Positions 1 to 64,000 of a stretch of 64,000 nt of DNA are shown piece by piece (the first letter of the stretch is position 1; every line of letters begins with the position of its first letter). The notes under the pieces were generated by a model, which searched no databases, was not told the origin of the DNA, and saw nothing but the letters and a program-made list of their open reading frames with translations. This DNA comes from Rhodobacter calidifons. GTDB taxonomy: Bacteria > Pseudomonadota > Alphaproteobacteria > Rhodobacterales > Rhodobacteraceae. The position numbers and the translations under genes were made by a program. Location of the stretch: contig NZ_JAANHS010000005.1 of NCBI RefSeq assembly GCF_011174775.1, forward strand, positions 186,001 through 250,000, given 5' to 3'.

Positions 1-999
1 TTCGGGGTGGCGGAAGCTGACCTGCGAGCCGCGCATCAGGTGCGAGCGGGGGGTGGCCAGGTGCAGCATCGGCGCGCGGGTCTCGATGCCCTTGATGAAC
101 TGGTCCTGAAGGCGCAGTGATTGGGCGTGGACCTCGCGCAGGTCGATGCCGTCCCAGACGTCAAGTGCGGCGTCGAGGGCTGCCATCTGAAGGATCGGCG
201 GGGTGCCGACGCGCATCCGCTCGATCCCCGCGCCGGGGCGGTAGGTCAGGTCGAAGGCGAAGGGGCTTTCGTGGCCAAGCCAGCCCGACAGCGCCGGGCG
301 GGCCACATCGGCGTGGCGGGGGGCGACGTAGATGAAGGCCGGGCCGCCGGGGCCGGAGTTCAGATACTTGTAGGTGCAGCCCACCGCGAAGTCGGCCTTG
401 GCCGCTGTCAGGTCCACGGGGATCGCGCCCGCGCTGTGCGCGAGGTCCCAGACCGTGAGCGCCCCCATCTCGTGCGCGCGTTTCGTGATGTCGGCCATGT
501 CGTGCCGTCGGCCGGTGCGGTAGTCCACCTCGGTCAGCATGACCACGGCGACGGTCTCGTCGATCGCGGCCATCACCTCTTCGGGGGCGACGGTCTTGAG
601 GCGATACTGACCGCCCAGCGTGCGGCACAGGCCCTCGGCCATGTAGAGGTCGGAGGGGAAGTTGCCGGTGTCCGACAGGATCACCCGGCGCTTGGGGTTC
701 ATCTCCAAGGCCGAGGCGAGCGCCTGGTAGACCTTGATCGAAAGCGTGTCGCCCAGGACCACCGTGCCGGGGGCCGCGCCGATCAGCCGGGCGATCCGGT
801 CGCCCATCGCGGCGGGCAGGGCCATCCAGCCGGCCTTGTTCCAGCCGCGGATCAGAAGCTCGGCCCATTCGTCCTGCATCACCCGGGCCATCCGGTCCGG
901 TGCGGATTTCACCATGGGCCCCAGAGAGTTGCCGTCGAGGTAGATCACCCCCTCGGGCAGGTGGAAACGGGCCTTGGTCGCGGCAAAGTCGATGGGCAT
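1..999 (-). CDS. kynU: Kynureninase, C-terminus cut by the window edge
   Basis: PLP enzyme that cleaves kynurenine (or 3-hydroxykynurenine) to anthranilate and alanine in tryptophan catabolism. The 333 codons in view start MPIDFAATKARFHLP and contain YLDGNSLGP near residue 20, GDTLSIK, the aspartate region TVWDLAHSAG and the PLP lysine motif CTYKYLNSGPGG near residue 225, all typical of kynureninase. The family is about 400 residues, so some 60-70 residues lie beyond base 1. The ATG at 997-999 is preceded by GGAAGGAT. A 26-bp perfect palindrome lies about 45 bases upstream and may act on this gene. The partner genes of the kynurenine pathway are not in view. Confidence 0.93.
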   Translation of the reverse strand, partial: MPIDFAATKARFHLPEGVIYLDGNSLGPMVKSAPDRMARVMQDEWAELLIRGWNKAGWMALPAAMGDRIARLIGAAPGTVVLGDTLSIKVYQALASALEMNPKRRVILSDTGNFPSDLYMAEGLCRTLGGQYRLKTVAPEEVMAAIDETVAVVMLTEVDYRTGRRHDMADITKRAHEMGALTVWDLAHSAGAIPVDLTAAKADFAVGCTYKYLNSGPGGPAFIYVAPRHADVARPALSGWLGHESPFAFDLTYRPGAGIERMRVGTPPILQMAALDAALDVWDGIDLREVHAQSLRLQDQFIKGIETRAPMLHLATPRSHLMRGSQVSFRHPE

Positions 1000-1042
1000 G
1001 GGCGGATCCTTCCGGGGTTCGGCCTGTCATGCCGCCTCGGGC

Positions 1043-1068
1043 GAGAAATTTCAAGCTTGAAATTTCTC
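1043..1068. repeat. 26-bp perfect palindrome upstream of kynU
   Basis: The two arms GAGAAATTTCAAG and CTTGAAATTTCTC are exact reverse complements with no spacer. The AT-rich core stands out in GC-rich surroundings. It sits between the divergent starts of kynU (minus) and the methyltransferase-like gene (plus), so it could be an operator for either, or a dispersed REP-type palindrome; the sequence alone does not decide. Confidence 0.6.
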
Positions 1069-1176
1069 CGGTCCCGGCGCGACCAACGGAATGACGCAGG
1101 GAAAGGCGGCAGCGGGTTCCGGGCTTGCAGGCCGCGGCGCGGGGTGGTTTAGACGGGTCATCCCCAGGAGGTTCGC

Positions 1177-1641
1177 ATGCGCCCGACCCTTCGCGACATC
1201 GACATCCCGCCCAGCTGGCTGGCGCTGCATCTTGCGGCGGCCTGGGCCTTGTCCAAGGTCTCGCCCGCCCTTTTCGGTGCCGCCGGACGGCTTGGCGGGC
1301 TGATCCTGGTGGCCTCGGGCCTTGTCCTGATGGCGGCGGCGGTGGCAGAGATGGCGCGGCACAGGACCACGGTGATCCCGCGCCGGAACCCCTCGGCTCT
1401 GGTGACGGGCGGTGTCTTCCGCCTGTCGCGCAACCCGATCTATCTGGCCGATGCGCTGATCCTGCTGGGCGCGATCCTCTGGCTGGACGCAGGTCTGGCC
1501 CTGCCGCTGGTCGCCGGTTTCGTCTGGCTGATCCAGACCCGGTTCATCCGCGACGAGGAGGCCCGGCTGACCGAGGCCTTCGGGCCGGAGTTCGACCTCT
1601 GGGCCGCCCGCACCCGGCGCTGGTTCGGGCGGCGGGGCTGA
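1177..1641 (+). CDS. Isoprenylcysteine carboxyl methyltransferase / phospholipid methyltransferase family membrane protein
   Basis: 154-residue integral membrane protein. Hydrophobic stretches lie at about residues 12-30, 38-55 and 90-115. The C-terminal half has the family signature: GGVFRLSRNPIYLAD (the RNPxY element) near residue 80 and an acidic RDEEARL followed by FGPEF near residue 130. ICMT/PEMT-like proteins methylate a lipid or prenyl substrate with S-adenosylmethionine; the substrate of these short bacterial forms is generally unknown. The start is supported by AGGAGG seven bases upstream. No functional partner is obvious; the gene lies alone between kynU and pntA. Confidence 0.8.
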   Translation: MRPTLRDIDIPPSWLALHLAAAWALSKVSPALFGAAGRLGGLILVASGLVLMAAAVAEMARHRTTVIPRRNPSALVTGGVFRLSRNPIYLADALILLGAILWLDAGLALPLVAGFVWLIQTRFIRDEEARLTEAFGPEFDLWAARTRRWFGRRG

Positions 1642-1740
1642 TTTCATGCTGCGGCCGCAAACGGGGTTTGAAATATTGTTGCGCGATGGTAAGTGCAACG
1701 AGTCAGATTATGGCGCAAGCCTTGCAATCGGGGGATGGGT

Positions 1741-3312
1741 GTGAAGATAGGCGCTTTGACAGAGGTCTTTCCGGGCGAGAACCGGGTGGCGATGACGCCG
1801 GATTCGGCGACGCAACTGGCCAAGCTGGGACATACGGCCTGCATCCAGGCGGGCGCGGGGGCCAAGGCGGGGTTCTCGGACGCGGCCTATGCGGCAGCAG
1901 GGGTCGAGGTGCTGCCGGATGCGGCCTCGGTCATCGCGGCGGCGGATGTGATCGTCAAGGTGCGGGGGCCGGATGCGCAGGAACTGGCGGCCTTGCGGGA
2001 CGGGCAGACGCTGATCAGCTTCTTCTGGCCCGCGCAGAACCCCGAGCTTCTGGAAGCGGCGGCGAAGAAGAACCTGACCATCATCGCGATGGACATGGTG
2101 CCGCGGATTTCCCGCGCGCAGAAGATGGACGCGCTGTCCTCGATGGCCAACCTTGCCGGCTATCGCGCGGTGATCGAGGCGGCGAACAATTTCGGCCGCT
2201 TCTTCACCGGCCAGGTGACGGCAGCGGGCAAGATCCCGCCCGCGAAGGTGCTGGTGGTGGGCGCGGGCGTGGCAGGGCTGGCGGCCATCGGCGCCTCGGT
2301 CAGCCTGGGGGCTGTGACCCATGCCTTCGACGTCCGCCCCGAAGTGGCCGAGCAGATCGAATCCATGGGCGCGAATTTCGTGTTCCTGGAGTTCGAGCCG
2401 ACCCAGGACGGCGCGGCGACGGGGGGTTATGCGGCGCCCTCCAGCCCCGAGTTCCGCGAAAAGCAGCTGGCCAAGTTCCGCGAGCTGGCGCCCGAGATGG
2501 ACATCGTCATCACCACCGCGCTTATCCCCGGCCGGCCCGCGCCGAAGCTGTGGACCGAGGACATGGTGCGCGCGATGAAGCCGGGCAGCGTGATCGTCGA
2601 TCTTGCGGCGGAACGCGGCGGCAACTGCGACCTGACGGTGCCGGACCAGAAGATCGTCACCGACAACGGCGTGACGATCATCGGCTACACCGATTTCCCC
2701 AGCCGGATGGCGACGCAGGCCTCGACGCTCTATGCCAACAACATCCGCCACATGCTCGCCGACCTCACGCCGAAGAAGGACGGCGTGATCCTGCACAACA
2801 TGGAGGATGACGTGATCCGCGGCGCCACGGTTGCGCATATGGGGGCGGTGACCTATCCGCCGCCGCCGCCGAAGGTGCAGGCGATCGCGGCGGCCAGGCC
2901 CAAGGAGAAGCCGAAGGAACTGACGCCCGAGGAGCGCCGCGCGCAGGAGGTCGCGGCCTTCAAGGCGCAGACGCGCAATCAGGTGTCGCTGCTGACGATC
3001 GGAGGCGGCCTGATGCTTCTGGCGGGGCTTTATGCTCCGGCCAGTTTCATGAGCCATTTCATCGTCTTCGTGCTGGCGGTCTTCGTGGGCTTTCAGGTGA
3101 TCTGGAACGTCAGCCACAGCCTGCACACGCCGCTGATGGCGATCACGAACGCCATTTCCTCGATCATCATCCTTGGGGCGCTGATGCAGATCGGGTCGGG
3201 GTCGTTTATGGTGATCCTGCTGGCGGCCCTGTCGGTCTTCATGGCCGGGATCAACATTTTCGGTGGCTTCATGGTCACCCGGCGCATGCTTGCCATGTTC
3301 CAGAAGTCGTAA
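1741..3312 (+). CDS. pntA: NAD(P) transhydrogenase subunit alpha
   Basis: Proton-translocating transhydrogenase subunit that binds NAD(H) and forms part of the membrane channel. The N-terminal domain I (to about residue 370) has the alanine-dehydrogenase-like fold with [11 protein letters not shown] near residue 174; a proline-rich hinge (YPPPPPK) near 370 leads to four membrane helices from about 420 to 523. This is the full-length (E. coli-like) alpha subunit rather than the split PntAA/PntAB form. I prefer the GTG at 1741 (giving [13 protein letters not shown]) because GGGGG at 1730-1734 is spaced well for it; an ATG at 1735 directly abuts that run. The gene is followed by a small zinc-ribbon gene and then pntB. 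Confidence 0.95.
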
Positions 3313-3322
3313 GGGGGCCGTC

Positions 3323-3580
3323 GTGGGAACAATTGATAGCACCTACTACCGCCTGACCTGCAGTGTCTGTGGAAATGCTGAAACTTTATCTGCTCATCAA
3401 GGCGGATCAGGATGGTCCCCGGGTAACTGGGGTGTCTTGGGACCGGCTGTTCACTTCGATGTTGAAGAGGATCCAGGTAATCTGGGCAGTGGCCCCGAGG
3501 TAACCTCAGCGATCTGCAAGAAATGCGGCGTTGAAGCAAAAATAGAGAACAAGATGTTCTCGAAACCGACGGGTTGGTGA
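3323..3580 (+). CDS. Small zinc-ribbon-like protein between pntA and pntB
   Basis: Predicted 85-residue soluble protein with two CxxC knuckles: CSVCG near residue 13 and CKKCG near residue 67, a spacing compatible with one zinc ribbon. The middle is rich in Gly, Ser, Trp and Pro ([11 protein letters not shown]). The GTG start at 3323 has AAGGGGG five bases upstream. The gene begins 10 bases after pntA and ends 10 bases before pntB, so it should be cotranscribed. Its base composition is visibly lower in G+C (about half by eye) than pntA and pntB, suggesting a later insertion. I do not recognise the family and assign no function. Confidence 0.75.
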
Positions 3581-3590
3581 GGTAGCGCAG

Positions 3591-5024
3591 ATGGCTTACG
3601 GATTCACCACGGCTGCCTATGTCGTTGCGGCCGTTCTCTTCATCCTCTCGCTGGGCGGGCTTTCGGGGCAGGAAAGCGCCAAGCGCGCGGTCTGGTATGG
3701 CATCGTCGGCATGGCGCTGGCGGTCCTTGCCACGCTTTACGGCCCCGGAGCGGGGCTCTGGTGGCTGTCGGTCGCGCTGATCGCGGGCGGCGGGGTGCTG
3801 GGCTGGATCGTGGCGCAGCGCGTCCAGATGACCGAGATGCCGCAGCTGGTGGCCGCGATGCACAGCCTGGTCGGCCTTGCGGCGGTCTTCATCGGCTTCA
3901 ACACCCATATCGAGATGATCCGCCTTGCCGGCATGGACGAGGCCGCGCGCGCCGCGCTGACCGGCTTTGCCGCGACGGTGGCGCACAAGACCGGGGCCGA
4001 GATCACCATCCTGCGGATCGAGACCTTCCTCGGCGTCTTCATCGGGGCGGTGACGTTCACCGGCTCGGTCATCGCCTTCGGCAAGCTGGCGGGCAAGGTG
4101 GATGGCAAGGCGAAGAAGCTGCCCGGCGGGCATGCGCTGAACGCGGGCGCGGCGCTTTTGTCGCTGGTCCTTCTGGTCGTCTATCTGCAATCGGGCTCCA
4201 CCCTGGCGCTGATCGTGATGACGCTGGCGGCGCTGTTCATCGGCTATCACCTGATCATGGGCATCGGCGGGGCGGACATGCCGGTCGTCGTCTCGATGCT
4301 GAACAGCTATTCCGGCTGGGCGGCGGCGGCGATCGGCTTTTCGCTGTCGAACGACCTGCTGATCGTGGTCGGCGCGCTGGTGGGTTCCTCGGGGGCGATC
4401 CTGAGCTACATCATGTGCAAGGCGATGAACCGCAGCTTCATCAGCGTGATCCTGGGCGGGTTCGGCAACACCACCGGCCCGCAGATGGAGGTGACGGGAG
4501 AACAGATCGCCATCGATGCCGAAGGGGTCGCGGCGGCGCTGAACGATGCCGAAAGTATCATCATCATCCCCGGCTACGGCATGGCGGTGGCGCAGGCGCA
4601 GCAGTCGGTCAGCGAACTGACCCGCAAGCTGCGTGCCAGGGGCAAGAACGTCCGCTTCGCCATCCACCCGGTTGCGGGTCGGCTGCCCGGCCACATGAAC
4701 GTGCTTCTGGCCGAGGCGAAGGTGCCCTACGACATCGTGCTGGAGATGGACGAGATCAACGAGGACTTCCCGCACACGGATGTCGCCATCGTCATCGGGT
4801 CGAACGACATCGTGAACCCGGCCGCGCAGGAGGACCCGAACAGCCCCATCGCCGGGATGCCGGTGCTGGAGTGCTGGAAGGCCAAGCTGGTCATCGTGTC
4901 GAAGCGTGGGCAGGGGACGGGGTATTCCGGCATCGAGAACCCGCTGTTCTACAAGGAGAACACGCGGATGTTCTACGGCGACGCGAAGAAGTCGCTGGAT
5001 GCGCTGCTGCCGCTGATCGAGTGA
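3591..5024 (+). CDS. pntB: NAD(P) transhydrogenase subunit beta
   Basis: 477-residue partner of PntA; together they use the proton gradient to drive hydride transfer from NADH to NADP. Roughly the first 260 residues are a run of about nine membrane helices (domain II), including [17 protein letters not shown]; the rest is the NADP-binding domain III with [10 protein letters not shown] near residue 325 and [10 protein letters not shown] near 405. Length and order match the E. coli subunit. The ATG at 3591 follows GAGGTAGC. A strong hairpin lies directly after the stop. Confidence 0.96.
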
Positions 5025-5030
5025 AAACGG

Positions 5031-5057
5031 AAGGGCGGGCAAGATGCCCGCCCTTTC
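5031..5057. terminator. Hairpin terminator between convergent pntB and typA
   Basis: An 11-bp stem, AAGGGCGGGCA and TGCCCGCCCTT, closes on a three-base loop (AGA) and is followed by TTCTTCC on the plus strand and by a short T-rich stretch on the minus strand. It lies 6 bases after the pntB stop and 4 bases from the typA stop, so it probably ends transcription in both directions. Confidence 0.75.
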
Positions 5058-5060
5058 TTC

Positions 5061-6878
<1,818 letters not shown>

Positions 6879-6941
6879 GGGGTCCGTTCCTGTAGGGTTG
6901 CGGCGCCCTTACAGGGTTTTGCGGCAACTGGCCAGAGCCTG

Positions 6942-7565
6942 TCAGGCCGCGATATAGCGGTCGCGGCGATGGTTGACGGCAAGGAACAGCGAAAAGACGG
7001 CGGCGCCCAGAAAGCTGTAGGCCAGGGTCTCCAGCGGCAGGATCAGGGCGGCAAGCGCGAAGATCACCACGTCGGACAGAAGCTGCGCATGGCCTGCGGG
7101 GAAGCCGGTGCGGTCCTGAAGCTCGATCCACAGGACCGAAAGTCCGCCGAAACTGCCGCCGTGGCGGATGGCGGCCAGGGCGGCGATGCCGAAAAGGAGG
7201 CCGAACAGGATCGCGGCCACGGCGGGTTCGATCCGGCCGAGTTCGATCCAGCGCGGCAGGACGGCGACAAGGGCGGACAGGGCGGCCGTGGTGACGAGCG
7301 TTTTCAGCGCGAAGGCAGCGCCCATCCGCTTGCAGGCGAGGCCGAGGAAGGGCAGGGTGACGGCAAAGTAGACGGCCGCGAAGGGCAGGCCGGTCAGATG
7401 GGCGATCAGCACGGCAAGGCCGGTGGTCTGTCCGGTGACAAAGCCCATGTGGGTCAGGATATGCATCCCCAAAGCGGCCATTATGACGCCGAACCCGATG
7501 CCTTGCGCGTCGTCAACGGCGCTGTGGCGGGGGCGGTCGGCGATCTGGTCGGGACGGTCGGGCAT
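6942..7565 (-). CDS. YitT family membrane protein
   Basis: About 207 residues with five to six hydrophobic segments. The first, GIGFGVIMAALGMHILTHMG, is followed by GQTTGLAVLIAHLTG, which matches the YitT/DUF161 pattern (a glycine-rich TGGxxGxA-like turn between helices), then LPFAAVYFAVTLPF. Function of the family is not established. The start at 7565 is chosen over one 33 bases upstream because AGGAG lies about seven bases before it. It follows typA by 63 bases in reverse order and is probably an independent unit. Confidence 0.75.
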   Translation of the reverse strand: MPDRPDQIADRPRHSAVDDAQGIGFGVIMAALGMHILTHMGFVTGQTTGLAVLIAHLTGLPFAAVYFAVTLPFLGLACKRMGAAFALKTLVTTAALSALVAVLPRWIELGRIEPAVAAILFGLLFGIAALAAIRHGGSFGGLSVLWIELQDRTGFPAGHAQLLSDVVIFALAALILPLETLAYSFLGAAVFSLFLAVNHRRDRYIAA

Positions 7566-7645
7566 CGGGGGGCTCCTGCGGCTGGAAAGGTCATACATCC
7601 TGCCGCAGAAAAGTCAATAATGCTTACCTAAATCCGTTAGGCCAG

Positions 7646-7674
7646 AAAAAGGGCCGGAGGTTTCCCTCCGGCCC
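7646..7674 (-). terminator. Rho-independent terminator of icd
   Basis: Read on the minus strand, a perfect 10-bp stem GGGCCGGAGG / CCTCCGGCCC closes on GAAA and is followed directly by TTTTT. It lies 34 bases after the icd stop codon, so it terminates icd before the YitT-like gene. Confidence 0.9.
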
Positions 7675-7680
7675 ATGCAT

Positions 7681-7698
7681 GGTGCGCTTTAGCGCACC
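7681..7698. repeat. REP-like hairpin, copy 1 (GGTGCGCT/AGCGCACC)
   Basis: An 8-bp inverted repeat with a two-base loop in the icd 3' untranslated region, followed by CTGCGC. The same stem and the same following CTGCGC occur at 35057-35080, with only the loop differing (TT against GT). It has no T-run and so is not a terminator by itself. Confidence 0.7.
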
Positions 7699-7707
7699 CT
7701 GCGCAAA

Positions 7708-8922
7708 TTACCCCTTCAGCGCCTTGTTCAGGTATTCGTCGACCTTCTCCAGAAAACCCATCGTGGTCAGCCATTTCTGGTCCGGCCCGACCAGGAGCGC
7801 GAGGTCCTTGGTCATGTACCCGTCCTCGACCGCCTGCACCGTCACCTTCTCCAGCGTGGTGGCGAAGTTCATCAGCGCCTCGTTGTTGTCCAGCGTCGCG
7901 CGGTGCTTCAGACCCCCGGTCCAGGCGTAGATCGACGCGATGGAGTTGGTCGAGGTCTGCTTGCCCTTCTGATGCTCGCGATAGTGGCGGGTCACCGTGC
8001 CGTGGGCGGCCTCGGCCTCGACGATCTTGCCGTCGGGCGTCATCAGCACGCTGGTCATCAGGCCGAGCGAACCGAAGCCCTGCGCCACGATGTCGGACTG
8101 CACGTCGCCGTCATAGTTCTTGCAGGCCCAGACATAGCCGCCCGACCATTTCAGCGCGCTGGCCACCATGTCGTCGATCAGCCGGTGTTCGTAGTGGATG
8201 CCCTTGGCCTTGAACTTGTCCGCAAACTCGGCGTCGAAGACCTGCTGGAAGATGTCCTTGAAGCGGCCGTCGTAGGCCTTGAGGATGGTGTTCTTCGTCG
8301 ACAGATACACCGGCACCCCGCGCTGGAGGCCGTAGTTCAGCGAGGCGCGGGCGAAGTCGGTGATCGAGTCATCCAGGTTGTACATCCCCATGTAGACCCC
8401 GGCGGACGGCGCCGAATAGACGTCCTTCTCGATCACCGTGCCGTCCTCGCCGACGAATTTCATCGTCAGCTTGCCCGCCCCGGGGAACTTGAAGTCCGTC
8501 GCGCGATACTGGTCGCCGAAGGCGTGGCGGCCGACCACGATGGGCTGGGTCCAGTGCGGCACCAGGCGGGGGACGTTCTTGCAGATGATCGGCTCGCGGA
8601 AGATCACGCCGCCCAGGATGTTGCGGATCGTGCCGTTGGGCGACTTCCACATCTGCTTCAGGCCGAATTCCTCGACCCGGGCCTCGTCCGGGGTGATCGT
8701 CGCGCATTTCACGCCGACGCCGTACTGCTTGATCGCGTTCGCCGCGTCGATGGTGACCTGATCGTTGGTGCGGTCGCGCTCCTCGATCCCGAGATCGTAA
8801 TATTTCAGGTCGATGTCGAGATAGGGCAGGATCAGCTTCTGCTTGATGAAGTCCCAGATGATCCGGGTCATCTCGTCGCCGTCCAGCTCGACGACGGGGT
8901 TGGCTACCTTGATCTTCGACAC
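7708..8922 (-). CDS. icd: NADP-dependent isocitrate dehydrogenase
   Basis: 404-residue dimeric (eukaryote-like) IDH that oxidises isocitrate to 2-oxoglutarate with NADP. It begins [20 protein letters not shown], where the [10 protein letters not shown] motif marks this subfamily. The metal/substrate region KSPNGTIRN is near residue 95 and [10 protein letters not shown] near residue 308. The GTG start at 8922 is fixed by AAAGGAGG six bases upstream; a longer in-frame extension to 9186 has no family support. A terminator follows 34 bases after the stop, and a 6-8-6 inverted repeat lies in the promoter region. Confidence 0.96.
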
Positions 8923-8985
8923 GGCTGACCTCCTTTGGGATTCGGTTGCAGGCTGCATAGCGGAAAAAGTGGGCCATGGAAAGGG

Positions 8986-9005
8986 CGGTATGCGATTGTA
9001 TACCG
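8986..9005. promoter_or_regulatory. Operator-like inverted repeat upstream of icd
   Basis: CGGTAT and ATACCG form a perfect 6-bp inverted repeat around the spacer GCGATTGT. On the minus strand it contains TATACAAT, which could serve as a -10 element for icd, whose start is 64 bases downstream. A dimeric repressor or activator site overlapping the promoter is the simplest reading; the regulator is unknown. Confidence 0.45.
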
Positions 9006-9029
9006 AATGGCCGTCCCGCTCTTTGCGCC

Positions 9030-9097
9030 GCTCGTCGTGGACTTCGTCCGTCCTCGCTGGGGTGGTCTGCGACGAGACGCCGAAGGCGCACGAGGAG
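9030..9097. repeat. CTCGTCG/CGACGAG repeat element, copy 1
   Basis: Contains CTCGTCG (9031-9037) and its inverse CGACGAG (9070-9076), with an inner ACTTCG and an outer CGAAGG. Its reverse complement aligns with 60667-60716 (shared blocks CTCGTGCGCCTTCGGC, CCAGCGA and ACGAAG) with an internal length difference. It fills the gap between the HD-domain gene and icd. Confidence 0.55.
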
Positions 9098-9682
9098 CTA
9101 TCCGAACCGGGGCCGGGCCTTTTCGCGGACCCAGTCCCACAGCGCGGGCGCGCCCCTGGCGATCCTGGACCCGACACGGGCCTCAAGCTGGTCGTAGGTC
9201 ACACCATAGGTTTCCCAGGTGCCGCCACCGCTCATCAGGTTCGCCATCACCGGCTGCACCCGGTCCAGGCTCTTGGCAAAGCGGGCGTCGGGGGTCTCGG
9301 CGGCCTCGAACTCTTCCCACAGCGCGCGGAGGCTTTCGCCGAGGTCGGGGGGCAACAGGCCGAAGATGCGCTCTGCGGCTCGCGCCTCTGCGGCCTGCGT
9401 CGCCTCGCTGCCATGGGCCTGGCCGTTCCGGGAATGGATCGGCACGTCGCCCACGTCGATCTCGACCAGATCGTGGATCAGGAGCATCCGGATCACCCGG
9501 TCAATGGACACCCCCGGCCCGGCCTGATCGGCCAGCACCAGCGCGTAAAGCGCCAGGTGCCAGGAATGTTCGCCGGAATTTTCCACCCGCGAGCCATCGA
9601 CCAGGGTCGTCGCGCGCAGGATCTGCTTCAGCCGGTCGGCCTCGTTCAGAAAGGCGAACTGGCGTTCCAGCCGGTCGGTCAA
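9098..9682 (-). CDS. HD-domain phosphohydrolase (HDDC2/YfbR-like)
   Basis: 194-residue HD-superfamily protein. Metal-ligand motifs are visible in order: [12 protein letters not shown] (first His) near residue 35, [13 protein letters not shown] (the HD pair) near residue 68, and a distal Asp in SLDRVQPVM near residue 142. Relatives such as YfbR are 5'-deoxynucleotidases, but substrate cannot be assigned here. The gene starts with TTG at 9682, inside the stop of the upstream gene (TTGA overlap), so translation is probably coupled. It is the last gene of a three-gene minus-strand unit. Confidence 0.85.
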
Positions 9683-9948
9683 TGGCCCATGCCGCCGAAA
9701 TCGACCGGGGCTTCGGGGGCCTCCTCGATCTCGCCGCGCTTGGCGGCAAGCGCCTTTTCCAGGAACTCGCGGCCGCGCCGTTCGGCCAGACGGACACGGA
9801 CCGCGGTCATGTAGGCCTCCTGGAAGGTCGGAGAGGCCGCCATCAGAACCTTGGCGACCTTCTCGTAGAAGCGGTCATCGCCCAGTTCGGCTTCGGCGGC
9901 CAGCACGTCGTCGGCCAGCTGGTCGGCCATTTCCTGCAAGGTCGCCAT
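9679..9948 (-). CDS. Small conserved hypothetical protein
   Basis: 89 residues, no signal peptide or membrane helix. It is rich in Ala and Glu and looks all-helical, with a C-terminal acidic stretch and the tail DFGGMGH. It overlaps both neighbours by a few bases (start ATG within the stop of the alpha/beta hydrolase, stop within the start of the HD protein), which strongly supports it being a real, translationally coupled gene. I do not recognise its family. Confidence 0.75.
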   Translation of the reverse strand: MATLQEMADQLADDVLAAEAELGDDRFYEKVAKVLMAASPTFQEAYMTAVRVRLAERRGREFLEKALAAKRGEIEEAPEAPVDFGGMGH

Positions 9949-10607
9949 CAGCGCGTTGCCTCCGTCAACCTCCGGCGGACATAGTCCGAAACGGTCTGGA
10001 TCATCGGCTGCATATGCGCCTCTTCATCCTTGAAGAAATGGTCCGCCCCCTCGATCTCGGCATGGGTGATGGTGATGCCCTTCTGCTCGTGCAGCTTGCT
10101 GACCAGGGCCCGGGTGTCCTTGGGCGGCGCGACCTTGTCGGCGGTGCCGTTGATGATCAGGCCCGAGGAGGGGCAGGGGGCAAGGAAGGAGAAGTCATAC
10201 AGGTTCGCGGGCGGCGCCACCGAGACGAAGCCGGTGATCTCGGGCCGCCGCATCAGAAGCTGCATGCCGATCCAGGCGCCGAAGGAAAACCCCGCGACCC
10301 AGCACTGCTTGGAGTTCTGGTTCATCGATTGCAGATAGTCCAGCGCCGAGGCCGCATCCGACAATTCGCCGATGCCCTGGTCATATTCGCCCTGGCTGCG
10401 CCCCACGCCGCGGAAGTTGAAGCGCAGGACCGTGAAGCCCAGATTGTAGAAGGCATAGTGCAGATTGTAGACGACCTTGTTGTTCATCGTCCCGCCATAG
10501 GCCGGGTGCGGGTGCAGCACGATCGCGATCGGCGCGTCGCGGTCCTTCTGCGGATGGTAGCGGCCTTCCAGACGTCCGTCGGGACCGGCAAAGATTACCT
10601 CGGGCAT
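9948..10607 (-). CDS. Alpha/beta hydrolase (Tex30/YcjY-like dienelactone-type)
   Basis: 219-residue soluble hydrolase. The oxyanion region HPHPAYGGTMNN is near residue 32, FNFRGVGRSQG near residue 64, the nucleophile elbow GFSFGAW near residue 106, the acid in NGTADKVAPP near residue 153 and the catalytic His in GADHFF near residue 184, giving a complete Ser-Asp-His triad. This small family is common in proteobacteria but its substrate is unknown. It is the first gene of a coupled trio with the small unknown and the HD hydrolase and reads divergently from iscR. Confidence 0.85.
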   Translation of the reverse strand: MPEVIFAGPDGRLEGRYHPQKDRDAPIAIVLHPHPAYGGTMNNKVVYNLHYAFYNLGFTVLRFNFRGVGRSQGEYDQGIGELSDAASALDYLQSMNQNSKQCWVAGFSFGAWIGMQLLMRRPEITGFVSVAPPANLYDFSFLAPCPSSGLIINGTADKVAPPKDTRALVSKLHEQKGITITHAEIEGADHFFKDEEAHMQPMIQTVSDYVRRRLTEATR

Positions 10608-10639
10608 TGCACTTTTCTCATCCAGGAGCGTGCGATTTC

Positions 10640-10675
10640 TTGACGCTTTCGCTCGGCTAAACTAGAACCGTTCTA
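10640..10675 (+). promoter_or_regulatory. iscR-suf promoter with Irr-like (ICE) box
   Basis: TTGACG at 10640-10645 and TAGAAC at 10663-10668, 17 bases apart, make a plausible sigma-70 type promoter. The -10 element is half of TAGAAC-C-GTTCTA (10663-10675), a perfect palindrome that fits the TAGAA-N3-TTCTA core of the iron control element bound by Irr in alphaproteobacteria. A repressor on this site would block polymerase directly. The promoter lies 115 bases before iscR. Confidence 0.7.
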
Positions 10676-10789
10676 AAGCTGGCATGCGGCCTGGCGACCG
10701 GGGCCAACTTTTCGGGGCTTGACTGAGGTAATGTGCGCGGCGCGTGGCGTCAATGCGGTTGCATGGGCCGCGCGGGCCAGGAGGCGGGA

Positions 10790-11251
10790 ATGAAGCTATC
10801 GACCAAGGGGCGCTATGCGATGGTCGCCCTTGCAGACCTTGCCCTGGCGCAGGGCGACGATCTGGTGTCGCTGGCGGCGATTTCCAAGCGGCAGGACATC
10901 AGCCTGCCCTATCTGGAACAGCTGTTCGTCAAGCTGCGCCGGGCTGGGCTGGTCGAGGCCGTGCGCGGCCCCGGGGGCGGCTACAAGCTGGCGAAATCGC
11001 CCGACCAGATCCGTATCAGCGAGGTGATGCAGGCGGTCGAGGAGACGGTGGATGCGATGCACACCGGTGCGGGAGCCAGCGGCGGGCTTTCGGGCACACG
11101 GGCGCAATCGCTGACCAACCGGCTGTGGGAAAGCCTTTCGGCCAATGTCTATGTCTTTCTGCACCAGGTCCGGCTGTCGGATGTGGTGAATAACGATCTC
11201 ACCCCCTGCCCGGCGGTTCCCAGCCTGTTCCGCGTGGTGGACGAGGAATGA
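10790..11251 (+). CDS. iscR: Rrf2-family regulator IscR
   Basis: 153-residue Rrf2 protein: winged helix at residues 1-70 (MKLSTKGRYAMVALADLA, recognition region ISLPYLEQLFVKLR, wing GPGGGYKLAK). It heads the suf operon and is expected to sense Fe-S status. The three clustered cysteines of E. coli IscR (92, 98, 104) are absent; that region reads GAGASGGLSGT, and the only cysteine is Cys140 in LTPCPAV. From memory, Rhodobacter sphaeroides IscR also lacks the triad and is reported to bind a cluster with one cysteine. The ATG at 10790 has GGAGG upstream; an upstream in-frame start is not needed. Its stop overlaps the next start (ATGA). Confidence 0.9.
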   Translation: MKLSTKGRYAMVALADLALAQGDDLVSLAAISKRQDISLPYLEQLFVKLRRAGLVEAVRGPGGGYKLAKSPDQIRISEVMQAVEETVDAMHTGAGASGGLSGTRAQSLTNRLWESLSANVYVFLHQVRLSDVVNNDLTPCPAVPSLFRVVDEE

Positions 11252-12291
11252 GCCGCCTCTACCTGGACTGGAACGCGACCGCGCCGCTGCGGCCCGAGGC
11301 GAAGGCGGCGATGCTTGCGGCGATGGAGGTGGTGGGCAACCCGTCCTCGGTTCATGCCGAAGGACGGGCGGCCAGGGCGCTGGTGGAACGCGCGCGGGCG
11401 CAGGTGGCGGCGGCGCTTGGGGCTGACGGGGCGGATGTCGTCTTCACCAGCGGCGCGACCGAGGCGGCGGCGTTGGCCTGCGCCGGGCGCGGCCTGGTCT
11501 GCGCCGGTGTGGAGCATGATGCAGTGGCCGCCTGGTGCGAGGCGGGTCTGGCGGTGGACGGGCAGGGCCGGGTGACGGTTCCCGACCCGCCCCGGTCGGC
11601 GCTGCAACTGGCCAACAGCGAGACCGGCGTGATCCAGGACCTGCCCCAGGGCCTGGCGGTCAGCGACCTGACGCAGGCCTTCGGCAAGATTGCCTTTGCC
11701 TTCAACTGGCTGGGCTGCGACAGCGGGCTGGTATCGGCGCACAAGCTGGGCGGGCCGAAGGGCATCGGCGCGCTGGTGGTGCGGCAGGGGGTCGAGGTGC
11801 TGGCGCAGCTGAAGGGCGGCGGGCAGGAGATGGGCCGCCGCGCCGGGACCGAGAACCTGATCGGCATCGCAGGCTTCGGCGCCGCGGCCGAAGCCGCCGC
11901 CCGCGATCTGGCGAACGGCGTCTGGGAGGAGGTCGCCGAACTTAGAAATATTCTAGAAATGCAGTTGTCGGCCGCGGAAAATGAGACTATTTGCGTCGGG
12001 AATGGTTCGCCGCGCCTGCCGAACACGCTTTGCCTGATCGCGCCCGGCTGGAAGGGCGAGACCCAGGTGATGGCGATGGATCTGGCGGGGTTCGCGATTT
12101 CCGCCGGTTCGGCCTGTTCCAGCGGGAAGGTGCGGACCAGCCGTGTCCTGACCGCGATGGGCCTTGATCCGGCCCTTGCGGGCCAGGCGATCCGGGTCTC
12201 GATCGGCCCGGGGACGAGACGAGACGAGGTGCTGCGGTTCGGGGAAGCCTGGACCAAGGCCTATGCCAAGGCCCGCGCGCGGGCTGCCTGA
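11248..12291 (+). CDS. Cysteine desulfurase (IscS/NifS class)
   Basis: 347-residue class V aminotransferase that takes sulfur from cysteine for Fe-S assembly. N-terminal [14 protein letters not shown] is characteristic of group I desulfurases; the PLP lysine is in [15 protein letters not shown] near residue 165, and the active-site cysteine is in [11 protein letters not shown] near residue 290. It differs from the SufS-type enzyme at the end of the same operon, so the operon carries both classes. It is translationally coupled to iscR. A short AT-rich patch at 11941-12000 inside the gene carries an Irr-box-like palindrome. Confidence 0.92.
11943..11955. promoter_or_regulatory. Second Irr/ICE-like palindrome, inside the desulfurase gene
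   Basis: TAGAA-ATA-TTCTA, with flanking T and G, has the same TAGAA-N3-TTCTA core as the box on the iscR promoter. It lies in a local AT-rich patch in an otherwise GC-rich coding region, 350 bases before sufB. It may mark an internal regulated promoter or a roadblock site; chance occurrence is possible because it also encodes part of LRNILEMQ. Confidence 0.4.
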
Positions 12292-12304
12292 AGGGATGAT
12301 GCCG

Positions 12305-13828
<1,524 letters not shown>

Positions 13829-13834
13829 CCTGCC

Positions 13835-15511
13835 ATGGCCAAGGCGCTTGCACAGGTCCAGCCCGACGCAGCACGGCCCCCGGTCGTTCTGGTCTCGGCC
13901 ATGCGCAACGAGGGCCCCTTCGTGCTGGAATGGCTGGCCTATCACCGGGTGATCGGGGTGGATCGGGTGGTTATCGTTTCCAACGGCTCAACAGACGGGT
14001 CAGATGACCTGCTGGCCGCTCTGGCAGAGGCGGGGGAGATCACCTTTCTGCGCACCACGCCCGGCTACGGGGTCGCGCCGCAGGCGGCGGCTGTTCAGGC
14101 CTTCGAGGCCGAGGTCGGCTATCAGCGCGGCGCCTGGTATCTCTGGCTCGACGCAGACGAGTTTCTGAACGTTCACGTCGGCGAACGCACGGTGCAGGCG
14201 CTTCTGGACCGGCTGGGGGGCGCCGGGGCGCTGATGCTGAACTGGCGGCTGTTCGGCTCGGGCGGCAACGACAGCTTTCCAGGGCGGCACATCTCGGGCC
14301 ATTTCATCGGCGCCTCGAAGCTGGGGTTCGTTGCCAATCTGGAAACCAAGCCGATGTTCTGCTTCGGCGACAGGTTTGCGGGTTTCTCGGCCGATTCCGT
14401 TGGCCTGCCGCGCCTTGTCGACGGGGCCGCGGTCACGGCGGACGACTGCCTTGGCGGCAATGGCAAGCCCCTGGACCCGAAGAACCCCCGCACCGCACCC
14501 TGGCTGGAGCGGCGGCCCTACACCGGACGCACCAACCTTGCCTCGCGGCATGAATTCGGCTGGGACCTGGCGCAGATCAACCACTATTCCGTCCGCACGC
14601 CCGACCATTTCCGCCTGAAGGCCGCGCGGGGCAGGGGCATGGTCTCGACCGGCCCGCGCCGCCCGAATGTGCGCCACACGCCGGAATATTTCGACCGCTT
14701 CGACCGGAACGAGGCCGAGGATCGGTCAATCCTGCATTGGGAAGCGGCGGTCACCGAGGAAATGGCCCGCCTGATGGCGCTGCCCGGCGTGGCCGAGGCG
14801 CAGGCTCGGGTCAACGCGCTGGTGGCCGAGGCGCTGGCCGCGTTGGATCACGGCCGGAACCCCGGGATGGACGCCTCCGCGCCTCCGACACCGGTTGTCA
14901 TTCGCGGCATGGATGCAGACCACGAGCAGGAGACCGAAGCGCCCAGCTTCAAGCTGACCTTCGGCCCGGCCGAGGCAGAGGTGGTCCGGCGCCATTATGC
15001 GGCGGCAGAGACGATCCTGGAATATGGCAGCGGCGGCTCGACCGTTCTTGCGGCGCGGCTGGGCAGGGCTGTGTTCAGCGTGGAAAGCGACCGGGCCTGG
15101 GCCGAGCGTCTGGCCGATCATGTTGCGCCGATCTCGGACCGGGTGCATGTGCACTGGGCCGATGTCGGGCCCACCGGCGCCTGGGGCATGCCGGCCGGTT
15201 CGCGCGACTTCCGCCGGTTTCACGGCTATGCGCTGTCGGTCTGGGACCGGCCGGATTTCGTGCAGCCCGACCTGGTGCTGATCGATGGCCGGTTCCGCGC
15301 CGCCTGTCTGGTGGCGGTGCGCTTGCGCGCGACCCGGCCCGTCACCGTGCTGTTCGACGACTATCGCAAGCGCGCCTACTACCATGGGGTGGAAGCTCTG
15401 GCCCGCAAGGAAGAAATGGTGGGTCGCATGGCCCGCTTTACCGTCACCCCCGGCGCGATCCCGCCCGAGATGGTCACCACGGCCATCGGCTGGTTCACCG
15501 ATCCGCGCTGA
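13835..15511 (+). CDS. Glycosyltransferase family 2-like protein fused to a methyltransferase-like domain
   Basis: 558 residues in two parts. Residues 15-330 form a family-2 glycosyltransferase-like (Glyco_tranf_2_4 type) domain: SAMRNEGPFVLEWLAYHRVIG, the nucleotide-binding SNGSTDGS, the acidic DADEFLNVHVG, NWRLFGSGG and INHYSVRT. After a linker, residues 365-558 resemble a Rossmann SAM-binding domain with ILEYGSGGSTVLA, VESDRAWAE and VLFDDYRKR. No signal peptide or membrane helix is seen. It sits inside the suf operon, 6 bases after sufB and 17 before sufC, with no strong ribosome binding site of its own. A paralogue of the first domain lies at 63017-64000. Substrate unknown; no known role in Fe-S assembly. 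Confidence 0.85.
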   Translation: MAKALAQVQPDAARPPVVLVSAMRNEGPFVLEWLAYHRVIGVDRVVIVSNGSTDGSDDLLAALAEAGEITFLRTTPGYGVAPQAAAVQAFEAEVGYQRGAWYLWLDADEFLNVHVGERTVQALLDRLGGAGALMLNWRLFGSGGNDSFPGRHISGHFIGASKLGFVANLETKPMFCFGDRFAGFSADSVGLPRLVDGAAVTADDCLGGNGKPLDPKNPRTAPWLERRPYTGRTNLASRHEFGWDLAQINHYSVRTPDHFRLKAARGRGMVSTGPRRPNVRHTPEYFDRFDRNEAEDRSILHWEAAVTEEMARLMALPGVAEAQARVNALVAEALAALDHGRNPGMDASAPPTPVVIRGMDADHEQETEAPSFKLTFGPAEAEVVRRHYAAAETILEYGSGGSTVLAARLGRAVFSVESDRAWAERLADHVAPISDRVHVHWADVGPTGAWGMPAGSRDFRRFHGYALSVWDRPDFVQPDLVLIDGRFRAACLVAVRLRATRPVTVLFDDYRKRAYYHGVEALARKEEMVGRMARFTVTPGAIPPEMVTTAIGWFTDPR

Positions 15512-15528
15512 CGCCAAAGGGAAGAAAG

Positions 15529-16284
15529 ATGCTGGAAATCAGGAATCTGCACGTCAAACTTCAGGAAGAGGACAAGGTGATCCTGCGCGGGGTGGACCTG
15601 ACCGTCGGCGCGGGCGAGGTCCATGCGATCATGGGGCCGAACGGGTCGGGCAAGTCCACCCTGTCCTATGTCCTGGCGGGCCGCGACGGCTATGAGGTCA
15701 CGGAAGGTTCGGCGAGGCTGGAGGGCAAGGACCTTCTGGACATGGAGCCCGAGGAACGCGCCGCTGCCGGTCTGTTCCTTGCGTTCCAGTATCCGGTGGA
15801 AATCCCCGGCGTCGGCAACATGACCTTCCTGCGCACCGCGGTGAACGCGCAACGCAAGGCACGCGGCGAGGCGGAGCTTTCCGCCGGCGACTTCCTGAAA
15901 GTGGTCCGCGAAAAGGCCAGGACGCTGAAGATCGACGCCGAGATGCTGAAGCGCCCGGTCAATGTCGGCTTCTCGGGCGGTGAGAAAAAGCGCAACGAAA
16001 TCCTGCAGATGGCCATGCTGGAGCCGCGCATGTGCATCCTGGATGAAACCGATTCGGGGCTTGACGTCGATGCGATGAAGCTGGTCGCGGACGGCGTGAA
16101 CGCCTTGCGCAGCGACGGCCGGTCCTTCCTGGTCATCACCCACTACCAGCGGCTTCTGGACCATATCAGGCCGGATGTCGTGCACATCATGGCCGCGGGA
16201 CGCATCATCAGGACCGGGGGCCCGGAGCTGGCGCTGGAGGTCGAAAACAACGGCTATGCCGACATCCTGAGCGAGGTGGGCTGA
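15529..16284 (+). CDS. sufC: Fe-S cluster assembly ATPase SufC
   Basis: 251-residue ABC-type ATPase of the SufBCD scaffold. Walker A MGPNGSGKSTLSYVLAG at about residues 34-50, Q-loop AFQYPVEIPGV, signature FSGGEKKRNE near 147, Walker B CILDETDSGLDVD near 168 and the switch ITHYQRLL, where Tyr follows His as is typical for SufC. The ATG at 15529 follows GGGAAGAA. Its stop overlaps the sufD start (TGATG), giving coupled synthesis. Confidence 0.97.
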   Translation: MLEIRNLHVKLQEEDKVILRGVDLTVGAGEVHAIMGPNGSGKSTLSYVLAGRDGYEVTEGSARLEGKDLLDMEPEERAAAGLFLAFQYPVEIPGVGNMTFLRTAVNAQRKARGEAELSAGDFLKVVREKARTLKIDAEMLKRPVNVGFSGGEKKRNEILQMAMLEPRMCILDETDSGLDVDAMKLVADGVNALRSDGRSFLVITHYQRLLDHIRPDVVHIMAAGRIIRTGGPELALEVENNGYADILSEVG

Positions 16285-17579
16285 TGGCACTGCCGAAGGC
16301 GAAGGAAGACGCGCTTGCCGCGCGGCTCGCCGCTCTCCCGGCGCTGTCGGGCAAGGGGTGGCTGGCGGCGGCGCGGGCCGAGGCTCTGGCCCGGTTGCAG
16401 GCGATGGGCCTGCCCGCACGGCGCGACGAATACTGGCGCTACACCGATCCGGCCAGCCTGAACGCGCCCGAGCCGCTGCCGGCGAAGCGCTTTGACGTGA
16501 CGGACGAGGCGGCACCCTTCGACGGCATGGACCGGCTGAAGATCGTCTTCGTCGATGGCGTGTTCGATGCCGCGGCCTCGGACGATCTGGCGCTGGCCGG
16601 GGTGTCGATCGAACGACTGGCCACGGCAGAGGAAAAGGACATCCACTGGGCGCAGGGCATCTATGGCGTCCTCGAGGCGCGCGGCCAGACCCCCGTGGCC
16701 CGCCCGCTGGCCGCACTGAACTCGGCCTTTGCCACGGATGGCGTGCTGATCCATGCGACGGGCCGGGCGAGCAAGCCGGTTTCCCTGATTTACGTCCATA
16801 ATTCAGAGACTTCCGACGCGATCCTGCACCATTGCATCAAGCTGGACCCCGGCGCGGAACTGACGCTTCTGGAAAACGGCCCGGCGGCGGCGCGCTTCTC
16901 GAAGGTGATGGAGGTCGACATCGCCGATGGCGCCAGCTTCCACCACATCCGCCTTCAGGGGCGCGACCACGAACGCCGCGCCGTGACCCATCTCTTTGCC
17001 CGGCTCGGCGCGAAATCCGACCTGCGGTCCTTCACGCTGACCGCGAACGGGCGGCTGACGCGGAACGAGGCGGTGGTGGAGCTGACCGGGGACGAGGGCC
17101 GGGCGCATCTGGCCGGGGCCACGGTCGGGGACGGCGGGTTTCACCACGACGATACGGTCTTCATCACCCATGCCGCCGTGGCCTGCGAAAGCCGCCAGGT
17201 GTTCAAGAAGGTGCTGATGAACGGGGCCACGGGCGTATTCCAGGGCAAGATCCTGGTGAAGCCCGGCGCGCAGAAGACCGACGGCTACCAGATCAGCCAG
17301 AGCCTGCTTCTGGACGAGGACAGCCAGTTCCTCGCCAAGCCCGAACTGGAGATCTACGCCGACGACGTGAAGTGCAGTCACGGCTCCACCTCCGGCGCCA
17401 TAGACGAAACCGCGCTGTTCTACCTGCAATCGCGCGGCGTGCCGCGGCGGCAGGCGCAGGCGCTGCTGGTGCTGGCCTTCCTGGCCGAAGCGATCGAGGA
17501 GATCGCCGACGAGGCGATCGCCGAGGACATCCGCGCGCGGCTGGAACGCTGGCTGGCCCGGCACGGATCGAAAGGGTAG
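16284..17579 (+). CDS. sufD: Fe-S cluster assembly protein SufD
   Basis: 431-residue partner of SufB. N-terminal helical part with RRDEYWRYTDPASL near residue 45, then the beta-helix and the C-terminal block FQGKILVKPGAQKTDGYQ near 315, DVKCSHGSTSGAID near 357 (the conserved cysteine and histidine of the SufB-SufD interface), and LFYLQSRGV. It starts within the sufC stop codon. Two small membrane-protein genes follow before sufS. Confidence 0.96.
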   Translation: MALPKAKEDALAARLAALPALSGKGWLAAARAEALARLQAMGLPARRDEYWRYTDPASLNAPEPLPAKRFDVTDEAAPFDGMDRLKIVFVDGVFDAAASDDLALAGVSIERLATAEEKDIHWAQGIYGVLEARGQTPVARPLAALNSAFATDGVLIHATGRASKPVSLIYVHNSETSDAILHHCIKLDPGAELTLLENGPAAARFSKVMEVDIADGASFHHIRLQGRDHERRAVTHLFARLGAKSDLRSFTLTANGRLTRNEAVVELTGDEGRAHLAGATVGDGGFHHDDTVFITHAAVACESRQVFKKVLMNGATGVFQGKILVKPGAQKTDGYQISQSLLLDEDSQFLAKPELEIYADDVKCSHGSTSGAIDETALFYLQSRGVPRRQAQALLVLAFLAEAIEEIADEAIAEDIRARLERWLARHGSKG

Positions 17580-17584
17580 GGTGC

Positions 17585-18064
17585 ATGGCGGTCACGACCG
17601 ATCTGGTCGCCACCTGGGCGCGCCCGCGCCGGATCCTGCGCCAGCATCTGGCGCGCGGCCGGTCCGAGCCCTTCGCGCTGTCGCTGCTGATGGTCTTCCT
17701 GATCCTGGCCTTCATCGGCCAGTGGCCCGGCGCGGCGCGCGCGGCCTTCCTGGCGGGAGAGCCCTCTGCCTGGCCGCGCATCCTGCCCACGGCCTACGGG
17801 CTGCTGGCGGCGGTGCCGTTTCTGTACGGGCTTGCCGCGCTGGGGCACCTGGCGGCGCGGGCGATGGGCGGGCAGGGCAGCTGGTACGGCGCGCGGGTCG
17901 CGCTGTTCTGGGCGCTGGCCTCGGTCGGCCCGCTGATCCTGTTGCAGGGGCTGGTCGCGGGGATGATCGGCCCCGGCCCGGCCCTGACCGTGGTCAGGTT
18001 GATCGTCGGCCTGGCCTTCCTGTGGCTCTGGGCCACGCTCTTGCACGAGGCCGAACGCGGATGA
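17585..18064 (+). CDS. Small membrane protein (YIP1-like), first of a pair
   Basis: 159-residue hydrophobic protein with four likely membrane helices, at about residues 30-50, 65-90, 105-125 and 130-152, and an arginine-rich amphipathic N-terminus (RPRRILRQHLARGRSE) of the kind seen in YIP1-type proteins. It is only 5 bases after sufD and its stop overlaps the start of the next gene, so it belongs to the suf transcript. Function is unknown; similar small membrane genes occur in suf operons of related bacteria as far as I recall. Confidence 0.75.
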   Translation: MAVTTDLVATWARPRRILRQHLARGRSEPFALSLLMVFLILAFIGQWPGAARAAFLAGEPSAWPRILPTAYGLLAAVPFLYGLAALGHLAARAMGGQGSWYGARVALFWALASVGPLILLQGLVAGMIGPGPALTVVRLIVGLAFLWLWATLLHEAERG

Positions 18065-18649
18065 GCCTGACCGACCGCCTGATCGCCCTGGCCCGGCTGA
18101 CGCTGGAGGATCCCCGCACCGCCGCCCGGGCGCTTTTGGCCGAGGACGTGCCGCTTCCGGCCCGAAGTGCGGGGCTGCTGCTGGTGGCGGTGGTATCTGC
18201 GCTGCTGGCCAGCGTGCAGATCGGGCTGAGCCCGCAGCCGATGGACCCGATCAGCGCCTTCATGCTGGCCAGTCCCTTCCGCGCGGCGGTGGTGCAATGG
18301 GTCTTCCTTGCGCTGTCCGTCCTGTTGATCCACCGCGTCGGCCGCGCCTTCGGCGGCCGGGGCGCGTTTGCGGATGCACTGCTGGTCGTCGTCTGGCTTC
18401 AGGTCCTGATGCTGGTGGTTCAGGCGCTGCAACTGGTGACGGGGATCCTGATCCCGCCGCTTGCGGGGTTGATCGGCCTGGGCGGCTTTGCCCTCTTCCT
18501 GTGGCTGATGACCTGTTTCATCGCCGAACTGCACGGCTTTGCCTCGCGCGGGAAGGTGTTCCTCGGCATGGTTGTCACCGCCTTTGCCGCCGGCCTCGTG
18601 CTGGGTGTCCTGGTGATGCTGCTTGTCGGGCCGGAGGCCCTTATGCCCA

Positions 18650-18657
<8 letters not shown>
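18061..18657 (+). CDS. YIP1 family membrane protein, second of a pair
   Basis: 198 residues. An amphipathic N-terminal segment (SLTDRLIALARLTLEDPRTA) leads to about five membrane helices, ending with GVLVMLLVGPEAL. The layout matches bacterial Yip1-domain proteins, which have no settled function. The ATG overlaps the stop of the preceding gene (ATGA), and the C-terminus overlaps the sufS start by 8 bases, so all three are translated as a coupled series within the suf operon. Confidence 0.78.
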
Positions 18658-19870
<1,213 letters not shown>

Positions 19871-19921
19871 GCGCGGTCCGCCATTGAAACCCCCGGCGGC
19901 TTCCGCTAAGGACGCCGTCAG

Positions 19922-19998
19922 GCACCCGTAGCTCAGCTGGATAGAGTGCTGCCCTCCGAAGGCAGAGGTCACAGGTTCGAATCCTGTCGGGTGCGCCA
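19922..19998 (+). tRNA. tRNA-Arg (anticodon CCG)
   Basis: A complete cloverleaf can be folded: acceptor stem GCACCCG/CGGGTGC, D-arm GCTC..GAGT, anticodon stem CTGCC/GGCAG around the loop CTCCGAA (anticodon CCG, reading CGG), T-arm ACAGG-TTCGAAT-CCTGT, discriminator G and an encoded CCA (19996-19998). It lies between sufS and the sit operon on the plus strand. Confidence 0.97.
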
Positions 19999-20124
19999 CT
20001 TCCCTGCATTGCGATCCGACCCGCCCGGCGCCGTCCGCTTTCCCGTCGTGTGGCGGCTTTGCGGGCATCCGGGCCGTTCGGCCTGCCATTCGGCGGACAT
20101 TCAGCAGACCGCCCCTTGCCTTCT

Positions 20125-20145
20125 TGCAAATGCTTCTCATTTACA
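20125..20145 (+). promoter_or_regulatory. Mur/Fur-family box in front of sitA
   Basis: TGCAAATG and CATTTACA form an imperfect 8-bp inverted repeat (one mismatch) around CTTCT. It resembles the TGCAAAT-type site of Mur, the manganese-responsive Fur homologue of alphaproteobacteria, and lies 28 bases before the sitA start in an AT-rich strip. It fits a metal-uptake operon repressed when metal is sufficient. Confidence 0.65.
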
Positions 20146-20173
20146 TTCTAATCTCCCCAAAACCGGAGGCCAA

Positions 20174-21067
20174 ATGCCGTCTCGCCGTCTTCTTCTGCTT
20201 GCACCGCTGCCGGCTGCCCTGCCGCTTCCGGCGCTGGCCGAGGCGCGGCTGAAGGTCGTGACCACCTTCACGGTGATCGCCGACATGGCGCGGAACGTCG
20301 CCGGGGACGGGGTCGAGGTCGTCTCGATCACCAAGCCGGGGGCCGAGATCCACGGCTATGAACCGACCCCGCGCGACATCGTCGGCGCGGCGGATGCCGA
20401 TCTCGTGCTCTGGAACGGGCTGGGGCTCGAACGCTGGTTCGAGCAGTTCCTGAGCAATCTCGCCGGGGTCCCTGCCGCCACGCTGACCGATGGCATCACG
20501 CCGATCTCGATCACCGGAGGGGATTACGACGGCCGCCCGAATCCGCATGCCTGGATGAGCATCGACAATGCGCTGATCTATGTGGATAACATCGCGAAGG
20601 CGCTGTCCGGTGTCGATCCGGCCCATGCCGCGACCTATGCCGCCAATGCCGCGGCCTACAAGGCGCAGCTCGCCGCCGCCCTCGACCCGCTGAAGGCGCA
20701 GATCGCGGCGCTGCCGGAGGATCGTCGCTGGCTGGTCACCTGCGAAGGCGCCTTCAGCTACCTGGCCCGCGACCTGGGCCTGAAGGAGCTTTATCTCTGG
20801 CCGATCAACGCCGACCAGCAGGGCACGCCCCGCCAGGTCCGCGCCGTGATCGACGGGGTGCGTGAACATGGCATTCCGGCGGTGTTCTGCGAAAGCACCG
20901 TGCCCTCGGACCCGGCCGAACAGGTCGCGCGCGAGACGGGTGCGGCCTTCGGCGGCGTGCTTTACGTGGACAGCCTGTCCGCGGCCGACGGGCCGGTGCC
21001 GACCTATCTCGACCTCCTGACCGTGACCACCGAAACCATCGTGCGGGGCCTCGCGTCCGCGAATTGA
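20174..21067 (+). CDS. sitA: Manganese/iron ABC transporter substrate-binding protein
   Basis: 297-residue periplasmic cluster A-I binding protein. It has a signal peptide ([21 protein letters not shown]). Expected ligands are visible: His in [13 protein letters not shown] near residue 55, His in RPNPHAWMS near 122, Glu in [11 protein letters not shown] near 190 and Asp in LYVDSLS near 265. Glu rather than His as third ligand favours the Mn/Fe (SitA/MntC) group over ZnuA. The ATG at 20174 follows CGGAGG; a longer ORF running back through the tRNA is not the gene. First gene of sitABCD. Confidence 0.92.
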
Positions 21068-21074
21068 GGATGAC

Positions 21075-21926
21075 ATGCGCGACGACCGGGCTTGCGAAGG
21101 CATTTTCGCCGAAGGGCTTACCGTCACCTACCGGAACGGCCTGACCGCGCTGACCGATGCCAGCTTCGCGGTCCCGCAAGGCACGATCACGGCGCTGGTC
21201 GGCGTCAACGGGGCGGGAAAGTCCACGCTGTTCAAGGCGATCATGGGCTTCGTGCCGCTGGCGCGCGGCACGATCCGTCTTCTGGGCCTGCCTGTGCGCG
21301 AGGCGCTGCGGCAGAACCTTGTCGCCTATGTTCCACAGGCGGAAGAGGTGGACTGGTCCTTCCCGATCCTGGTCGAGGATGTGGTGATGATGGGCCGCTA
21401 TGGCCACATGGGCTTCCTGCGCCGCCCCTCGGCCGCCGACCGGGCAAAGGTGGATCAGGCGCTTGCCCGTGTCGGCCTGTCGGACCTGCGCCACCGCCAG
21501 ATCGGCGAATTGTCCGGCGGTCAGAAGAAGCGCGTCTTTCTCGCCCGCGCGCTGGCGCAGGAGGGCCGGATCATCCTTCTGGACGAGCCCTTCACCGGCG
21601 TTGACGTGAAGACCGAGGAACAGATCATCGCCCTCATGCGCGACCTGCGCGACGCGGGCCATGTCATGCTGGTCTCGACCCACAACCTGGGCTCGGTCCC
21701 CGATTTCTGCGACCGGACCGTGCTCGTCAAGGGCACCGTCCTCGCCCATGGCCCGACCGAAACCACCTTCACCCGCGAGAACCTCGAACGGGCCTTCGGC
21801 GGCGTCCTGCGCCATTTCACCCTGGGCGGCAGCGACCTGCACGACGACGACGATGCCCGCGAGATCTCGATCCTCACCGACGACGAACGCCCCTTCGTGC
21901 AATACGGTCGCAAGGACCAGACATGA
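21075..21926 (+). CDS. sitB: Manganese/iron ABC transporter ATP-binding protein
   Basis: 283-residue ATPase that powers the Sit importer. Walker [15 protein letters not shown] near residue 42, Q-loop [13 protein letters not shown] (typical of metal-type ABC importers), signature [15 protein letters not shown] near 145, Walker [13 protein letters not shown] near 166 and the H-loop STHNLG. An acidic, histidine-bearing tail ([13 protein letters not shown]) follows. It starts 7 bases after sitA. A 144-base spacer with a dispersed repeat separates it from sitC. Confidence 0.95.
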
Positions 21927-21931
21927 CCATG

Positions 21932-21967
21932 CCATTTGCCCATGTCGCAAATACTCCCGCCGGAGGC
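21932..21967 (-). repeat. CTCCGGCGGGAG-TATTT repeat, copy 1 (reverse orientation)
   Basis: Read on the minus strand: GCCTCCGGCGGGAGTATTT, two to three variable bases, then ACATGGGCAAATGG. Copies occur at 49179-49214 and 58215-58247 in the forward orientation. This copy interrupts the sit operon between sitB and sitC. Confidence 0.75.
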
Positions 21968-22070
21968 CGCCCGAGCCGGTTGCGCGCGCCCCGCGCGCAG
22001 AGGCGAGACAAGAGGCTTGCGCCGCAAGGCGCGCAATCTGCCAACCGCCCCGACCCGTGCGCAGGTAGCC

Positions 22071-22904
22071 ATGCTTGAGCCCTTCGCCTACAGCTACATG
22101 ACCAATGCGATGGGCGTCTCGGCCCTGGTCGGCGGGGTCTGCGGGCTGCTGTCGGCCTACCTGATGCTGAAAGGCTGGTCGCTGATCGGCGATGCGCTGT
22201 CCCATTCCGTGGTGCCCGGAGTCGCGGGGGCCTATATCCTGGGCCTGCCCTTCGCGCTTGGCGCCTTCCTGTCCGGAGGCCTTGCCGCCGGTGCCATGCT
22301 GTTCCTGTCCAGCCGAAGCGGGCTGAAGACGGACACGGTGATCGGCCTCATCTTCACCTCGTTCTTCGGCCTTGGCCTGTTCCTGATCTCGGTCTTTCCC
22401 ACCTCGGTCTCGGTCCAGACCATCATCATGGGCAATGTGCTGGCGATCTCGCCCGGCGACAGGGTGCAGCTTCTGCTGATCGGCGGCATTTCGGCCCTGG
22501 TCCTGCTGGTGCTGTGGAAGGACCTCATGGTCACCTTCTTCGACGAGGCGCATGCCCGCGCCATCGGGCTTCGGCCCGGGGTCCTGAAACTGGTGTTCTT
22601 CACGCTTCTCGCGGCCTCGACCGTGGCCGCCATGCAGACGGTCGGGGCCTTCCTGGTCGTGGCGATGGTCGTGACGCCCGGCGCCACCGCCTATCTTCTG
22701 ACCGACCGTTTCCCCCGGCTTCTCGCGCTGGCAGCCGGGATCGGCGCGTCCAGCGGCTTTGCGGGGGCCTACCTGTCCTATTTCCTGGACGGAGCGACCG
22801 GAGGCGTGATCGTCCTGTTGCAGACCGCGCTTTTCGCGCTTGCCTTCCTTTTTGCCCCGAAGCACGGGCTGCTGGCCGCGAAGGCCCGGGCGAGGGCGGC
22901 ATGA
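22071..22904 (+). CDS. sitC: Manganese/iron ABC transporter permease (SitC)
   Basis: 277-residue cluster-9 (ABC-3 family) permease with seven to nine hydrophobic helices. The family block GWSLIGDALSHSVVPGVAGA is near residue 38, followed by GLKTDTVIGLIFTSFFGLGL and the C-terminal GAFLVVAMVVTPGATAYLL. I place the start at ATG 22071 (MLEPFAYSYMTNA), the family-typical N-terminus; an in-frame upstream ATG at 21936 would add residues encoded by a dispersed repeat. The stop overlaps the sitD start. Confidence 0.92.
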   Translation: MLEPFAYSYMTNAMGVSALVGGVCGLLSAYLMLKGWSLIGDALSHSVVPGVAGAYILGLPFALGAFLSGGLAAGAMLFLSSRSGLKTDTVIGLIFTSFFGLGLFLISVFPTSVSVQTIIMGNVLAISPGDRVQLLLIGGISALVLLVLWKDLMVTFFDEAHARAIGLRPGVLKLVFFTLLAASTVAAMQTVGAFLVVAMVVTPGATAYLLTDRFPRLLALAAGIGASSGFAGAYLSYFLDGATGGVIVLLQTALFALAFLFAPKHGLLAAKARARAA

Positions 22905-23722
22905 TCGAGTTCCTCCTCCAGCCGTTCCAGTTCCCGTTCATGCGGAACGCCTTCTGGATCGCGCTGATCGTGGCCCCGCCCACCGCGCTTCTGTCCTGCT
23001 TCCTGGTCCTGAAGGGCTGGGCGCTGATGGGCGATGCGGTCAGCCACGCGGTCCTGCCGGGGATCGTGCTGGCCTGGCTGGCCGGGCTGCCGCTCCTCAT
23101 CGGAGCCTTCGCCGCCGGGCTCGGCGCGGCGCTTCTGACCGGCTATCTGGCCGACAACAGCCGGGTCAAGCGCGACACCGCGATGGGCGTGGTCTTTTCG
23201 GGCATGTTCGCGGCCGGCATCGTGCTTTACACCGCCTTTCCGAGCGAATGGCACCTGGACCACATCCTCTTCGGCAACATGCTGGGCGTGGGGGCCGAGG
23301 ACCTGCGGACCTCGGCGCTGATCGCCGCGCCGGTCACGCTGATCCTTGCCCTCAAGTGGCGCGACCTGATGCTGCATGCCTTCGATCCCGTGCAGGCCCG
23401 GGTCTCGGGCCTGCCGACGGGGCTTTTGCACTACGGACTTCTGGCGATCCTGGCGCTGACCATCGTCGCCACGCTGACCTCGGTCGGGCTGATCCTGGCC
23501 ATCGGCCTGCTGATCGCGCCCGGTGCCATCGCCTTTCTCCTTACCCGCAGCTTCGGCGCCATGCTGGTTGCCGCCACCCTGGTCTGCCTTCTGGCGATGA
23601 TCGGCGGCGTCTGGGCCAGCTTTCACCTGAATTCCGCCCCGGCCCCGACGGTGATCCTGATCCTGACCGGCATGTTTGGTGCCGCCTTTCTGCACCGGAC
23701 GATCCGCGGCCGCACCGCCTGA
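22901..23722 (+). CDS. sitD: Manganese/iron ABC transporter permease (SitD)
   Basis: 273-residue second permease, homologous to SitC: MIEFLLQPFQFPFMRNAFW, then GWALMGDAVSHAVLPGIVLA near residue 38, RVKRDTAMGVVFSGMFAAGI near 86, and LLIAPGAIAFLLT near 200. The two permeases probably form a heterodimer with SitB. ATG at 22901 overlaps the sitC stop (ATGA). Last gene of sitABCD. Confidence 0.92.
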   Translation: MIEFLLQPFQFPFMRNAFWIALIVAPPTALLSCFLVLKGWALMGDAVSHAVLPGIVLAWLAGLPLLIGAFAAGLGAALLTGYLADNSRVKRDTAMGVVFSGMFAAGIVLYTAFPSEWHLDHILFGNMLGVGAEDLRTSALIAAPVTLILALKWRDLMLHAFDPVQARVSGLPTGLLHYGLLAILALTIVATLTSVGLILAIGLLIAPGAIAFLLTRSFGAMLVAATLVCLLAMIGGVWASFHLNSAPAPTVILILTGMFGAAFLHRTIRGRTA

Positions 23723-23764
23723 TCCGGCTTTACGCCGGCCCGGCCAGCCCTTACCCATGGGGCC

Positions 23765-24565
23765 ATGACCGGACCGACCCCACTGACCCGGGCGACCGAC
23801 GCCCAGCTTCAGCGGCTTGCCGCGCTGCCAGCGGGTCCCGACCGGCTGGCCGCGCAGCTGCGGCAGCTGGCGAAATGGCGCGCGATCGTCCTGGCGAACA
23901 CGCTGCTTCAGCGCAGCGGCGGCCGGGTCGCCCACGGACCCTTCGCCGGCATGCACTACGCCGTCCCCGCTGCCGAGGGCGGCCGCGCCCCGCGTCTGTT
24001 GGGTGTCTACGAGGCCAGCCTGCATCCCGTGATCGAGACGGTGATCTCCCGTGGCTATCCCCAGGTGCTCGATATCGGCTGCGCCGAAGGTTACTATGCC
24101 GTGGGCCTGGCCCGGCGCATGCCGTCCAGCCTGATCCATGCCCGCGACACCAACCCCGCCGCGCGCGCCTTGTGCACCGAGCTTGCCCGCGCGAACGGAG
24201 TCGAGGACCGGCTGCGGATCGCGGGCGCGGTCGGCCATGCCGATCTTGCGCTTTGTGCCGAGGCGCCGACCTTCATCCTGTGCGACATCGAAGGGGCCGA
24301 GGCCGAGCTTCTGGACCCCGCCCGCGCCCCGGCGCTGGTCCGCGCCGACCTCCTGGTCGAGGTGCATGAAGGGATGCGCCCGGGCCTGCTGGCCCTGCTG
24401 ACCGACCGTTTCGCGCCCTCGCACCGGATCACCCGCATCGACCGCAGTCTGCGCCCCGACCTCTTGCCCGACTGGGCCGAGATGCTGTCCGACCTCGACC
24501 GCCTGCTGATGCTGTGGGAATGGCGCGCCACGCCGACGCCCTGGCTCTGGATGGAAAGCCGCTGA
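23765..24565 (+). CDS. Class I SAM-dependent methyltransferase
   Basis: 266-residue soluble protein. The central Rossmann motif VLDIGCAEGYYAVGLARR (near residue 100) is SAM-binding motif I; ARDTNPAA follows as motif II, and CDIEGAEAELLDP near 180 resembles the post-motif acidic block of FkbM-like enzymes. The N-terminal 80 residues are helical and carry HGPFAGMHY. It is the first of four tightly packed genes (its stop overlaps the glycosyltransferase start), so it probably modifies the same product. The acceptor is not known. Confidence 0.8.
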   Translation: MTGPTPLTRATDAQLQRLAALPAGPDRLAAQLRQLAKWRAIVLANTLLQRSGGRVAHGPFAGMHYAVPAAEGGRAPRLLGVYEASLHPVIETVISRGYPQVLDIGCAEGYYAVGLARRMPSSLIHARDTNPAARALCTELARANGVEDRLRIAGAVGHADLALCAEAPTFILCDIEGAEAELLDPARAPALVRADLLVEVHEGMRPGLLALLTDRFAPSHRITRIDRSLRPDLLPDWAEMLSDLDRLLMLWEWRATPTPWLWMESR

Positions 24566-26262
24566 TGCCCGACCCGACCCCTGCCGCCAATGCCGCGATC
24601 TGGTTCACGTCCGACGGCTACGACCCGGCGCGCAGGGGCATCAACGGCCGCCGCGTCGCCGGCGAAAGCTTCCTGCGGGGCTTCTTCACCCATGGCCGGG
24701 TAGAAGAATTCGTCTCGGTCGCCCATACGCAGGGCGACCACGCGGCCTTCGCCGAAATGGCCCGTGCCGCAGGCGTGACCCGGCCCTTGCGGGCGGTCCG
24801 GCTGGATGCGCCGGCCGCGATGGCGCCGGTCGAGGTGCTGCATTATCCCGCCCCGATCAGCGCCGCCGAGTGCTGGCGCCGGTCGGTGCACGGGGCGGCG
24901 GCCTGGGCGCTGTGCGGCGTGACCCATACCACGGCCACGAAGAACGTCATGCAGGCTCTGTTCGACCTGCGCGCGGCGCCGCAGATGCCCTGGGACGCGG
25001 TGATCTGCACCTCGGACGCGGTCCAGGCCTCGCTGCGCCGGTTGATGGAACTGGCCGAGGCCCATCTGGCCCACCGCTTTCCGGGCGCGGTCCTGCCGGC
25101 GCGGCCGCTGTTGCCGGTCATTCCGCTGGGTATCGCCTGCGATGACTTCCAGCCGGACCCGGCTCTCGGCCAGGAGCTGCGCGCGCGCATCGGAGCCGCG
25201 CCCGGCGATGTGGTCGCCGTCACCATCGCGCGGCTGACCCCGGACGAGAAGTTCGACCCGCTGCCCCTGTTCCTGGCCATGGAACAGGCCGCGGGCGAGG
25301 TCCGCGCCTTCGGCGGCGGCAAGCTGCATCTGGTGTTCTGCGGCCAGTTCCGAGAAGAGCTCTGGGAAGCAATCTATGCCAGGGCCGCGGTCCGGCTGAT
25401 GCCCTCCTGCGGCTATCACCTCATGGACGGCGGCAACCCGCAGGACCGCAAGGCCACGCTGTCGGGCGGCGACATCTTCGTCTTTCCGATCGACAACCTT
25501 CAGGAAACCTTCGGTCTGGCACCGGTCGAGGCGATGGCGGCGGGTCTGCCGGTGATCGTGACGGACTGGGACGGGATGAAGGATACGGTGACGCCCGAGG
25601 TGGGCATCCGGGTGCCAAGCGAACTGCCCCGCGCGGGGCTGTCCGGTTACATCACCCAGCGCTTCCTGGGCGGGACGGATGCCTATGTGCAGTATCTCAG
25701 CCAGGTCTCGGCCCTGACGCCCGTGGATGTCGGCGCCTTCGCCCGGGCGCTGGTGACGCTGGCGATGGATCCCGACCTGCGCGCGCGGATGGGGGCCATG
25801 GGGCAGGCCCGGGCGCGGGCGCTGTATGACTGGCGCGCGGTGATCCCGCAGTATCAGGCGCTCTGGGCGGAACAGCGGGCGATGCTGGCCCACGCCCGGG
25901 CAAGGGGCGGGCCCGGGCTTGCGCCCTGCGCGCCCGCGCAGGTGCCGGTCGGTCCGGCAGTGGAAGAGATGTTCGCCGCCTATCCGACGCGCTTCGCCCC
26001 GCCAGAGCGTCGTCTGGCCGCCCGGCCGCCCGAGGATCGGCCGCCCCCGGCCGAGATGTTCGCCCTGCGCAACTACGCGCTGCGCCGCCGCCTGATCGAC
26101 GACCCGGCCCGGATCGAGGCGGTGCGCGCCGCCTATGCCGCGGCAGGCCCCGGCGGCGCGACCGAGGCCGAGATCGGCGCCGCCCTGCGCCTGCCGCCCT
26201 CGGTCGTCGGCCGCGCGGCGCTCTGGCTGCTGAAATACGACTACCTGGTGGAGGTGTCATGA
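24565..26262 (+). CDS. Glycosyltransferase, GT-B type (family 4-like)
   Basis: 565 residues. The N-terminal half includes FTSDGYDPARRGINGRRVAG and a Rossmann-like region; the C-terminal half has the GT4 donor-site block VFPIDNLQETFGLAPVEAMA near residue 310 (the E-x7-E element), then GLPVIVTDWDGMKDTV. Residues beyond about 440 are an extra arginine/proline-rich and helical tail (AEIGAALRLPPSVVGRAALW) that looks like a small winged-helix-like module. It begins within the methyltransferase stop codon and its end overlaps the SDR start. Donor and acceptor are unknown. Confidence 0.82.
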   Translation: MPDPTPAANAAIWFTSDGYDPARRGINGRRVAGESFLRGFFTHGRVEEFVSVAHTQGDHAAFAEMARAAGVTRPLRAVRLDAPAAMAPVEVLHYPAPISAAECWRRSVHGAAAWALCGVTHTTATKNVMQALFDLRAAPQMPWDAVICTSDAVQASLRRLMELAEAHLAHRFPGAVLPARPLLPVIPLGIACDDFQPDPALGQELRARIGAAPGDVVAVTIARLTPDEKFDPLPLFLAMEQAAGEVRAFGGGKLHLVFCGQFREELWEAIYARAAVRLMPSCGYHLMDGGNPQDRKATLSGGDIFVFPIDNLQETFGLAPVEAMAAGLPVIVTDWDGMKDTVTPEVGIRVPSELPRAGLSGYITQRFLGGTDAYVQYLSQVSALTPVDVGAFARALVTLAMDPDLRARMGAMGQARARALYDWRAVIPQYQALWAEQRAMLAHARARGGPGLAPCAPAQVPVGPAVEEMFAAYPTRFAPPERRLAARPPEDRPPPAEMFALRNYALRRRLIDDPARIEAVRAAYAAAGPGGATEAEIGAALRLPPSVVGRAALWLLKYDYLVEVS

Positions 26263-26984
26263 CCGACCGTTCGATCCTGATCACCGGCGCGGGCGCCGGC
26301 ATCGGCCGCGCCACCGCGCGCGCCTTCCTGGCGGCGGGCTGGGAGGTCAGCCTCCTGGGCCGGCGCCGCGCGGCGCTGGAGGAAACCGCAGGCGATGCCC
26401 CCGCGCGTATTCTGGTGGCGGATGTGGGCGACCCGGCCGAGGTCGAGGCCGCCTTTGCCCGGCTGCCCCGGCTGGACGTGCTGTTCAACAACGCCGGCAT
26501 CTCGGCCCCCGCCGCCCCCATCGACGAGATCCCGGTCGAGAAATGGCTCGAGGTCAGCCGCACCAACATCACCGGCATGTTCCTCTGCGCCCGCGCGGCC
26601 TTCGGACTGATGCGCCGCCAGACCCCGCGCGGCGGACGGATCATCAACAACGGCTCGATTTCCGCCCATGTGCCGCGGCCCGGCTCGGTGCCCTATACCA
26701 TGTCGAAACATGCCGTGACCGGCCTGACCCGCACCCTGGCCCTGGACGGCCGCGCCTTCGACATCGCCTGCGCGCAGATCGACATCGGCAATGCGCTGAC
26801 CGACATGGCCGCGAAGTTCCAGACCGCCGTGCCCCAAGCCGACGGCAGCATCCGGGCCGAACCGGTGATGGATGTGGACCATGTGGCCGCAATGGTCCTG
26901 CACATGGCCAGCCTGCCGCTGGAGGTGAACACCCCCTTCGTCACGATCATGGCGCGCGACATGCCCTATATCGGGCGCGGCTAG
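26259..26984 (+). CDS. Short-chain dehydrogenase/reductase
   Basis: 241-residue classical SDR. Cofactor motif ITGAGAGIGRATARA at residue 7, LFNNAGIS near 78, Ser of the triad in NNGSISAH near 130 and the YxxxK motif as YTMSKHA near 146. Arg residues after the second strand (LLGRRRAA) favour NADP. Its ATG overlaps the glycosyltransferase stop. Context suggests it makes or modifies a sugar or polyol in the same pathway. Confidence 0.85.
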   Translation: MTDRSILITGAGAGIGRATARAFLAAGWEVSLLGRRRAALEETAGDAPARILVADVGDPAEVEAAFARLPRLDVLFNNAGISAPAAPIDEIPVEKWLEVSRTNITGMFLCARAAFGLMRRQTPRGGRIINNGSISAHVPRPGSVPYTMSKHAVTGLTRTLALDGRAFDIACAQIDIGNALTDMAAKFQTAVPQADGSIRAEPVMDVDHVAAMVLHMASLPLEVNTPFVTIMARDMPYIGRG

Positions 26985-27168
26985 CGGCAGGCGGCGCCGG
27001 GCGGCGCCTCGGGCCCTTGCCCTGCCGGCGCGGCGCGGGCAAGGTTGCGCCGAAGGCCGGCGGGCGGCCGAGGCCGTCATTCCGGCGTCATCGGCCCCTG
27101 GCATCCCGCACCGGTCACCGCGACCGCAACCCCCACGCCGCGCCCGCTGCGCAAACAGGACCCAGACC

Positions 27169-28095
27169 ATGCTCCGCCCCTCTGCCTTCACCGCCCCCGG
27201 CCGCTTCTGGCGCGGGAACCTGCACACCCATTCCACGCGCTCCGACGGTGTGCTCGCGCCCGAAGAGGTCTGCCGCCGCTACCGCGACGAGGGCTATGAT
27301 TTCCTGGCGCTGACCGACCATTTCATCGGCGCCTACGGCTATCCGATCGTCGATACCGTGCCCTTCCGCACCAACAGCTTCACCACGATCCTCGGGGCCG
27401 AACTGCATTCGGGTGCCATGGCCAACGGCGAGCTGTGGCATATCCTGGCCGTGGGCCTGCCGCCGGACTTCGCGCCCTCGGACAGCCCCGGCTTCCTGCC
27501 GAAACCGGGGCAGGAAAGCGGGGCCGAGATCGCCGCCCGCGCCGTCGCTGCCGGGGCCTTCGTCGCCATCGCGCATCCGCAATGGTCGGGCCTGACCCTT
27601 GCCGATGCGCGGTCGATCACGGCGGCCCATGCGGTCGAGATCTACAACCACGGCTGCGCCGCCGGCTGCGACCGGCCCGACGGCGCGGCGATTGCCGACC
27701 TGCTGTTGACCGAAGGCCGGCGCCTGAGCCTGATCGCCACCGATGACGCGCATTTCTCGGAACCCGACCATTTCGGCGGCTGGGTGATGGTCAAGGCCGA
27801 GGCGAACGAGCCCGAGGCGCTGCTGGCCGCGTTGAAGCGAGGGGATTTCTATTCCTCGCAGGGGCCGGAGTTGCGCGATGTGGCCGTGGATGGCGACAAG
27901 GTGGTGGTCGAATGTTCGGCCGCCGTCTCGGTGGTGGCGCTGGGGCATGGCACCGGCGCCAAGGCGGTGCACGGGGCGTCGATGACCCGGGCGGAAGTGC
28001 CGCTGCAGCGGCTGAACGACAGCCCATGGCTGCGCGTCGCGGTGATCGATGCGGCCGGAAAACGCGCCTGGTCGAACCCGATCTGGCTGCGATAG
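27169..28095 (+). CDS. PHP-domain metallohydrolase (CehA/McbA-like)
   Basis: 308-residue PHP-superfamily phosphoesterase. Metal ligands appear in order: NLHTHSTRSDG at residue 17, LTDHFIG near 48, AELHSG near 76, AHPQWSG near 140 and TDDAHFSEPDH near 205, so all four PHP motifs are present. The C-terminal 90 residues form a beta-rich domain. It follows the SDR after a 184-base gap that holds nothing recognisable, and may be the last member of the methyltransferase-glycosyltransferase-SDR set. Substrate unknown. Confidence 0.82.
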   Translation: MLRPSAFTAPGRFWRGNLHTHSTRSDGVLAPEEVCRRYRDEGYDFLALTDHFIGAYGYPIVDTVPFRTNSFTTILGAELHSGAMANGELWHILAVGLPPDFAPSDSPGFLPKPGQESGAEIAARAVAAGAFVAIAHPQWSGLTLADARSITAAHAVEIYNHGCAAGCDRPDGAAIADLLLTEGRRLSLIATDDAHFSEPDHFGGWVMVKAEANEPEALLAALKRGDFYSSQGPELRDVAVDGDKVVVECSAAVSVVALGHGTGAKAVHGASMTRAEVPLQRLNDSPWLRVAVIDAAGKRAWSNPIWLR

Positions 28096-28266
28096 GGCAG
28101 GAACGGGCGCAGTCTCGGCGCCCCGGATTGCTCTGCCGGCGCCTGGTTCGCCAGCCTTCTGGCGCGGCGCGAATCTGCCAACTGGCCGGGCCGAGCGCGA
28201 CGGTGAAGCAGACATTTCTGCGCCATGCGCGCCAGGTGCTGCCTGCGGGCGCTGGAAGGCCGCTTT

Positions 28267-28329
28267 CCGGGCGCACCGGAATTCGAAACGAATTCCGGGC
28301 CGGTTTCCGTGCCGGAAACCGGCGCCCGG
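28267..28329. repeat. Two hairpins inside an outer stem (REP-type cloverleaf)
   Basis: An outer 8-bp stem, CCGGGCGC (28267-28274) with GCGCCCGG (28322-28329), encloses hairpin 1, CCGGAATTCG-AAA-CGAATTCCGG (28276-28298), and hairpin 2, CCGGTTTCC-GTGCC-GGAAACCGG (28300-28322, sharing one base with the outer stem). It fills the gap between the convergent PHP and hutU genes and could end transcription from either side. The AT-cored stems resemble those at 52897-52964. Confidence 0.7.
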
Positions 28330-28333
28330 CCGA

Positions 28334-30019
28334 TCAGGTGCCGAGGATCGCCGGCAGACGCAGCCCGTGGTCCTTCGCGCATTGGATCGCGGTTTCGTAG
28401 CCCGCATCCGCATGCCGCCAGACGCCGCTGGCCGGATCGTTCCACAGGACGCGCTCCAGCCGGCGCGCGGCCTCGGGCGTCCCGTCCGCGACGATGACCA
28501 CGCCCGCGTGCTGGCTGAACCCCATGCCCACCCCGCCCCCGTGATGCAGGCTGACCCAGGTCGCGCCGCTGGCGGTGTTGACCAGCGCATTCAGCAGCGG
28601 CCAGTCCGACACCGCGTCCGACCCGTCCTTCATCGCCTCGGTCTCGCGGTTGGGTGAGGCGACGGACCCCGAGTCCAGGTGATCCCGCCCGATCACGATG
28701 GGGGCCTTCAGCTCTCCGTTTGCCACCATCTGATTGAACATCAACCCGGCGCGGTGCCGGTCGCCCAGCCCGATCCAGCAGATCCGCGCGGGCAGGCCCT
28801 GAAACGCGATCCGCTCGCCCGCCATGTCCAGCCAGCGGTGCAGATGTGCATTGTCGGGGAACAGCCGCTTCATCGCCGCGTCGGTCTTGCGGATATCCTC
28901 CGAATCGCCCGACAGGGCGCACCAGCGGAAGGGGCCGATCCCCTTGCAGAAGAGAGGGCGGATATAGGCGGGGACGAAACCGGGGAAGGCGAAGGCGTTC
29001 TCGAACCCCTCCTCCTTCGCCACCTGCCGGATGTTGTTGCCATAGTCGAGCGTAGGGACGCCTGCGTTCCAGAAGCCGACCATCGCCTCGACATGGGCGC
29101 GCATCGAAGCTCGCGCGGCCACCTCGACCGCCTTGGGGTCCGTCTCCTGCCGCGCGCGCCAGTCGGCCACGGTCCAGCCCGCAGGGCAATAGCCATGCAG
29201 CGGGTCATGCGCTGACGTCTGGTCGGTGACGATATCGGGGCGCGGCCCGCCAGCCTGCATCCGGCGCAGAAGTTCGGGAAAGACTTCGGCGGCATTGCCC
29301 AGCAGGCCCACGGATTTCGCCTCGCCCTTCGCGGTCCAGTCCGCGATCATCGCCAGCGCCTCGTCCAGCGTATGGGCCTTGGCATCGAGATAGCGGGTGC
29401 GGATACGGAAATCGATCCGCGTCTCGTCCACCTCGACCGCAAGACAACATGCCCCCGCCATCACCGCAGCCAGCGGCTGCGCCCCGCCCATGCCGCCCAG
29501 GCCCCCGGTCAGGATCCAGCGGCCCGAGAGGTTCCCGCTGTAATGCTGCCGCCCGGCCTCGGCAAAGGTTTCATACGTCCCCTGCACGATCCCTTGCGTC
29601 CCGATGTAGATCCAGGATCCGGCGGTCATCTGGCCGTACATCATCAGGCCCTTGCGGTCCAACTCGTTGAAATGCGCCCAGGTCGCCCAGTGCGGCACGA
29701 GGTTGGAGTTGGCGATCAGCACGCGGGGCGCATCCGCATGGGTGCGCACGATGGCAACCGGCCTGCCCGACTGCACCACCAGCGTCTCGTCGCCCTCCAG
29801 ATCCCGCAGGCTTGCCACGATGCGGTCGAAGTCGTCCCAGGTCCGCGCCGCCCGGCCGATGCCGCCATAGACCACCAGTTCGTGCGGGTTCTCGGCCACG
29901 TCGGGGTGCAGGTTGTTCATCAGCATCCGCATCGCCGCTTCGGTCTGCCAGCTTTTGCAGGTCCTTTCGGGGCCGGTCGGCGGGTAGATGTCGCGCAGGT
30001 TGTGGCGGGGGTTCGACAT
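28334..30019 (-). CDS. hutU: Urocanate hydratase
   Basis: 561-residue NAD-dependent enzyme of histidine breakdown (urocanate to imidazolonepropionate). Motifs: [19 protein letters not shown] near residue 25, [12 protein letters not shown] near 50, the NAD-binding [14 protein letters not shown] near 170, and the active-site cysteine region [11 protein letters not shown]. The ATG at 30019 follows GAAGGAG. It is the last gene of hutI-hutH-hutU and ends against a cloverleaf-like hairpin cluster. Confidence 0.96.
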
Positions 30020-30044
30020 TGTGGGCTCCTTCGCTGGTGGGGAC

Positions 30045-30096
30045 CCCCGGGGCGCTTCGCCCCCGGACCCCCGAGGATATTTGTGGACAGATGAAA
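30045..30096. repeat. GGATATTTG-GGACAGATGAA repeat, copy 1
   Basis: A G/C-run hairpin followed by CCCGGACCCCCGAGGATATT and TGTGGACAGATGAAA. It shares this layout with 39645-39694 and 42230-42283. It lies between hutH and hutU. Confidence 0.75.
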
Positions 30097-31629
30097 TCAG
30101 GCGAGGTCGGGCATCGGGATGGCGGCGGCCCGGCTGAGCGCGCCTTCGGCGACAAGCGCGGCCGCGCGGGCTAGGTCGGGGGCCAGGTAGCGGTCATCGG
30201 CCAGGGCAGGGACCTTGTCGCGAAGCGCGCGGACCGCCGCCTGGAGGGGCGCGGAGGTGCGCAGCGGGGCGCGGAATTCGATCCCTTGCGCCGCGCAGAG
30301 CGCCTCGACCCCGAGGATCACGTTCAGGTTCGCGACCATCCGCCCCAGCCGCCGCGCGCCATGGGCGGCCATGCTGACGTGGTCCTCCTGATTGGCGGAG
30401 GTGGGAGTCGAGTCGATAACCGTGGGATGGGCGAGGTGCTTGTTCTCGCTCATCAGCGCGGCAGTCGTCACTTCGGCGATCATCAGGCCGGAGTTGAGGC
30501 CGGGCTTCGGCGTCAGGAAGGCGGGCAGGTCGAAGCTGAGCGTCGGATCGACCATCAGCGCCACCCGGCGCTGCGCGATGGCGCCGATCTCGGCCACCGC
30601 CATCGCGATCATGTCGGCAGCAAAACCAACGGGTTCGGCGTGGAAGTTGCCACCGCTGACGATCTGCCCATCGGACAGCACCAGCGGATTGTCGGTGGCG
30701 GCATTCGCCTCGATCTCCAGCGTCCGGGCGGCCATGCGCAGCACGTCCATTGCCGCGCCGGTGACCTGCGGCTGGCAGCGGATGCAGTAGGGGTCCTGCA
30801 CCCGGCTGTCGCCCTCGCGGTGGCTTTCCCGGATCTCCGACCCGGCCAGCAGCGCGCGCATTGCCGCTGCTGTGGCGATCTGGCCCGGCTGGCCGCGCAA
30901 GCTGTGGATTTCCGGCTCCAGCGGCGCGGTCGAGCCCATGATCGCGTCGGTGGACAGCGCCGAGATCACCAGCGCCTCCTGCGCCGCGCGCCAGGCCTGG
31001 AACAGGCCGGCCAGCGCGTAAGCGGTCGAGAACTGGGTGCCGTTGATCAGCGCCAGCCCCTCCTTCGCCCCAAGAGTGATCGGTGAAAGCCCATTCATCG
31101 CAAGGGCTTCGGCGCCGGATTTCACGTCGCCATCGACCATCGCCTCGCCATGGCCGATCATCACGGCGGTCAAATGGGCCAGGGGGGCGAGGTCTCCGCT
31201 GGCGCCGACCGAGCCCTGATCGGGGATCACCGGGGTCACGCCTCGGGCCAGCATGGCTTCAATCAGCTCCACGATGACCGGGCGAACCCCGGATGCCCCG
31301 CGGCCAAGCGAGAGGAGTTTCAGCACCATCATCAGCCGCGCCACATCCCGGGGCATGGGCGCGCCCACCCCGCAGCAATGGCTGAGGATCAGATTTTTCT
31401 GAAGCTTGGTCGTATCTTCCGGGGCGATCTTGATGCTTGCCAGCTTGCCGAAGCCGGTGTTCACCCCATAGACGGCTGCCGTCCCCCCGGCTGCCGCCGC
31501 AATGTGACCGGCGGCGCGTTCGATCCCGTTGCGGGCACTGTCATGCAGGCGGGCAGGCAAGCCTTGTCTGTATATACGCGCCAGCTGCGACAGGCTGACC
31601 TGGCCCGGGATCAGGATTTCAGGCGTCAA
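30097..31629 (-). CDS. hutH: Histidine ammonia-lyase
   Basis: 510-residue MIO enzyme that deaminates histidine to urocanate. The MIO-forming Ala-Ser-Gly is in [14 protein letters not shown] near residue 140; YGVNTGFG near 50, [12 protein letters not shown] near 325 and NQEDHVSM near 410 are conserved. The start is TTG at 31629, with GGAGG six bases upstream; this gives the usual length, while longer in-frame starts extend into hutI. It overlaps the hutI end by 11 bases, implying coupled translation. Confidence 0.95.
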
Positions 31630-32827
31630 GCTGGCCTCCGTATATACGTTTGTGCAGGGGGGTTGCGCCGATCCGATAGCTGAGTTCCGCAGGATGGTGG
31701 GCGTCCCAGATGCAGAGGTCGGCCCGCTGGCGCGGCGCGATCCTGCCCCGGTCGGACAGACCCAGGGCGCTTGCGGCATGCAGCGTCGTCCCGGCAAGGG
31801 CCTCCAGCGGCGTCAGACGGAAGAGGGTGCAGGCCATGTTCATCGCCAGCGTCAGCGAGGCCATCGGCGAGGACCCGGGGTTCAGGTCGGTCGCCACCGC
31901 CATCGGCACGCCGGCCGCGCGCAGGGCGCCGATGGGCGGCGTCCGGGTCTCGCGCAAAGTGTAGAAGGCGCCGGGCAGGATCACCGCCACGGTTCCGGCC
32001 TGCGCCATCGCCGCGATGCCTTCGGGCGAGAGATATTCCAGATGATCCGCCGAAAGCGCCCCGTGACCTGCCGCGAAGGCCGCGCCGCCCCGGTCGCTCA
32101 GCTGCTCGGCATGCAGCTTGACCGGAAGGCCAAGCGCGCGGGCCTCGGCAAACAGCGGCGCAAGTTCATCGACGGAAAAGGCGATGGTTTCGCAGAAGGC
32201 ATCGACCGCATCGACCAGCCCCTCGGCATGCGCGGCGCGCAGCGAGGGCAGGGCGACCTCGGTGATATAAGCCTTTGCGTTGTCTTTGAATTCCGGCGGA
32301 ACGGCATGGGCCGCCAGATGAGAGGTCCTCACCGTCACCGCGCGGTGCCTGTCGATCTGCCGCGCGACGCGCAGCATCTTCAACTCGTCCCCGACGGTCA
32401 TCCCATAGCCGGATTTGACCTCGACCGTGGTGGCGCCAGAGGCCGTCAGCTGGTCGATGCGGGCAAGCGCGCCGGACAGGAGTGTGTCCTCGGAGGCCGC
32501 CCGGGTGGCGGTCACGGTCGCCATGATCCCGCCGCCGGCGCGGGCAATCGCCTCATAGCTGGCGCCGTTCAGGCGCAGCTCGAATTCTTCGGCGCGGTGT
32601 CCCGCGAAAACCGCGTGGGTGTGGCAGTCGATCAGGCCGGGGGTGACAAGCCTGCCCCCGCAGTCGAGGTGGGGCAGTCCCCGGTGGTCTGCGGGCAGAT
32701 CTGCCATCGGGCCGACCCAGGCGATCCGGTCCGCCTCGATCACCACGGCGCCGTCCCGGATCAGGCCGTAATCGCCCGATCCAGCCGCGGGGCTCATCGT
32801 CGCAAGGGTGGCATGGGTCAGGAGCAT
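31619..32827 (-). CDS. hutI: Imidazolonepropionase
   Basis: 402-residue amidohydrolase that opens imidazolonepropionate to formiminoglutamate. Metal motif [11 protein letters not shown] is near residue 68, EVKSGYGMT near 138, then KLHAEQLS near 240, and the aspartate in [10 protein letters not shown] near 310. First gene of the leftward hut unit; it starts 32 bases from a palindromic operator shared with hutF. Confidence 0.96.
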
Positions 32828-32858
32828 CGGCTTGCCTTATGACTGCATGTCCGGCTAA

Positions 32859-32872
32859 TATGTCTAGACATA
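32859..32872. promoter_or_regulatory. HutC-like operator between hutI and hutF
   Basis: TATGTCTAGACATA is a perfect 14-bp palindrome in the 66-base gap between the divergent hutI and hutF starts. GntR/HutC-type repressors bind short AT-rich palindromes of this kind, and hutC is encoded in the rightward arm, so autoregulated repression of both arms relieved by urocanate is the likely scheme. Confidence 0.7.
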
Positions 32873-32893
32873 ATTCAAGTCAAGCGAGTCGCC

Positions 32894-34234
32894 ATGATCC
32901 TGCACGCCGCATCCGCCCTCTTGCCCGACGGCTGGGCGAAGGACGTCCGTATCCGCGTCGCGGCGGGCCGCATCGTCGAGGTGACGGCGGGCGTGCCGGG
33001 GCAGGGCCATGGCGTGATCCTGCCCGCGCCGGTCAATCTGCACTCGCACACCTTCCAGCGCGCGATGGCCGGCCTGATCGAGGCGCGCACGGCGGGGCGG
33101 GACAGCTTCTGGTCATGGCGTGCGCTGATGTACCGCTTTCTCGACCGGCTGAGCCCCGAGGACGTGCAGGCCATTGCGGCGCAGGCGATGGTCGAGATGG
33201 CCGAGGCGGGCTTTGCGGCGGTCTGTGAGTTCCATTACCTGCACCATCCGGTCGGCGGCGGCAGCTATGCCGACCCGGCCGAGATGTCCGCGCGCATCGT
33301 GCAGGCTGCGCGGGATACCGGCCTTGGCCTGACGCATCTGCCGGTGATCTACGAACAGGGCGGGGTGGACGGGCGGGCGCTGTCGGGCGGGCAGCTGCGG
33401 TTCGGCTCCTCTCCCGAGGTCTTTGCCAGGGTGCTGGAGAGCGCCGGGCGCGCGCTGGCCGGTCTGCCGGATGCGGTGCTGGGCGTGGCACCGCATTCCC
33501 TGCGGGCGGTCAGCCGCGGGACGCTGGGCCGCGTCGCGGGGATGACCGGCGGGCCGATCCATATCCACATCGCCGAACAGCTGGCCGAGGTGGCCGAGGT
33601 CCAGGCTGCCTGGGGCGCGCGCCCGGTGGACTGGGCCTGCGCGAACCTGCCGCTGGACGGGCGCTGGTGCATGATCCACGCGACCCAGATGACACCGGGC
33701 GAGGTGGCTGCGCTGGCCCGCAGCGGCGCGGTCGCGGGCCTGTGCCCGATCACCGAGGCGAACCTGGGCGACGGCATCTTCGACGGCCCCGGCTGGCTGG
33801 GGGCGGGCGGCGCCTTCGGGGTCGGGACCGACAGCAACGTCCGCATCTCGCTGGCCGAGGAGCTGCGGCTTCTGGAATATTCCCAAAGGCTTGCCGGCCG
33901 CGCCCGGGCGGTGATGGCCGATCACCGCTCCACCGGTCGGCTGCTGTGGGAGGCGGCGGTCAAGGGTGGCGCGCAGGCGGCGGGGCGAGGCCGGGGCGGC
34001 ATCGCGGTCGGGGAATGGGCGGACCTTCTGGCGCTGGACACCGGCGATCTGCGGCTGGACGGCCTGGAGGGCGACCGGCTGCTGGATGCCTTCGTCTTTG
34101 CGGGCCGCGACGGGCTGGTGTCCGACCTCTGGTCGGCGGGCCGTCCCGTCGTGCGTGAGGGCCGCCATGTCGCGCGCGAGGCCGTCGCGGCGCGTTTCCG
34201 CGCCACCATGCAGCGCCTGCGGGACACGCTGTGA
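32894..34234 (+). CDS. hutF: Formimidoylglutamate deiminase
   Basis: 446-residue amidohydrolase converting N-formiminoglutamate to N-formylglutamate and ammonia. Metal site NLHSHTFQRAMAG near residue 48, EFHYLHHPVGG near 112, HIHIAEQLAEV near 222, MIHATQM near 258 and GTDSNVRISL near 313. Its presence means histidine is degraded by the five-step route, which next needs N-formylglutamate deformylase (hutG); that gene is not in view. The ATG at 32894 is 21 bases beyond the operator palindrome. The stop overlaps the hutC start. Confidence 0.94.
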   Translation: MILHAASALLPDGWAKDVRIRVAAGRIVEVTAGVPGQGHGVILPAPVNLHSHTFQRAMAGLIEARTAGRDSFWSWRALMYRFLDRLSPEDVQAIAAQAMVEMAEAGFAAVCEFHYLHHPVGGGSYADPAEMSARIVQAARDTGLGLTHLPVIYEQGGVDGRALSGGQLRFGSSPEVFARVLESAGRALAGLPDAVLGVAPHSLRAVSRGTLGRVAGMTGGPIHIHIAEQLAEVAEVQAAWGARPVDWACANLPLDGRWCMIHATQMTPGEVAALARSGAVAGLCPITEANLGDGIFDGPGWLGAGGAFGVGTDSNVRISLAEELRLLEYSQRLAGRARAVMADHRSTGRLLWEAAVKGGAQAAGRGRGGIAVGEWADLLALDTGDLRLDGLEGDRLLDAFVFAGRDGLVSDLWSAGRPVVREGRHVAREAVAARFRATMQRLRDTL

Positions 34235-34917
34235 CGCTGGGCTGGGAAGAGATCCGCGCCGAGGTGCTGCGCCGGATCCGGGTGCGCGACTGGCCGCCCG
34301 GCGCGCTGATCCCGGGCGAGGAGGCCCTGGCCGAGGAGTTCGGCGTGGCCCGGGCCACGGTGAACCGCGCGCTGACCGCGCTGGCAGAGGCGGGGGTGAT
34401 CGAACGCAAGAAACGCGCCGGAACCCGGGTGGCCGCGTTGCCCGTCCGTCGCGCGCGGCTGGAGATCCCGGTGATCCGGCTGGATGTGCTGGGGCGGGGC
34501 CTCGCCTATGACTTCCGGCTCATGGCCGACCGTCAGGTCCCGGCCCCGGTCCCGGTGGCCGCCCGGCTGGGCCTGCCCGAGGGCCAGCCGATGCGCTATC
34601 TGGAGACCCTGCACCTGGCCGGGGGCCTCCCCTTCGTGCTGGAGACGCGCTGGCTGAACCCCGCCGTCCTGCCCGATCCGCCGCCGGATTTCGCCGCGGT
34701 CAGTGCCAACGAATGGCTGGTGACGCATGTGAGCCTGGTGTCCGGCGACATCGCCTTCACCGCCGAACCGGCCACCCCGCGCGAGGCAGAGGTGATGGGC
34801 GTGGCCCCGGGGACGCCGCTGCTGGTGGCGGAGCGGACGACGCAGGGGATGGCGGGACCGGTGACCCTGGTGCGGCTGGCCCATGCGCCGGGGCATCGGG
34901 TGGTGATGACCTTCTGA
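34231..34917 (+). CDS. hutC: Histidine utilisation repressor, GntR family
   Basis: 228-residue GntR/HutC regulator. Winged helix at residues 5-70 (IRVRDWPPGALIPGEEALAE, FGVARATVNRALTALAEAG, RKKRAGTRVA) and a C-terminal UTRA ligand domain (PMRYLETLHLAG, LPFVLETRWLNP, PGTPLLVAERTT). HutC proteins respond to urocanate. Starts with GTG at 34231 overlapping the hutF stop, so regulator and enzyme are made together. Confidence 0.94.
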   Translation: MTLGWEEIRAEVLRRIRVRDWPPGALIPGEEALAEEFGVARATVNRALTALAEAGVIERKKRAGTRVAALPVRRARLEIPVIRLDVLGRGLAYDFRLMADRQVPAPVPVAARLGLPEGQPMRYLETLHLAGGLPFVLETRWLNPAVLPDPPPDFAAVSANEWLVTHVSLVSGDIAFTAEPATPREAEVMGVAPGTPLLVAERTTQGMAGPVTLVRLAHAPGHRVVMTF

Positions 34918-35056
34918 GGCGGGCGCAGGGGTCCGCGCCACGCGCGGCATGGTCGGGCAGCCAAGGCTTGCAACGGGTTGGCTTTGGTCGTCGGGCGCAA
35001 GTCAGGGATCGGGATCTGTGTTCCCGTCGCGGCCCCGAGCCGGCCCCGAGCCGGGT

Positions 35057-35074
35057 GGTGCGCTGTAGCGCACC
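35057..35074. repeat. REP-like hairpin, copy 2 (GGTGCGCT/AGCGCACC)
   Basis: Same 8-bp stem as at 7681-7698 with loop GT, followed by the same CTGCGC. It lies in the 202-base gap between convergent hutC and the MORN-repeat gene, which otherwise shows nothing recognisable. Confidence 0.7.
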
Positions 35075-35119
35075 CTGCGCTGGTGGCGGCGGGTCGGGAC
35101 AGTCGGGCTGAAGCCCGGC

Positions 35120-36580
35120 CTACGGGTTCGTCGCGGGTTGCGCCGGGGCTGTGCCATCGGCAGGGGCCTCGCCTGCCGCATCCCCTGCCGGAACCTCGGG
35201 CGGCGCGGTCAGGACGCCGTTCAGCCAGATCCCTTCCGCCACTTCGCCCGACTTGTAGGTCAGCTTGCCCTGGCCCTCGCGGCGGCCGTCCTTGAACATG
35301 CCTTCGTAGACATCGCCACCGGGATAGGTGGCCGTGCCGCGCCCTTCGATCCGGCCTGCGACCCACTGGCCGACATACCTGAACCCGTCGGTCGTCGAGA
35401 ACTCGCCCTCGCCGTCGCGCAGGCCCGCCTTGAAGTCGCCCTTGTAGAGGCTGCCATCCGGATAGACCGCGGCGCCCTGGCCCTCGCGCTGGCCATCGAC
35501 CCAGTCGCCCTCATAGCGGTAGCCGTCGGGATAGGTCATCACGCCCTTGCCCTCGGGCCTGGCGTTGCGGAAGGCACCCTCGTAGACGCGGCCGTCCGGG
35601 TAGGTCGCGCGGCCCTGGCCGGTGATGACGCCCGCCACCCAGTCGCCCTGATAGGTGGACCCGTCGGGATAGGTGATCGCGCCCTGGCCGTGCGGCTGGT
35701 CGGCCTTCATCGCGCCGATGTAGACCGATCCGTCGGGATAGGTGATGGACCCCGTCCCCTCCATCCGGCCCGCGACCCAGCTGCCTTCGTACTTGAACCC
35801 GTCCGGCGTGGTGAAGCTGCCCTGGCCATGGCGGCGGTCCTTGACCCATTGGCCGAAATAGATGTCGCCGTTCTTGTGGGTCAGCTTGCCCTCGCCCTCG
35901 CGCAGGCCGTTCACGAAATCGCCTTCGTACACATCGCCGTTGGGCTGGGTCAGGATCCCCTTGCCGTTGATCTGCCCGTCTACCCAGGCGCCCTGATAGA
36001 CCAGCCCGTCCGGCATGGTCAGCCGACCCTGGCCCGAGCGCTGACCCTTGACCAGCGTGCCTTCGTAGACCGTGCCGTCGGGATAGGTGATCCTGCCGCG
36101 CCCCTCCTTCACCCCCATCACCCAGTCGCCCTCGTAGGTGTAACCCGAGGGATTGGTCAGCTTGCCCTTCCCGTGATGACTTCCCTTGACGAAGCTGCCT
36201 TCGTAGACCGAGCCATTGGCATAGATCGCCACCCCTTCGCCGGTCATCTCGCCCTGGAACCAGTCGCCCTCATAGGTGCGGCCGTCGGGCGAGGAGATCT
36301 TGCCCTTGCCGTCGGGCTGGCCGTTCTCGAACGTGCCCTCGTAGACCGAACCGTTGGGATAGCGCGCGGTGCCCTGGCCGGTGATCTGGCCCTCTACCCA
36401 CTGGCCGGAGTATTCGAAGCCCGAGGGCAGTCGGTAGGTCCCGGTGCCGTGCTGGCGGCCGTTCAGGAAGGTGCCTTCGTAGACCGAGCCGTCATCGTAT
36501 TGCTTGGTGATGATCTCGCCGTCCTGGGCCTGCGCGGGCAGGGCGATGGCGGCAAGAAGCAGGGCTGTCATCAGGCGCAT
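35120..36580 (-). CDS. Exported MORN-repeat protein
   Basis: 486 residues: a signal peptide (MRLMTALLLAAIALPAQA), 18 complete MORN repeats of exactly 23 residues (consensus PDGxxYEGxWxxGxxxGxGxxxY) and a truncated 19th, then a Pro/Ala-rich tail. MORN arrays form elongated beta-sheets that can bind lipid or protein. Position 8 of each repeat alternates Phe-like and Trp: F W F W F W L W F W, then W M W F W F W F W, so the phase flips after repeat 10. The start at 36580 is chosen for the signal peptide; upstream in-frame codons are unlikely. Monocistronic, divergent from nadE. Function unknown, probably cell-envelope. Confidence 0.88.
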   Translation of the reverse strand: MRLMTALLLAAIALPAQAQDGEIITKQYDDGSVYEGTFLNGRQHGTGTYRLPSGFEYSGQWVEGQITGQGTARYPNGSVYEGTFENGQPDGKGKISSPDGRTYEGDWFQGEMTGEGVAIYANGSVYEGSFVKGSHHGKGKLTNPSGYTYEGDWVMGVKEGRGRITYPDGTVYEGTLVKGQRSGQGRLTMPDGLVYQGAWVDGQINGKGILTQPNGDVYEGDFVNGLREGEGKLTHKNGDIYFGQWVKDRRHGQGSFTTPDGFKYEGSWVAGRMEGTGSITYPDGSVYIGAMKADQPHGQGAITYPDGSTYQGDWVAGVITGQGRATYPDGRVYEGAFRNARPEGKGVMTYPDGYRYEGDWVDGQREGQGAAVYPDGSLYKGDFKAGLRDGEGEFSTTDGFRYVGQWVAGRIEGRGTATYPGGDVYEGMFKDGRREGQGKLTYKSGEVAEGIWLNGVLTAPPEVPAGDAAGEAPADGTAPAQPATNP

Positions 36581-36727
36581 GGACGAATCCTCGGTGCGAT
36601 TGTCGGCAGGGTAAGGGCGAGGGTCGGGTGTGACAAGGATTTGACGGTAAAGGCTGCGGCATGGTGGCGTGACCACTTTCCCTTGTGCGTTTGTCTGCTA
36701 CAGTCCATGCATCTGGTGGGGGCCCCG

Positions 36728-38386
36728 ATGACCGACACGTTCAACCTGATGCTGGCGCAGCTGAACCCGGTGGTGGGCGACATCGCCGGAAACGTGGCGC
36801 GGGCCAGGGCCGCCTGGGCGAATGCGCGGGCGGCGGGGGCCGACATGGCCGCGCTGACCGAGATGTTCGTGACCGGCTACCAGACCCAGGACCTGATCCT
36901 GAAGCCTGCCTTCGTAAGCGCGGCGATTGCGGCGGTGGAGGCTTTGGCGGCGGATTGTGCCGACGGCCCGGCCATCGGCATCGGCGGGCCGGTGCGGCAG
37001 GGCGGCAAGCTCTACAACGGCTATTATGTGCTGGAGGGCGGGCGGGTCCATGCCCGCGTCCTGAAGCACCATCTGCCGAACGACGCGGTCTTCGACGAAA
37101 AGCGGGTCTTTGCCTCGGCCGATGTGCATGGGCCCTATGTGGTCAGGGGCGTCCGCATCGGCACCCCGATCTGCGAGGATGCCTGGCACCCCGATGTGGC
37201 CGAAACCCTGGCCGAGACGGGGGCGGAGATCCTGCTCATCCCCAACGGCTCGCCCTATCACCGGGGCAAGCCGAACCTGCGGCTGAACCTGATGGTGTCC
37301 CGCGTGGTCGAGACGGGCCTGCCGCTGGTCTACCTGAACATGGTGGGCGGGCAGGACGATCAGGTGTTCGATGGCTCCAGCATGGTCTTGAACCCCGGCG
37401 GGCGGCTGATGGCGCAACTGCCGCAGTTCGACGAATGCGAGGTGATGGTGACCTTCCGGCGCGGGGCCGAGGGGTGGCGCGCCGACCCCGGCGAGATCGC
37501 GGAAATCCCGCCGATTGGCGAGGCGGATTACCGGGCCTGTGTGATGGCCCTTGGCGATTACATGCGGAAGACGGGGTTCAAGAAGGCTCTCCTGGGCCTG
37601 TCCGGAGGGATCGACAGCGCGATTGTCGCGGCAATGGCGGTGGATGCGCTGGGGCCGGAAAACGTGCGCTGCGTGATGCTGCCGTCGGAGTTCACCAGCC
37701 GGCAGTCGCTGGACCTGGCGCTGGCGGCGGCAAAGGCGCTTGGGTGCCGGTATGATACGGTGCCGATCAGCGGTGCGCAGGCGGCGGTGGGCGAGGCCCT
37801 GGCACCGCTCTTTGCCGGGACCGAACCGGGGATCACCGAGGAAAACATCCAGTCCCGCCTGCGTGGTGTGATGCTGATGGCCCTGTCGAACAAGTTCGGC
37901 GAGATGCTCCTGACCACCGGCAACAAGTCGGAAATGGCGGTGGGCTACTGCACGATCTACGGCGACATGAACGGCGGCTACAACCCGGTCAAGGACATGT
38001 ACAAGACGCGCATGTTCCTGACCGCGCGCTGGCGGAACGAAAACCACCGGCCCTGGATGAAGGGCCCGCCGGGCGAGGTGATCCCCGAGGCGATCATCAC
38101 CCGGCCTCCCTCCGCCGAGCTGCGCGCCAACCAGCGCGACAACGACAGCCTGCCGCCCTATGAGGTGCTGGACGCGATCCTGGAATGTCTGGTGGAAAAG
38201 GAGATGTCGGTGGCCGAGATCGTCGCCCTTGGCTTCGACCGCGCCACGGTGAAGAAGGTGGAGCATCTGCTCTACATCGCGGAATACAAGCGCTTCCAGT
38301 CGGCCCCCGGCGTGCGGCTGACGCAGAAGGCCTTCTGGCTGGACCGCCGCTATCCGATCGTGAACCGTTTCCGCGATGACAGCTGA
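36728..38386 (+). CDS. nadE: Glutamine-dependent NAD+ synthetase
   Basis: 552-residue two-domain enzyme. The N-terminal nitrilase-like glutaminase (residues 1-265) shows the triad: Glu in LTEMFVTGY, Lys in LKHHLPN near 118 and Cys in TPICEDAWHP near 153. The C-terminal amidoligase has the P-loop LLGLSGGIDSAIVAAM near 290 and TTGNKSEMAVGYCT near 395. It makes NAD from deamido-NAD and ATP. The ATG at 36728 follows GTGGGGG; a much longer in-frame extension runs antisense through the MORN gene and is not coding. Confidence 0.96.
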   Translation: MTDTFNLMLAQLNPVVGDIAGNVARARAAWANARAAGADMAALTEMFVTGYQTQDLILKPAFVSAAIAAVEALAADCADGPAIGIGGPVRQGGKLYNGYYVLEGGRVHARVLKHHLPNDAVFDEKRVFASADVHGPYVVRGVRIGTPICEDAWHPDVAETLAETGAEILLIPNGSPYHRGKPNLRLNLMVSRVVETGLPLVYLNMVGGQDDQVFDGSSMVLNPGGRLMAQLPQFDECEVMVTFRRGAEGWRADPGEIAEIPPIGEADYRACVMALGDYMRKTGFKKALLGLSGGIDSAIVAAMAVDALGPENVRCVMLPSEFTSRQSLDLALAAAKALGCRYDTVPISGAQAAVGEALAPLFAGTEPGITEENIQSRLRGVMLMALSNKFGEMLLTTGNKSEMAVGYCTIYGDMNGGYNPVKDMYKTRMFLTARWRNENHRPWMKGPPGEVIPEAIITRPPSAELRANQRDNDSLPPYEVLDAILECLVEKEMSVAEIVALGFDRATVKKVEHLLYIAEYKRFQSAPGVRLTQKAFWLDRRYPIVNRFRDDS

Positions 38387-38807
38387 GATCGTCGTCTCGC
38401 ATTTCTACGCGCTCCGCGACCCGGCGGGGTTCGACCGCGCGGCGCGGCTTCTGGTCGCGCGGCTGCGACTGCAAGGCCCGGAGGGGGTGCGCAGCTTCCG
38501 CTTTCTGGGTGCGGGACCGACCGAGCGGCGCCTCGTCGCGGTCTTTGCCGGGCCGGAGCCCTGGGTCGCGCTGCATGACACCACGCTGACCTGGCCCGAG
38601 ACCGTGGCCCTGCGCGCGGCGGCGCGGCTGGTGCGGACCGACCTCTACGGCCCGATCCCGCCACCGGTGCTCGACTGGGTCCTGCGGCTGGGACTTGGGC
38701 GGATGCTGCGGCACGACGGGGTGCCGATCACCGGCTATCCGCAAGGCAGCGAGCGCAATCCGCCTTCTATCTGGCGTCGCGAAAGTGCCGGGCGACGAGC
38801 TGGGTAA
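38376..38807 (+). CDS. Hypothetical protein overlapping nadE and the LysR gene
   Basis: 143 residues beginning MTAEIVVSHFYALRDPAGFD. It has a regular alpha/beta pattern (VRSFRFLGAG, RRLVAVFAGPEPWVALHD) and a helical second half, without signal or membrane segments. Its start overlaps the nadE stop by 11 bases, typical of coupled genes, and its last 41 bases overlap the end of the convergent lysR gene. I do not recognise the family. Confidence 0.65.
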   Translation: MTAEIVVSHFYALRDPAGFDRAARLLVARLRLQGPEGVRSFRFLGAGPTERRLVAVFAGPEPWVALHDTTLTWPETVALRAAARLVRTDLYGPIPPPVLDWVLRLGLGRMLRHDGVPITGYPQGSERNPPSIWRRESAGRRAG

Positions 38808-39621
38808 GCTTGCGGTGCAGGGGCAGGGTCCGGTGCCGGATGTGGATCGCGGCAAAGACCGGCTGACGCAGGTCGGGGGCATCCTCGACAGCCATGAAGC
38901 GCCCGCCCGCGATCAGGTCGGCTGCCGTCTTTTCCAGCACATAGCCTGAGCCACCCATCGCTGTCAGCAGCGACACCACCGATCCCGACTGCCCGACCGA
39001 CACGGGTGAGGCCGCAAGCGCGGGCGTCAACTGGCGGTGCATCTCCTCGAAGGCCGGGGAGAAATGGGCAAAGACGAAGCGGTCGGGCATGACCTCGGCC
39101 AGGCGCGGCGTGTCGGTCGAGACCATGCGGTAGGTCACCTCGCCCACAGAGTCGAAATGCAGGTCCGGGTGGGGTTTGGGCGAGAACATCACCGCGAAGT
39201 CGAGGATGCCGGTCAGAAGATCGGCGCACATCTGGTTGGAATAGTCCGGCTCGATGTAGAAGGCGGTCTGGGGCAGGGCCGCGCGGAACTCGGCCACCCA
39301 GTCGCCCAGGTAGACCGCCGCGAGGTCGTTCTGGATGCCCAGCCTCAGAAGCTGTGCCGCGCCTTGCGGTATCTGGATGCGGCGTTTGGCCTCGTTCCAT
39401 TCATGGCGCAGCGCGCGGGCGTGGGGTTCGAACCGCTTGCCTTCGGGGGTGAGGTCGGTGCCCGCGCGGGATCGGTCGAAGAGGCGCTGGCCCACGGCCT
39501 GTTCCAGTGCCGTGACGCGGGCGGAGACAGTGGATTGGGTGATCCGCAGACGTTCAGCCGTGCGGTGGAAGCTGCGGGTCTCGACAAGGTCGAGGAAAGT
39601 GTCGAGGAGATCGATCTGCAT
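38767..39621 (-). CDS. LysR-family transcriptional regulator of the FAD/GcvT-MttB cluster
   Basis: 284-residue LTTR. N-terminal winged helix: DLLDTFLDLVETRSFHRTAE, then RITQSTVSARVTALEQAVG and GQRLFDRSRAG. The effector domain (residues 90-284) has the usual two-lobe pattern. It is divergent from the 39794 gene, with a 7-7-7 inverted repeat in between, so it most likely activates or represses that catabolic cluster. Inducer unknown; a methylated amine is a reasonable guess. Confidence 0.9.
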   Translation of the reverse strand: MQIDLLDTFLDLVETRSFHRTAERLRITQSTVSARVTALEQAVGQRLFDRSRAGTDLTPEGKRFEPHARALRHEWNEAKRRIQIPQGAAQLLRLGIQNDLAAVYLGDWVAEFRAALPQTAFYIEPDYSNQMCADLLTGILDFAVMFSPKPHPDLHFDSVGEVTYRMVSTDTPRLAEVMPDRFVFAHFSPAFEEMHRQLTPALAASPVSVGQSGSVVSLLTAMGGSGYVLEKTAADLIAGGRFMAVEDAPDLRQPVFAAIHIRHRTLPLHRKLTQLVARHFRDAR

Positions 39622-39644
39622 GCGTTGCGCCTCGTGGCCGGCCC

Positions 39645-39694
39645 CGGGGGTTTTCCACCCCCGGACCCCCGGAGGATATTTGGGGACAGATGAA
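39645..39694. repeat. GGATATTTG-GGACAGATGAA repeat, copy 2
   Basis: CCGGGGG-TTTTCCA-CCCCCGG hairpin followed by ACCCCCGGAGGATATTTG and GGGACAGATGAA. Located between lysR and its putative operator. Confidence 0.75.
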
Positions 39695-39700
39695 GGTCCC

Positions 39701-39721
39701 TTGATCGGAGTTGTCGATCAA
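39701..39721. promoter_or_regulatory. LysR-type operator candidate
   Basis: TTGATCG and CGATCAA form a perfect 7-bp inverted repeat around GAGTTGT. It contains the T-N11-A pattern of LTTR sites and lies between the divergent lysR gene and the FAD/GcvT cluster. Confidence 0.6.
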
Positions 39722-39793
39722 TAGCCCGGTTCCGACCGAATTGAAAGCGGGCGCCGTGCAGCGGATAGTGGCGCGCGGAACGGGGAGGTGGCG

Positions 39794-42217
39794 ATGGCGG
39801 AATTTGCATCGGCTCGGGTGGTCATCATTGGTGGCGGGGCGGTGGGGGCCTCGGCGCTGTATCACCTGGCGAAGGCGGGATGGACCGATGCGTTGCTTCT
39901 GGAGAAGAACGAGCTGACGGCGGGGTCAACCTGGCACGCGGCGGGGAACGTGCCGACGTTTTCCGCGTCCTGGTCGATCATGAACATGCAGCGCTATTCG
40001 GCGGGCTTGTATCGTGGTCTGGGCGAGGCCGTCGGCTATCCGATGAACTACCACGTCACCGGATCGGTGCGCCTTGGCCATTCCAGGGAGCGGTTGCAGG
40101 AGTTCCGCCGTGTCGTCGGCATGGGGCGTTATCAGGGGATGGACCTGGACGTGCTGGCGCCGGAAGAGATCACCTCGCGCTATCCCTTCCTGGAAACGCA
40201 TGATCTGACGGGTGCGCTTTACGACCCCTATGACGGCGACATCGACCCGGCGCAACTGACGCAGGCGCTGGCCACGGGCGCGCGGAAGCTGGGCGCGCGG
40301 GTGGAGCGGTTCTGCCCGGTGACGGCAGCGCGCTGGACGGGTAGCGAATGGGTGCTGACGACGCCGAAGGGCGAGGTGCGCGCGGAATATGTGGTGAACG
40401 CGGGCGGCTATTATGCGGCTCAGGTGGGGGCGATGTTCGGGCGGCGCGTGCCGATGATGGTGATGAGCCATCAGTACATGCTGTTCGACACGATCCCGGA
40501 GCTGGAGGCCTGGACGAAAGAGGTCGGCCACAAGCTGCCGCTCTTGCGCGACGTGGATTCGTCCTACTACCTGCGGCAGGAGAAGATGGGCTTCAACCTC
40601 GGCCCCTACGAGAACCCCTGCCGCGCGCATTGGGCAACGCCGGACGACCCGATGCCCGAGGATTTCAGCTTCCAGCTCTTCCCCGACGATCTGGAGCGGC
40701 TGGAGTTCCAGATCAACGACGCCATGGCCCGGGTGCCGCTTCTGGCCAGGGCGAACCTGACCAGGGTCATCAACGGCCCGATCCCCTATACGCCCGACGG
40801 TAACCCGCTGATCGGGCCGATGCCCGGCGTGCCCAACGCCTTCGAGGCCTGCGTCTTCACCTTCGGCATCTGTCAGGCGGGCGGCGCCGGCAAGGTGCTG
40901 GCGGAATGGGTGACGGAAGGCGCGACCGAATGGGACATGTGGTCCTGCGACCCGCGCCGGTTCACCGGCTGGGAGGATCACGACTATCTGGTGGCCAAGG
41001 GGATGGAGGTTTACGGCCACGAATACGCGATGCATTTCCCGATGGCGCGCTGGCCTGCCGGGGCGGACCGCAAGCTGTCGCCCGTGCATGACCGGCTGAA
41101 GGCATTGGGCGCCCAGTTCGCGCCCTACAATGGCTGGGAGCGGGCGGAGTGGTTCGCCCGGCCGGGGGACGACACCTCATGGGAGGCGACGCAGACCTGG
41201 GGCCGGGCGGGCCCGTGGGAGGCGCGGATCCGCGCGGAATGCGAGGCGGTGCGGGACGGGGTCGGGGTTCTCGACCTGCCCGGTTTCTCGCGGTTCCTGG
41301 TCAAGGGGCCGGGGGCACGGGCGCATGTGGCGGGCCTCACCGCCTCGCGCCTGCCCGCGCCGGGGCGGATCGGCCTGATCTATTTCGCCGACGACCGCGG
41401 CCGGATCGTGACCGAGATGTCCTGCATGGTGCATGGGGAGGATGAGGTGGGCCTCATCACCGCCGCTGTCGCCCAGTTGCACGATGCCGATGTCCTGCGG
41501 AAGGGCCTGCCCGAGGGCTGCGTGATCGAGGATCACACCGACGCGGTGCATTGCTTCATCGTGACCGGGCCGAAGGCGCGCGATCTGCTGGCGGGGATGG
41601 CCGAGGCGGACCTGAGTCTGCCCTGGCTGTCGGTGCAGGAGGCCAGGGTGGCGGGCAAGGATGTGGCGCTGGTGCGGGTCTCCTTTGCCGGAGAGCTGGG
41701 CTGGGAGATCCATTGCGACCGGGCCGATGCGCCCGCGATCCTTGACGCGCTGCTGGCCGGGGGGGCGAAGCCCTTTGGCATGAAGGCGCTGAACAGTTTG
41801 CGGATCGAGAAGGGCTATCGGGCCTGGAAGGGCGATCTGTCCACCGATTACTCGCTGCTGGAGGGCGGGCTGGAGCGCTTCATCGACTGGGGGCACGACT
41901 TCCCGGGCAAGGCGGCTTTACTGGCCGAAAAGCAGCGCGGGGTGAAGAAGCGGTTCGTCAGCCTGAAGGTCGAGGCGGGGGAGTGCGATGCGCCCTACAT
42001 GTCCACGCTCTGGCACGGCGGGCAGGTGGTGGGCGAGACGACCTCGGGCGCCTGGGGCTATCGGGTCGGGCATTCCATGGCGCTGGGGATGCTGCGGGCG
42101 GACCTCGCGGTGCCGGGGACCGAGGTCGAGGTGGAGATCTTCGGTGACCGGGTGAAGGCCGTGGTCCTGCCGGACGGGCCGGCCTGGGACGCGAAGAACG
42201 AGCGCATCCGCGCGTGA
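39794..42217 (+). CDS. FAD-dependent oxidoreductase fused to a GcvT/aminomethyltransferase domain (dimethylglycine/sarcosine dehydrogenase-like), 1
   Basis: 807 residues. Residues 5-365 are a D-amino-acid-oxidase-type FAD domain with the dinucleotide motif VVIIGGGAVGASALYHLAKAG; AGSTWHAAGN near 47 carries the His that binds FAD covalently in dimethylglycine dehydrogenase relatives. After a short connecting domain, residues 420-800 are a GcvT-like folate domain (VLDLPGFSRFLVKGPGA, GELGWEIHCD, LNSLRIEKGYRAWKGDL). Such enzymes oxidise an N-methyl group and pass the carbon to tetrahydrofolate. The ATG at 39794 has GGGGAGG five bases upstream. First gene of the LysR-linked cluster; substrate unknown. 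Confidence 0.88.
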   Translation: MAEFASARVVIIGGGAVGASALYHLAKAGWTDALLLEKNELTAGSTWHAAGNVPTFSASWSIMNMQRYSAGLYRGLGEAVGYPMNYHVTGSVRLGHSRERLQEFRRVVGMGRYQGMDLDVLAPEEITSRYPFLETHDLTGALYDPYDGDIDPAQLTQALATGARKLGARVERFCPVTAARWTGSEWVLTTPKGEVRAEYVVNAGGYYAAQVGAMFGRRVPMMVMSHQYMLFDTIPELEAWTKEVGHKLPLLRDVDSSYYLRQEKMGFNLGPYENPCRAHWATPDDPMPEDFSFQLFPDDLERLEFQINDAMARVPLLARANLTRVINGPIPYTPDGNPLIGPMPGVPNAFEACVFTFGICQAGGAGKVLAEWVTEGATEWDMWSCDPRRFTGWEDHDYLVAKGMEVYGHEYAMHFPMARWPAGADRKLSPVHDRLKALGAQFAPYNGWERAEWFARPGDDTSWEATQTWGRAGPWEARIRAECEAVRDGVGVLDLPGFSRFLVKGPGARAHVAGLTASRLPAPGRIGLIYFADDRGRIVTEMSCMVHGEDEVGLITAAVAQLHDADVLRKGLPEGCVIEDHTDAVHCFIVTGPKARDLLAGMAEADLSLPWLSVQEARVAGKDVALVRVSFAGELGWEIHCDRADAPAILDALLAGGAKPFGMKALNSLRIEKGYRAWKGDLSTDYSLLEGGLERFIDWGHDFPGKAALLAEKQRGVKKRFVSLKVEAGECDAPYMSTLWHGGQVVGETTSGAWGYRVGHSMALGMLRADLAVPGTEVEVEIFGDRVKAVVLPDGPAWDAKNERIRA

Positions 42218-42229
42218 TTAGCGGCGGAG

Positions 42230-42283
42230 CCGGGGGTTTCACACCCCCGGACCCCCGTGGGATATTTGTGGACAGATGAAAGA
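42230..42283. repeat. GGATATTTG-GGACAGATGAA repeat, copy 3
   Basis: CCGGGGG-TTTCACA-CCCCCGG hairpin followed by ACCCCCGTGGGATATTTG and TGGACAGATGAA. It occupies most of the 74-base gap between the two FAD/GcvT genes. Confidence 0.75.
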
Positions 42284-42291
42284 CCGGAAGA

Positions 42292-44730
42292 ATGGCTGGG
42301 ATTCCAACCAAGGCGCGGGCGGTGGTGATCGGGGGCGGGGTCTCGGGCTGTTCGGTGGCCTATCACCTCGCCAAGGCGGGCTGGACCGATGTGGTGCTTC
42401 TGGAGCGGCGCAAGCTGACCTGCGGCACCACCTGGCATGCGGCGGGGCTGATCGGGCAATTGCGCGGGTCGGCGAACATGACGCGGCTGGCGAAGTATTC
42501 GGCGGACCTCTACCGCGGGCTGGAGGCCGAGACCGGCGTTGCCACGGGGATGAAGCAGGTCGGCTCGATCTCGGTCGCGCTGACGGTCGAGCGGCATGAG
42601 GAACTGCTGCGGCAGGCGACGGTCGCGCGGATCTTCGATGTCGAGGTGCATGAGATCTCGCCTGCCGAGGCGAAGGCGAGATATCCGCATCTGAACATCG
42701 ACGGCGTGGTAGGCGCGGTGGCGCTGCCGCTGGATGGCCAGTGCGACCCGGCCAACATCGCGATGGCGCTTGCCAAGGGCGCGCGGATGCGGGGGGCGGC
42801 GATTTTCGAGGGCGCGCGGGTGACGCGCGTCACGACCTCCGGGGGCCGGGTGACGGGGGTGGATTACGAGACCGCCGAGGGGCCGGGGCACATCGCGGCC
42901 GATGTGGTGGTGAACTGCGGGGGCATGTGGGGCCGCGACCTTGCGGCGCAGAATGGCGTCACGCTGCCGCTGCACGCCTGCGAGCACTTCTATCTGGTCA
43001 CCGAGCCCGTTCAGGGTCTTGGCGACATGCCGGTCCTGCGGGTGCCGGACGAATGCGCCTATTACAAGACCGACGCGGGCAAGATGATGCTGGGCGCCTT
43101 CGAGCCCAAGGCCAAGCCCTGGGGGATGGAGGGGATCCGGCCGGACTTCGAATTCGACACCCTGCCCGAGGATTGGGAGCATTTCATGCCCATCCTCGAA
43201 ATGGCGACCAACCGGATGCCGCTGTTCGAAAGCGCGGGTATTCACACCTTCTTCAACGGACCAGAAAGCTTTACCCCCGACGACCGCTACTACCTGGGCG
43301 AAGCGCCGGAGGTGAAGGGCTATTGGATCGCGGCTGGATACAATTCCATCGGCATCGTCTCGTCGGGCGGGGCCGGGCAAGCCTTGGCGCACTGGATCAC
43401 CGAGGGCGAGCCGCCCTTCGACCTGTGGGAGGTGGACATCCGCCGCGCCCAGCCCTTCCAGAAGAACCGGCGCTACCTGAAGGAACGGGTGTCCGAGACG
43501 CTGGGCCTCCTCTACGCCGACCATTTCCCCTATCGCCAGATGGCGACCGCGCGCGGGGTGCGGCGCAGCCCGATCCACGAGCATCTGAAGGCGCGCGGCG
43601 CGGTGTTCGGTGAAGTCGCGGGCTGGGAACGCGCCAACTGGTTCGCGACCGAAGGCCAGGAGCGGGAGTATCGTTACAGCTGGAAGCGGCAGAACTGGTT
43701 CGACAACCAGCGCGCCGAACACATGGCGGTGCGGGAAAGCGCGGGTCTGTTCGACATGACCTCCTTCGGCAAGATCCGCGTTGAGGGGCGGGATGCCTGC
43801 GCTTTCCTGAACCGCATCGCCTCGGCGCAGATGGACGTGCCCGTGGGCCGGATCGTCTATACGATGTTCCTGAATGATCGCGGAGGGATAGAGGCCGATC
43901 TTACCGTGACGCGGCTGTCCGGGACCGCCTATCTGGCGGTGGTGCCGGGGGCGACCCTGCAACGCAACCTCGCCTGGATGCGCGCCCATGTCGGCGACGA
44001 CTTCGCCGTCATCACCGATGTTACCGCCGCCGAAGCCGTTCTCTGCCTGATGGGTCCGCAATCGCGCGAGGTGCTGGCAAAGGTCTCGCCCGACGACTTC
44101 AGCAATGCCGCGCATCCCTTTGGCATGGCGCGGGAAATCGAGATCGGCATGGGCCTCGCCCGTGCGCACCGCGTCACCTACGTCGGCGAGTTGGGATGGG
44201 AGCTGTATATACCAACCGACCAGACCGCCCATGTCTTCGAGACGCTGATGGAGGCGCAGCCGGACCTCAAGCTCTGCGGCCTCCACACCCTCGACTCCTG
44301 CCGGATCGAGAAGGCCTACCGCCACTGGGGCCACGACATCACCGATGAGGATCATGTGCTTGAGGCGGGCCTTGGTTTCACCGTCAGCCGGAAGAAACCG
44401 GCCTTCCTTGGCCGCGACGCCGTTCTAAGGAAAGAACAGCAGGGCCTTGACCGCCGCCTGGTCCAGTTCCGCCTGAAGGATCCCGAGCCGCTCCTCTTCC
44501 ACAACGAGGCGATTGTCCGCGACGGGGAAATAGTGGGGCCCATCACCAGCGGCAACTACGGCCATTTCCTCGGCGCGGCGATCGGCCTTGGCTATGTCCC
44601 CGCCAAGGGGCAGACCGACGACGACATCCTCGGCTCCAGCTATGAAATCGAGGTCGCGGGCCAGCGCCATGCGGCCATCGCCTCGCTTGTCCCGATGCAC
44701 GATCCGAACTCCGAAAGGGTAAAGGCATGA
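42292..44730 (+). CDS. FAD-dependent oxidoreductase fused to a GcvT/aminomethyltransferase domain, 2
   Basis: 812 residues with the same architecture as the preceding gene: FAD motif AVVIGGGVSGCSVAYHLAKA, GTTWHAAGLIGQLRG near 47 (flavin-linking His), a connecting region with RSPIHEHLKARGAVFGE near 425, and the GcvT domain (GLFDMTSFGKIRVEG, YVGELGWELYIPTD, SCRIEKAYRHWGHDI). The pair is clearly paralogous but well diverged, so they probably act on different methylation states or substrates. The stop overlaps the MttB start (ATGA). Confidence 0.9.
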   Translation: MAGIPTKARAVVIGGGVSGCSVAYHLAKAGWTDVVLLERRKLTCGTTWHAAGLIGQLRGSANMTRLAKYSADLYRGLEAETGVATGMKQVGSISVALTVERHEELLRQATVARIFDVEVHEISPAEAKARYPHLNIDGVVGAVALPLDGQCDPANIAMALAKGARMRGAAIFEGARVTRVTTSGGRVTGVDYETAEGPGHIAADVVVNCGGMWGRDLAAQNGVTLPLHACEHFYLVTEPVQGLGDMPVLRVPDECAYYKTDAGKMMLGAFEPKAKPWGMEGIRPDFEFDTLPEDWEHFMPILEMATNRMPLFESAGIHTFFNGPESFTPDDRYYLGEAPEVKGYWIAAGYNSIGIVSSGGAGQALAHWITEGEPPFDLWEVDIRRAQPFQKNRRYLKERVSETLGLLYADHFPYRQMATARGVRRSPIHEHLKARGAVFGEVAGWERANWFATEGQEREYRYSWKRQNWFDNQRAEHMAVRESAGLFDMTSFGKIRVEGRDACAFLNRIASAQMDVPVGRIVYTMFLNDRGGIEADLTVTRLSGTAYLAVVPGATLQRNLAWMRAHVGDDFAVITDVTAAEAVLCLMGPQSREVLAKVSPDDFSNAAHPFGMAREIEIGMGLARAHRVTYVGELGWELYIPTDQTAHVFETLMEAQPDLKLCGLHTLDSCRIEKAYRHWGHDITDEDHVLEAGLGFTVSRKKPAFLGRDAVLRKEQQGLDRRLVQFRLKDPEPLLFHNEAIVRDGEIVGPITSGNYGHFLGAAIGLGYVPAKGQTDDDILGSSYEIEVAGQRHAAIASLVPMHDPNSERVKA

Positions 44731-46292
44731 CCGACCTCTCCGACCTGCCCGGCGAGACCTGCGAACCCGCCCGCGCCCGCCGCTCTGGCGGTCGGCAGGC
44801 CCGCGTGGCCCTGCGTGCGGCACCTCTGGCCGACGACGTGAAACCCGTCCGCGCGGGCCTGCCCGGCGGCCAGTATAAGCCGCTGACCGAGGCCGGGATC
44901 CGGCAGATCCACTCAGCCGCGCTGGACGCGCTGGAGCAGATCGGCCTCTCGCAGGCCCCGCCGTCGGGTGTGAAACTCCTGACCGAGGCCGGCGCGATCC
45001 TTGGCGATGACGGCCGCATCCGCTTTCCCCGCGCGCTGGTCGAGGACATGCTGGCCATCGCCGCGCGCAACATCACGCTTTACGCCCGCGACCCGAAGCA
45101 CGACCTGCACCTGACCGGGACCAACGTGCATTACGGCACGGCGGGCGCGGCGGTGCATATCGTCGATCCGGTCACGCTGGAGTATCGCGACAGCACCGCG
45201 CAGGACCTTTATGACGCGGCGCGGCTGGTCGACAATCTGGACAACATCCACTTCTACCAGCGCACCATGGTCTGCCGCGACGTGGCGGACAACAGGGAGA
45301 TGGACCTCAACACCCTCTACGGCAGCCTGGCCGGGACGGTGAAACATGTCGGGACCTCGTTTTCCGACCCCAGCCACGTCGCCGACTGCTTCGAGCTGAT
45401 CCACATGGTCGCAGGTGGCGAGGAGAAGTGGCTGGAGCGGCCTTTCGTCAGCAATTCCAACTGCTTCGTCGTCCCGCCGATGAAATTCGCCGAGGAATCC
45501 TGCATCACCATGGAGGACTGCATCCGCCGCGGCATGCCGATGCTGCTGCTGTCGGCCGGGCAGGCGGGGGCCACGGCGCCCGCGCCGATCGCGCTGGCCA
45601 TCGTGCAGGCGGTGGCCGAATGTCTGGCCGGGGTGGTCTATGTCAACGCGATCAAACCTGGCGCTCCGGCGATCTTCGGGACCTGGCCCTTTGTTTCCGA
45701 TCTCAGAACGGGCGCCATGTCCGGCGGGTCGGCGGAACAGGCGTTGCTGACGGCGGGTTGCGCGCAGATGCACCGGTTCTACGACCTGCCGGGCGGGGCG
45801 GCCTCGGGGATCAGCGACTCGAAACTTCCCGACATGCAGGCGGGCTGGGAGCAGGGGATCACCAACGCGCTGGCGGGCCTTGCGGGGCTGAACATGTGCT
45901 ACGAGGCGGTGGGGATGCATGCCTCGCTTCTGGGGTTCTGCCTTGAATCGCTGGTGCTGGGGGATGACCTGCTGGGCCAGACCATGCGGCTGGTGCGCGG
46001 CATCGACGTGACGCCGGATTCCACCAGCATCGAGGCGATGAAAAAGGTCTGCCTCGGCGGGCCCGGGCATTACCTCGGGTCGGATCAGACGCTGAAGCTG
46101 ATGCAGACCGAATACATCTATCCCAAGGTCGGCAACCGCATGTCGCCCAAGGAATGGAACGAGGCGGGCAAGCCCCTGCTTCTGGACACCGCGATTGCCC
46201 GGAAGAACGCAATCCTGGCCAAGGCGGGCTGCCGGGTGGACCCGGAGATCGACGCGGCGATCCGAAAGCGGTTCAACATCTACTTCAAATAA
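44727..46292 (+). CDS. Trimethylamine methyltransferase family (MttB-like) protein, non-pyrrolysine
   Basis: 521 residues. After a basic N-terminal stretch, residues 55-500 match the MttB TIM-barrel pattern: PLTEAGIRQIHSAALDALEQ, FPRALVEDMLAIAARNITLY, VHYGTAGAAVHIVD, GGSAEQALLTAGCAQMHRFY, and the C-terminal DPEIDAAIRKRFN. There is no in-frame UAG, so it is of the non-pyrrolysine kind; characterised members demethylate quaternary amines such as glycine betaine to a corrinoid protein. No corrinoid-protein gene is in view. Coupled to the second FAD/GcvT gene. Substrate is inferred only as a methylated amine. Confidence 0.85.
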   Translation: MTDLSDLPGETCEPARARRSGGRQARVALRAAPLADDVKPVRAGLPGGQYKPLTEAGIRQIHSAALDALEQIGLSQAPPSGVKLLTEAGAILGDDGRIRFPRALVEDMLAIAARNITLYARDPKHDLHLTGTNVHYGTAGAAVHIVDPVTLEYRDSTAQDLYDAARLVDNLDNIHFYQRTMVCRDVADNREMDLNTLYGSLAGTVKHVGTSFSDPSHVADCFELIHMVAGGEEKWLERPFVSNSNCFVVPPMKFAEESCITMEDCIRRGMPMLLLSAGQAGATAPAPIALAIVQAVAECLAGVVYVNAIKPGAPAIFGTWPFVSDLRTGAMSGGSAEQALLTAGCAQMHRFYDLPGGAASGISDSKLPDMQAGWEQGITNALAGLAGLNMCYEAVGMHASLLGFCLESLVLGDDLLGQTMRLVRGIDVTPDSTSIEAMKKVCLGGPGHYLGSDQTLKLMQTEYIYPKVGNRMSPKEWNEAGKPLLLDTAIARKNAILAKAGCRVDPEIDAAIRKRFNIYFK

Positions 46293-46315
46293 GCCTCATA
46301 AGATACGGGAACGAA

Positions 46316-47215
46316 ATGCATTACGGATATATCGGCCTTGGCAATCTTGGTGCGGCCTGCGCGGGCTGTCTTGTGAAGGACGGGTTCAAGCTCACGGTCC
46401 ATGACCTGAACCCGAAGCTGGCCGACCCCCTGGTGGCAGCGGGTGCCACGCTGGCGAACAGCGCCGAGGAGCTGGCGGCTTCCGTCGATCATGTCATCAC
46501 CTGCCTGCCGTCGCCCGCGGTGTCCGAGCGGGTCCTGCGCAACATCCTGCCGCATATGCGGAAGGGGGCAAGCTGGGTCGAGATGTCCACGCTGGGGCGG
46601 GACGAGGTGCTGAAACTTGCCGCCGCCGCCGCCGAAGCGGGCGTGCGGATGATGGAACTGCCGGTCACCGGCGGCGTGCATCTGGCCCATCAGGGCAAGA
46701 TCACCATGCTCGCGGGCGGGGACAGGGACCTGTTCGATCTGCACTACAGGGCGATGCAGGCGATGGGCGACCGGATCTTCCACATGGGGCCACTGGGGTC
46801 GTCCTCGATCATCAAGGTCATCACCAACATGCTGGCCTTCATCCACCTCAAGGCCACCAGTGAAGCCTTGATGCTGGCCAAGCGCGGCGGGCTGGATCTT
46901 GGTCAGGCCTGGCACGCGATCAAGGCCAGTTCCGGAAACAGTTTCGTGCATGAGACCGAAGGCGCGCTGATCCTGAACGGGTCCTACGACATCGCCTTCA
47001 ACATCGACCTGGCGCTGAAGGACCTGGGCTTTGCGCTTGGCTTCGGCAAGGAATTCGGCGTGCCGCTGGACCTCGCCGCGATGACCCACCAGACCTATAT
47101 CTCGGCCAGGGCGGCCTATGGCGGCGAGGCGCAGTCGCCGATGATCGCCAAGCTGCTGGAGGATCTTCTCGGCACCGACCTTCGCGCCCCGGACTTCCCC
47201 GCGCGGCTGGAGTGA
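46316..47215 (+). CDS. NAD(P)-dependent beta-hydroxyacid dehydrogenase (HIBADH family)
   Basis: 299 residues: N-terminal Rossmann GYIGLGNLGAACAGCLVKDG at residue 4, VHDLNPK, CLPSPAVSERVL near 64, the substrate-site PVTGGVHLAHQGKIT near 120 (in place of the usual PVSGG), catalytic Lys in IIKVITNML near 170, and the helical C-terminal domain. Enzymes of this family oxidise 3-hydroxyacids or reduce semialdehydes. Start chosen for the family N-terminus; CGGGAACG precedes it. It closes the FAD/GcvT-MttB cluster and probably processes the carbon skeleton left after demethylation. Confidence 0.85.
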   Translation: MHYGYIGLGNLGAACAGCLVKDGFKLTVHDLNPKLADPLVAAGATLANSAEELAASVDHVITCLPSPAVSERVLRNILPHMRKGASWVEMSTLGRDEVLKLAAAAAEAGVRMMELPVTGGVHLAHQGKITMLAGGDRDLFDLHYRAMQAMGDRIFHMGPLGSSSIIKVITNMLAFIHLKATSEALMLAKRGGLDLGQAWHAIKASSGNSFVHETEGALILNGSYDIAFNIDLALKDLGFALGFGKEFGVPLDLAAMTHQTYISARAAYGGEAQSPMIAKLLEDLLGTDLRAPDFPARLE

Positions 47216-47296
47216 CGGCTTGAGGGCGCTGCGGGCAGGGGTTAAGGTTCGGTAAATGCCCACAGCCAAGTCCTTGATCTTGCTGGGGGTCAATCC

Positions 47297-47314
47297 CTGC
47301 CCACGCGTGGGCAG
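47297..47314. promoter_or_regulatory. 18-bp perfect palindrome before the transsulfuration enzyme
   Basis: CTGCCCACGCGTGGGCAG reads the same on both strands and ends 15 bases before the start codon, overlapping the leader just ahead of the CGGAG ribosome binding site. It may be an operator or a leader hairpin; it has no T-run. I compared the leader with SAM-II and SAH riboswitch patterns from memory and see no match. Confidence 0.45.
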
Positions 47315-47329
47315 CCAACCGGAGCCGCC

Positions 47330-48436
47330 ATGACCGCCGACACCGACGCCCGCATCGCCCGCCTGCTGCACCACCGGAAGGCGGGCCTTTCCCAGGGCGA
47401 GCCGGTCGTCCCCCCGATCTCGGTGGCGACCACCTTCCATCTGCCCCAGGCCCAGGGGGCCGCGCATCACTACGGCCGCTCGGGCCAGCCGACCTGGGAC
47501 GCGGTCGAGGCGCAACTGGCGATCCTGGAAGGGGCCGAGGTGGTCAGCTTCCCCTCGGGCATGGCCGCGATCACGGCGGCGCTGGTCTGCTGCCTGAAGG
47601 CCGGGGCGAGGGTGATGATCCCCTCGGACGGCTACTATGTGACTCGCCTTCTGGGGCGCGACCTGTTGCAGGTCTATGGGGTCGAGGTGGTGCAGGTCCC
47701 GACGCTGGAGATGGCGGATCGCGACTTCGCCGGGTTCCAGGTGATCTACATCGAGACGCCCTCGAACCCCGGCCTTGACGTGGTGGACATCGCCGCGCTC
47801 GCCCGCCGCGCCCATGCCGCCGGGGCGTTGCTGATCGCGGACAACACCACGATGACGCCGCTTCTCCAGCGCCCGCTGGACCTTGGGGCGGATCTTGTGG
47901 TGGCGGCGGATACGAAGGCCCCGGCGGGGCATTCCGATGCGCTCTTCGGCCATGTCGCGGGGCGGGATGCCAACCTGATGGCGCGGGTGCGGGAATGGCG
48001 GCGCCAATCGGGCTCGGTGCCGGGGCCGTTCGAGGCCTATCTGGTGCATCGGGGGCTGGAGACGCTGGAGGTGCGACTGTCCCGGATGTGCGCTTCGGCG
48101 GCGGTGATTGCCGAGCGGCTGGCGGCGCATCCGAAAGTGCGGGGCCTGCGCTATCCGGGCCTGCCGGGCGATCCGTCGCATGGGTCCGTCGGCGGCCAGA
48201 TGGCGAACGGCGGCTTCCTGATCGGCTTCGAGCTGGCGGGGGAGGCGGAGGCCGAGGCGTTTCTGGCGCGCTGCCCGCTGATCGAGCAGGCGACAAGTTT
48301 CGGCGGTGTCCATACGGCAGCGGAACGCCGCGCGCGCTGGGGCGATGCGGTGGCGGAGGGGTTCATCCGGCTGTCAGTGGGGGTGGAGCCGGTGGAGGTG
48401 CTCTGGTCGGCCATCGACGCGGCGCTGGAGGGGTAG
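47330..48436 (+). CDS. Cystathionine gamma-lyase / transsulfuration PLP enzyme
   Basis: 368-residue member of the Cys/Met metabolism PLP family. VVPPISVATTFHLP near residue 25, HYGRSGQPTWDAVE near 47, FPSGMAAITAAL near 72, IYIETPSNPGLDV near 140, and the PLP lysine in ADTKAPAGHSDALFG near 195 (the usual xTK..xGHSD). Members cleave cystathionine or make it from O-acyl-homoserine; without more context I would call it a lyase. Monocistronic, with a palindrome in front and a double palindrome behind. Confidence 0.88.
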   Translation: MTADTDARIARLLHHRKAGLSQGEPVVPPISVATTFHLPQAQGAAHHYGRSGQPTWDAVEAQLAILEGAEVVSFPSGMAAITAALVCCLKAGARVMIPSDGYYVTRLLGRDLLQVYGVEVVQVPTLEMADRDFAGFQVIYIETPSNPGLDVVDIAALARRAHAAGALLIADNTTMTPLLQRPLDLGADLVVAADTKAPAGHSDALFGHVAGRDANLMARVREWRRQSGSVPGPFEAYLVHRGLETLEVRLSRMCASAAVIAERLAAHPKVRGLRYPGLPGDPSHGSVGGQMANGGFLIGFELAGEAEAEAFLARCPLIEQATSFGGVHTAAERRARWGDAVAEGFIRLSVGVEPVEVLWSAIDAALEG

Positions 48437-48440
48437 GGGG

Positions 48441-48485
48441 GCAAGAGTTTTCGAAAACTCTTGCAAATTCCTTCGAAGGAATTTG
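48441..48485. repeat. Double perfect palindrome (24 + 22 bp)
   Basis: Two perfect palindromes share one base: GCAAGAGTTTTC/GAAAACTCTTGC (48441-48464) and CAAATTCCTTC/GAAGGAATTTG (48464-48485). They fill the 59-base gap between the convergent cystathionine lyase and SDR genes. Both can form long hairpins and may act as a bidirectional terminator or as a dispersed REP unit. Confidence 0.75.
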
Positions 48486-48495
48486 GCGCCCGGAC

Positions 48496-49152
48496 TTACA
48501 GACTGACGAGAATCCGCGCCGCCTCGGCCTGAAGATCGGCCAGTTTCGTCCGGTCTTCGCCGGGGAAGAACCGGGCACGAGTCGCTGTGGGCAGGGCCTT
48601 CGGCTCGGCGATCACCACGCGCGGCCCGTGTTTTGCCGTCTCGGCCTGCCAGCTGCGCGCCAGCGCCATCTGCGCGGCCTTCGTGGCCCCGTAGGCACCG
48701 AAAAAGGGCTGCCCGGCGCGGGGGTCGTCGAGGAAGAGCGCAGTGCCGCCATGCGCCCGCAGCAGGGGCTCGACCATCGGGATCAGCATGCCTGTTGCGC
48801 GGGCGTTGGTGGCGATGGACTTCTCCCAGTCCTTCTGGTCGATATGGCCTGCCGGCGCCAGCGGGGCCGCATGGATCGCCGCGTGGACCCAGAGGCCAAG
48901 CCCGCTCCAGCGGTCGTGGATGGACAGGCAGAGGTGGCGCATCGCGTCGTCGTTCGTCACGTCCATCGGTGCGAGCGTCAGCGCCCCGGCGCCGGGAAGG
49001 CCCGCCTGTTTCACCCGGTCGTCCAGCTCTTCAAGGCCGCCGACAGTGCGTGCGACCGCCACGACATGCCAGCCGCGGAGCGCCAGCTGTTCGGCAATGG
49101 CGGACCCAAGGCCGCGCGAGGCGCCGGTAACGAGGGCAAGTCTGTCGGTCAT
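48496..49152 (-). CDS. Short-chain dehydrogenase/reductase
   Basis: 218-residue SDR. ALVTGASRGLGSAIAEQLA at residue 6, the Arg after strand 2 in VAVARTVGG suggests NADP, and the catalytic pair is YGATKAAQMA near 153. The usual NNAG block is degenerate (VHAAIHAAP). The C-terminal half is short and acidic. It stands alone; substrate unknown. Confidence 0.85.
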   Translation of the reverse strand: MTDRLALVTGASRGLGSAIAEQLALRGWHVVAVARTVGGLEELDDRVKQAGLPGAGALTLAPMDVTNDDAMRHLCLSIHDRWSGLGLWVHAAIHAAPLAPAGHIDQKDWEKSIATNARATGMLIPMVEPLLRAHGGTALFLDDPRAGQPFFGAYGATKAAQMALARSWQAETAKHGPRVVIAEPKALPTATRARFFPGEDRTKLADLQAEAARILVSL

Positions 49153-49178
49153 GGGGCAGTCCTCCTGGCGGCGTCGGA

Positions 49179-49214
49179 GCCTCCGGCGGGAGTATTTTTG
49201 AAATGGGCAAATGG
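49179..49214 (+). repeat. CTCCGGCGGGAG-TATTT repeat, copy 2
   Basis: GCCTCCGGCGGGAGTATTT, then TTGAAATGGGCAAATGG. It lies upstream of the minus-strand SDR start, in the 143-base gap before the purF stop. Confidence 0.75.
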
Positions 49215-49295
49215 CAAGGGTGCGTCAGGCCCTGCGACCATGAGCGGCTGCGATTTTGGCCTGGCGGGCGGCGAGGCGGGCGGCGATCGCCGCGC

Positions 49296-50759
49296 TCACT
49301 CTGCCGCCTTCATCTGGAAGCCTTCCTCGATCTTGTCGGACGGGGCCACCGGGTAGTCGCCCGAGAAGCAGGCGTCGCAGAATTTGGGGTTGGCGGCGTC
49401 GCGGCCGGCGGCTTCACCCGCAGCGCGGTAGAGGCCGTCGAGCGAGATGAACTTCAGGCTGTCCACACCGATCCAGTCGCGCATCTCGTCCTCGGACATC
49501 GTGGCGGCGAGGAGTTTGGAGCGTTCGGGCGTGTCAACGCCGTAGAAGCAGGGCCAGGCGGTCGGGGGTGAGGCGATGCGGAAGTGGACTTCCGCCGCGC
49601 CGGCCTCGAGGATCATGTCCTTGATCTTGCGGCTGGTGGTGCCGCGCACGACCGAGTCGTCCACCAGGATCACGCGCTTGCCCTTGATGAGCGCGCGGTT
49701 GACGTTCAGCTTCAGCCGCACGCCCATGTTGCGGATGTGGTCCGTGGGCTCGATGAAGGTGCGGCCCATGTACTGGTTGCGGATGATCCCCATGGCGTAG
49801 GGAATGCCGCTTTCCTGGCTGTAGCCGATGGCCGCGGGAGTGCCGCTGTCCGGCACCGGGCAGACGAGATCGGCCTCCACCGGGGTCTCGCGCGCCAGTT
49901 CCACGCCGATCTGGCGGCGGGTCTCATAGACCGACCGGCCGCCGATGATGCTGTCGGGTCGGCTGAAATAGACGTTCTCGAAGATGCAGAAGCGGGGTTT
50001 CGCCGGGGCGAAGGGGCGGGTAGAATCCACCTTGTTGCCCTCGATCACCACCATCTCGCCCGGCTCGATCTCGCGGACGAACTCGGCGCCGATGATGTCG
50101 AGCGCGCAGGTCTCGGACGACAGCGCCCAGCCCGAGTCGCCCAGGCGCCCCATGACCAGCGGGCGCACGCCGAGGGGGTCGCGGACGCCGATCAGCTTGG
50201 TCCGGGTCATGGCGACGACCGAGAAGGCGCCTTCCACCCGGCGCAGCGCGTCCTTGATGCGTTCCGAGAGGGTCTTCTGGATCGACCGCGCCATCAGGTG
50301 GATGATGCATTCGCTGTCGGAGGAGGACTGGAAGATCGAGCCACGCTCGATCAGCTCGCGGCGGAGCGCGGCAGCGTTGGTCAGGTTGCCGTTGTGGGCA
50401 ATCGCGCAGCCGCCCATCGAGAATTCGCCGAAGAAGGGTTGTACGTCGCGGATCGCGGTGGCGCCCTTGGACCCTGCGGTGGAATAGCGGACATGGCCGA
50501 TCGAGAGGGACCCGGGCAGGGTGTCCATTACCTCGGGCTTGGTGAAGTTGTCGCGGACATAGCCGAAGCGGCGGGCCGAGTTGAAGCCGTGGTCGGGGTG
50601 GTAGCTGACGATCCCGCCCGCCTCTTGCCCCCGGTGTTGCAGCGCGTGCAGCCCAAGCGCCACGAAGTTCGACGCATCAGCCACGCCGATTACGCCGAAA
50701 ATCCCGCATTCCTCCTTCAGCTTGTCGTCGTCGAAGGGGTGCGAGCGGAAGGGGGCCAT
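49296..50759 (-). CDS. purF: Amidophosphoribosyltransferase
   Basis: 487-residue first enzyme of de novo purine synthesis (PRPP + glutamine to phosphoribosylamine). A 17-residue propeptide precedes the N-terminal nucleophile Cys in KEECGIFGVIG; GHVRYSTAGSKG near 90 and GCAIAHNGNLTN near 118 belong to the glutaminase. The PRTase domain has the PRPP loop VILVDDSVVRGTTSRKI near 355. A cvpA gene lies immediately upstream, an association also seen in E. coli. Confidence 0.97.
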   Translation of the reverse strand: MAPFRSHPFDDDKLKEECGIFGVIGVADASNFVALGLHALQHRGQEAGGIVSYHPDHGFNSARRFGYVRDNFTKPEVMDTLPGSLSIGHVRYSTAGSKGATAIRDVQPFFGEFSMGGCAIAHNGNLTNAAALRRELIERGSIFQSSSDSECIIHLMARSIQKTLSERIKDALRRVEGAFSVVAMTRTKLIGVRDPLGVRPLVMGRLGDSGWALSSETCALDIIGAEFVREIEPGEMVVIEGNKVDSTRPFAPAKPRFCIFENVYFSRPDSIIGGRSVYETRRQIGVELARETPVEADLVCPVPDSGTPAAIGYSQESGIPYAMGIIRNQYMGRTFIEPTDHIRNMGVRLKLNVNRALIKGKRVILVDDSVVRGTTSRKIKDMILEAGAAEVHFRIASPPTAWPCFYGVDTPERSKLLAATMSEDEMRDWIGVDSLKFISLDGLYRAAGEAAGRDAANPKFCDACFSGDYPVAPSDKIEEGFQMKAAE

Positions 50760-50843
50760 GCGTCCGAATCCTTGCCTGAAGCCTTGGCCCGCTATCTACG
50801 GCAGCGGCTCGGGGCTGTCACGTCCCGAAACGCCGGTCGCGGC

Positions 50844-51455
50844 CTAGGGATTGGTGGTCGGGGCCACCGGCGCTGGCGCGGTCTGGATCTGCGGGGCACC
50901 GCCGGGGGCGCAGACATTGGTCAGATCGTTGTAGCGATCGACGATCCAGCCGGGGGCGTCCTTGGGGATGTTCTCGTCGATCTGGCGCTGGAAATTGGCA
51001 AAGACCAAGGCTGTACGGGAATCGTCGATCATTGCGATCTTCTGGTCCGACAGGACGCGATCATAGACGATGAAGGCGATGGCGATCAGCAGGATGCCCC
51101 GCGCCGCGCCGAAGAGGAAGCCCAGCGCCTGGTCGATCCCGCCAAGCGCCGAACGCTGCACCGCCCCGGCGAAGAGCGGCGTGAAGAGCGCGGCGACGAT
51201 CAGGCCGACAACGAAAACGCCCGCGAAGGCAGCCACAACCGACAGTTCGCAGCTGTCCGACAGGAATTCGCCCACCACGGGGAGTTCCTTGACCAGGGGC
51301 TGCACGCCCGGGGCGAAATAGTAGGCGGCGATGGCGGCCCCGATCCAGCCGAGGATCGCCATCAGTTCCCGGACCAGACCGCGCGAGAAGGCGAGGATGG
51401 CCGAAATGATGATGATGAGCGCCGCACCACCATCGACTGCGGTCAGGTTTTCCAT
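50844..51455 (-). CDS. cvpA: CvpA family membrane protein
   Basis: 203 residues with four membrane helices (residues about 10-28, 35-52, 72-95 and 108-130) and a hydrophilic C-terminus rich in Pro and Ala. The conserved RGLVRELMAILGWIGA block near residue 26 is the CvpA hallmark. E. coli CvpA is needed for colicin V export and affects purF expression through its operon; role here is presumably in the envelope. It is 84 bases upstream of purF on the same strand. Confidence 0.92.
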   Translation of the reverse strand: MENLTAVDGGAALIIIISAILAFSRGLVRELMAILGWIGAAIAAYYFAPGVQPLVKELPVVGEFLSDSCELSVVAAFAGVFVVGLIVAALFTPLFAGAVQRSALGGIDQALGFLFGAARGILLIAIAFIVYDRVLSDQKIAMIDDSRTALVFANFQRQIDENIPKDAPGWIVDRYNDLTNVCAPGGAPQIQTAPAPVAPTTNP

Positions 51456-51491
51456 TCGTTACGTCCCCAATCCCGATCTTTCACCAAGGGC

Positions 51492-52847
51492 TTATCCCGC
51501 CCCGAACATCTCGCCCACAAACGCCGTCAGGTCCGCCATCTGTCGGACCGTCAGCCCTGCGGCCCCCTCGAATTTCGAATGGGACGGCACGGTCGCCTGT
51601 GAGAAACCAAGTTTCGATGCCTCTTTCAACCTGTTTTCGGTCTGGCCCACCGGGCGCAAGGCACCCGACAGGCTGATCTCGCCGAAAAGCACCATGTCGG
51701 GCGGGATTGCCACATCCTCGCGCGCCGACAGCAGCGCCCCGGCGACGGCAAGGTCGGCGGCGGGTTCCGAAACCCTGAGGCCGCCGGCGACATTCAGGAA
51801 CACGTCGAGGCCTGCGAAGGGGATGCCGCAACGCGCCTCGAGCACGGCGAGGATGGTCGAGACGCGTCCCGGATCGAGCCCCACCACCGTGCGGCGCGGG
51901 CTGGCAAGCGTGGAGGGCGCGACGAGGGCCTGGATCTCGGTCAGGACGGGCCGCGTGCCCTCGATCCCGGCAAAGACCGCCGATCCGGGGGCGGGCTGGT
52001 CGCGGTTGGCCAGGAACAGGGCCGAAGGGTTCGGCACCTCGGCCAGGCCGCCGCCCGTCATCTCGAACACGCCGATCTCGTCTGCCGGGCCGAAGCGGTT
52101 CTTCACCGCGCGCAGGATGCGGAACTGGTGACCGCGCTCGCCCTCGAAATAGAGCACCGTATCGACCATGTGTTCCACGACGCGGGGGCCCGCGATCTGG
52201 CCGTCCTTGGTGACATGGCCGACCAGGACGATGGCAACCCCGCGCCGCTTGGCGAAGGTGACCAGCTCATGCGCCGCCGCGCGTACCTGCGAGACCGAGC
52301 CGGGCGCGGCCTCGACGCTGTCGAGCCACATGGTCTGGATCGAGTCGATGATGGCAAGCGCGGGGCGTTCGGCGTCCAGCGTGGTCAGGATGTCGCGCAG
52401 GTTGGTTTCGGCGCCGAGCGCGACCCGGGCATCGGTCAGACCGAGGCGCTGCGCGCGCATGCGGACCTGGGTTGAGGCCTCCTCACCAGAAATATATATA
52501 CATTTCAGACCTTTGCGGGCAAAACTTGCTGCTGCCTGCAAGAGCAGCGTGGACTTGCCGATCCCCGGATCGCCGCCCACCAGGATCGCCGAGGCCGGGA
52601 CAAGGCCGCCGCCGAGCACGCGGTCCAGTTCCTCCAGTCCCGACGAGGCGCGGACCGGCGGGGCTTCCTCGGTCGCGAGGTCGGACAGCGGGATCGGCCG
52701 ACCCTTGGCCCCCAGCGACCTTGGCCCGGTCGAGAGCGGTGCCTCCTCAACGATCGTATTCCACCCGCCGCAAGCGTCGCACTTGCCGGCCCATTTGCGA
52801 TAGGCGGTGCCGCAGACAGTGCAGGTGAACGAGGTCGTCTGTTTCAT
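51492..52847 (-). CDS. radA: DNA repair protein RadA
   Basis: 451-residue RecA-like ATPase that promotes branch migration in recombination. N-terminal C4 zinc finger CTVCGTAYRKWAGKCDACG at residues 9-27, Walker A GGDPGIGKSTLLLQ near 95, the RadA-specific KNRFGPADEIGVFEM near 250, and the Lon-like C-terminal domain with GLDPGRVSTILAVLEAR. Start at the ATG preceding MKQTTSF. It lies 36 bases upstream of cvpA on the same strand. Confidence 0.96.
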   Translation of the reverse strand: MKQTTSFTCTVCGTAYRKWAGKCDACGGWNTIVEEAPLSTGPRSLGAKGRPIPLSDLATEEAPPVRASSGLEELDRVLGGGLVPASAILVGGDPGIGKSTLLLQAAASFARKGLKCIYISGEEASTQVRMRAQRLGLTDARVALGAETNLRDILTTLDAERPALAIIDSIQTMWLDSVEAAPGSVSQVRAAAHELVTFAKRRGVAIVLVGHVTKDGQIAGPRVVEHMVDTVLYFEGERGHQFRILRAVKNRFGPADEIGVFEMTGGGLAEVPNPSALFLANRDQPAPGSAVFAGIEGTRPVLTEIQALVAPSTLASPRRTVVGLDPGRVSTILAVLEARCGIPFAGLDVFLNVAGGLRVSEPAADLAVAGALLSAREDVAIPPDMVLFGEISLSGALRPVGQTENRLKEASKLGFSQATVPSHSKFEGAAGLTVRQMADLTAFVGEMFGAG

Positions 52848-52896
52848 GAGGCGCGACAGTGACGGGTCTTTTGGGCAGGATCAAGGCGCGGGTGCG

Positions 52897-52964
52897 ACCG
52901 GAATTCCTGCGAATTCCGGTCCGGAGCCCGTTCGGGCTCCGATCCGATTTCCGCTTGGAAATCG
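52897..52964. repeat. Array of three hairpins (REP-type)
   Basis: In order: ACCGGAATTC-CTGC-GAATTCCGGT (52897-52920), CGGAGCCCG-TT-CGGGCTCCG (52922-52941) and CGATTTCC-GCTT-GGAAATCG (52945-52964). The first resembles hairpin 1 of the 28267 element. It lies between radA and the PqiA-like gene. Confidence 0.7.
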
Positions 52965-52971
52965 CTCGGTT

Positions 52972-53397
52972 TCATCGGCCGGGATTCGACTTCCAGGAAA
53001 TCAGGATCGAGGCCAGGATGCAGCCGGTGAAGAGATAAAGGCCCCAGGCTGTCTCGATCGTCACCCAGCCCGTGCCCTTGCCGATGACGATGTAGAGCGC
53101 GATGAGGAAGACCTCGGCCATGGCAAGCTTGCCCAGGAATTCCAGCGCCGGCAGGGCGCGTGGTGACAGGAGCCGCCAATGCAACAGCGCAAGGCCGATG
53201 GTCTTGGCATAGGGCGCGAAGATCGCAAGGAAGGTCACGATCAGCGCGAAGGCAGGGTCCGAGCGCCACAGCGACTGCAACCCGGTGATGACGCTGATCT
53301 CGTCCATTCCGAAGACCGGCAGGACGGCGGCGCGCAGCAGCGGCGCGAACCAGGAGATCGGGAAGAGGACGAGAAGGGCGAGGTTGAGGTATCTCAT
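52972..53397 (-). CDS. Paraquat-inducible protein A-like membrane protein
   Basis: 141 residues with four membrane helices (about 4-25, 45-70, 85-105 and 115-133). The order of hydrophobic segments and the loop LAIFAPYAKTIGLALLHW (a P-x-x-K between helices 2 and 3) match the PqiA domain, here as a single half-length copy. PqiA works with MCE lipid-transport proteins in E. coli. It is next to mlaF and mlaE on the same strand (105 bases from mlaF), which supports a link to lipid transport. No MCE (MlaD/PqiB) gene is in view. Confidence 0.7.
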   Translation of the reverse strand: MRYLNLALLVLFPISWFAPLLRAAVLPVFGMDEISVITGLQSLWRSDPAFALIVTFLAIFAPYAKTIGLALLHWRLLSPRALPALEFLGKLAMAEVFLIALYIVIGKGTGWVTIETAWGLYLFTGCILASILISWKSNPGR

Positions 53398-53502
53398 GTC
53401 CGGCGCCTGGGGCCTTCGTCGGAGTGGAGGCTGTCACATCCACCAGACCGCCCGTGGTGTCTTTCCGCCGGGGCAGGCAAGGGTTGCCGGTCGGTCCATC
53501 GC

Positions 53503-54264
53503 TCAGCGCACACTTTCGATCGGCCCCTCGGCCCGGCCATGGATGAACTGTTGCACGTAAGGGTCTGTGGTTTCGTCCATTTCCGACACCGGACCGGTCC
53601 AGCGGATCACGCCACCGTGCAGCATCGCCACCGTGTCCGCAATCGCGCGGACCGAGGACATGTCGTGGGTGATGGTCATCGCGGTCGCGCCCATCTCGAC
53701 CACGATTTCGCGGATCAGGTCGTTGATGACGCCGGCCATGATCGGGTCGAGGCCGGTGGTGGGTTCGTCGAAGAAGATGATGTCCGGGCTTGCCGCGATG
53801 GCACGGGCGAGGCCCACCCGCTTTTGCATCCCGCCGGAGAGTTCGGCCGGGAAGAGGTCGGCGACCTCGGGCTTCAACCCGACCCGGCGCAGCTTTTCGA
53901 TGGCCAGCGCGCGCGCCTCTGCCTTCGGCAGCGCAGCCTCTCCGCGCAGGAGGCGGAAGGCAACATTCTCCCAGACCTTCAGGCTGTCGAACAGCGCCCC
54001 GCCCTGGAACAGCATCCCGAAGCGGGCAAGGAAGGCGTCGCGGTCGCGGCCGGACATGGACTGCGCGGTCACGTCGCGTCCGTCCAGCATGATGGTCCCA
54101 CGGTCGGGCCGGATCAGCCCGAGGATGCATTTCAGCAGCACCGACTTGCCCGTGCCCGAGCCTCCGATGATGACCATCGAGGTTCCCGAGGCAATGCTCA
54201 GGTTCACGCCTTGCAGGACGGGATTGTCGCCAAAGCGCTTGTGGACCCCGGAAAGCTCGATCAT
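53503..54264 (-). CDS. mlaF: ABC transporter ATP-binding protein MlaF-type
   Basis: 253-residue ATPase of the MCE/Mla phospholipid transport system. Walker A IIGGSGTGKSVLLKCILG near residue 33, Q-loop GMLFQGGALFDSL near 83, signature ELSGGMQKRVGLARAIA near 140, Walker B IIFFDEPTTGLDP and switch ITHDM. The GGALFDSL after the Q-loop is characteristic of Mla/MCE ATPases. ATG overlaps the mlaE stop. Confidence 0.93.
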   Translation of the reverse strand: MIELSGVHKRFGDNPVLQGVNLSIASGTSMVIIGGSGTGKSVLLKCILGLIRPDRGTIMLDGRDVTAQSMSGRDRDAFLARFGMLFQGGALFDSLKVWENVAFRLLRGEAALPKAEARALAIEKLRRVGLKPEVADLFPAELSGGMQKRVGLARAIAASPDIIFFDEPTTGLDPIMAGVINDLIREIVVEMGATAMTITHDMSSVRAIADTVAMLHGGVIRWTGPVSEMDETTDPYVQQFIHGRAEGPIESVR

Positions 54265-55037
54265 GTGGTGAAGAACACCTCGGTCAGGACGTAGTTCGCC
54301 GCCAGGATCAGCACCGAGGCCGAGACGACGGCCGATTTCGTGGCCCGGCCGACCCCTTGAGCGCCGCGGGCCGAGTTCATGCCATGATAGCAGCCCATCA
54401 GCGCCACGATGAAGCCGAAGACCGCTCCCTTGACGAGGCCGGACCCCACGTCCCAGACCTCGAGGAAATCGGTGGTGTTCTTCAGATAGGCGGCCGAGTT
54501 GAAATCCAGGCGTGTCGTGCCGACCAGCCAGCCGCCCATGATGCCGATGGCATCACCCACCGCGACCAGGACCGGCATCGACAGCGTTGCGGCGATCACG
54601 CGAGGCACGGCAAGGTATTTCAGCGGGTTCGTTGACAGTGTGACCAGGGCGTCGATCTGTTCGGTCACCTTCATCGTCCCGATCTCGGCGGCGATCGAGG
54701 AGGCCACACGCGCGGCGACCATCAGCCCGCCGAGGACGGGGCCAAGTTCGCGCGTCATGCCGATGGCGACGATCGAGGGGACCACCGATTCCGCATTGAA
54801 GCGCGCGCCGCCGGCATAGATCTGCAAGGCCAGCGCGCCGCCCGTGAAGATGGCGGTCAGCCCGACGACCGGCAGCGAATACCAGCCGATCTGAAGGATC
54901 GCGGTGCCAAGCTCGCGCAGATAGAACGGCGGGCGCAGGATATGGCCCAGCACCGCCCCCGCGAACAGGGCCACCCGGCCCAGGGCCGCGATCGCCATCA
55001 GGACCGGGCGCCCCAGCGCGCCAAGGACGGCCGTCAT
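54261..55037 (-). CDS. mlaE: ABC transporter permease MlaE-type
   Basis: 258-residue MlaE/YrbE permease with five to six helices. Family blocks: [17 protein letters not shown] near residue 42, [15 protein letters not shown] near 66, [18 protein letters not shown] near 95 and [16 protein letters not shown] near 115. The start at 55037 overlaps the alr stop by four bases (ATGA). Forms the membrane part of the lipid transporter with MlaF; mlaD is missing from the neighbourhood. Confidence 0.93.
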
Positions 55038-56083
55038 GCCGGGCGTTCCTGGTAGCGGCGCGTGTAGCGGGGCCCAAGCGCCGTCAGGATCTCGTAGCCG
55101 ATGCTGCCCGCCATGGAGGCCAGGGCATCGACCCCCTGGTGCGGGCCGAGGATGTCGAGCGCGCGGGGCACCTCGGGCAGGTCGGTGATGTCCACCGTGA
55201 TCAGGTCCATCGACACCCTGCCGACAAGCGGGCAGGGCGTGTCGCCGTCCCAGAGCTGCGCCTTGCCCGAGAGGCTGCGCAGCAGCCCGTCGGCATAGCC
55301 GCCCGCGACCGTGGCGATGACCGAGGGCCGTTCGGCGACCCATGTGCAGCCATAGCCCACCGCCTCGCCGCGGGCGACCTCGCGGGTCTGGATCACCGGC
55401 AGCGACAGGGTGACGGCGGGAATCGCCCCGCCGTGCGGCAGGCCGCCGTAAAGGCCGATGCCCGGGCGGGTCAGGTCGAAATGATACTGCGGCCCCAGAA
55501 GGATGCCCCCGGTCGCTGCGAGGCTGCGCGGCAGGCCGGTGCCGTCGGTCATGTCGTGAAAGACCTTCAGCTGTGCCGCGTTCTGCGGGTGGTCGGGTTC
55601 GTCGGCGCAGGCCAGGTGGCTCATCAGAAGTTCCGGCCCCGCCTCGATCAGGATCGGCGCCACCGCCTGCCATTCCACCATTTCGACGCCCAGCCGGTTC
55701 ATGCCGGTGTCCAGCTGCACGCCGAACGGGTGGCCCGGCAGCGATTCGAGATGGCGGGTGATCTGTTCGAGGCTGTTCAGCATCGGCGTCAGGTCGAGAT
55801 CCTGGATCATCTCGGTGTCGCCCGCCATATGGCCCGACAGCACCGCGATCTGCGGGCCGGGGCCAAGCGCCTGGCGCACGGCTGCGCCTTCCTCGGCCAG
55901 CGCCACGAAGAACCGCCGCGCCCCGGCACCGGCCAGCGCGCGCGCCACCCGTGTCACGCCCAGGCCGTAGGCATCCGCCTTCACAACGGCCGCGGTCTGC
56001 ACGCCCGGGCCGCTCATCCGGTCCAGCCCGCGCCAGTTCGCCGCTATTGCATCAAGGTCGATCGTCAGGGTTCCGCTTGCCAT
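55034..56083 (-). CDS. alr: Alanine racemase
   Basis: 349-residue PLP enzyme supplying D-alanine for peptidoglycan. PLP lysine in [12 protein letters not shown] near residue 32, TGMNRLGVE near 122, and the C-terminal catalytic Tyr region [18 protein letters not shown] near 240 with [12 protein letters not shown] near 288. Length is typical. It is the first gene of alr-mlaE-mlaF and divergent from the metal ATPase gene. Confidence 0.94.
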
Positions 56084-56195
56084 GCGGCTGTTTCGACCGG
56101 GGCGGGGTCGGGGTCAAGTCAAAAGCGGGCAAGACTTGCCCTTCCGGCGCGCATGGGCAAGGCTGGACCGGCAGGTGGGAAAGAGGCGGCCTCTG

Positions 56196-58091
56196 GTGTC
56201 CGGGCAGATCCATGACTCGGGCGAGGATGCGGGTCTGTACCTGACGGTACTATGCTGGATCGGACTGGGGCTGGCGGCGCTGGACGCCTTCGTGCAACCC
56301 CTGCCGGCCGGGCTGGTCCGGGCGGCGCTGGCGCTGGCCTATCTGACCGGGGCCTGCCCCCGCTGCGAAGCGCGGTGGCCGATCTCTGGCGGCTGCGGCG
56401 GCTGGACATCGACCTCCTGATGGCGGTCGCGGCGCTGGCAGCGGCGGCGGTCGGGGCGGAGCTGGAGGGGGCGGTGCTGCTGGCGCTGTTTTCCCTGTCC
56501 GAGACGTTGGAGCACCGGGCGATGGGCAAGGCGCGGCGCGCGGTCGAGGCGCTGATGCAGTTGCGCCCCGAAACCGCGCTGCGCGCGGGATCGGAGGGGG
56601 TGGACGAGGTTCCGGTCGCCGAGCTGGTTCCGGGGGATCGGGTGATCCTGCGTCCCGGCGCGCGGGTGCCGGTGGACGGGCGCCTGGTCGAGGGGTCGGG
56701 GCATCTGGACGAAAGCACGGTGACGGGTGAGGCGGCGCCGGTCCGGAAGGGCCCGGGCGATCCGGTGCATGAAGCGACGGTGAACCTGGACGCGATCCTG
56801 ACCGCCGAGGTGACGCGAGGGCTGGAGGAAAGCACGGTCGCCCGGATGATCCGCCTGGTGATCGAGGCACAGGCGATGAAATCGCCGTCCGAGCGGTTCT
56901 CGGACTGGTTCGGGCAAAGATACACCATTGCGGTCCTGGTCGGGTCGGTCCTGTCGTGGTTCCTGTTTCGCGCGCTTGGCCATGACCCGGGCGCGGCGCT
57001 TTACCGCGCGGCGACGCTTCTGGTGGCCGCCAGCCCCTGCGCGGTGGTGATCTCGGTGCCGGCGGCGATCCTTTCCGCGCTGTCGGCGGCGGCGCGGGGC
57101 GGGGTGCTGTTCAAGGGGGGCGCGGCGCTGGAGGGGCTGGCCGAGGTGCGCACCTTCGCCTTCGACAAGACCGGGACGCTGACCACCGGACAGGCGGCGG
57201 TGACGCAGGTGGTGGCGCTGGACGGTGACGCAGAGGCCTTTCTGGCGCTGGCCGCCGGGCTTGAGGCGCAGTCGGAGCATCCGATTGCCGCCGCACTGCG
57301 CCGCGAGGCGGCCGCACGGGGTCTGGGTCCGGCCGAGGTGCACGAGGTGCGCGCGCTGCCCAGCGAGGGGATCACCGGCCTGGACGATGCCGGGCCGATC
57401 TGGGCCGAAAACGCGCGGATGCTGGCGCGGATTGGGGGCGGAGTTGCCGTCCGCCATTGCGGCCCTCGCCGACGGGGCCGAGACGCTTGTCATCGTCGGT
57501 CGCGGGGCGCGGGTGCTGGGCGCGGTCACCGTGGCCGACGCCCCGCGCGAGACGGCGGCCGAGGCGCTGGCGGCGCTGAAGGCCGGGGGCGGGACCGGGA
57601 TCCTGATGATGACCGGCGACCGGGCGCCGGTGGCGGCGCGGATCGGCGCGCGCCTCGGTCTGGCGGACGGCGAGATCCATGCCGGGCTCTTGCCGGGCGA
57701 CAAGGTGCGGCTGGTCGATGCCGCTGCGGCGCGCGGCAAGATGGCCTTCATCGGCGATGGCGTGAACGATGCCGCAGCGCTGGCGCGGGCCGATGTTGGG
57801 GTCGCGATGGGGGTGGCGGGCAGCGAGGTGGCGCTACAGGCGGCCGATGTGGCGCTGATGGCGGATGATCTGCGCAAGCTGGCCGCCGCCCGCCGCCTGT
57901 CGCGCCGCACCGCGCGGGTGATCCGGCAGAACCTGACCATCGCCATCGGCGCGATGGCGGTTCTGGTCACCGGAAGCCTGTTCTTCGAACTGCCGCTGCC
58001 GCTGGCCGTGCTGGGTCACGAGGGCGGGACGCTGCTGGTGGTCCTGAACGGCCTGCGGCTCCTGGCCGATCCGATCCGCGCCCGGGCCTGA
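56196..58091 (+). pseudogene. P1B-4-type heavy-metal ATPase with two compensating frameshifts
   Basis: Metal-exporting P-type ATPase (Co/Fe/Zn class). The gene needs three segments: frame A from a GTG at 56196 (LYLTVLCWIGLGLAALDAF) to about 56350; frame B to about 57435, with STVTGEAAPV, ASPCAVVIS and AFDKTGTLTTG; then frame A again with MMTGDRAPVAA, IGDGVNDAAALARADVG and HEGGTLLVVLNGLRL to 58091. SPC and HEGGT mark group P1B-4 (CoaT/CtpD-like), and there is no N-terminal metal domain. The breaks coincide with a G4 run at 56349-56352 (one G missing) and a G5 run at 57434-57438 (one G extra). Corrected length would be about 631 residues. Sequencing error or real inactivation cannot be told apart here. 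Confidence 0.8.
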
Positions 58092-58214
58092 CCCCGCGGC
58101 CCGCGCGGGCCGGCTGCCTGACGGAAGGACCGGCCTCGGGGGCATCGAACCCCCTCGGCCGGCGCTGTCGCGAGCCCCGTCACCCGGCCGTGGCGCGGTC
58201 TGGCCGGCGGCGGC

Positions 58215-58247
58215 GCCTCCGGCGGGAGTATTTTGGACATGGGCAAG
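58215..58247 (+). repeat. CTCCGGCGGGAG-TATTT repeat, copy 3
   Basis: GCCTCCGGCGGGAGTATTTT, then GGACATGGGCAAG. It lies in the gap between the convergent metal ATPase and dnaB genes. Confidence 0.75.
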
Positions 58248-58265
58248 ATCGGCAGGGATGACCGA

Positions 58266-59747
58266 TCAGAAGCCCACGTCCGGCCCACCGGCCCCTTGCC
58301 AGGGTCTGGCGAGGTTGCCGAAGCGGGTGAAGCGGCCCTCGAAGCTGAGTTCCACCGTGCCGATCGGCCCGTGGCGCTGCTTGCCGATGATCACCTCGGC
58401 CTTGCCATGCACCGATTCCATCACCGCCTGCCACTGGGCCATCTTTTCGAGCTCGTGGTCGCCCGGCTTCTCGCGCTCGCGGTAGTATTCCTCGCGGAAG
58501 ACGAACATCACCACATCGGCGTCCTGTTCGATCGAGCCGGATTCGCGCAGGTCGCTGAGCTGCGGGCGCTTGTCCTCGCGGCTTTCGACCTGGCGGCTCA
58601 GCTGCGACAGGGCGATCACGGGGATGTTGAGTTCCTTCGCGATCGCCTTGAGGCCTTGCGTGATCTCGGAAACCTCCTGCACCCGGCTGTCCCTGGACGA
58701 GCCCTTCAGAAGCTGGAGGTAGTCGATGAAGAGCACATCCAGCCCATGCGTCCGCTTCAGCCGCCGCGCCCGGGCCGCGACCTGGGAAATCGGCAGGGCG
58801 GGCGTGTCGTCGATATACAGGGGACAGGCTTCCAGCGCCTTCGCCGCCTCGACGAAACGGCGGAACTCGGCTTCGGTCATGTCGCCGCGGCGGATCTGCT
58901 CCGACGGAACCTCGGAGGCTTCGGACAGGATGCGCGCGGCCAGCTGCTCGGCCGACATCTCGAGGCTGAAGAAGCCGACCACCCCGCCTTCAACCGCCCC
59001 CTCGGTGCCATCCGGCAGGCGGCCGCGCCGATAGGCCCTGGCGATGTTGAAGGCGATGTTGGTGGCCAGCGAGGTCTTGCCCATCGACGGACGGCCCGCA
59101 AGGATCAGCAGGTCCGACGGATGCAGGCCCCCCAGCTTTCTGTCCATGTCGATCAGGCCGGTGGAGATGCCCGCCAGGCCCCCATCGCGCTGGTAGGCCG
59201 CGTTGGCGACGTTGACGGCGTCGGTTACCGCCTTGAGAAAGCTTTGAAACCCGCGTTCGGCGACACCCTGTTCTCCCAGCTTGTACAGCCGCTGTTCGGC
59301 CTCGATGATCTGGTCCCTGGGCTCGGAGGCCACCTCGACCTTCGCCGCCTGCGCCGCGATGTCCCGGCCGAGCTGGATCAGTTCCCTCCGCACGGCGAGA
59401 TCGTAGATCATCTGCGCATAGTCGCGCGCCGCATAGGCCGAGATCGCCGCCCCGGCCAGCCGTACCAGATAGGCCGGGCCGCCCAGTTCCTTCAGGCCGG
59501 GATCGTCCTCGAGATAGCCTTTCAGCGTGACTGGCGAGGCCAGCGCGTTCTTCTGGATGCGCGCGGCAGCAATCTCGAAGATGCGCTGGTGCACGGGGTC
59601 GAAGAAATGCTCGGCCTTCACCAATGAGGATACGCGGTCGAAGATGTCGTTGTTGGTGAGGATCGCGCCCAGAAGCTGTTGTTCGGCCTCGATATTGTGG
59701 GGAAGCGCTTCTGCCTCCGGGGGCTTGACGGTGGTTATCTCGTTCAT
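58266..59747 (-). CDS. dnaB: Replicative DNA helicase DnaB
   Basis: 493-residue hexameric helicase of the replication fork. N-terminal helical domain (PHNIEAEQQLLGAILTNNDI at residue 16), linker, then the RecA-like ATPase with Walker A AGRPSMGKTSLATNIAFN near 215, Walker B LFIDYLQLL near 335, and SQLSRQVESREDKRPQLSDL near 380. The ATG at 59747 follows GGAGGCAGCA. The 218-base upstream gap has two DnaA-box-like TGTGGAC sequences. Confidence 0.97.
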   Translation of the reverse strand: MNEITTVKPPEAEALPHNIEAEQQLLGAILTNNDIFDRVSSLVKAEHFFDPVHQRIFEIAAARIQKNALASPVTLKGYLEDDPGLKELGGPAYLVRLAGAAISAYAARDYAQMIYDLAVRRELIQLGRDIAAQAAKVEVASEPRDQIIEAEQRLYKLGEQGVAERGFQSFLKAVTDAVNVANAAYQRDGGLAGISTGLIDMDRKLGGLHPSDLLILAGRPSMGKTSLATNIAFNIARAYRRGRLPDGTEGAVEGGVVGFFSLEMSAEQLAARILSEASEVPSEQIRRGDMTEAEFRRFVEAAKALEACPLYIDDTPALPISQVAARARRLKRTHGLDVLFIDYLQLLKGSSRDSRVQEVSEITQGLKAIAKELNIPVIALSQLSRQVESREDKRPQLSDLRESGSIEQDADVVMFVFREEYYREREKPGDHELEKMAQWQAVMESVHGKAEVIIGKQRHGPIGTVELSFEGRFTRFGNLARPWQGAGGPDVGF

Positions 59748-59965
59748 TGCTGCCTCCTGCCGTCGCCTTCTCTGCCTTATCCGGGGGGGCCCGGCAATCC
59801 GGGAACAACCCTGTGGACAAGGCGGGGCGATTCGAACGCGTTGTAAGGGTCGCGGGTCAGCCTACCATATTTTGGGTCGGACCTGTGGACGGATCGAGTC
59901 GCGCGATGCTGTCCCCAGAAGCGCCCACAGGGTTTCCCACCGAAATCCGGCGGCCTTCCGCCCGG

Positions 59966-60646
59966 TCAGGCCGGTTTTCGCGCATCCTGCCAGGCGCGGG
60001 GCGCCTTGAGGAAGCGTTCCACCTCGGCCAGGGTCTTGTCGTCGAAGGACCCTTGCGCCCGCGCCTCGGCCAGCACGTCCCACCAGGTGCAGAGGTGGTG
60101 CAGCCGCACCCCATGCGCGCCAAGCTTCGCCTCGGTGTCGGGGAAGATGCCGTAGTAGAAGATCACCGCCGTATGGCCGCAGGTGGCGCCGGTCTCGCGG
60201 ATCGCCTCGACGAACGAGAGTTTCGAGCCGCCGTCGGTGGTCAGGTCCTCGACCAGCAGGACGCGCTGGCCGGGCGTCATCGCGCCCTCGATCCGGGCGT
60301 TGCGGCCATAGCCCTTGGGCTTCTTGCGGACGTAGGTCATCGGCAGCGCAAGGCGTTCGGCCACCAGCGCCGCGAAGGGGATGCCCGCCGTCTCGCCGCC
60401 CGCGATGTTGTCGAAGGCCTCGAACCCGGCCTCGCGCAGCACCGTGACGGCCAGGAAATCCATCAGGGTGGACCGGATGCGGGGGTAGCTGATGAGCTTG
60501 CGGCAGTCGATGTAGGTGGGGCTGGGCAATCCGCTCGCCAGCGTGAAGGGCGTCTCGGCGTTGAAGTGGACGGCCTTGATCTCCAGCAGGGCACGCGCGG
60601 TGAGGCGGGCGATTTCCTCTTTCGGCGGATAGGTCGAGGGGATCAT
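59966..60646 (-). CDS. pyrE: Orotate phosphoribosyltransferase
   Basis: 226-residue pyrimidine enzyme (orotate + PRPP to OMP). [19 protein letters not shown] near residue 33, the [17 protein letters not shown] block near 80, [17 protein letters not shown] near 104 and the PRPP loop [18 protein letters not shown] near 130. The start at 60646 follows AAAGGA; upstream in-frame residues run into a repeat. Downstream of pyrC on the same strand, so the two pyrimidine genes probably form one unit. Confidence 0.95.
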
Positions 60647-60666
60647 GTCTGGTCCTTTCGGGCGGG

Positions 60667-60716
60667 GCTCGTCGTGCGCCTTCGGCTGCTCTCCGCGCCA
60701 GCGACGAGCGACGAAG
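60667..60716. repeat. CTCGTCG/CGACGAG repeat element, copy 2
   Basis: GCTCGTCG (60667-60674) pairs with CGACGAGC (60702-60709), and CCTTCG pairs with CGAAGG, giving interleaved inverted repeats. Related in reverse complement to 9030-9097. It lies between pyrC and pyrE. Confidence 0.6.
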
Positions 60717-60731
60717 GAGACAAGGAGCGGG

Positions 60732-61772
60732 TCAGGGAAGAACGTGCCAGTGCACGGGGAAGCCGGGGTTGAAGACGGTGACGGGGCCGGGCTCGGCATG
60801 GATCTTCTCGGGCCAGGTGCAGGGTTCGGCCCGCTTTTCCAGGGCGATCGTGCCCGCGTTCACCGGCAGACGGTAGAAGGCGGGTCCGTGGCGCGAGGTG
60901 AACCCCTCCAGCCGGTCCAGCGCACCTTCCTCTTCGAAGACATGCGCCAGCAGCGACAGCGTGTTCGTCGCGGTGAAGCAGCCCGCGCAGCCGCAGGCAT
61001 GTTCCTTCAGCGCGTCCACATGCGGCGCGCTGTCGGTGCCGAGGAAGTAACGCGGATTGCCCGAGGTGGCGGCCCGGCGCAGGGCCAGCCGATGCTTTTC
61101 GCGCTTGGCCACGGGCAGGCAGTAATAATGCGGCCTGATGCCGCCCGCGAGGATGTGGTTGCGGTTGATGATCAGATGATGCGTGGTGATCGTCGCGGCA
61201 AGGTTCTCGCCACCCCCGGCTGCATAGGCCACGCCTTCCTCGGTGGTGATGTGTTCCATCACCACGCGCAACTCGGGCAGGCGGCGGCGCAGGGGGGCGA
61301 GGACCGTGTCGATGAACACCGCCTCGCGGTCGAAGATATCCACCTGCGGGTCCGTCACCTCGCCGTGGGTGCAAAGCGGAAGGCCGATCCGGGCCATGGT
61401 CTCCAGCACCGGCATGACCCGGGTCAGATCGCGCACCCCGGACTGCGAGTTCGTCGTGGCCCCCGCCGGGTAAAGTTTCACCGCCTTCACCAGCCCCGAG
61501 GCCGCCGCGCGTTCCACATCCGCAGGATCGGTGCCCTCGGTCAGATACAGCGTCATCAGCGGCTGGAAGCTCATCCCCTCGGGCAGGGCGGCGAGGATGC
61601 GGTCGCGGTAGGCGAGGGCGTCGTCCAGCGTCACCACCGGCGGCACCAGGTTCGGCATGACGATCGCGCGGGCGAAATGACGGGCGGTTTCGGGCAGCAC
61701 GGCCCGCAGCATCGCGCCGTCGCGCAGGTGCAGGTGCCAGTCGTCCGGGCGGGGCAGGGTGATCCGTTGCAT
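60732..61772 (-). CDS. pyrC: Dihydroorotase, PyrC type
   Basis: 346-residue zinc amidohydrolase of the E. coli-type (class II) dihydroorotases. [13 protein letters not shown] at residue 11 holds the first metal ligands, [15 protein letters not shown] near 100 the carboxylated Lys, CTHGEV near 135, [12 protein letters not shown] near 180 and FLGTDSAPH near 248 with the catalytic Asp. The start at 61772 ([13 protein letters not shown]) matches the family; a longer version from 61832 is possible but not needed. Followed by pyrE. Confidence 0.94.
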
Positions 61773-61954
61773 CTGCCCCGGGTAGCGCAATCCCGACCGC
61801 GATTCCAGTGGCATTGCCGCGCGAAATTGCACAGGATCGGCGGCACGGAAAGTGCCTTCGATGATCCGCCGCCTTCTGCCTGACGCGGATCACCCGGGAA
61901 CGGATCGGACATCTCCACCGCATGCTGGAAAGCCACGAGGGAAAGCCACGAAGA

Positions 61955-62848
61955 CTAGACTGTTTCTCCGGTCAGTTCCGCCAGCCTGCGGGCGAAGCGC
62001 GGGGCGTTCAGGCGCGCGGTGACCGACCGGCAGATCTTGATCTCGCGCCTGGGGTGGCCCGACAGCCGCGCCGCCGCAAGGATCGCGCGCAGATAGCTGC
62101 CGTTCGACCGCCGCGCGCGCCAGAGCCAGGAAAAGCGGTCCGCCGACATCTTGCCTTCCATCGCCGCCTCGATGATCCGGTCCAGCACCTTCATCTCGCG
62201 AAGCGTGTCCTCGGTCCCCTCGCCGGTATAGCGGGCGTGCAAGGGCGTGACCCAGGGCCGCTGGAACAGGGCGGCATGCATCGCATCGGGCTGGTGCAGC
62301 GGGTCGTGGATCAGCCAGACGCGGCTGGCGCTTTCGGTCATGTCGGGCGCATAGCCGTAGCGGCCGCGAAAGTTGATCCGCCGCGCGATCCGGTGGCGTT
62401 CGTCCCAGCCCGCAAGCGACGGGTCCAGCGTCGCGCGCGGGGCGATCAGCACCAGTTCCGCCTGCGGCGCGGTGATCGAATAGGCCGCCGCCGCATAGCC
62501 CGCAGGCCCCGCGCCGTAAAAGACCACGCGGTCGAAATCCTCGAGAAACCCGTCATCGGCCAGCTGGTCGAAATAGCGAAACACCGCCGGATCGCGCCAC
62601 CAGGTCTCGCCCTCGGCCAGGATGGTCAGCAGCGACCAGCCCCGCGCCTTGGCAAGGGGGTAGTGTTCGGGCAACTTGTCCTCGCGTTCGCGCAAGGTGG
62701 CGGCATCCTCGAAGGTCACCAGAAGCTCGGGCCGTTCTTCGGCAAAGAACGCATAATGCCGCTCGCCCAAAGGCAGGAAATCGCCGTCGCCTTCGGCAAT
62801 TTCCAGCATCGGGCGCTGCCAGTCTGGGGGCTCGGAGGGATCGGACAT
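61955..62848 (-). CDS. Conserved protein of unknown function (often labelled PAPS reductase in relatives)
   Basis: 297-residue soluble protein. After an acidic N-terminus, VVFYGAGPAGYAAAAYSI near residue 108 resembles a nucleophile-elbow or Rossmann turn, followed by ELVLIAPRATLDP; the C-terminal third is basic (WLWRARRSNGSYLRAILAAARL). I recall close homologues in Rhodobacteraceae carrying the name phosphoadenosine phosphosulfate reductase, but neither the PAPS-binding loop nor the catalytic ECG(I/L)H is present, so I do not use that name. No ribosome binding site is evident; an 11-bp direct repeat straddles the promoter region. Confidence 0.7.
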   Translation of the reverse strand: MSDPSEPPDWQRPMLEIAEGDGDFLPLGERHYAFFAEERPELLVTFEDAATLREREDKLPEHYPLAKARGWSLLTILAEGETWWRDPAVFRYFDQLADDGFLEDFDRVVFYGAGPAGYAAAAYSITAPQAELVLIAPRATLDPSLAGWDERHRIARRINFRGRYGYAPDMTESASRVWLIHDPLHQPDAMHAALFQRPWVTPLHARYTGEGTEDTLREMKVLDRIIEAAMEGKMSADRFSWLWRARRSNGSYLRAILAAARLSGHPRREIKICRSVTARLNAPRFARRLAELTGETV

Positions 62849-63016
62849 ACAAGGCTATCTTGGTTACGGAATGACTACAGAGTTCGAACTTGGCGAGAGA
62901 TTCGGGCCGCGACAAGGCTATCGGGTGTTATCTGAATGTTTCCCTGTGACCGGGACGCCATTATTCAAGGGTACGTAAACAATGCACAACCGAAAGTTGC
63001 CGAAGTCGCGCGCGTC

Positions 63017-64000
63017 TCACCCTTTCTGCAAGGATCGGCCGATGTGAGGCCGCCAGATCGACTCGGCCTCTTCCCGGGTCAGCACGCGGGCAGGGCCAGC
63101 CATCAGAAGCTGGCCATACAGGCTGCGCCAGGTATCATGCCGCATCAGCGCGTGAAATCTGGCGTGGCGCCATGCCACGGCGGCGGCGTGCATCGCGCCG
63201 AGCGCCTGATCGCGGCGCAGGTCGTCACGCAGCGCCCGGCTGTCCAGCGCCAGAATGGTGCGGTCCTCCTCGGTGTCGAAGTTCCGTTCGATCCAGTAGC
63301 CCGCGTCAAGGCCCGCGTCGGCATGAACCGCGCGGCCACGGTCGCGCTTCAGCAGGAAGCTTTCGACCGCACCCAGGGGATAGTGGTTCAGCTGCACGAG
63401 GGCATGATTGTCCTGTCCCATGTCCGAAAAGATGCGCCGCTGGTGAAAGGCGGTCGGCAGCGCACGGCCCGAGCCGTCGAACCAGCGCTGCCCCGCCATC
63501 CGCGCCTCGACCGGCGCGCGCGGCCGATGCACGCCCAGCTTGCAGTAGCTGCCGTCGTTCCTGACCAGCGTCTTGAACAGCGATGCCCGCCAGGGCCAGT
63601 AGAGAACCTTCGGCGCGGCGCGGGTGAAGGTCTCGGTGACGGGCGCGTCCTCGAACCGCACCACCCCGGCATTGCCGAACAGCCGCCAGGTCAGGGTGAT
63701 CGCCGTCGCCTCGGGCAGGGCCGCCAGCAAATCCGGGATCGTCCGGTCACCGACATGGACGTTGACGAACTCATCGATGTCCAGCGGCAGCAGCCAGTCC
63801 GCCCCCGTCACCAGCGGATGCCGGTCCGCCCGCTTCAGCGCCGACCACTGCGGCCCCTCGGGATGCGGTCCCGGATTGCGGATGTGCGACAGCCAGCCCA
63901 ACGCCTCCAGCCGGTCCAGCATCGCATCGGTGCCGTCGTCGCAGTCATTCGAAAAGACCAGGAAATCGGTGATCCCGCAGGCCCGGTGATGCGCGAGCCA
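63017..64000 (-). CDS. Glycosyltransferase family 2-like protein, N-terminus cut by the window edge
   Basis: 328 codons in view, open at the right edge. The first residues, WLAHHRACGITDFLVFSNDC, correspond to the first alpha/beta unit of a Glyco_tranf_2_4 domain; then PLDIDEFVNVHVGDRT, ITLTWRLFGNAG and LVQLNHYPLGA. Each has a close counterpart in the first domain of the 13835-15511 protein, so the two are paralogues. Unlike that protein it has no C-terminal methyltransferase-like domain. About 20-30 N-terminal residues should lie outside the window. Substrate unknown. Confidence 0.85.
   Translation of the reverse strand, partial: WLAHHRACGITDFLVFSNDCDDGTDAMLDRLEALGWLSHIRNPGPHPEGPQWSALKRADRHPLVTGADWLLPLDIDEFVNVHVGDRTIPDLLAALPEATAITLTWRLFGNAGVVRFEDAPVTETFTRAAPKVLYWPWRASLFKTLVRNDGSYCKLGVHRPRAPVEARMAGQRWFDGSGRALPTAFHQRRIFSDMGQDNHALVQLNHYPLGAVESFLLKRDRGRAVHADAGLDAGYWIERNFDTEEDRTILALDSRALRDDLRRDQALGAMHAAAVAWRHARFHALMRHDTWRSLYGQLLMAGPARVLTREEAESIWRPHIGRSLQKG

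Follow-up and report, generated by a model that had tools for sequence, protein, structure and literature searches.

A conserved methyltransferase-glycosyltransferase gene pair in Rhodobacter calidifons, a candidate module for modifying an exported surface protein

The stretch of DNA analysed here, referred to as the window, comprises 64,000 nucleotides of a Rhodobacter calidifons contig (NZ_JAANHS010000005.1), and an ORF check found four ORFs on one strand at 23765-28095. These encode an FkbM-like SAM methyltransferase of 266 aa (MT; 23765..24565, + strand), a GT4/GT-B glycosyltransferase of 565 aa with a predicted C-terminal winged helix (GT; 24565..26262, +), an SDR-family NAD(P)-dependent oxidoreductase of 241 aa (SDR; 26259..26984, +) and a CehA/McbA-family metallohydrolase of 308 aa (PHP; 27169..28095, +). 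The layout given in the preliminary description, with overlaps of one to four bases and a trailing PHP gene, was confirmed: the MT stop and the GT start have one base in common, GT and SDR overlap by 4 bases, and PHP follows after a gap of 184 bp (26985..27168). For GT the ATG at 24565 was taken as the start codon; a GTG at 24514 opens the longest ORF. Upstream, and outside the module, are sitABCD-like metal ABC transporter genes (20180..23722, +), while hutU, hutH and a hutI-like ORF (28334..32827, -) are convergent neighbours. A link to metal transport was rejected, as sitABCD adjoins only in Tabrizicola-type loci and was not found upstream in loci L050-L053, L056 and L058. Placement of the window genes in a known polysaccharide cluster was likewise rejected, since scanning six neighbours gave only sit and hut genes. 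Scanning for promoters and terminators revealed nothing exceeding chance, and an Rfam search of the window and four relatives' loci returned tRNAs and one PYLIS_3 match.

The tight spacing of these genes is kept in relatives. When 28 loci were compared, using gaps extrapolated from alignment ends, MT and GT were separated by -19 to +14 bp in the 13 relatives' loci having MT, and GT and SDR by -7 to +17 bp in the 24 with SDR at that place, which indicates that the arrangement is more than chance. In 148 relatives' genomes all strong MT matches (17/17) adjoin GT, as judged by eye from coordinates, and two weak matches do not. The motif DIGCAEG, which we take to be a methyltransferase motif, is intact in MT, and its family assignment stays below cut-off: the best Pfam score is 23 bits, and the FkbM family model TIGR01444 gives 25.1 bits versus the 37.7 required.

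GT is assigned to GT4 by PF13692 (46.2 bits; cut-off 27) and PF00534 (45.3 bits; cut-off 26.4). In the predicted structure a GT-B fold spans about residues 6-442, and comparison with GT-B structures gave Z scores of up to 29.1 (rmsd 3.3, 334 aligned residues). Glu 314 and Glu 322 are invariant in the alignment of members, and we take E314-x7-E322 to be the intact E-x7-E motif of GT4 enzymes. Among the matches listed the nearest solved folds are BshA, PimB', HepE and GlgM, the first three of which mostly use small molecules, lipids or polysaccharides as substrates; the best 50 matches in a viral structure library are mostly plain glycosyltransferases. Although GT41 is absent among the 50 structural matches listed, the fold alone does not exclude it.

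The 120-residue extension at the C-terminus of GT (residues 446-565; 25900..26259, +), noted earlier for its helix-turn-helix-like end, is real and is predicted to form a three-helix-plus-strand block at about residues 514-563. The model has a winged-helix arrangement (H514-527, H534-541, H545-557, E561-563), within which R550 and W554 are nearly invariant in the alignment of GT members. Foldseek found no match to the C-terminal model at E<=0.001, and it was only a second comparison with solved structures that returned many winged-helix proteins (some identified as such by title), with Z scores of 5.7-7.5 and rmsd mostly 1.3-4; all matches listed had Z <8 except one with an rmsd of 14. The tied matches include the N-terminal part of MccB, which serves as a recognition element. 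Pfam matches of the members' C-termini were scattered and weak (HTH_IclR in 6/53, HTH_24 in 3 and MarR_2 in 3), the strongest being one HTH_68 match at E 1.9e-4, and the C-terminus of the window member had no Pfam match at E<=1.

What lies beside relatives of GT bears on the likely acceptor. Related loci were gathered by exact peptide patterns, and all locus counts apply to that sample. Five of the 14 plasmid matches were examined. ORFs were called mechanically, at the cost of overlooking some neighbours, CHAT in L075 and L093 among them. In 22 of the 48 loci with a GT relative outside the SDR-linked clade, an ORF with RTX repeats lies <=1.5 kb from GT; such repeats were found in 22/143 ORFs near GT versus 2/318 at >3 kb, with loci related by descent counted as if independent. 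A further context, seen in 13/48 loci, is an operon of ShlB, a two-partner-secretion (TPS) gene and GT; in 11 of these a CHAT gene was also called. Since RTX- and TPS-linked loci belong mostly to two Caulobacteraceae clades, they represent far fewer independent events than their number suggests, and since RTX repeats occur in 114/148 of the relatives' genomes, co-occurrence at the genome level is uninformative. Neither context was present in 13/48 loci, at least two of which lie beside housekeeping genes. An RTX-Hint gene is followed by an MT-containing ORF and then GT in the same-family genome G077, whose RTX-linked GT is 44% identical, others being mostly 34-42%; an acetobacterial plasmid has the order RTX-MT-GT-GT4. 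No RTX gene lies <=1.5 kb from GT in any of 25 SDR-clade loci, so that the RTX link for this clade rests on homology. Loci of a flagellar type form a third context: in 12/30 same-family loci GT has a TPR protein and another protein of 261 aa as neighbours, together with an FkbM methyltransferase in 11 and MotB-FlgE-FlgK in 10. A homology test between MT and this FkbM protein failed, with little in common beyond one short DIEG.E stretch. In the tree, context follows clade, with 100/100 for the flagellar-type clade, 100/100 for the MT-linked clade and 100/98 for the two joined.

The preliminary description had proposed that all four genes share a function. Methylation together with glycosylation remains plausible. 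Lack of co-occurrence in other genomes, which that description named as grounds for refutation, applies to only half of the set: MT goes strictly with GT, but the other two genes do not. SDR is present in 89/148 genomes, 52 of these 89 without a strong GT, and PHP occurs without a strong GT in 12/148. A single metabolite pathway, in which GT and MT would build, SDR oxidise or reduce and PHP hydrolyse, could draw on the MT-GT-SDR coupling and on the GT-SDR-PHP order, which 23 of the 28 loci from L031 to L058 retain (contig ends cut some of the exceptions). We nevertheless judge it improbable and rejected it, because SDR and PHP are common in the absence of GT, and because an antisense ArsR-type gene splits SDR from PHP in 22 of the 23 relatives' loci having both. 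The SDR-PHP gap is 486-752 bp in these ArsR-bearing loci versus 184 bp in the window, from which the gene is absent; this insert had been missed earlier. The SDR-ArsR-PHP order also survives without an adjacent GT in L121, which also holds hutU, and in L122, a short contig. The YxxxK motif of SDR and the HxH motif of PHP are intact, and PHP scores 94.3 bits against the CehA/McbA family model NF038032 (cut-off 80). PHP is a conserved neighbour and probably a separate unit, while SDR is probably co-translated with GT in this lineage and looks like a later recruit to the MT-GT pair. Annotation of the four genes as a single biosynthetic cluster is best avoided.

Since the neighbours of GT in related genomes include flagellar genes and genes encoding secreted surface proteins, GT probably glycosylates such a protein. 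On balance we lean towards MT-GT as a two-gene module in which a cytoplasmic GT glycosylates an exported surface protein, MT tailors the product and the winged helix is a candidate acceptor-binding domain. As a soluble GT4 enzyme, GT would transfer a single sugar, or a small number of them, from a nucleotide-sugar donor to an export-bound protein, for which RTX-type surface proteins and flagellar proteins are the leading candidates; the C-terminal winged helix would hold the acceptor, MT would afterwards methylate the sugar or the acceptor, and SDR may make or adjust the sugar. The earlier suggestion of a methylated glycan or small glycosylated metabolite accordingly stands only in part, as the neighbourhoods of relatives would favour an exported protein over a small metabolite as acceptor. 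An alternative that we regard as somewhat unlikely is that GT makes a glycolipid or small glycoside, or else an LPS or EPS unit, which MT and SDR tailor, and that the links of relatives to exported proteins are incidental. This would suit the nearest solved folds (BshA, PimB', HepE and GlgM), the coupling of SDR to GT in this lineage, the ThuA- and GFO/IDH/MocA-type genes upstream of GT in flagellar-type loci, and the Azospirillum relatives of GT, which sit among nucleotide-sugar and O-antigen-type genes (dTDP-rhamnose, GDP-mannose), whereas three different exported-protein contexts recur among relatives and the six scanned neighbours in the window, which are hutU, hutH and the four sit genes, include no polysaccharide gene. 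The folds of BshA, PimB' and HepE, the Azospirillum context and the loci lacking both RTX and TPS genes were counted against a protein acceptor. A dual role for GT as enzyme and regulator, with DNA bound by its winged helix, we consider very improbable: transcription factors make up many of the fold matches and some members' C-termini have weak HTH matches, but the domain terminates a large glycosyltransferase, is conserved across differing operon types and, in the window member, lacks a Pfam match.

A broader form of the exported-protein reading is more tentative, and we think it rather unlikely: an undescribed class of cytoplasmic protein glycosyltransferases, GT4 enzymes whose winged helix would read the acceptor, much as a winged-helix domain recognises peptides in RiPP enzymes, and which between them would serve flagellar export, two-partner secretion and the type I/RTX route, with a methyltransferase capping the sugar. 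If true, a broad uncharacterised alphaproteobacterial family would gain a function, the glycosylation of surface proteins of the RTX, filamentous and flagellar kinds, and its winged helix would be a testable, portable acceptor-recognition domain.

In its proposed mode of action GT resembles HMW1C, GtfA/GtfB and FlmG. GtfA of the serine-rich-repeat adhesins is a GT4 enzyme. GtfA and GtfB resemble the proposed system in that these glycosyltransferases modify the adhesin before export, but their interaction is through DUF1975 and an accessory Sec system accompanies them, as passages of PMC6973325 describe, whereas the extra domain of GT is a predicted winged helix. Beside GT no accessory Sec system was seen, and its Pfam matches at E<=0.01 include no family named DUF1975, a domain that may be renamed in Pfam. 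The RTX proteins SwmA and oscillin are described as glycosylated in a passage of PMC3034196, none of the matches listed from the open-licence literature connects a GT of this kind with the glycosylation of RTX proteins in Alphaproteobacteria, and the words glycosyltransferase and glycosylation are absent from the main text of a study of Rhodobacterales flagellar clusters (preprint PMC11974857, published PMC12363192). As for PHP, passing the NF038032 cut-off does not imply the carbamate hydrolase activity of CehA/McbA metallohydrolases; CehA is larger, and its important histidines, in the portion of PMC8292978 concerned, include residue 495. The HMW1C-like enzymes, whose genes are adjacent to TPS genes or are orphans without an obvious target, offer a parallel, as HMW1ABC and EtpABC also place a GT-B enzyme beside a two-partner-secreted exoprotein (sections of PMC3983070). 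HMW1C is, however, a GT41 enzyme with an N-terminal AAD domain (same sections), whereas at E<=0.01 GT matches only GT4-type families in Pfam and NCBIfam, its winged helix is C-terminal, and its relatives partner RTX and flagellar genes too. FlmG, the flagellin O-glycosyltransferase of Caulobacter, is alphaproteobacterial, cytoplasmic and modular, as is proposed for GT, joining a substrate-binding to a GT-B domain (excerpts of PMC7591256). The binding domain of FlmG is an N-terminal TPR (same excerpts), of which GT has no Pfam match at E<=0.01; in flagellar-type loci TPR proteins are instead separate neighbours of GT, whose own candidate binding domain is the C-terminal winged helix.

Rechecking of the ORF coordinates bore out the four genes of the preliminary description: a methyltransferase (MT, 23765-24565, +), a glycosyltransferase (GT, 24565-26262, +), an oxidoreductase (SDR, 26259-26984, +) and a metallohydrolase (PHP, 27169-28095, +). 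Base 24565 is common to the MT end and the GT start, provided that GT starts at ATG; GT and SDR overlap by 4 bases, and 184 bp separate SDR from PHP. GT clears the cut-offs of GT4-type Pfam families, PHP clears that of CehA/McbA, family profiles identify SDR as a short-chain dehydrogenase, and MT is weakly FkbM-like, with a score under every cut-off. The motifs typical of these proteins are intact. By family profile matches, sitABCD-type metal transport genes lie upstream of MT and convergent hut genes downstream of PHP. The closest GT relative is that of Tabrizicola flagellatus (88%; the search may omit very near records), and the host is a Tabrizicola-like member of the Rhodobacteraceae/Paracoccaceae. 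Elsewhere in the window, an Rfam PYLIS_3 match (45810-45909, +; 42.2 bits versus a cut-off of 38) sits within an uninterrupted 521-aa ORF (44727-46292, +). PYLIS_3 is the pyrrolysine insertion element of mttB; we take this ORF to be probably of the non-pyrrolysine MttB type.

The GT model, built from the window protein together with 52 relatives, had a mean pLDDT of 94.1, and its residues 6-442 resemble GT4 enzymes (2jjm, Z 29.1, rmsd 3.3, 334 aligned; PimB' 3oka, Foldseek E 2e-16). The final 120 residues were modelled separately (pLDDT 86.9). Foldseek returned nothing for this model at E<=0.001; in a second structure comparison many winged-helix proteins were tied at Z about 6-7.5 among the matches listed, including Fur (Z 7.5, rmsd 2.5, 68 aligned) and the N-terminal part of MccB (Z 7.4, rmsd 2.8, 71 aligned), values that can reflect a mere common arrangement. 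The top row of that search (Z 9.3, rmsd 14) was set aside. Within these limits, structure prediction agrees with the helix-turn-helix-like block initially described at the C-terminus. Helix-turn-helix families gave weak matches in a few of 53 C-termini scanned and none in the window GT, and the block is kept across the whole alignment, where R550 and W554 each reach at least 90%.

The proposal that MT, GT, SDR and PHP form a single set did not hold across 148 related genomes: SDR (E<=1e-50) occurs without a strong GT in 52 of 89 genomes, and PHP (E<=1e-20) in 12 of 46. GT itself (E<1e-40) was found in 42 relatives, namely 31/32 of the genus, six from other genera of the family and five others of the class. 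All 17 genomes with MT (E<1e-30) carry GT, and by hit coordinates the two adjoin in every one; two further genomes give weak MT matches (E about 1e-14) and have no strong GT, and MT is absent from 18 of the 31 GT-bearing genomes of the genus. The four genes are more than one unit.

Gene order was compared in 28 loci (L031-L058), some cut by contig ends, with MT in 13, SDR adjoining GT in 24 and PHP in 23. Spacing is tight for GT-SDR (-7 to +17 bp) and MT-GT (-19 to +14 bp). In all but one of the 23 loci having both SDR and PHP, an antisense ArsR-type regulator gene fills the gap between them, which measures 486 to 752 bp in these 22; the exception is L052 (35 bp). The family assignment was demonstrated on L032 (NF033788, 79.7 bits versus a cut-off of 55; a BigR-like profile fell below cut-off). 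The same gene is also present in two loci without an adjoining GT, L121 and L122 (a 3.4-kb contig). It is absent from the window's SDR-PHP gap (26985-27168), six ArsR-like matches lying at other places in the genome (best 56% identical). Another 13 PHP loci (L130-L142) gave no match to this regulator at E<=1e-6. In one of these, L141, SDR adjoins PHP and hutU, and the fetched contig is without GT. An inverted repeat, CTTGCC-N16/17-GGCAAGG, lies upstream of PHP (27016-27044), with similar elements at the same position in all nine relatives aligned. The exact pattern has only two more genome sites, one at window 56135, where the adjoining ORF resembles an alanine racemase.

Outside the SDR-linked clade we sampled 48 loci among L050-L103. 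An RTX-repeat ORF (at least four motifs) lies within 1.5 kb of GT in 22 of them and in 0/25 SDR-clade loci. A type I secretion ABC gene is upstream in 15 of the 22 (one representative: TIGR01842, 637 bits versus a cut-off of 510), with HlyD between ABC and RTX in 14; RTX and HlyD families were named from representatives. Another 13 loci have the order ShlB-type, two-partner secretion (TPS) exoprotein, CHAT (called in 11), GT and small protein. This row, found among L071-L098, is mostly from Phenylobacterium, and its small protein has 154 aa and no Pfam match. The last 13 have neither context; MT is present in two, and at least two lie beside housekeeping genes. Since the Caulobacteraceae GT copies form two clades, independent links to export genes are far fewer than 35. 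On L070, a contig labelled Myxococcota, GT is nested among Caulobacteraceae copies with neighbours identical in kind, reflecting mis-binning or transfer.

When the family scan was widened to 394 genomes, 32 had GT (E<=1e-60). In 12 of 30 loci examined the neighbours of GT are a TPR protein and one of 261 aa, with an FkbM methyltransferase in 11 and MotB, FlgE and FlgK in 10 (families named from one or two representatives). The cluster, exemplified by L161 (5439-14631) and 11 similar Rhodobacteraceae loci, reads ThuA, GFO/IDH/MocA, GT, 261 aa, TPR, FkbM, MotB and FlgE, some genes being uncalled in some loci; no Pfam family matches the 261-aa protein. MT adjoins GT in 12 of the 30, and in one more, L111, from a separate MT search. 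Across the 30, the module has an RTX gene as its immediate neighbour in a single case, the same-family genome G077: an RTX-Hint protein, an MT-containing ORF and GT follow in succession on one strand. At L110 (9702-11324), a 540-aa ORF is flanked by an RTX-Hint gene and GT; MT forms its C-terminal half, and the N-terminal approximately 270 residues have no Pfam match. In a GT tree of 55 rows, flagellar-type GTs (11 rows, 100/100) are sister to MT-linked GTs (27 rows, some orphans, 100/100), which include the RTX-linked GT of G077; the 13 SDR-linked GTs group together, moderately supported (91/84). GT relatives also occur on 14 plasmid records. Among five examined, RTX proteins and a second GT4 lie near GT on one copy each from Azospirillum, Desulfolutivibrio, Rhodovastum and Niveispirillum; a second Azospirillum copy is without such neighbours, and on the Rhodovastum plasmid GT is immediately preceded by an MT homologue (44% identity).

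One GT family recurs beside three export routes and two methyltransferase types, a pattern most simply unified by an acceptor that is itself exported. We therefore lean towards an exported protein, which GT would glycosylate prior to export. The window genome has at least three contigs that encode RTX proteins. That GT instead modifies a small molecule, glycolipid or polysaccharide seems rather unlikely given this recurrence, even with 13 of the sampled loci in neither RTX nor TPS context and the SDR-clade loci free of nearby RTX-repeat ORFs. A bolder form of the exported-protein reading, in which the winged helix would be the acceptor-reading domain of GT, is speculative and we hold it doubtful.

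Cytoplasmic glycosylation of exported proteins is already known; among the open-licence literature matches listed, none described GT4 and winged helix combined and accompanied by these partners. Excerpts of the relevant papers describe glycosylation ahead of export for HMW1C and serine-rich-repeat adhesins (PMC3983070, PMC6973325) and likewise for FlmG (PMC7591256). RTX glycoproteins exist, SwmA appearing glycosylated and oscillin highly glycosylated according to part of a review (PMC3034196). As in this GT family, HMW1C-like enzymes comprise target-adjacent and orphan types, according to the portion of PMC3983070 that deals with them.
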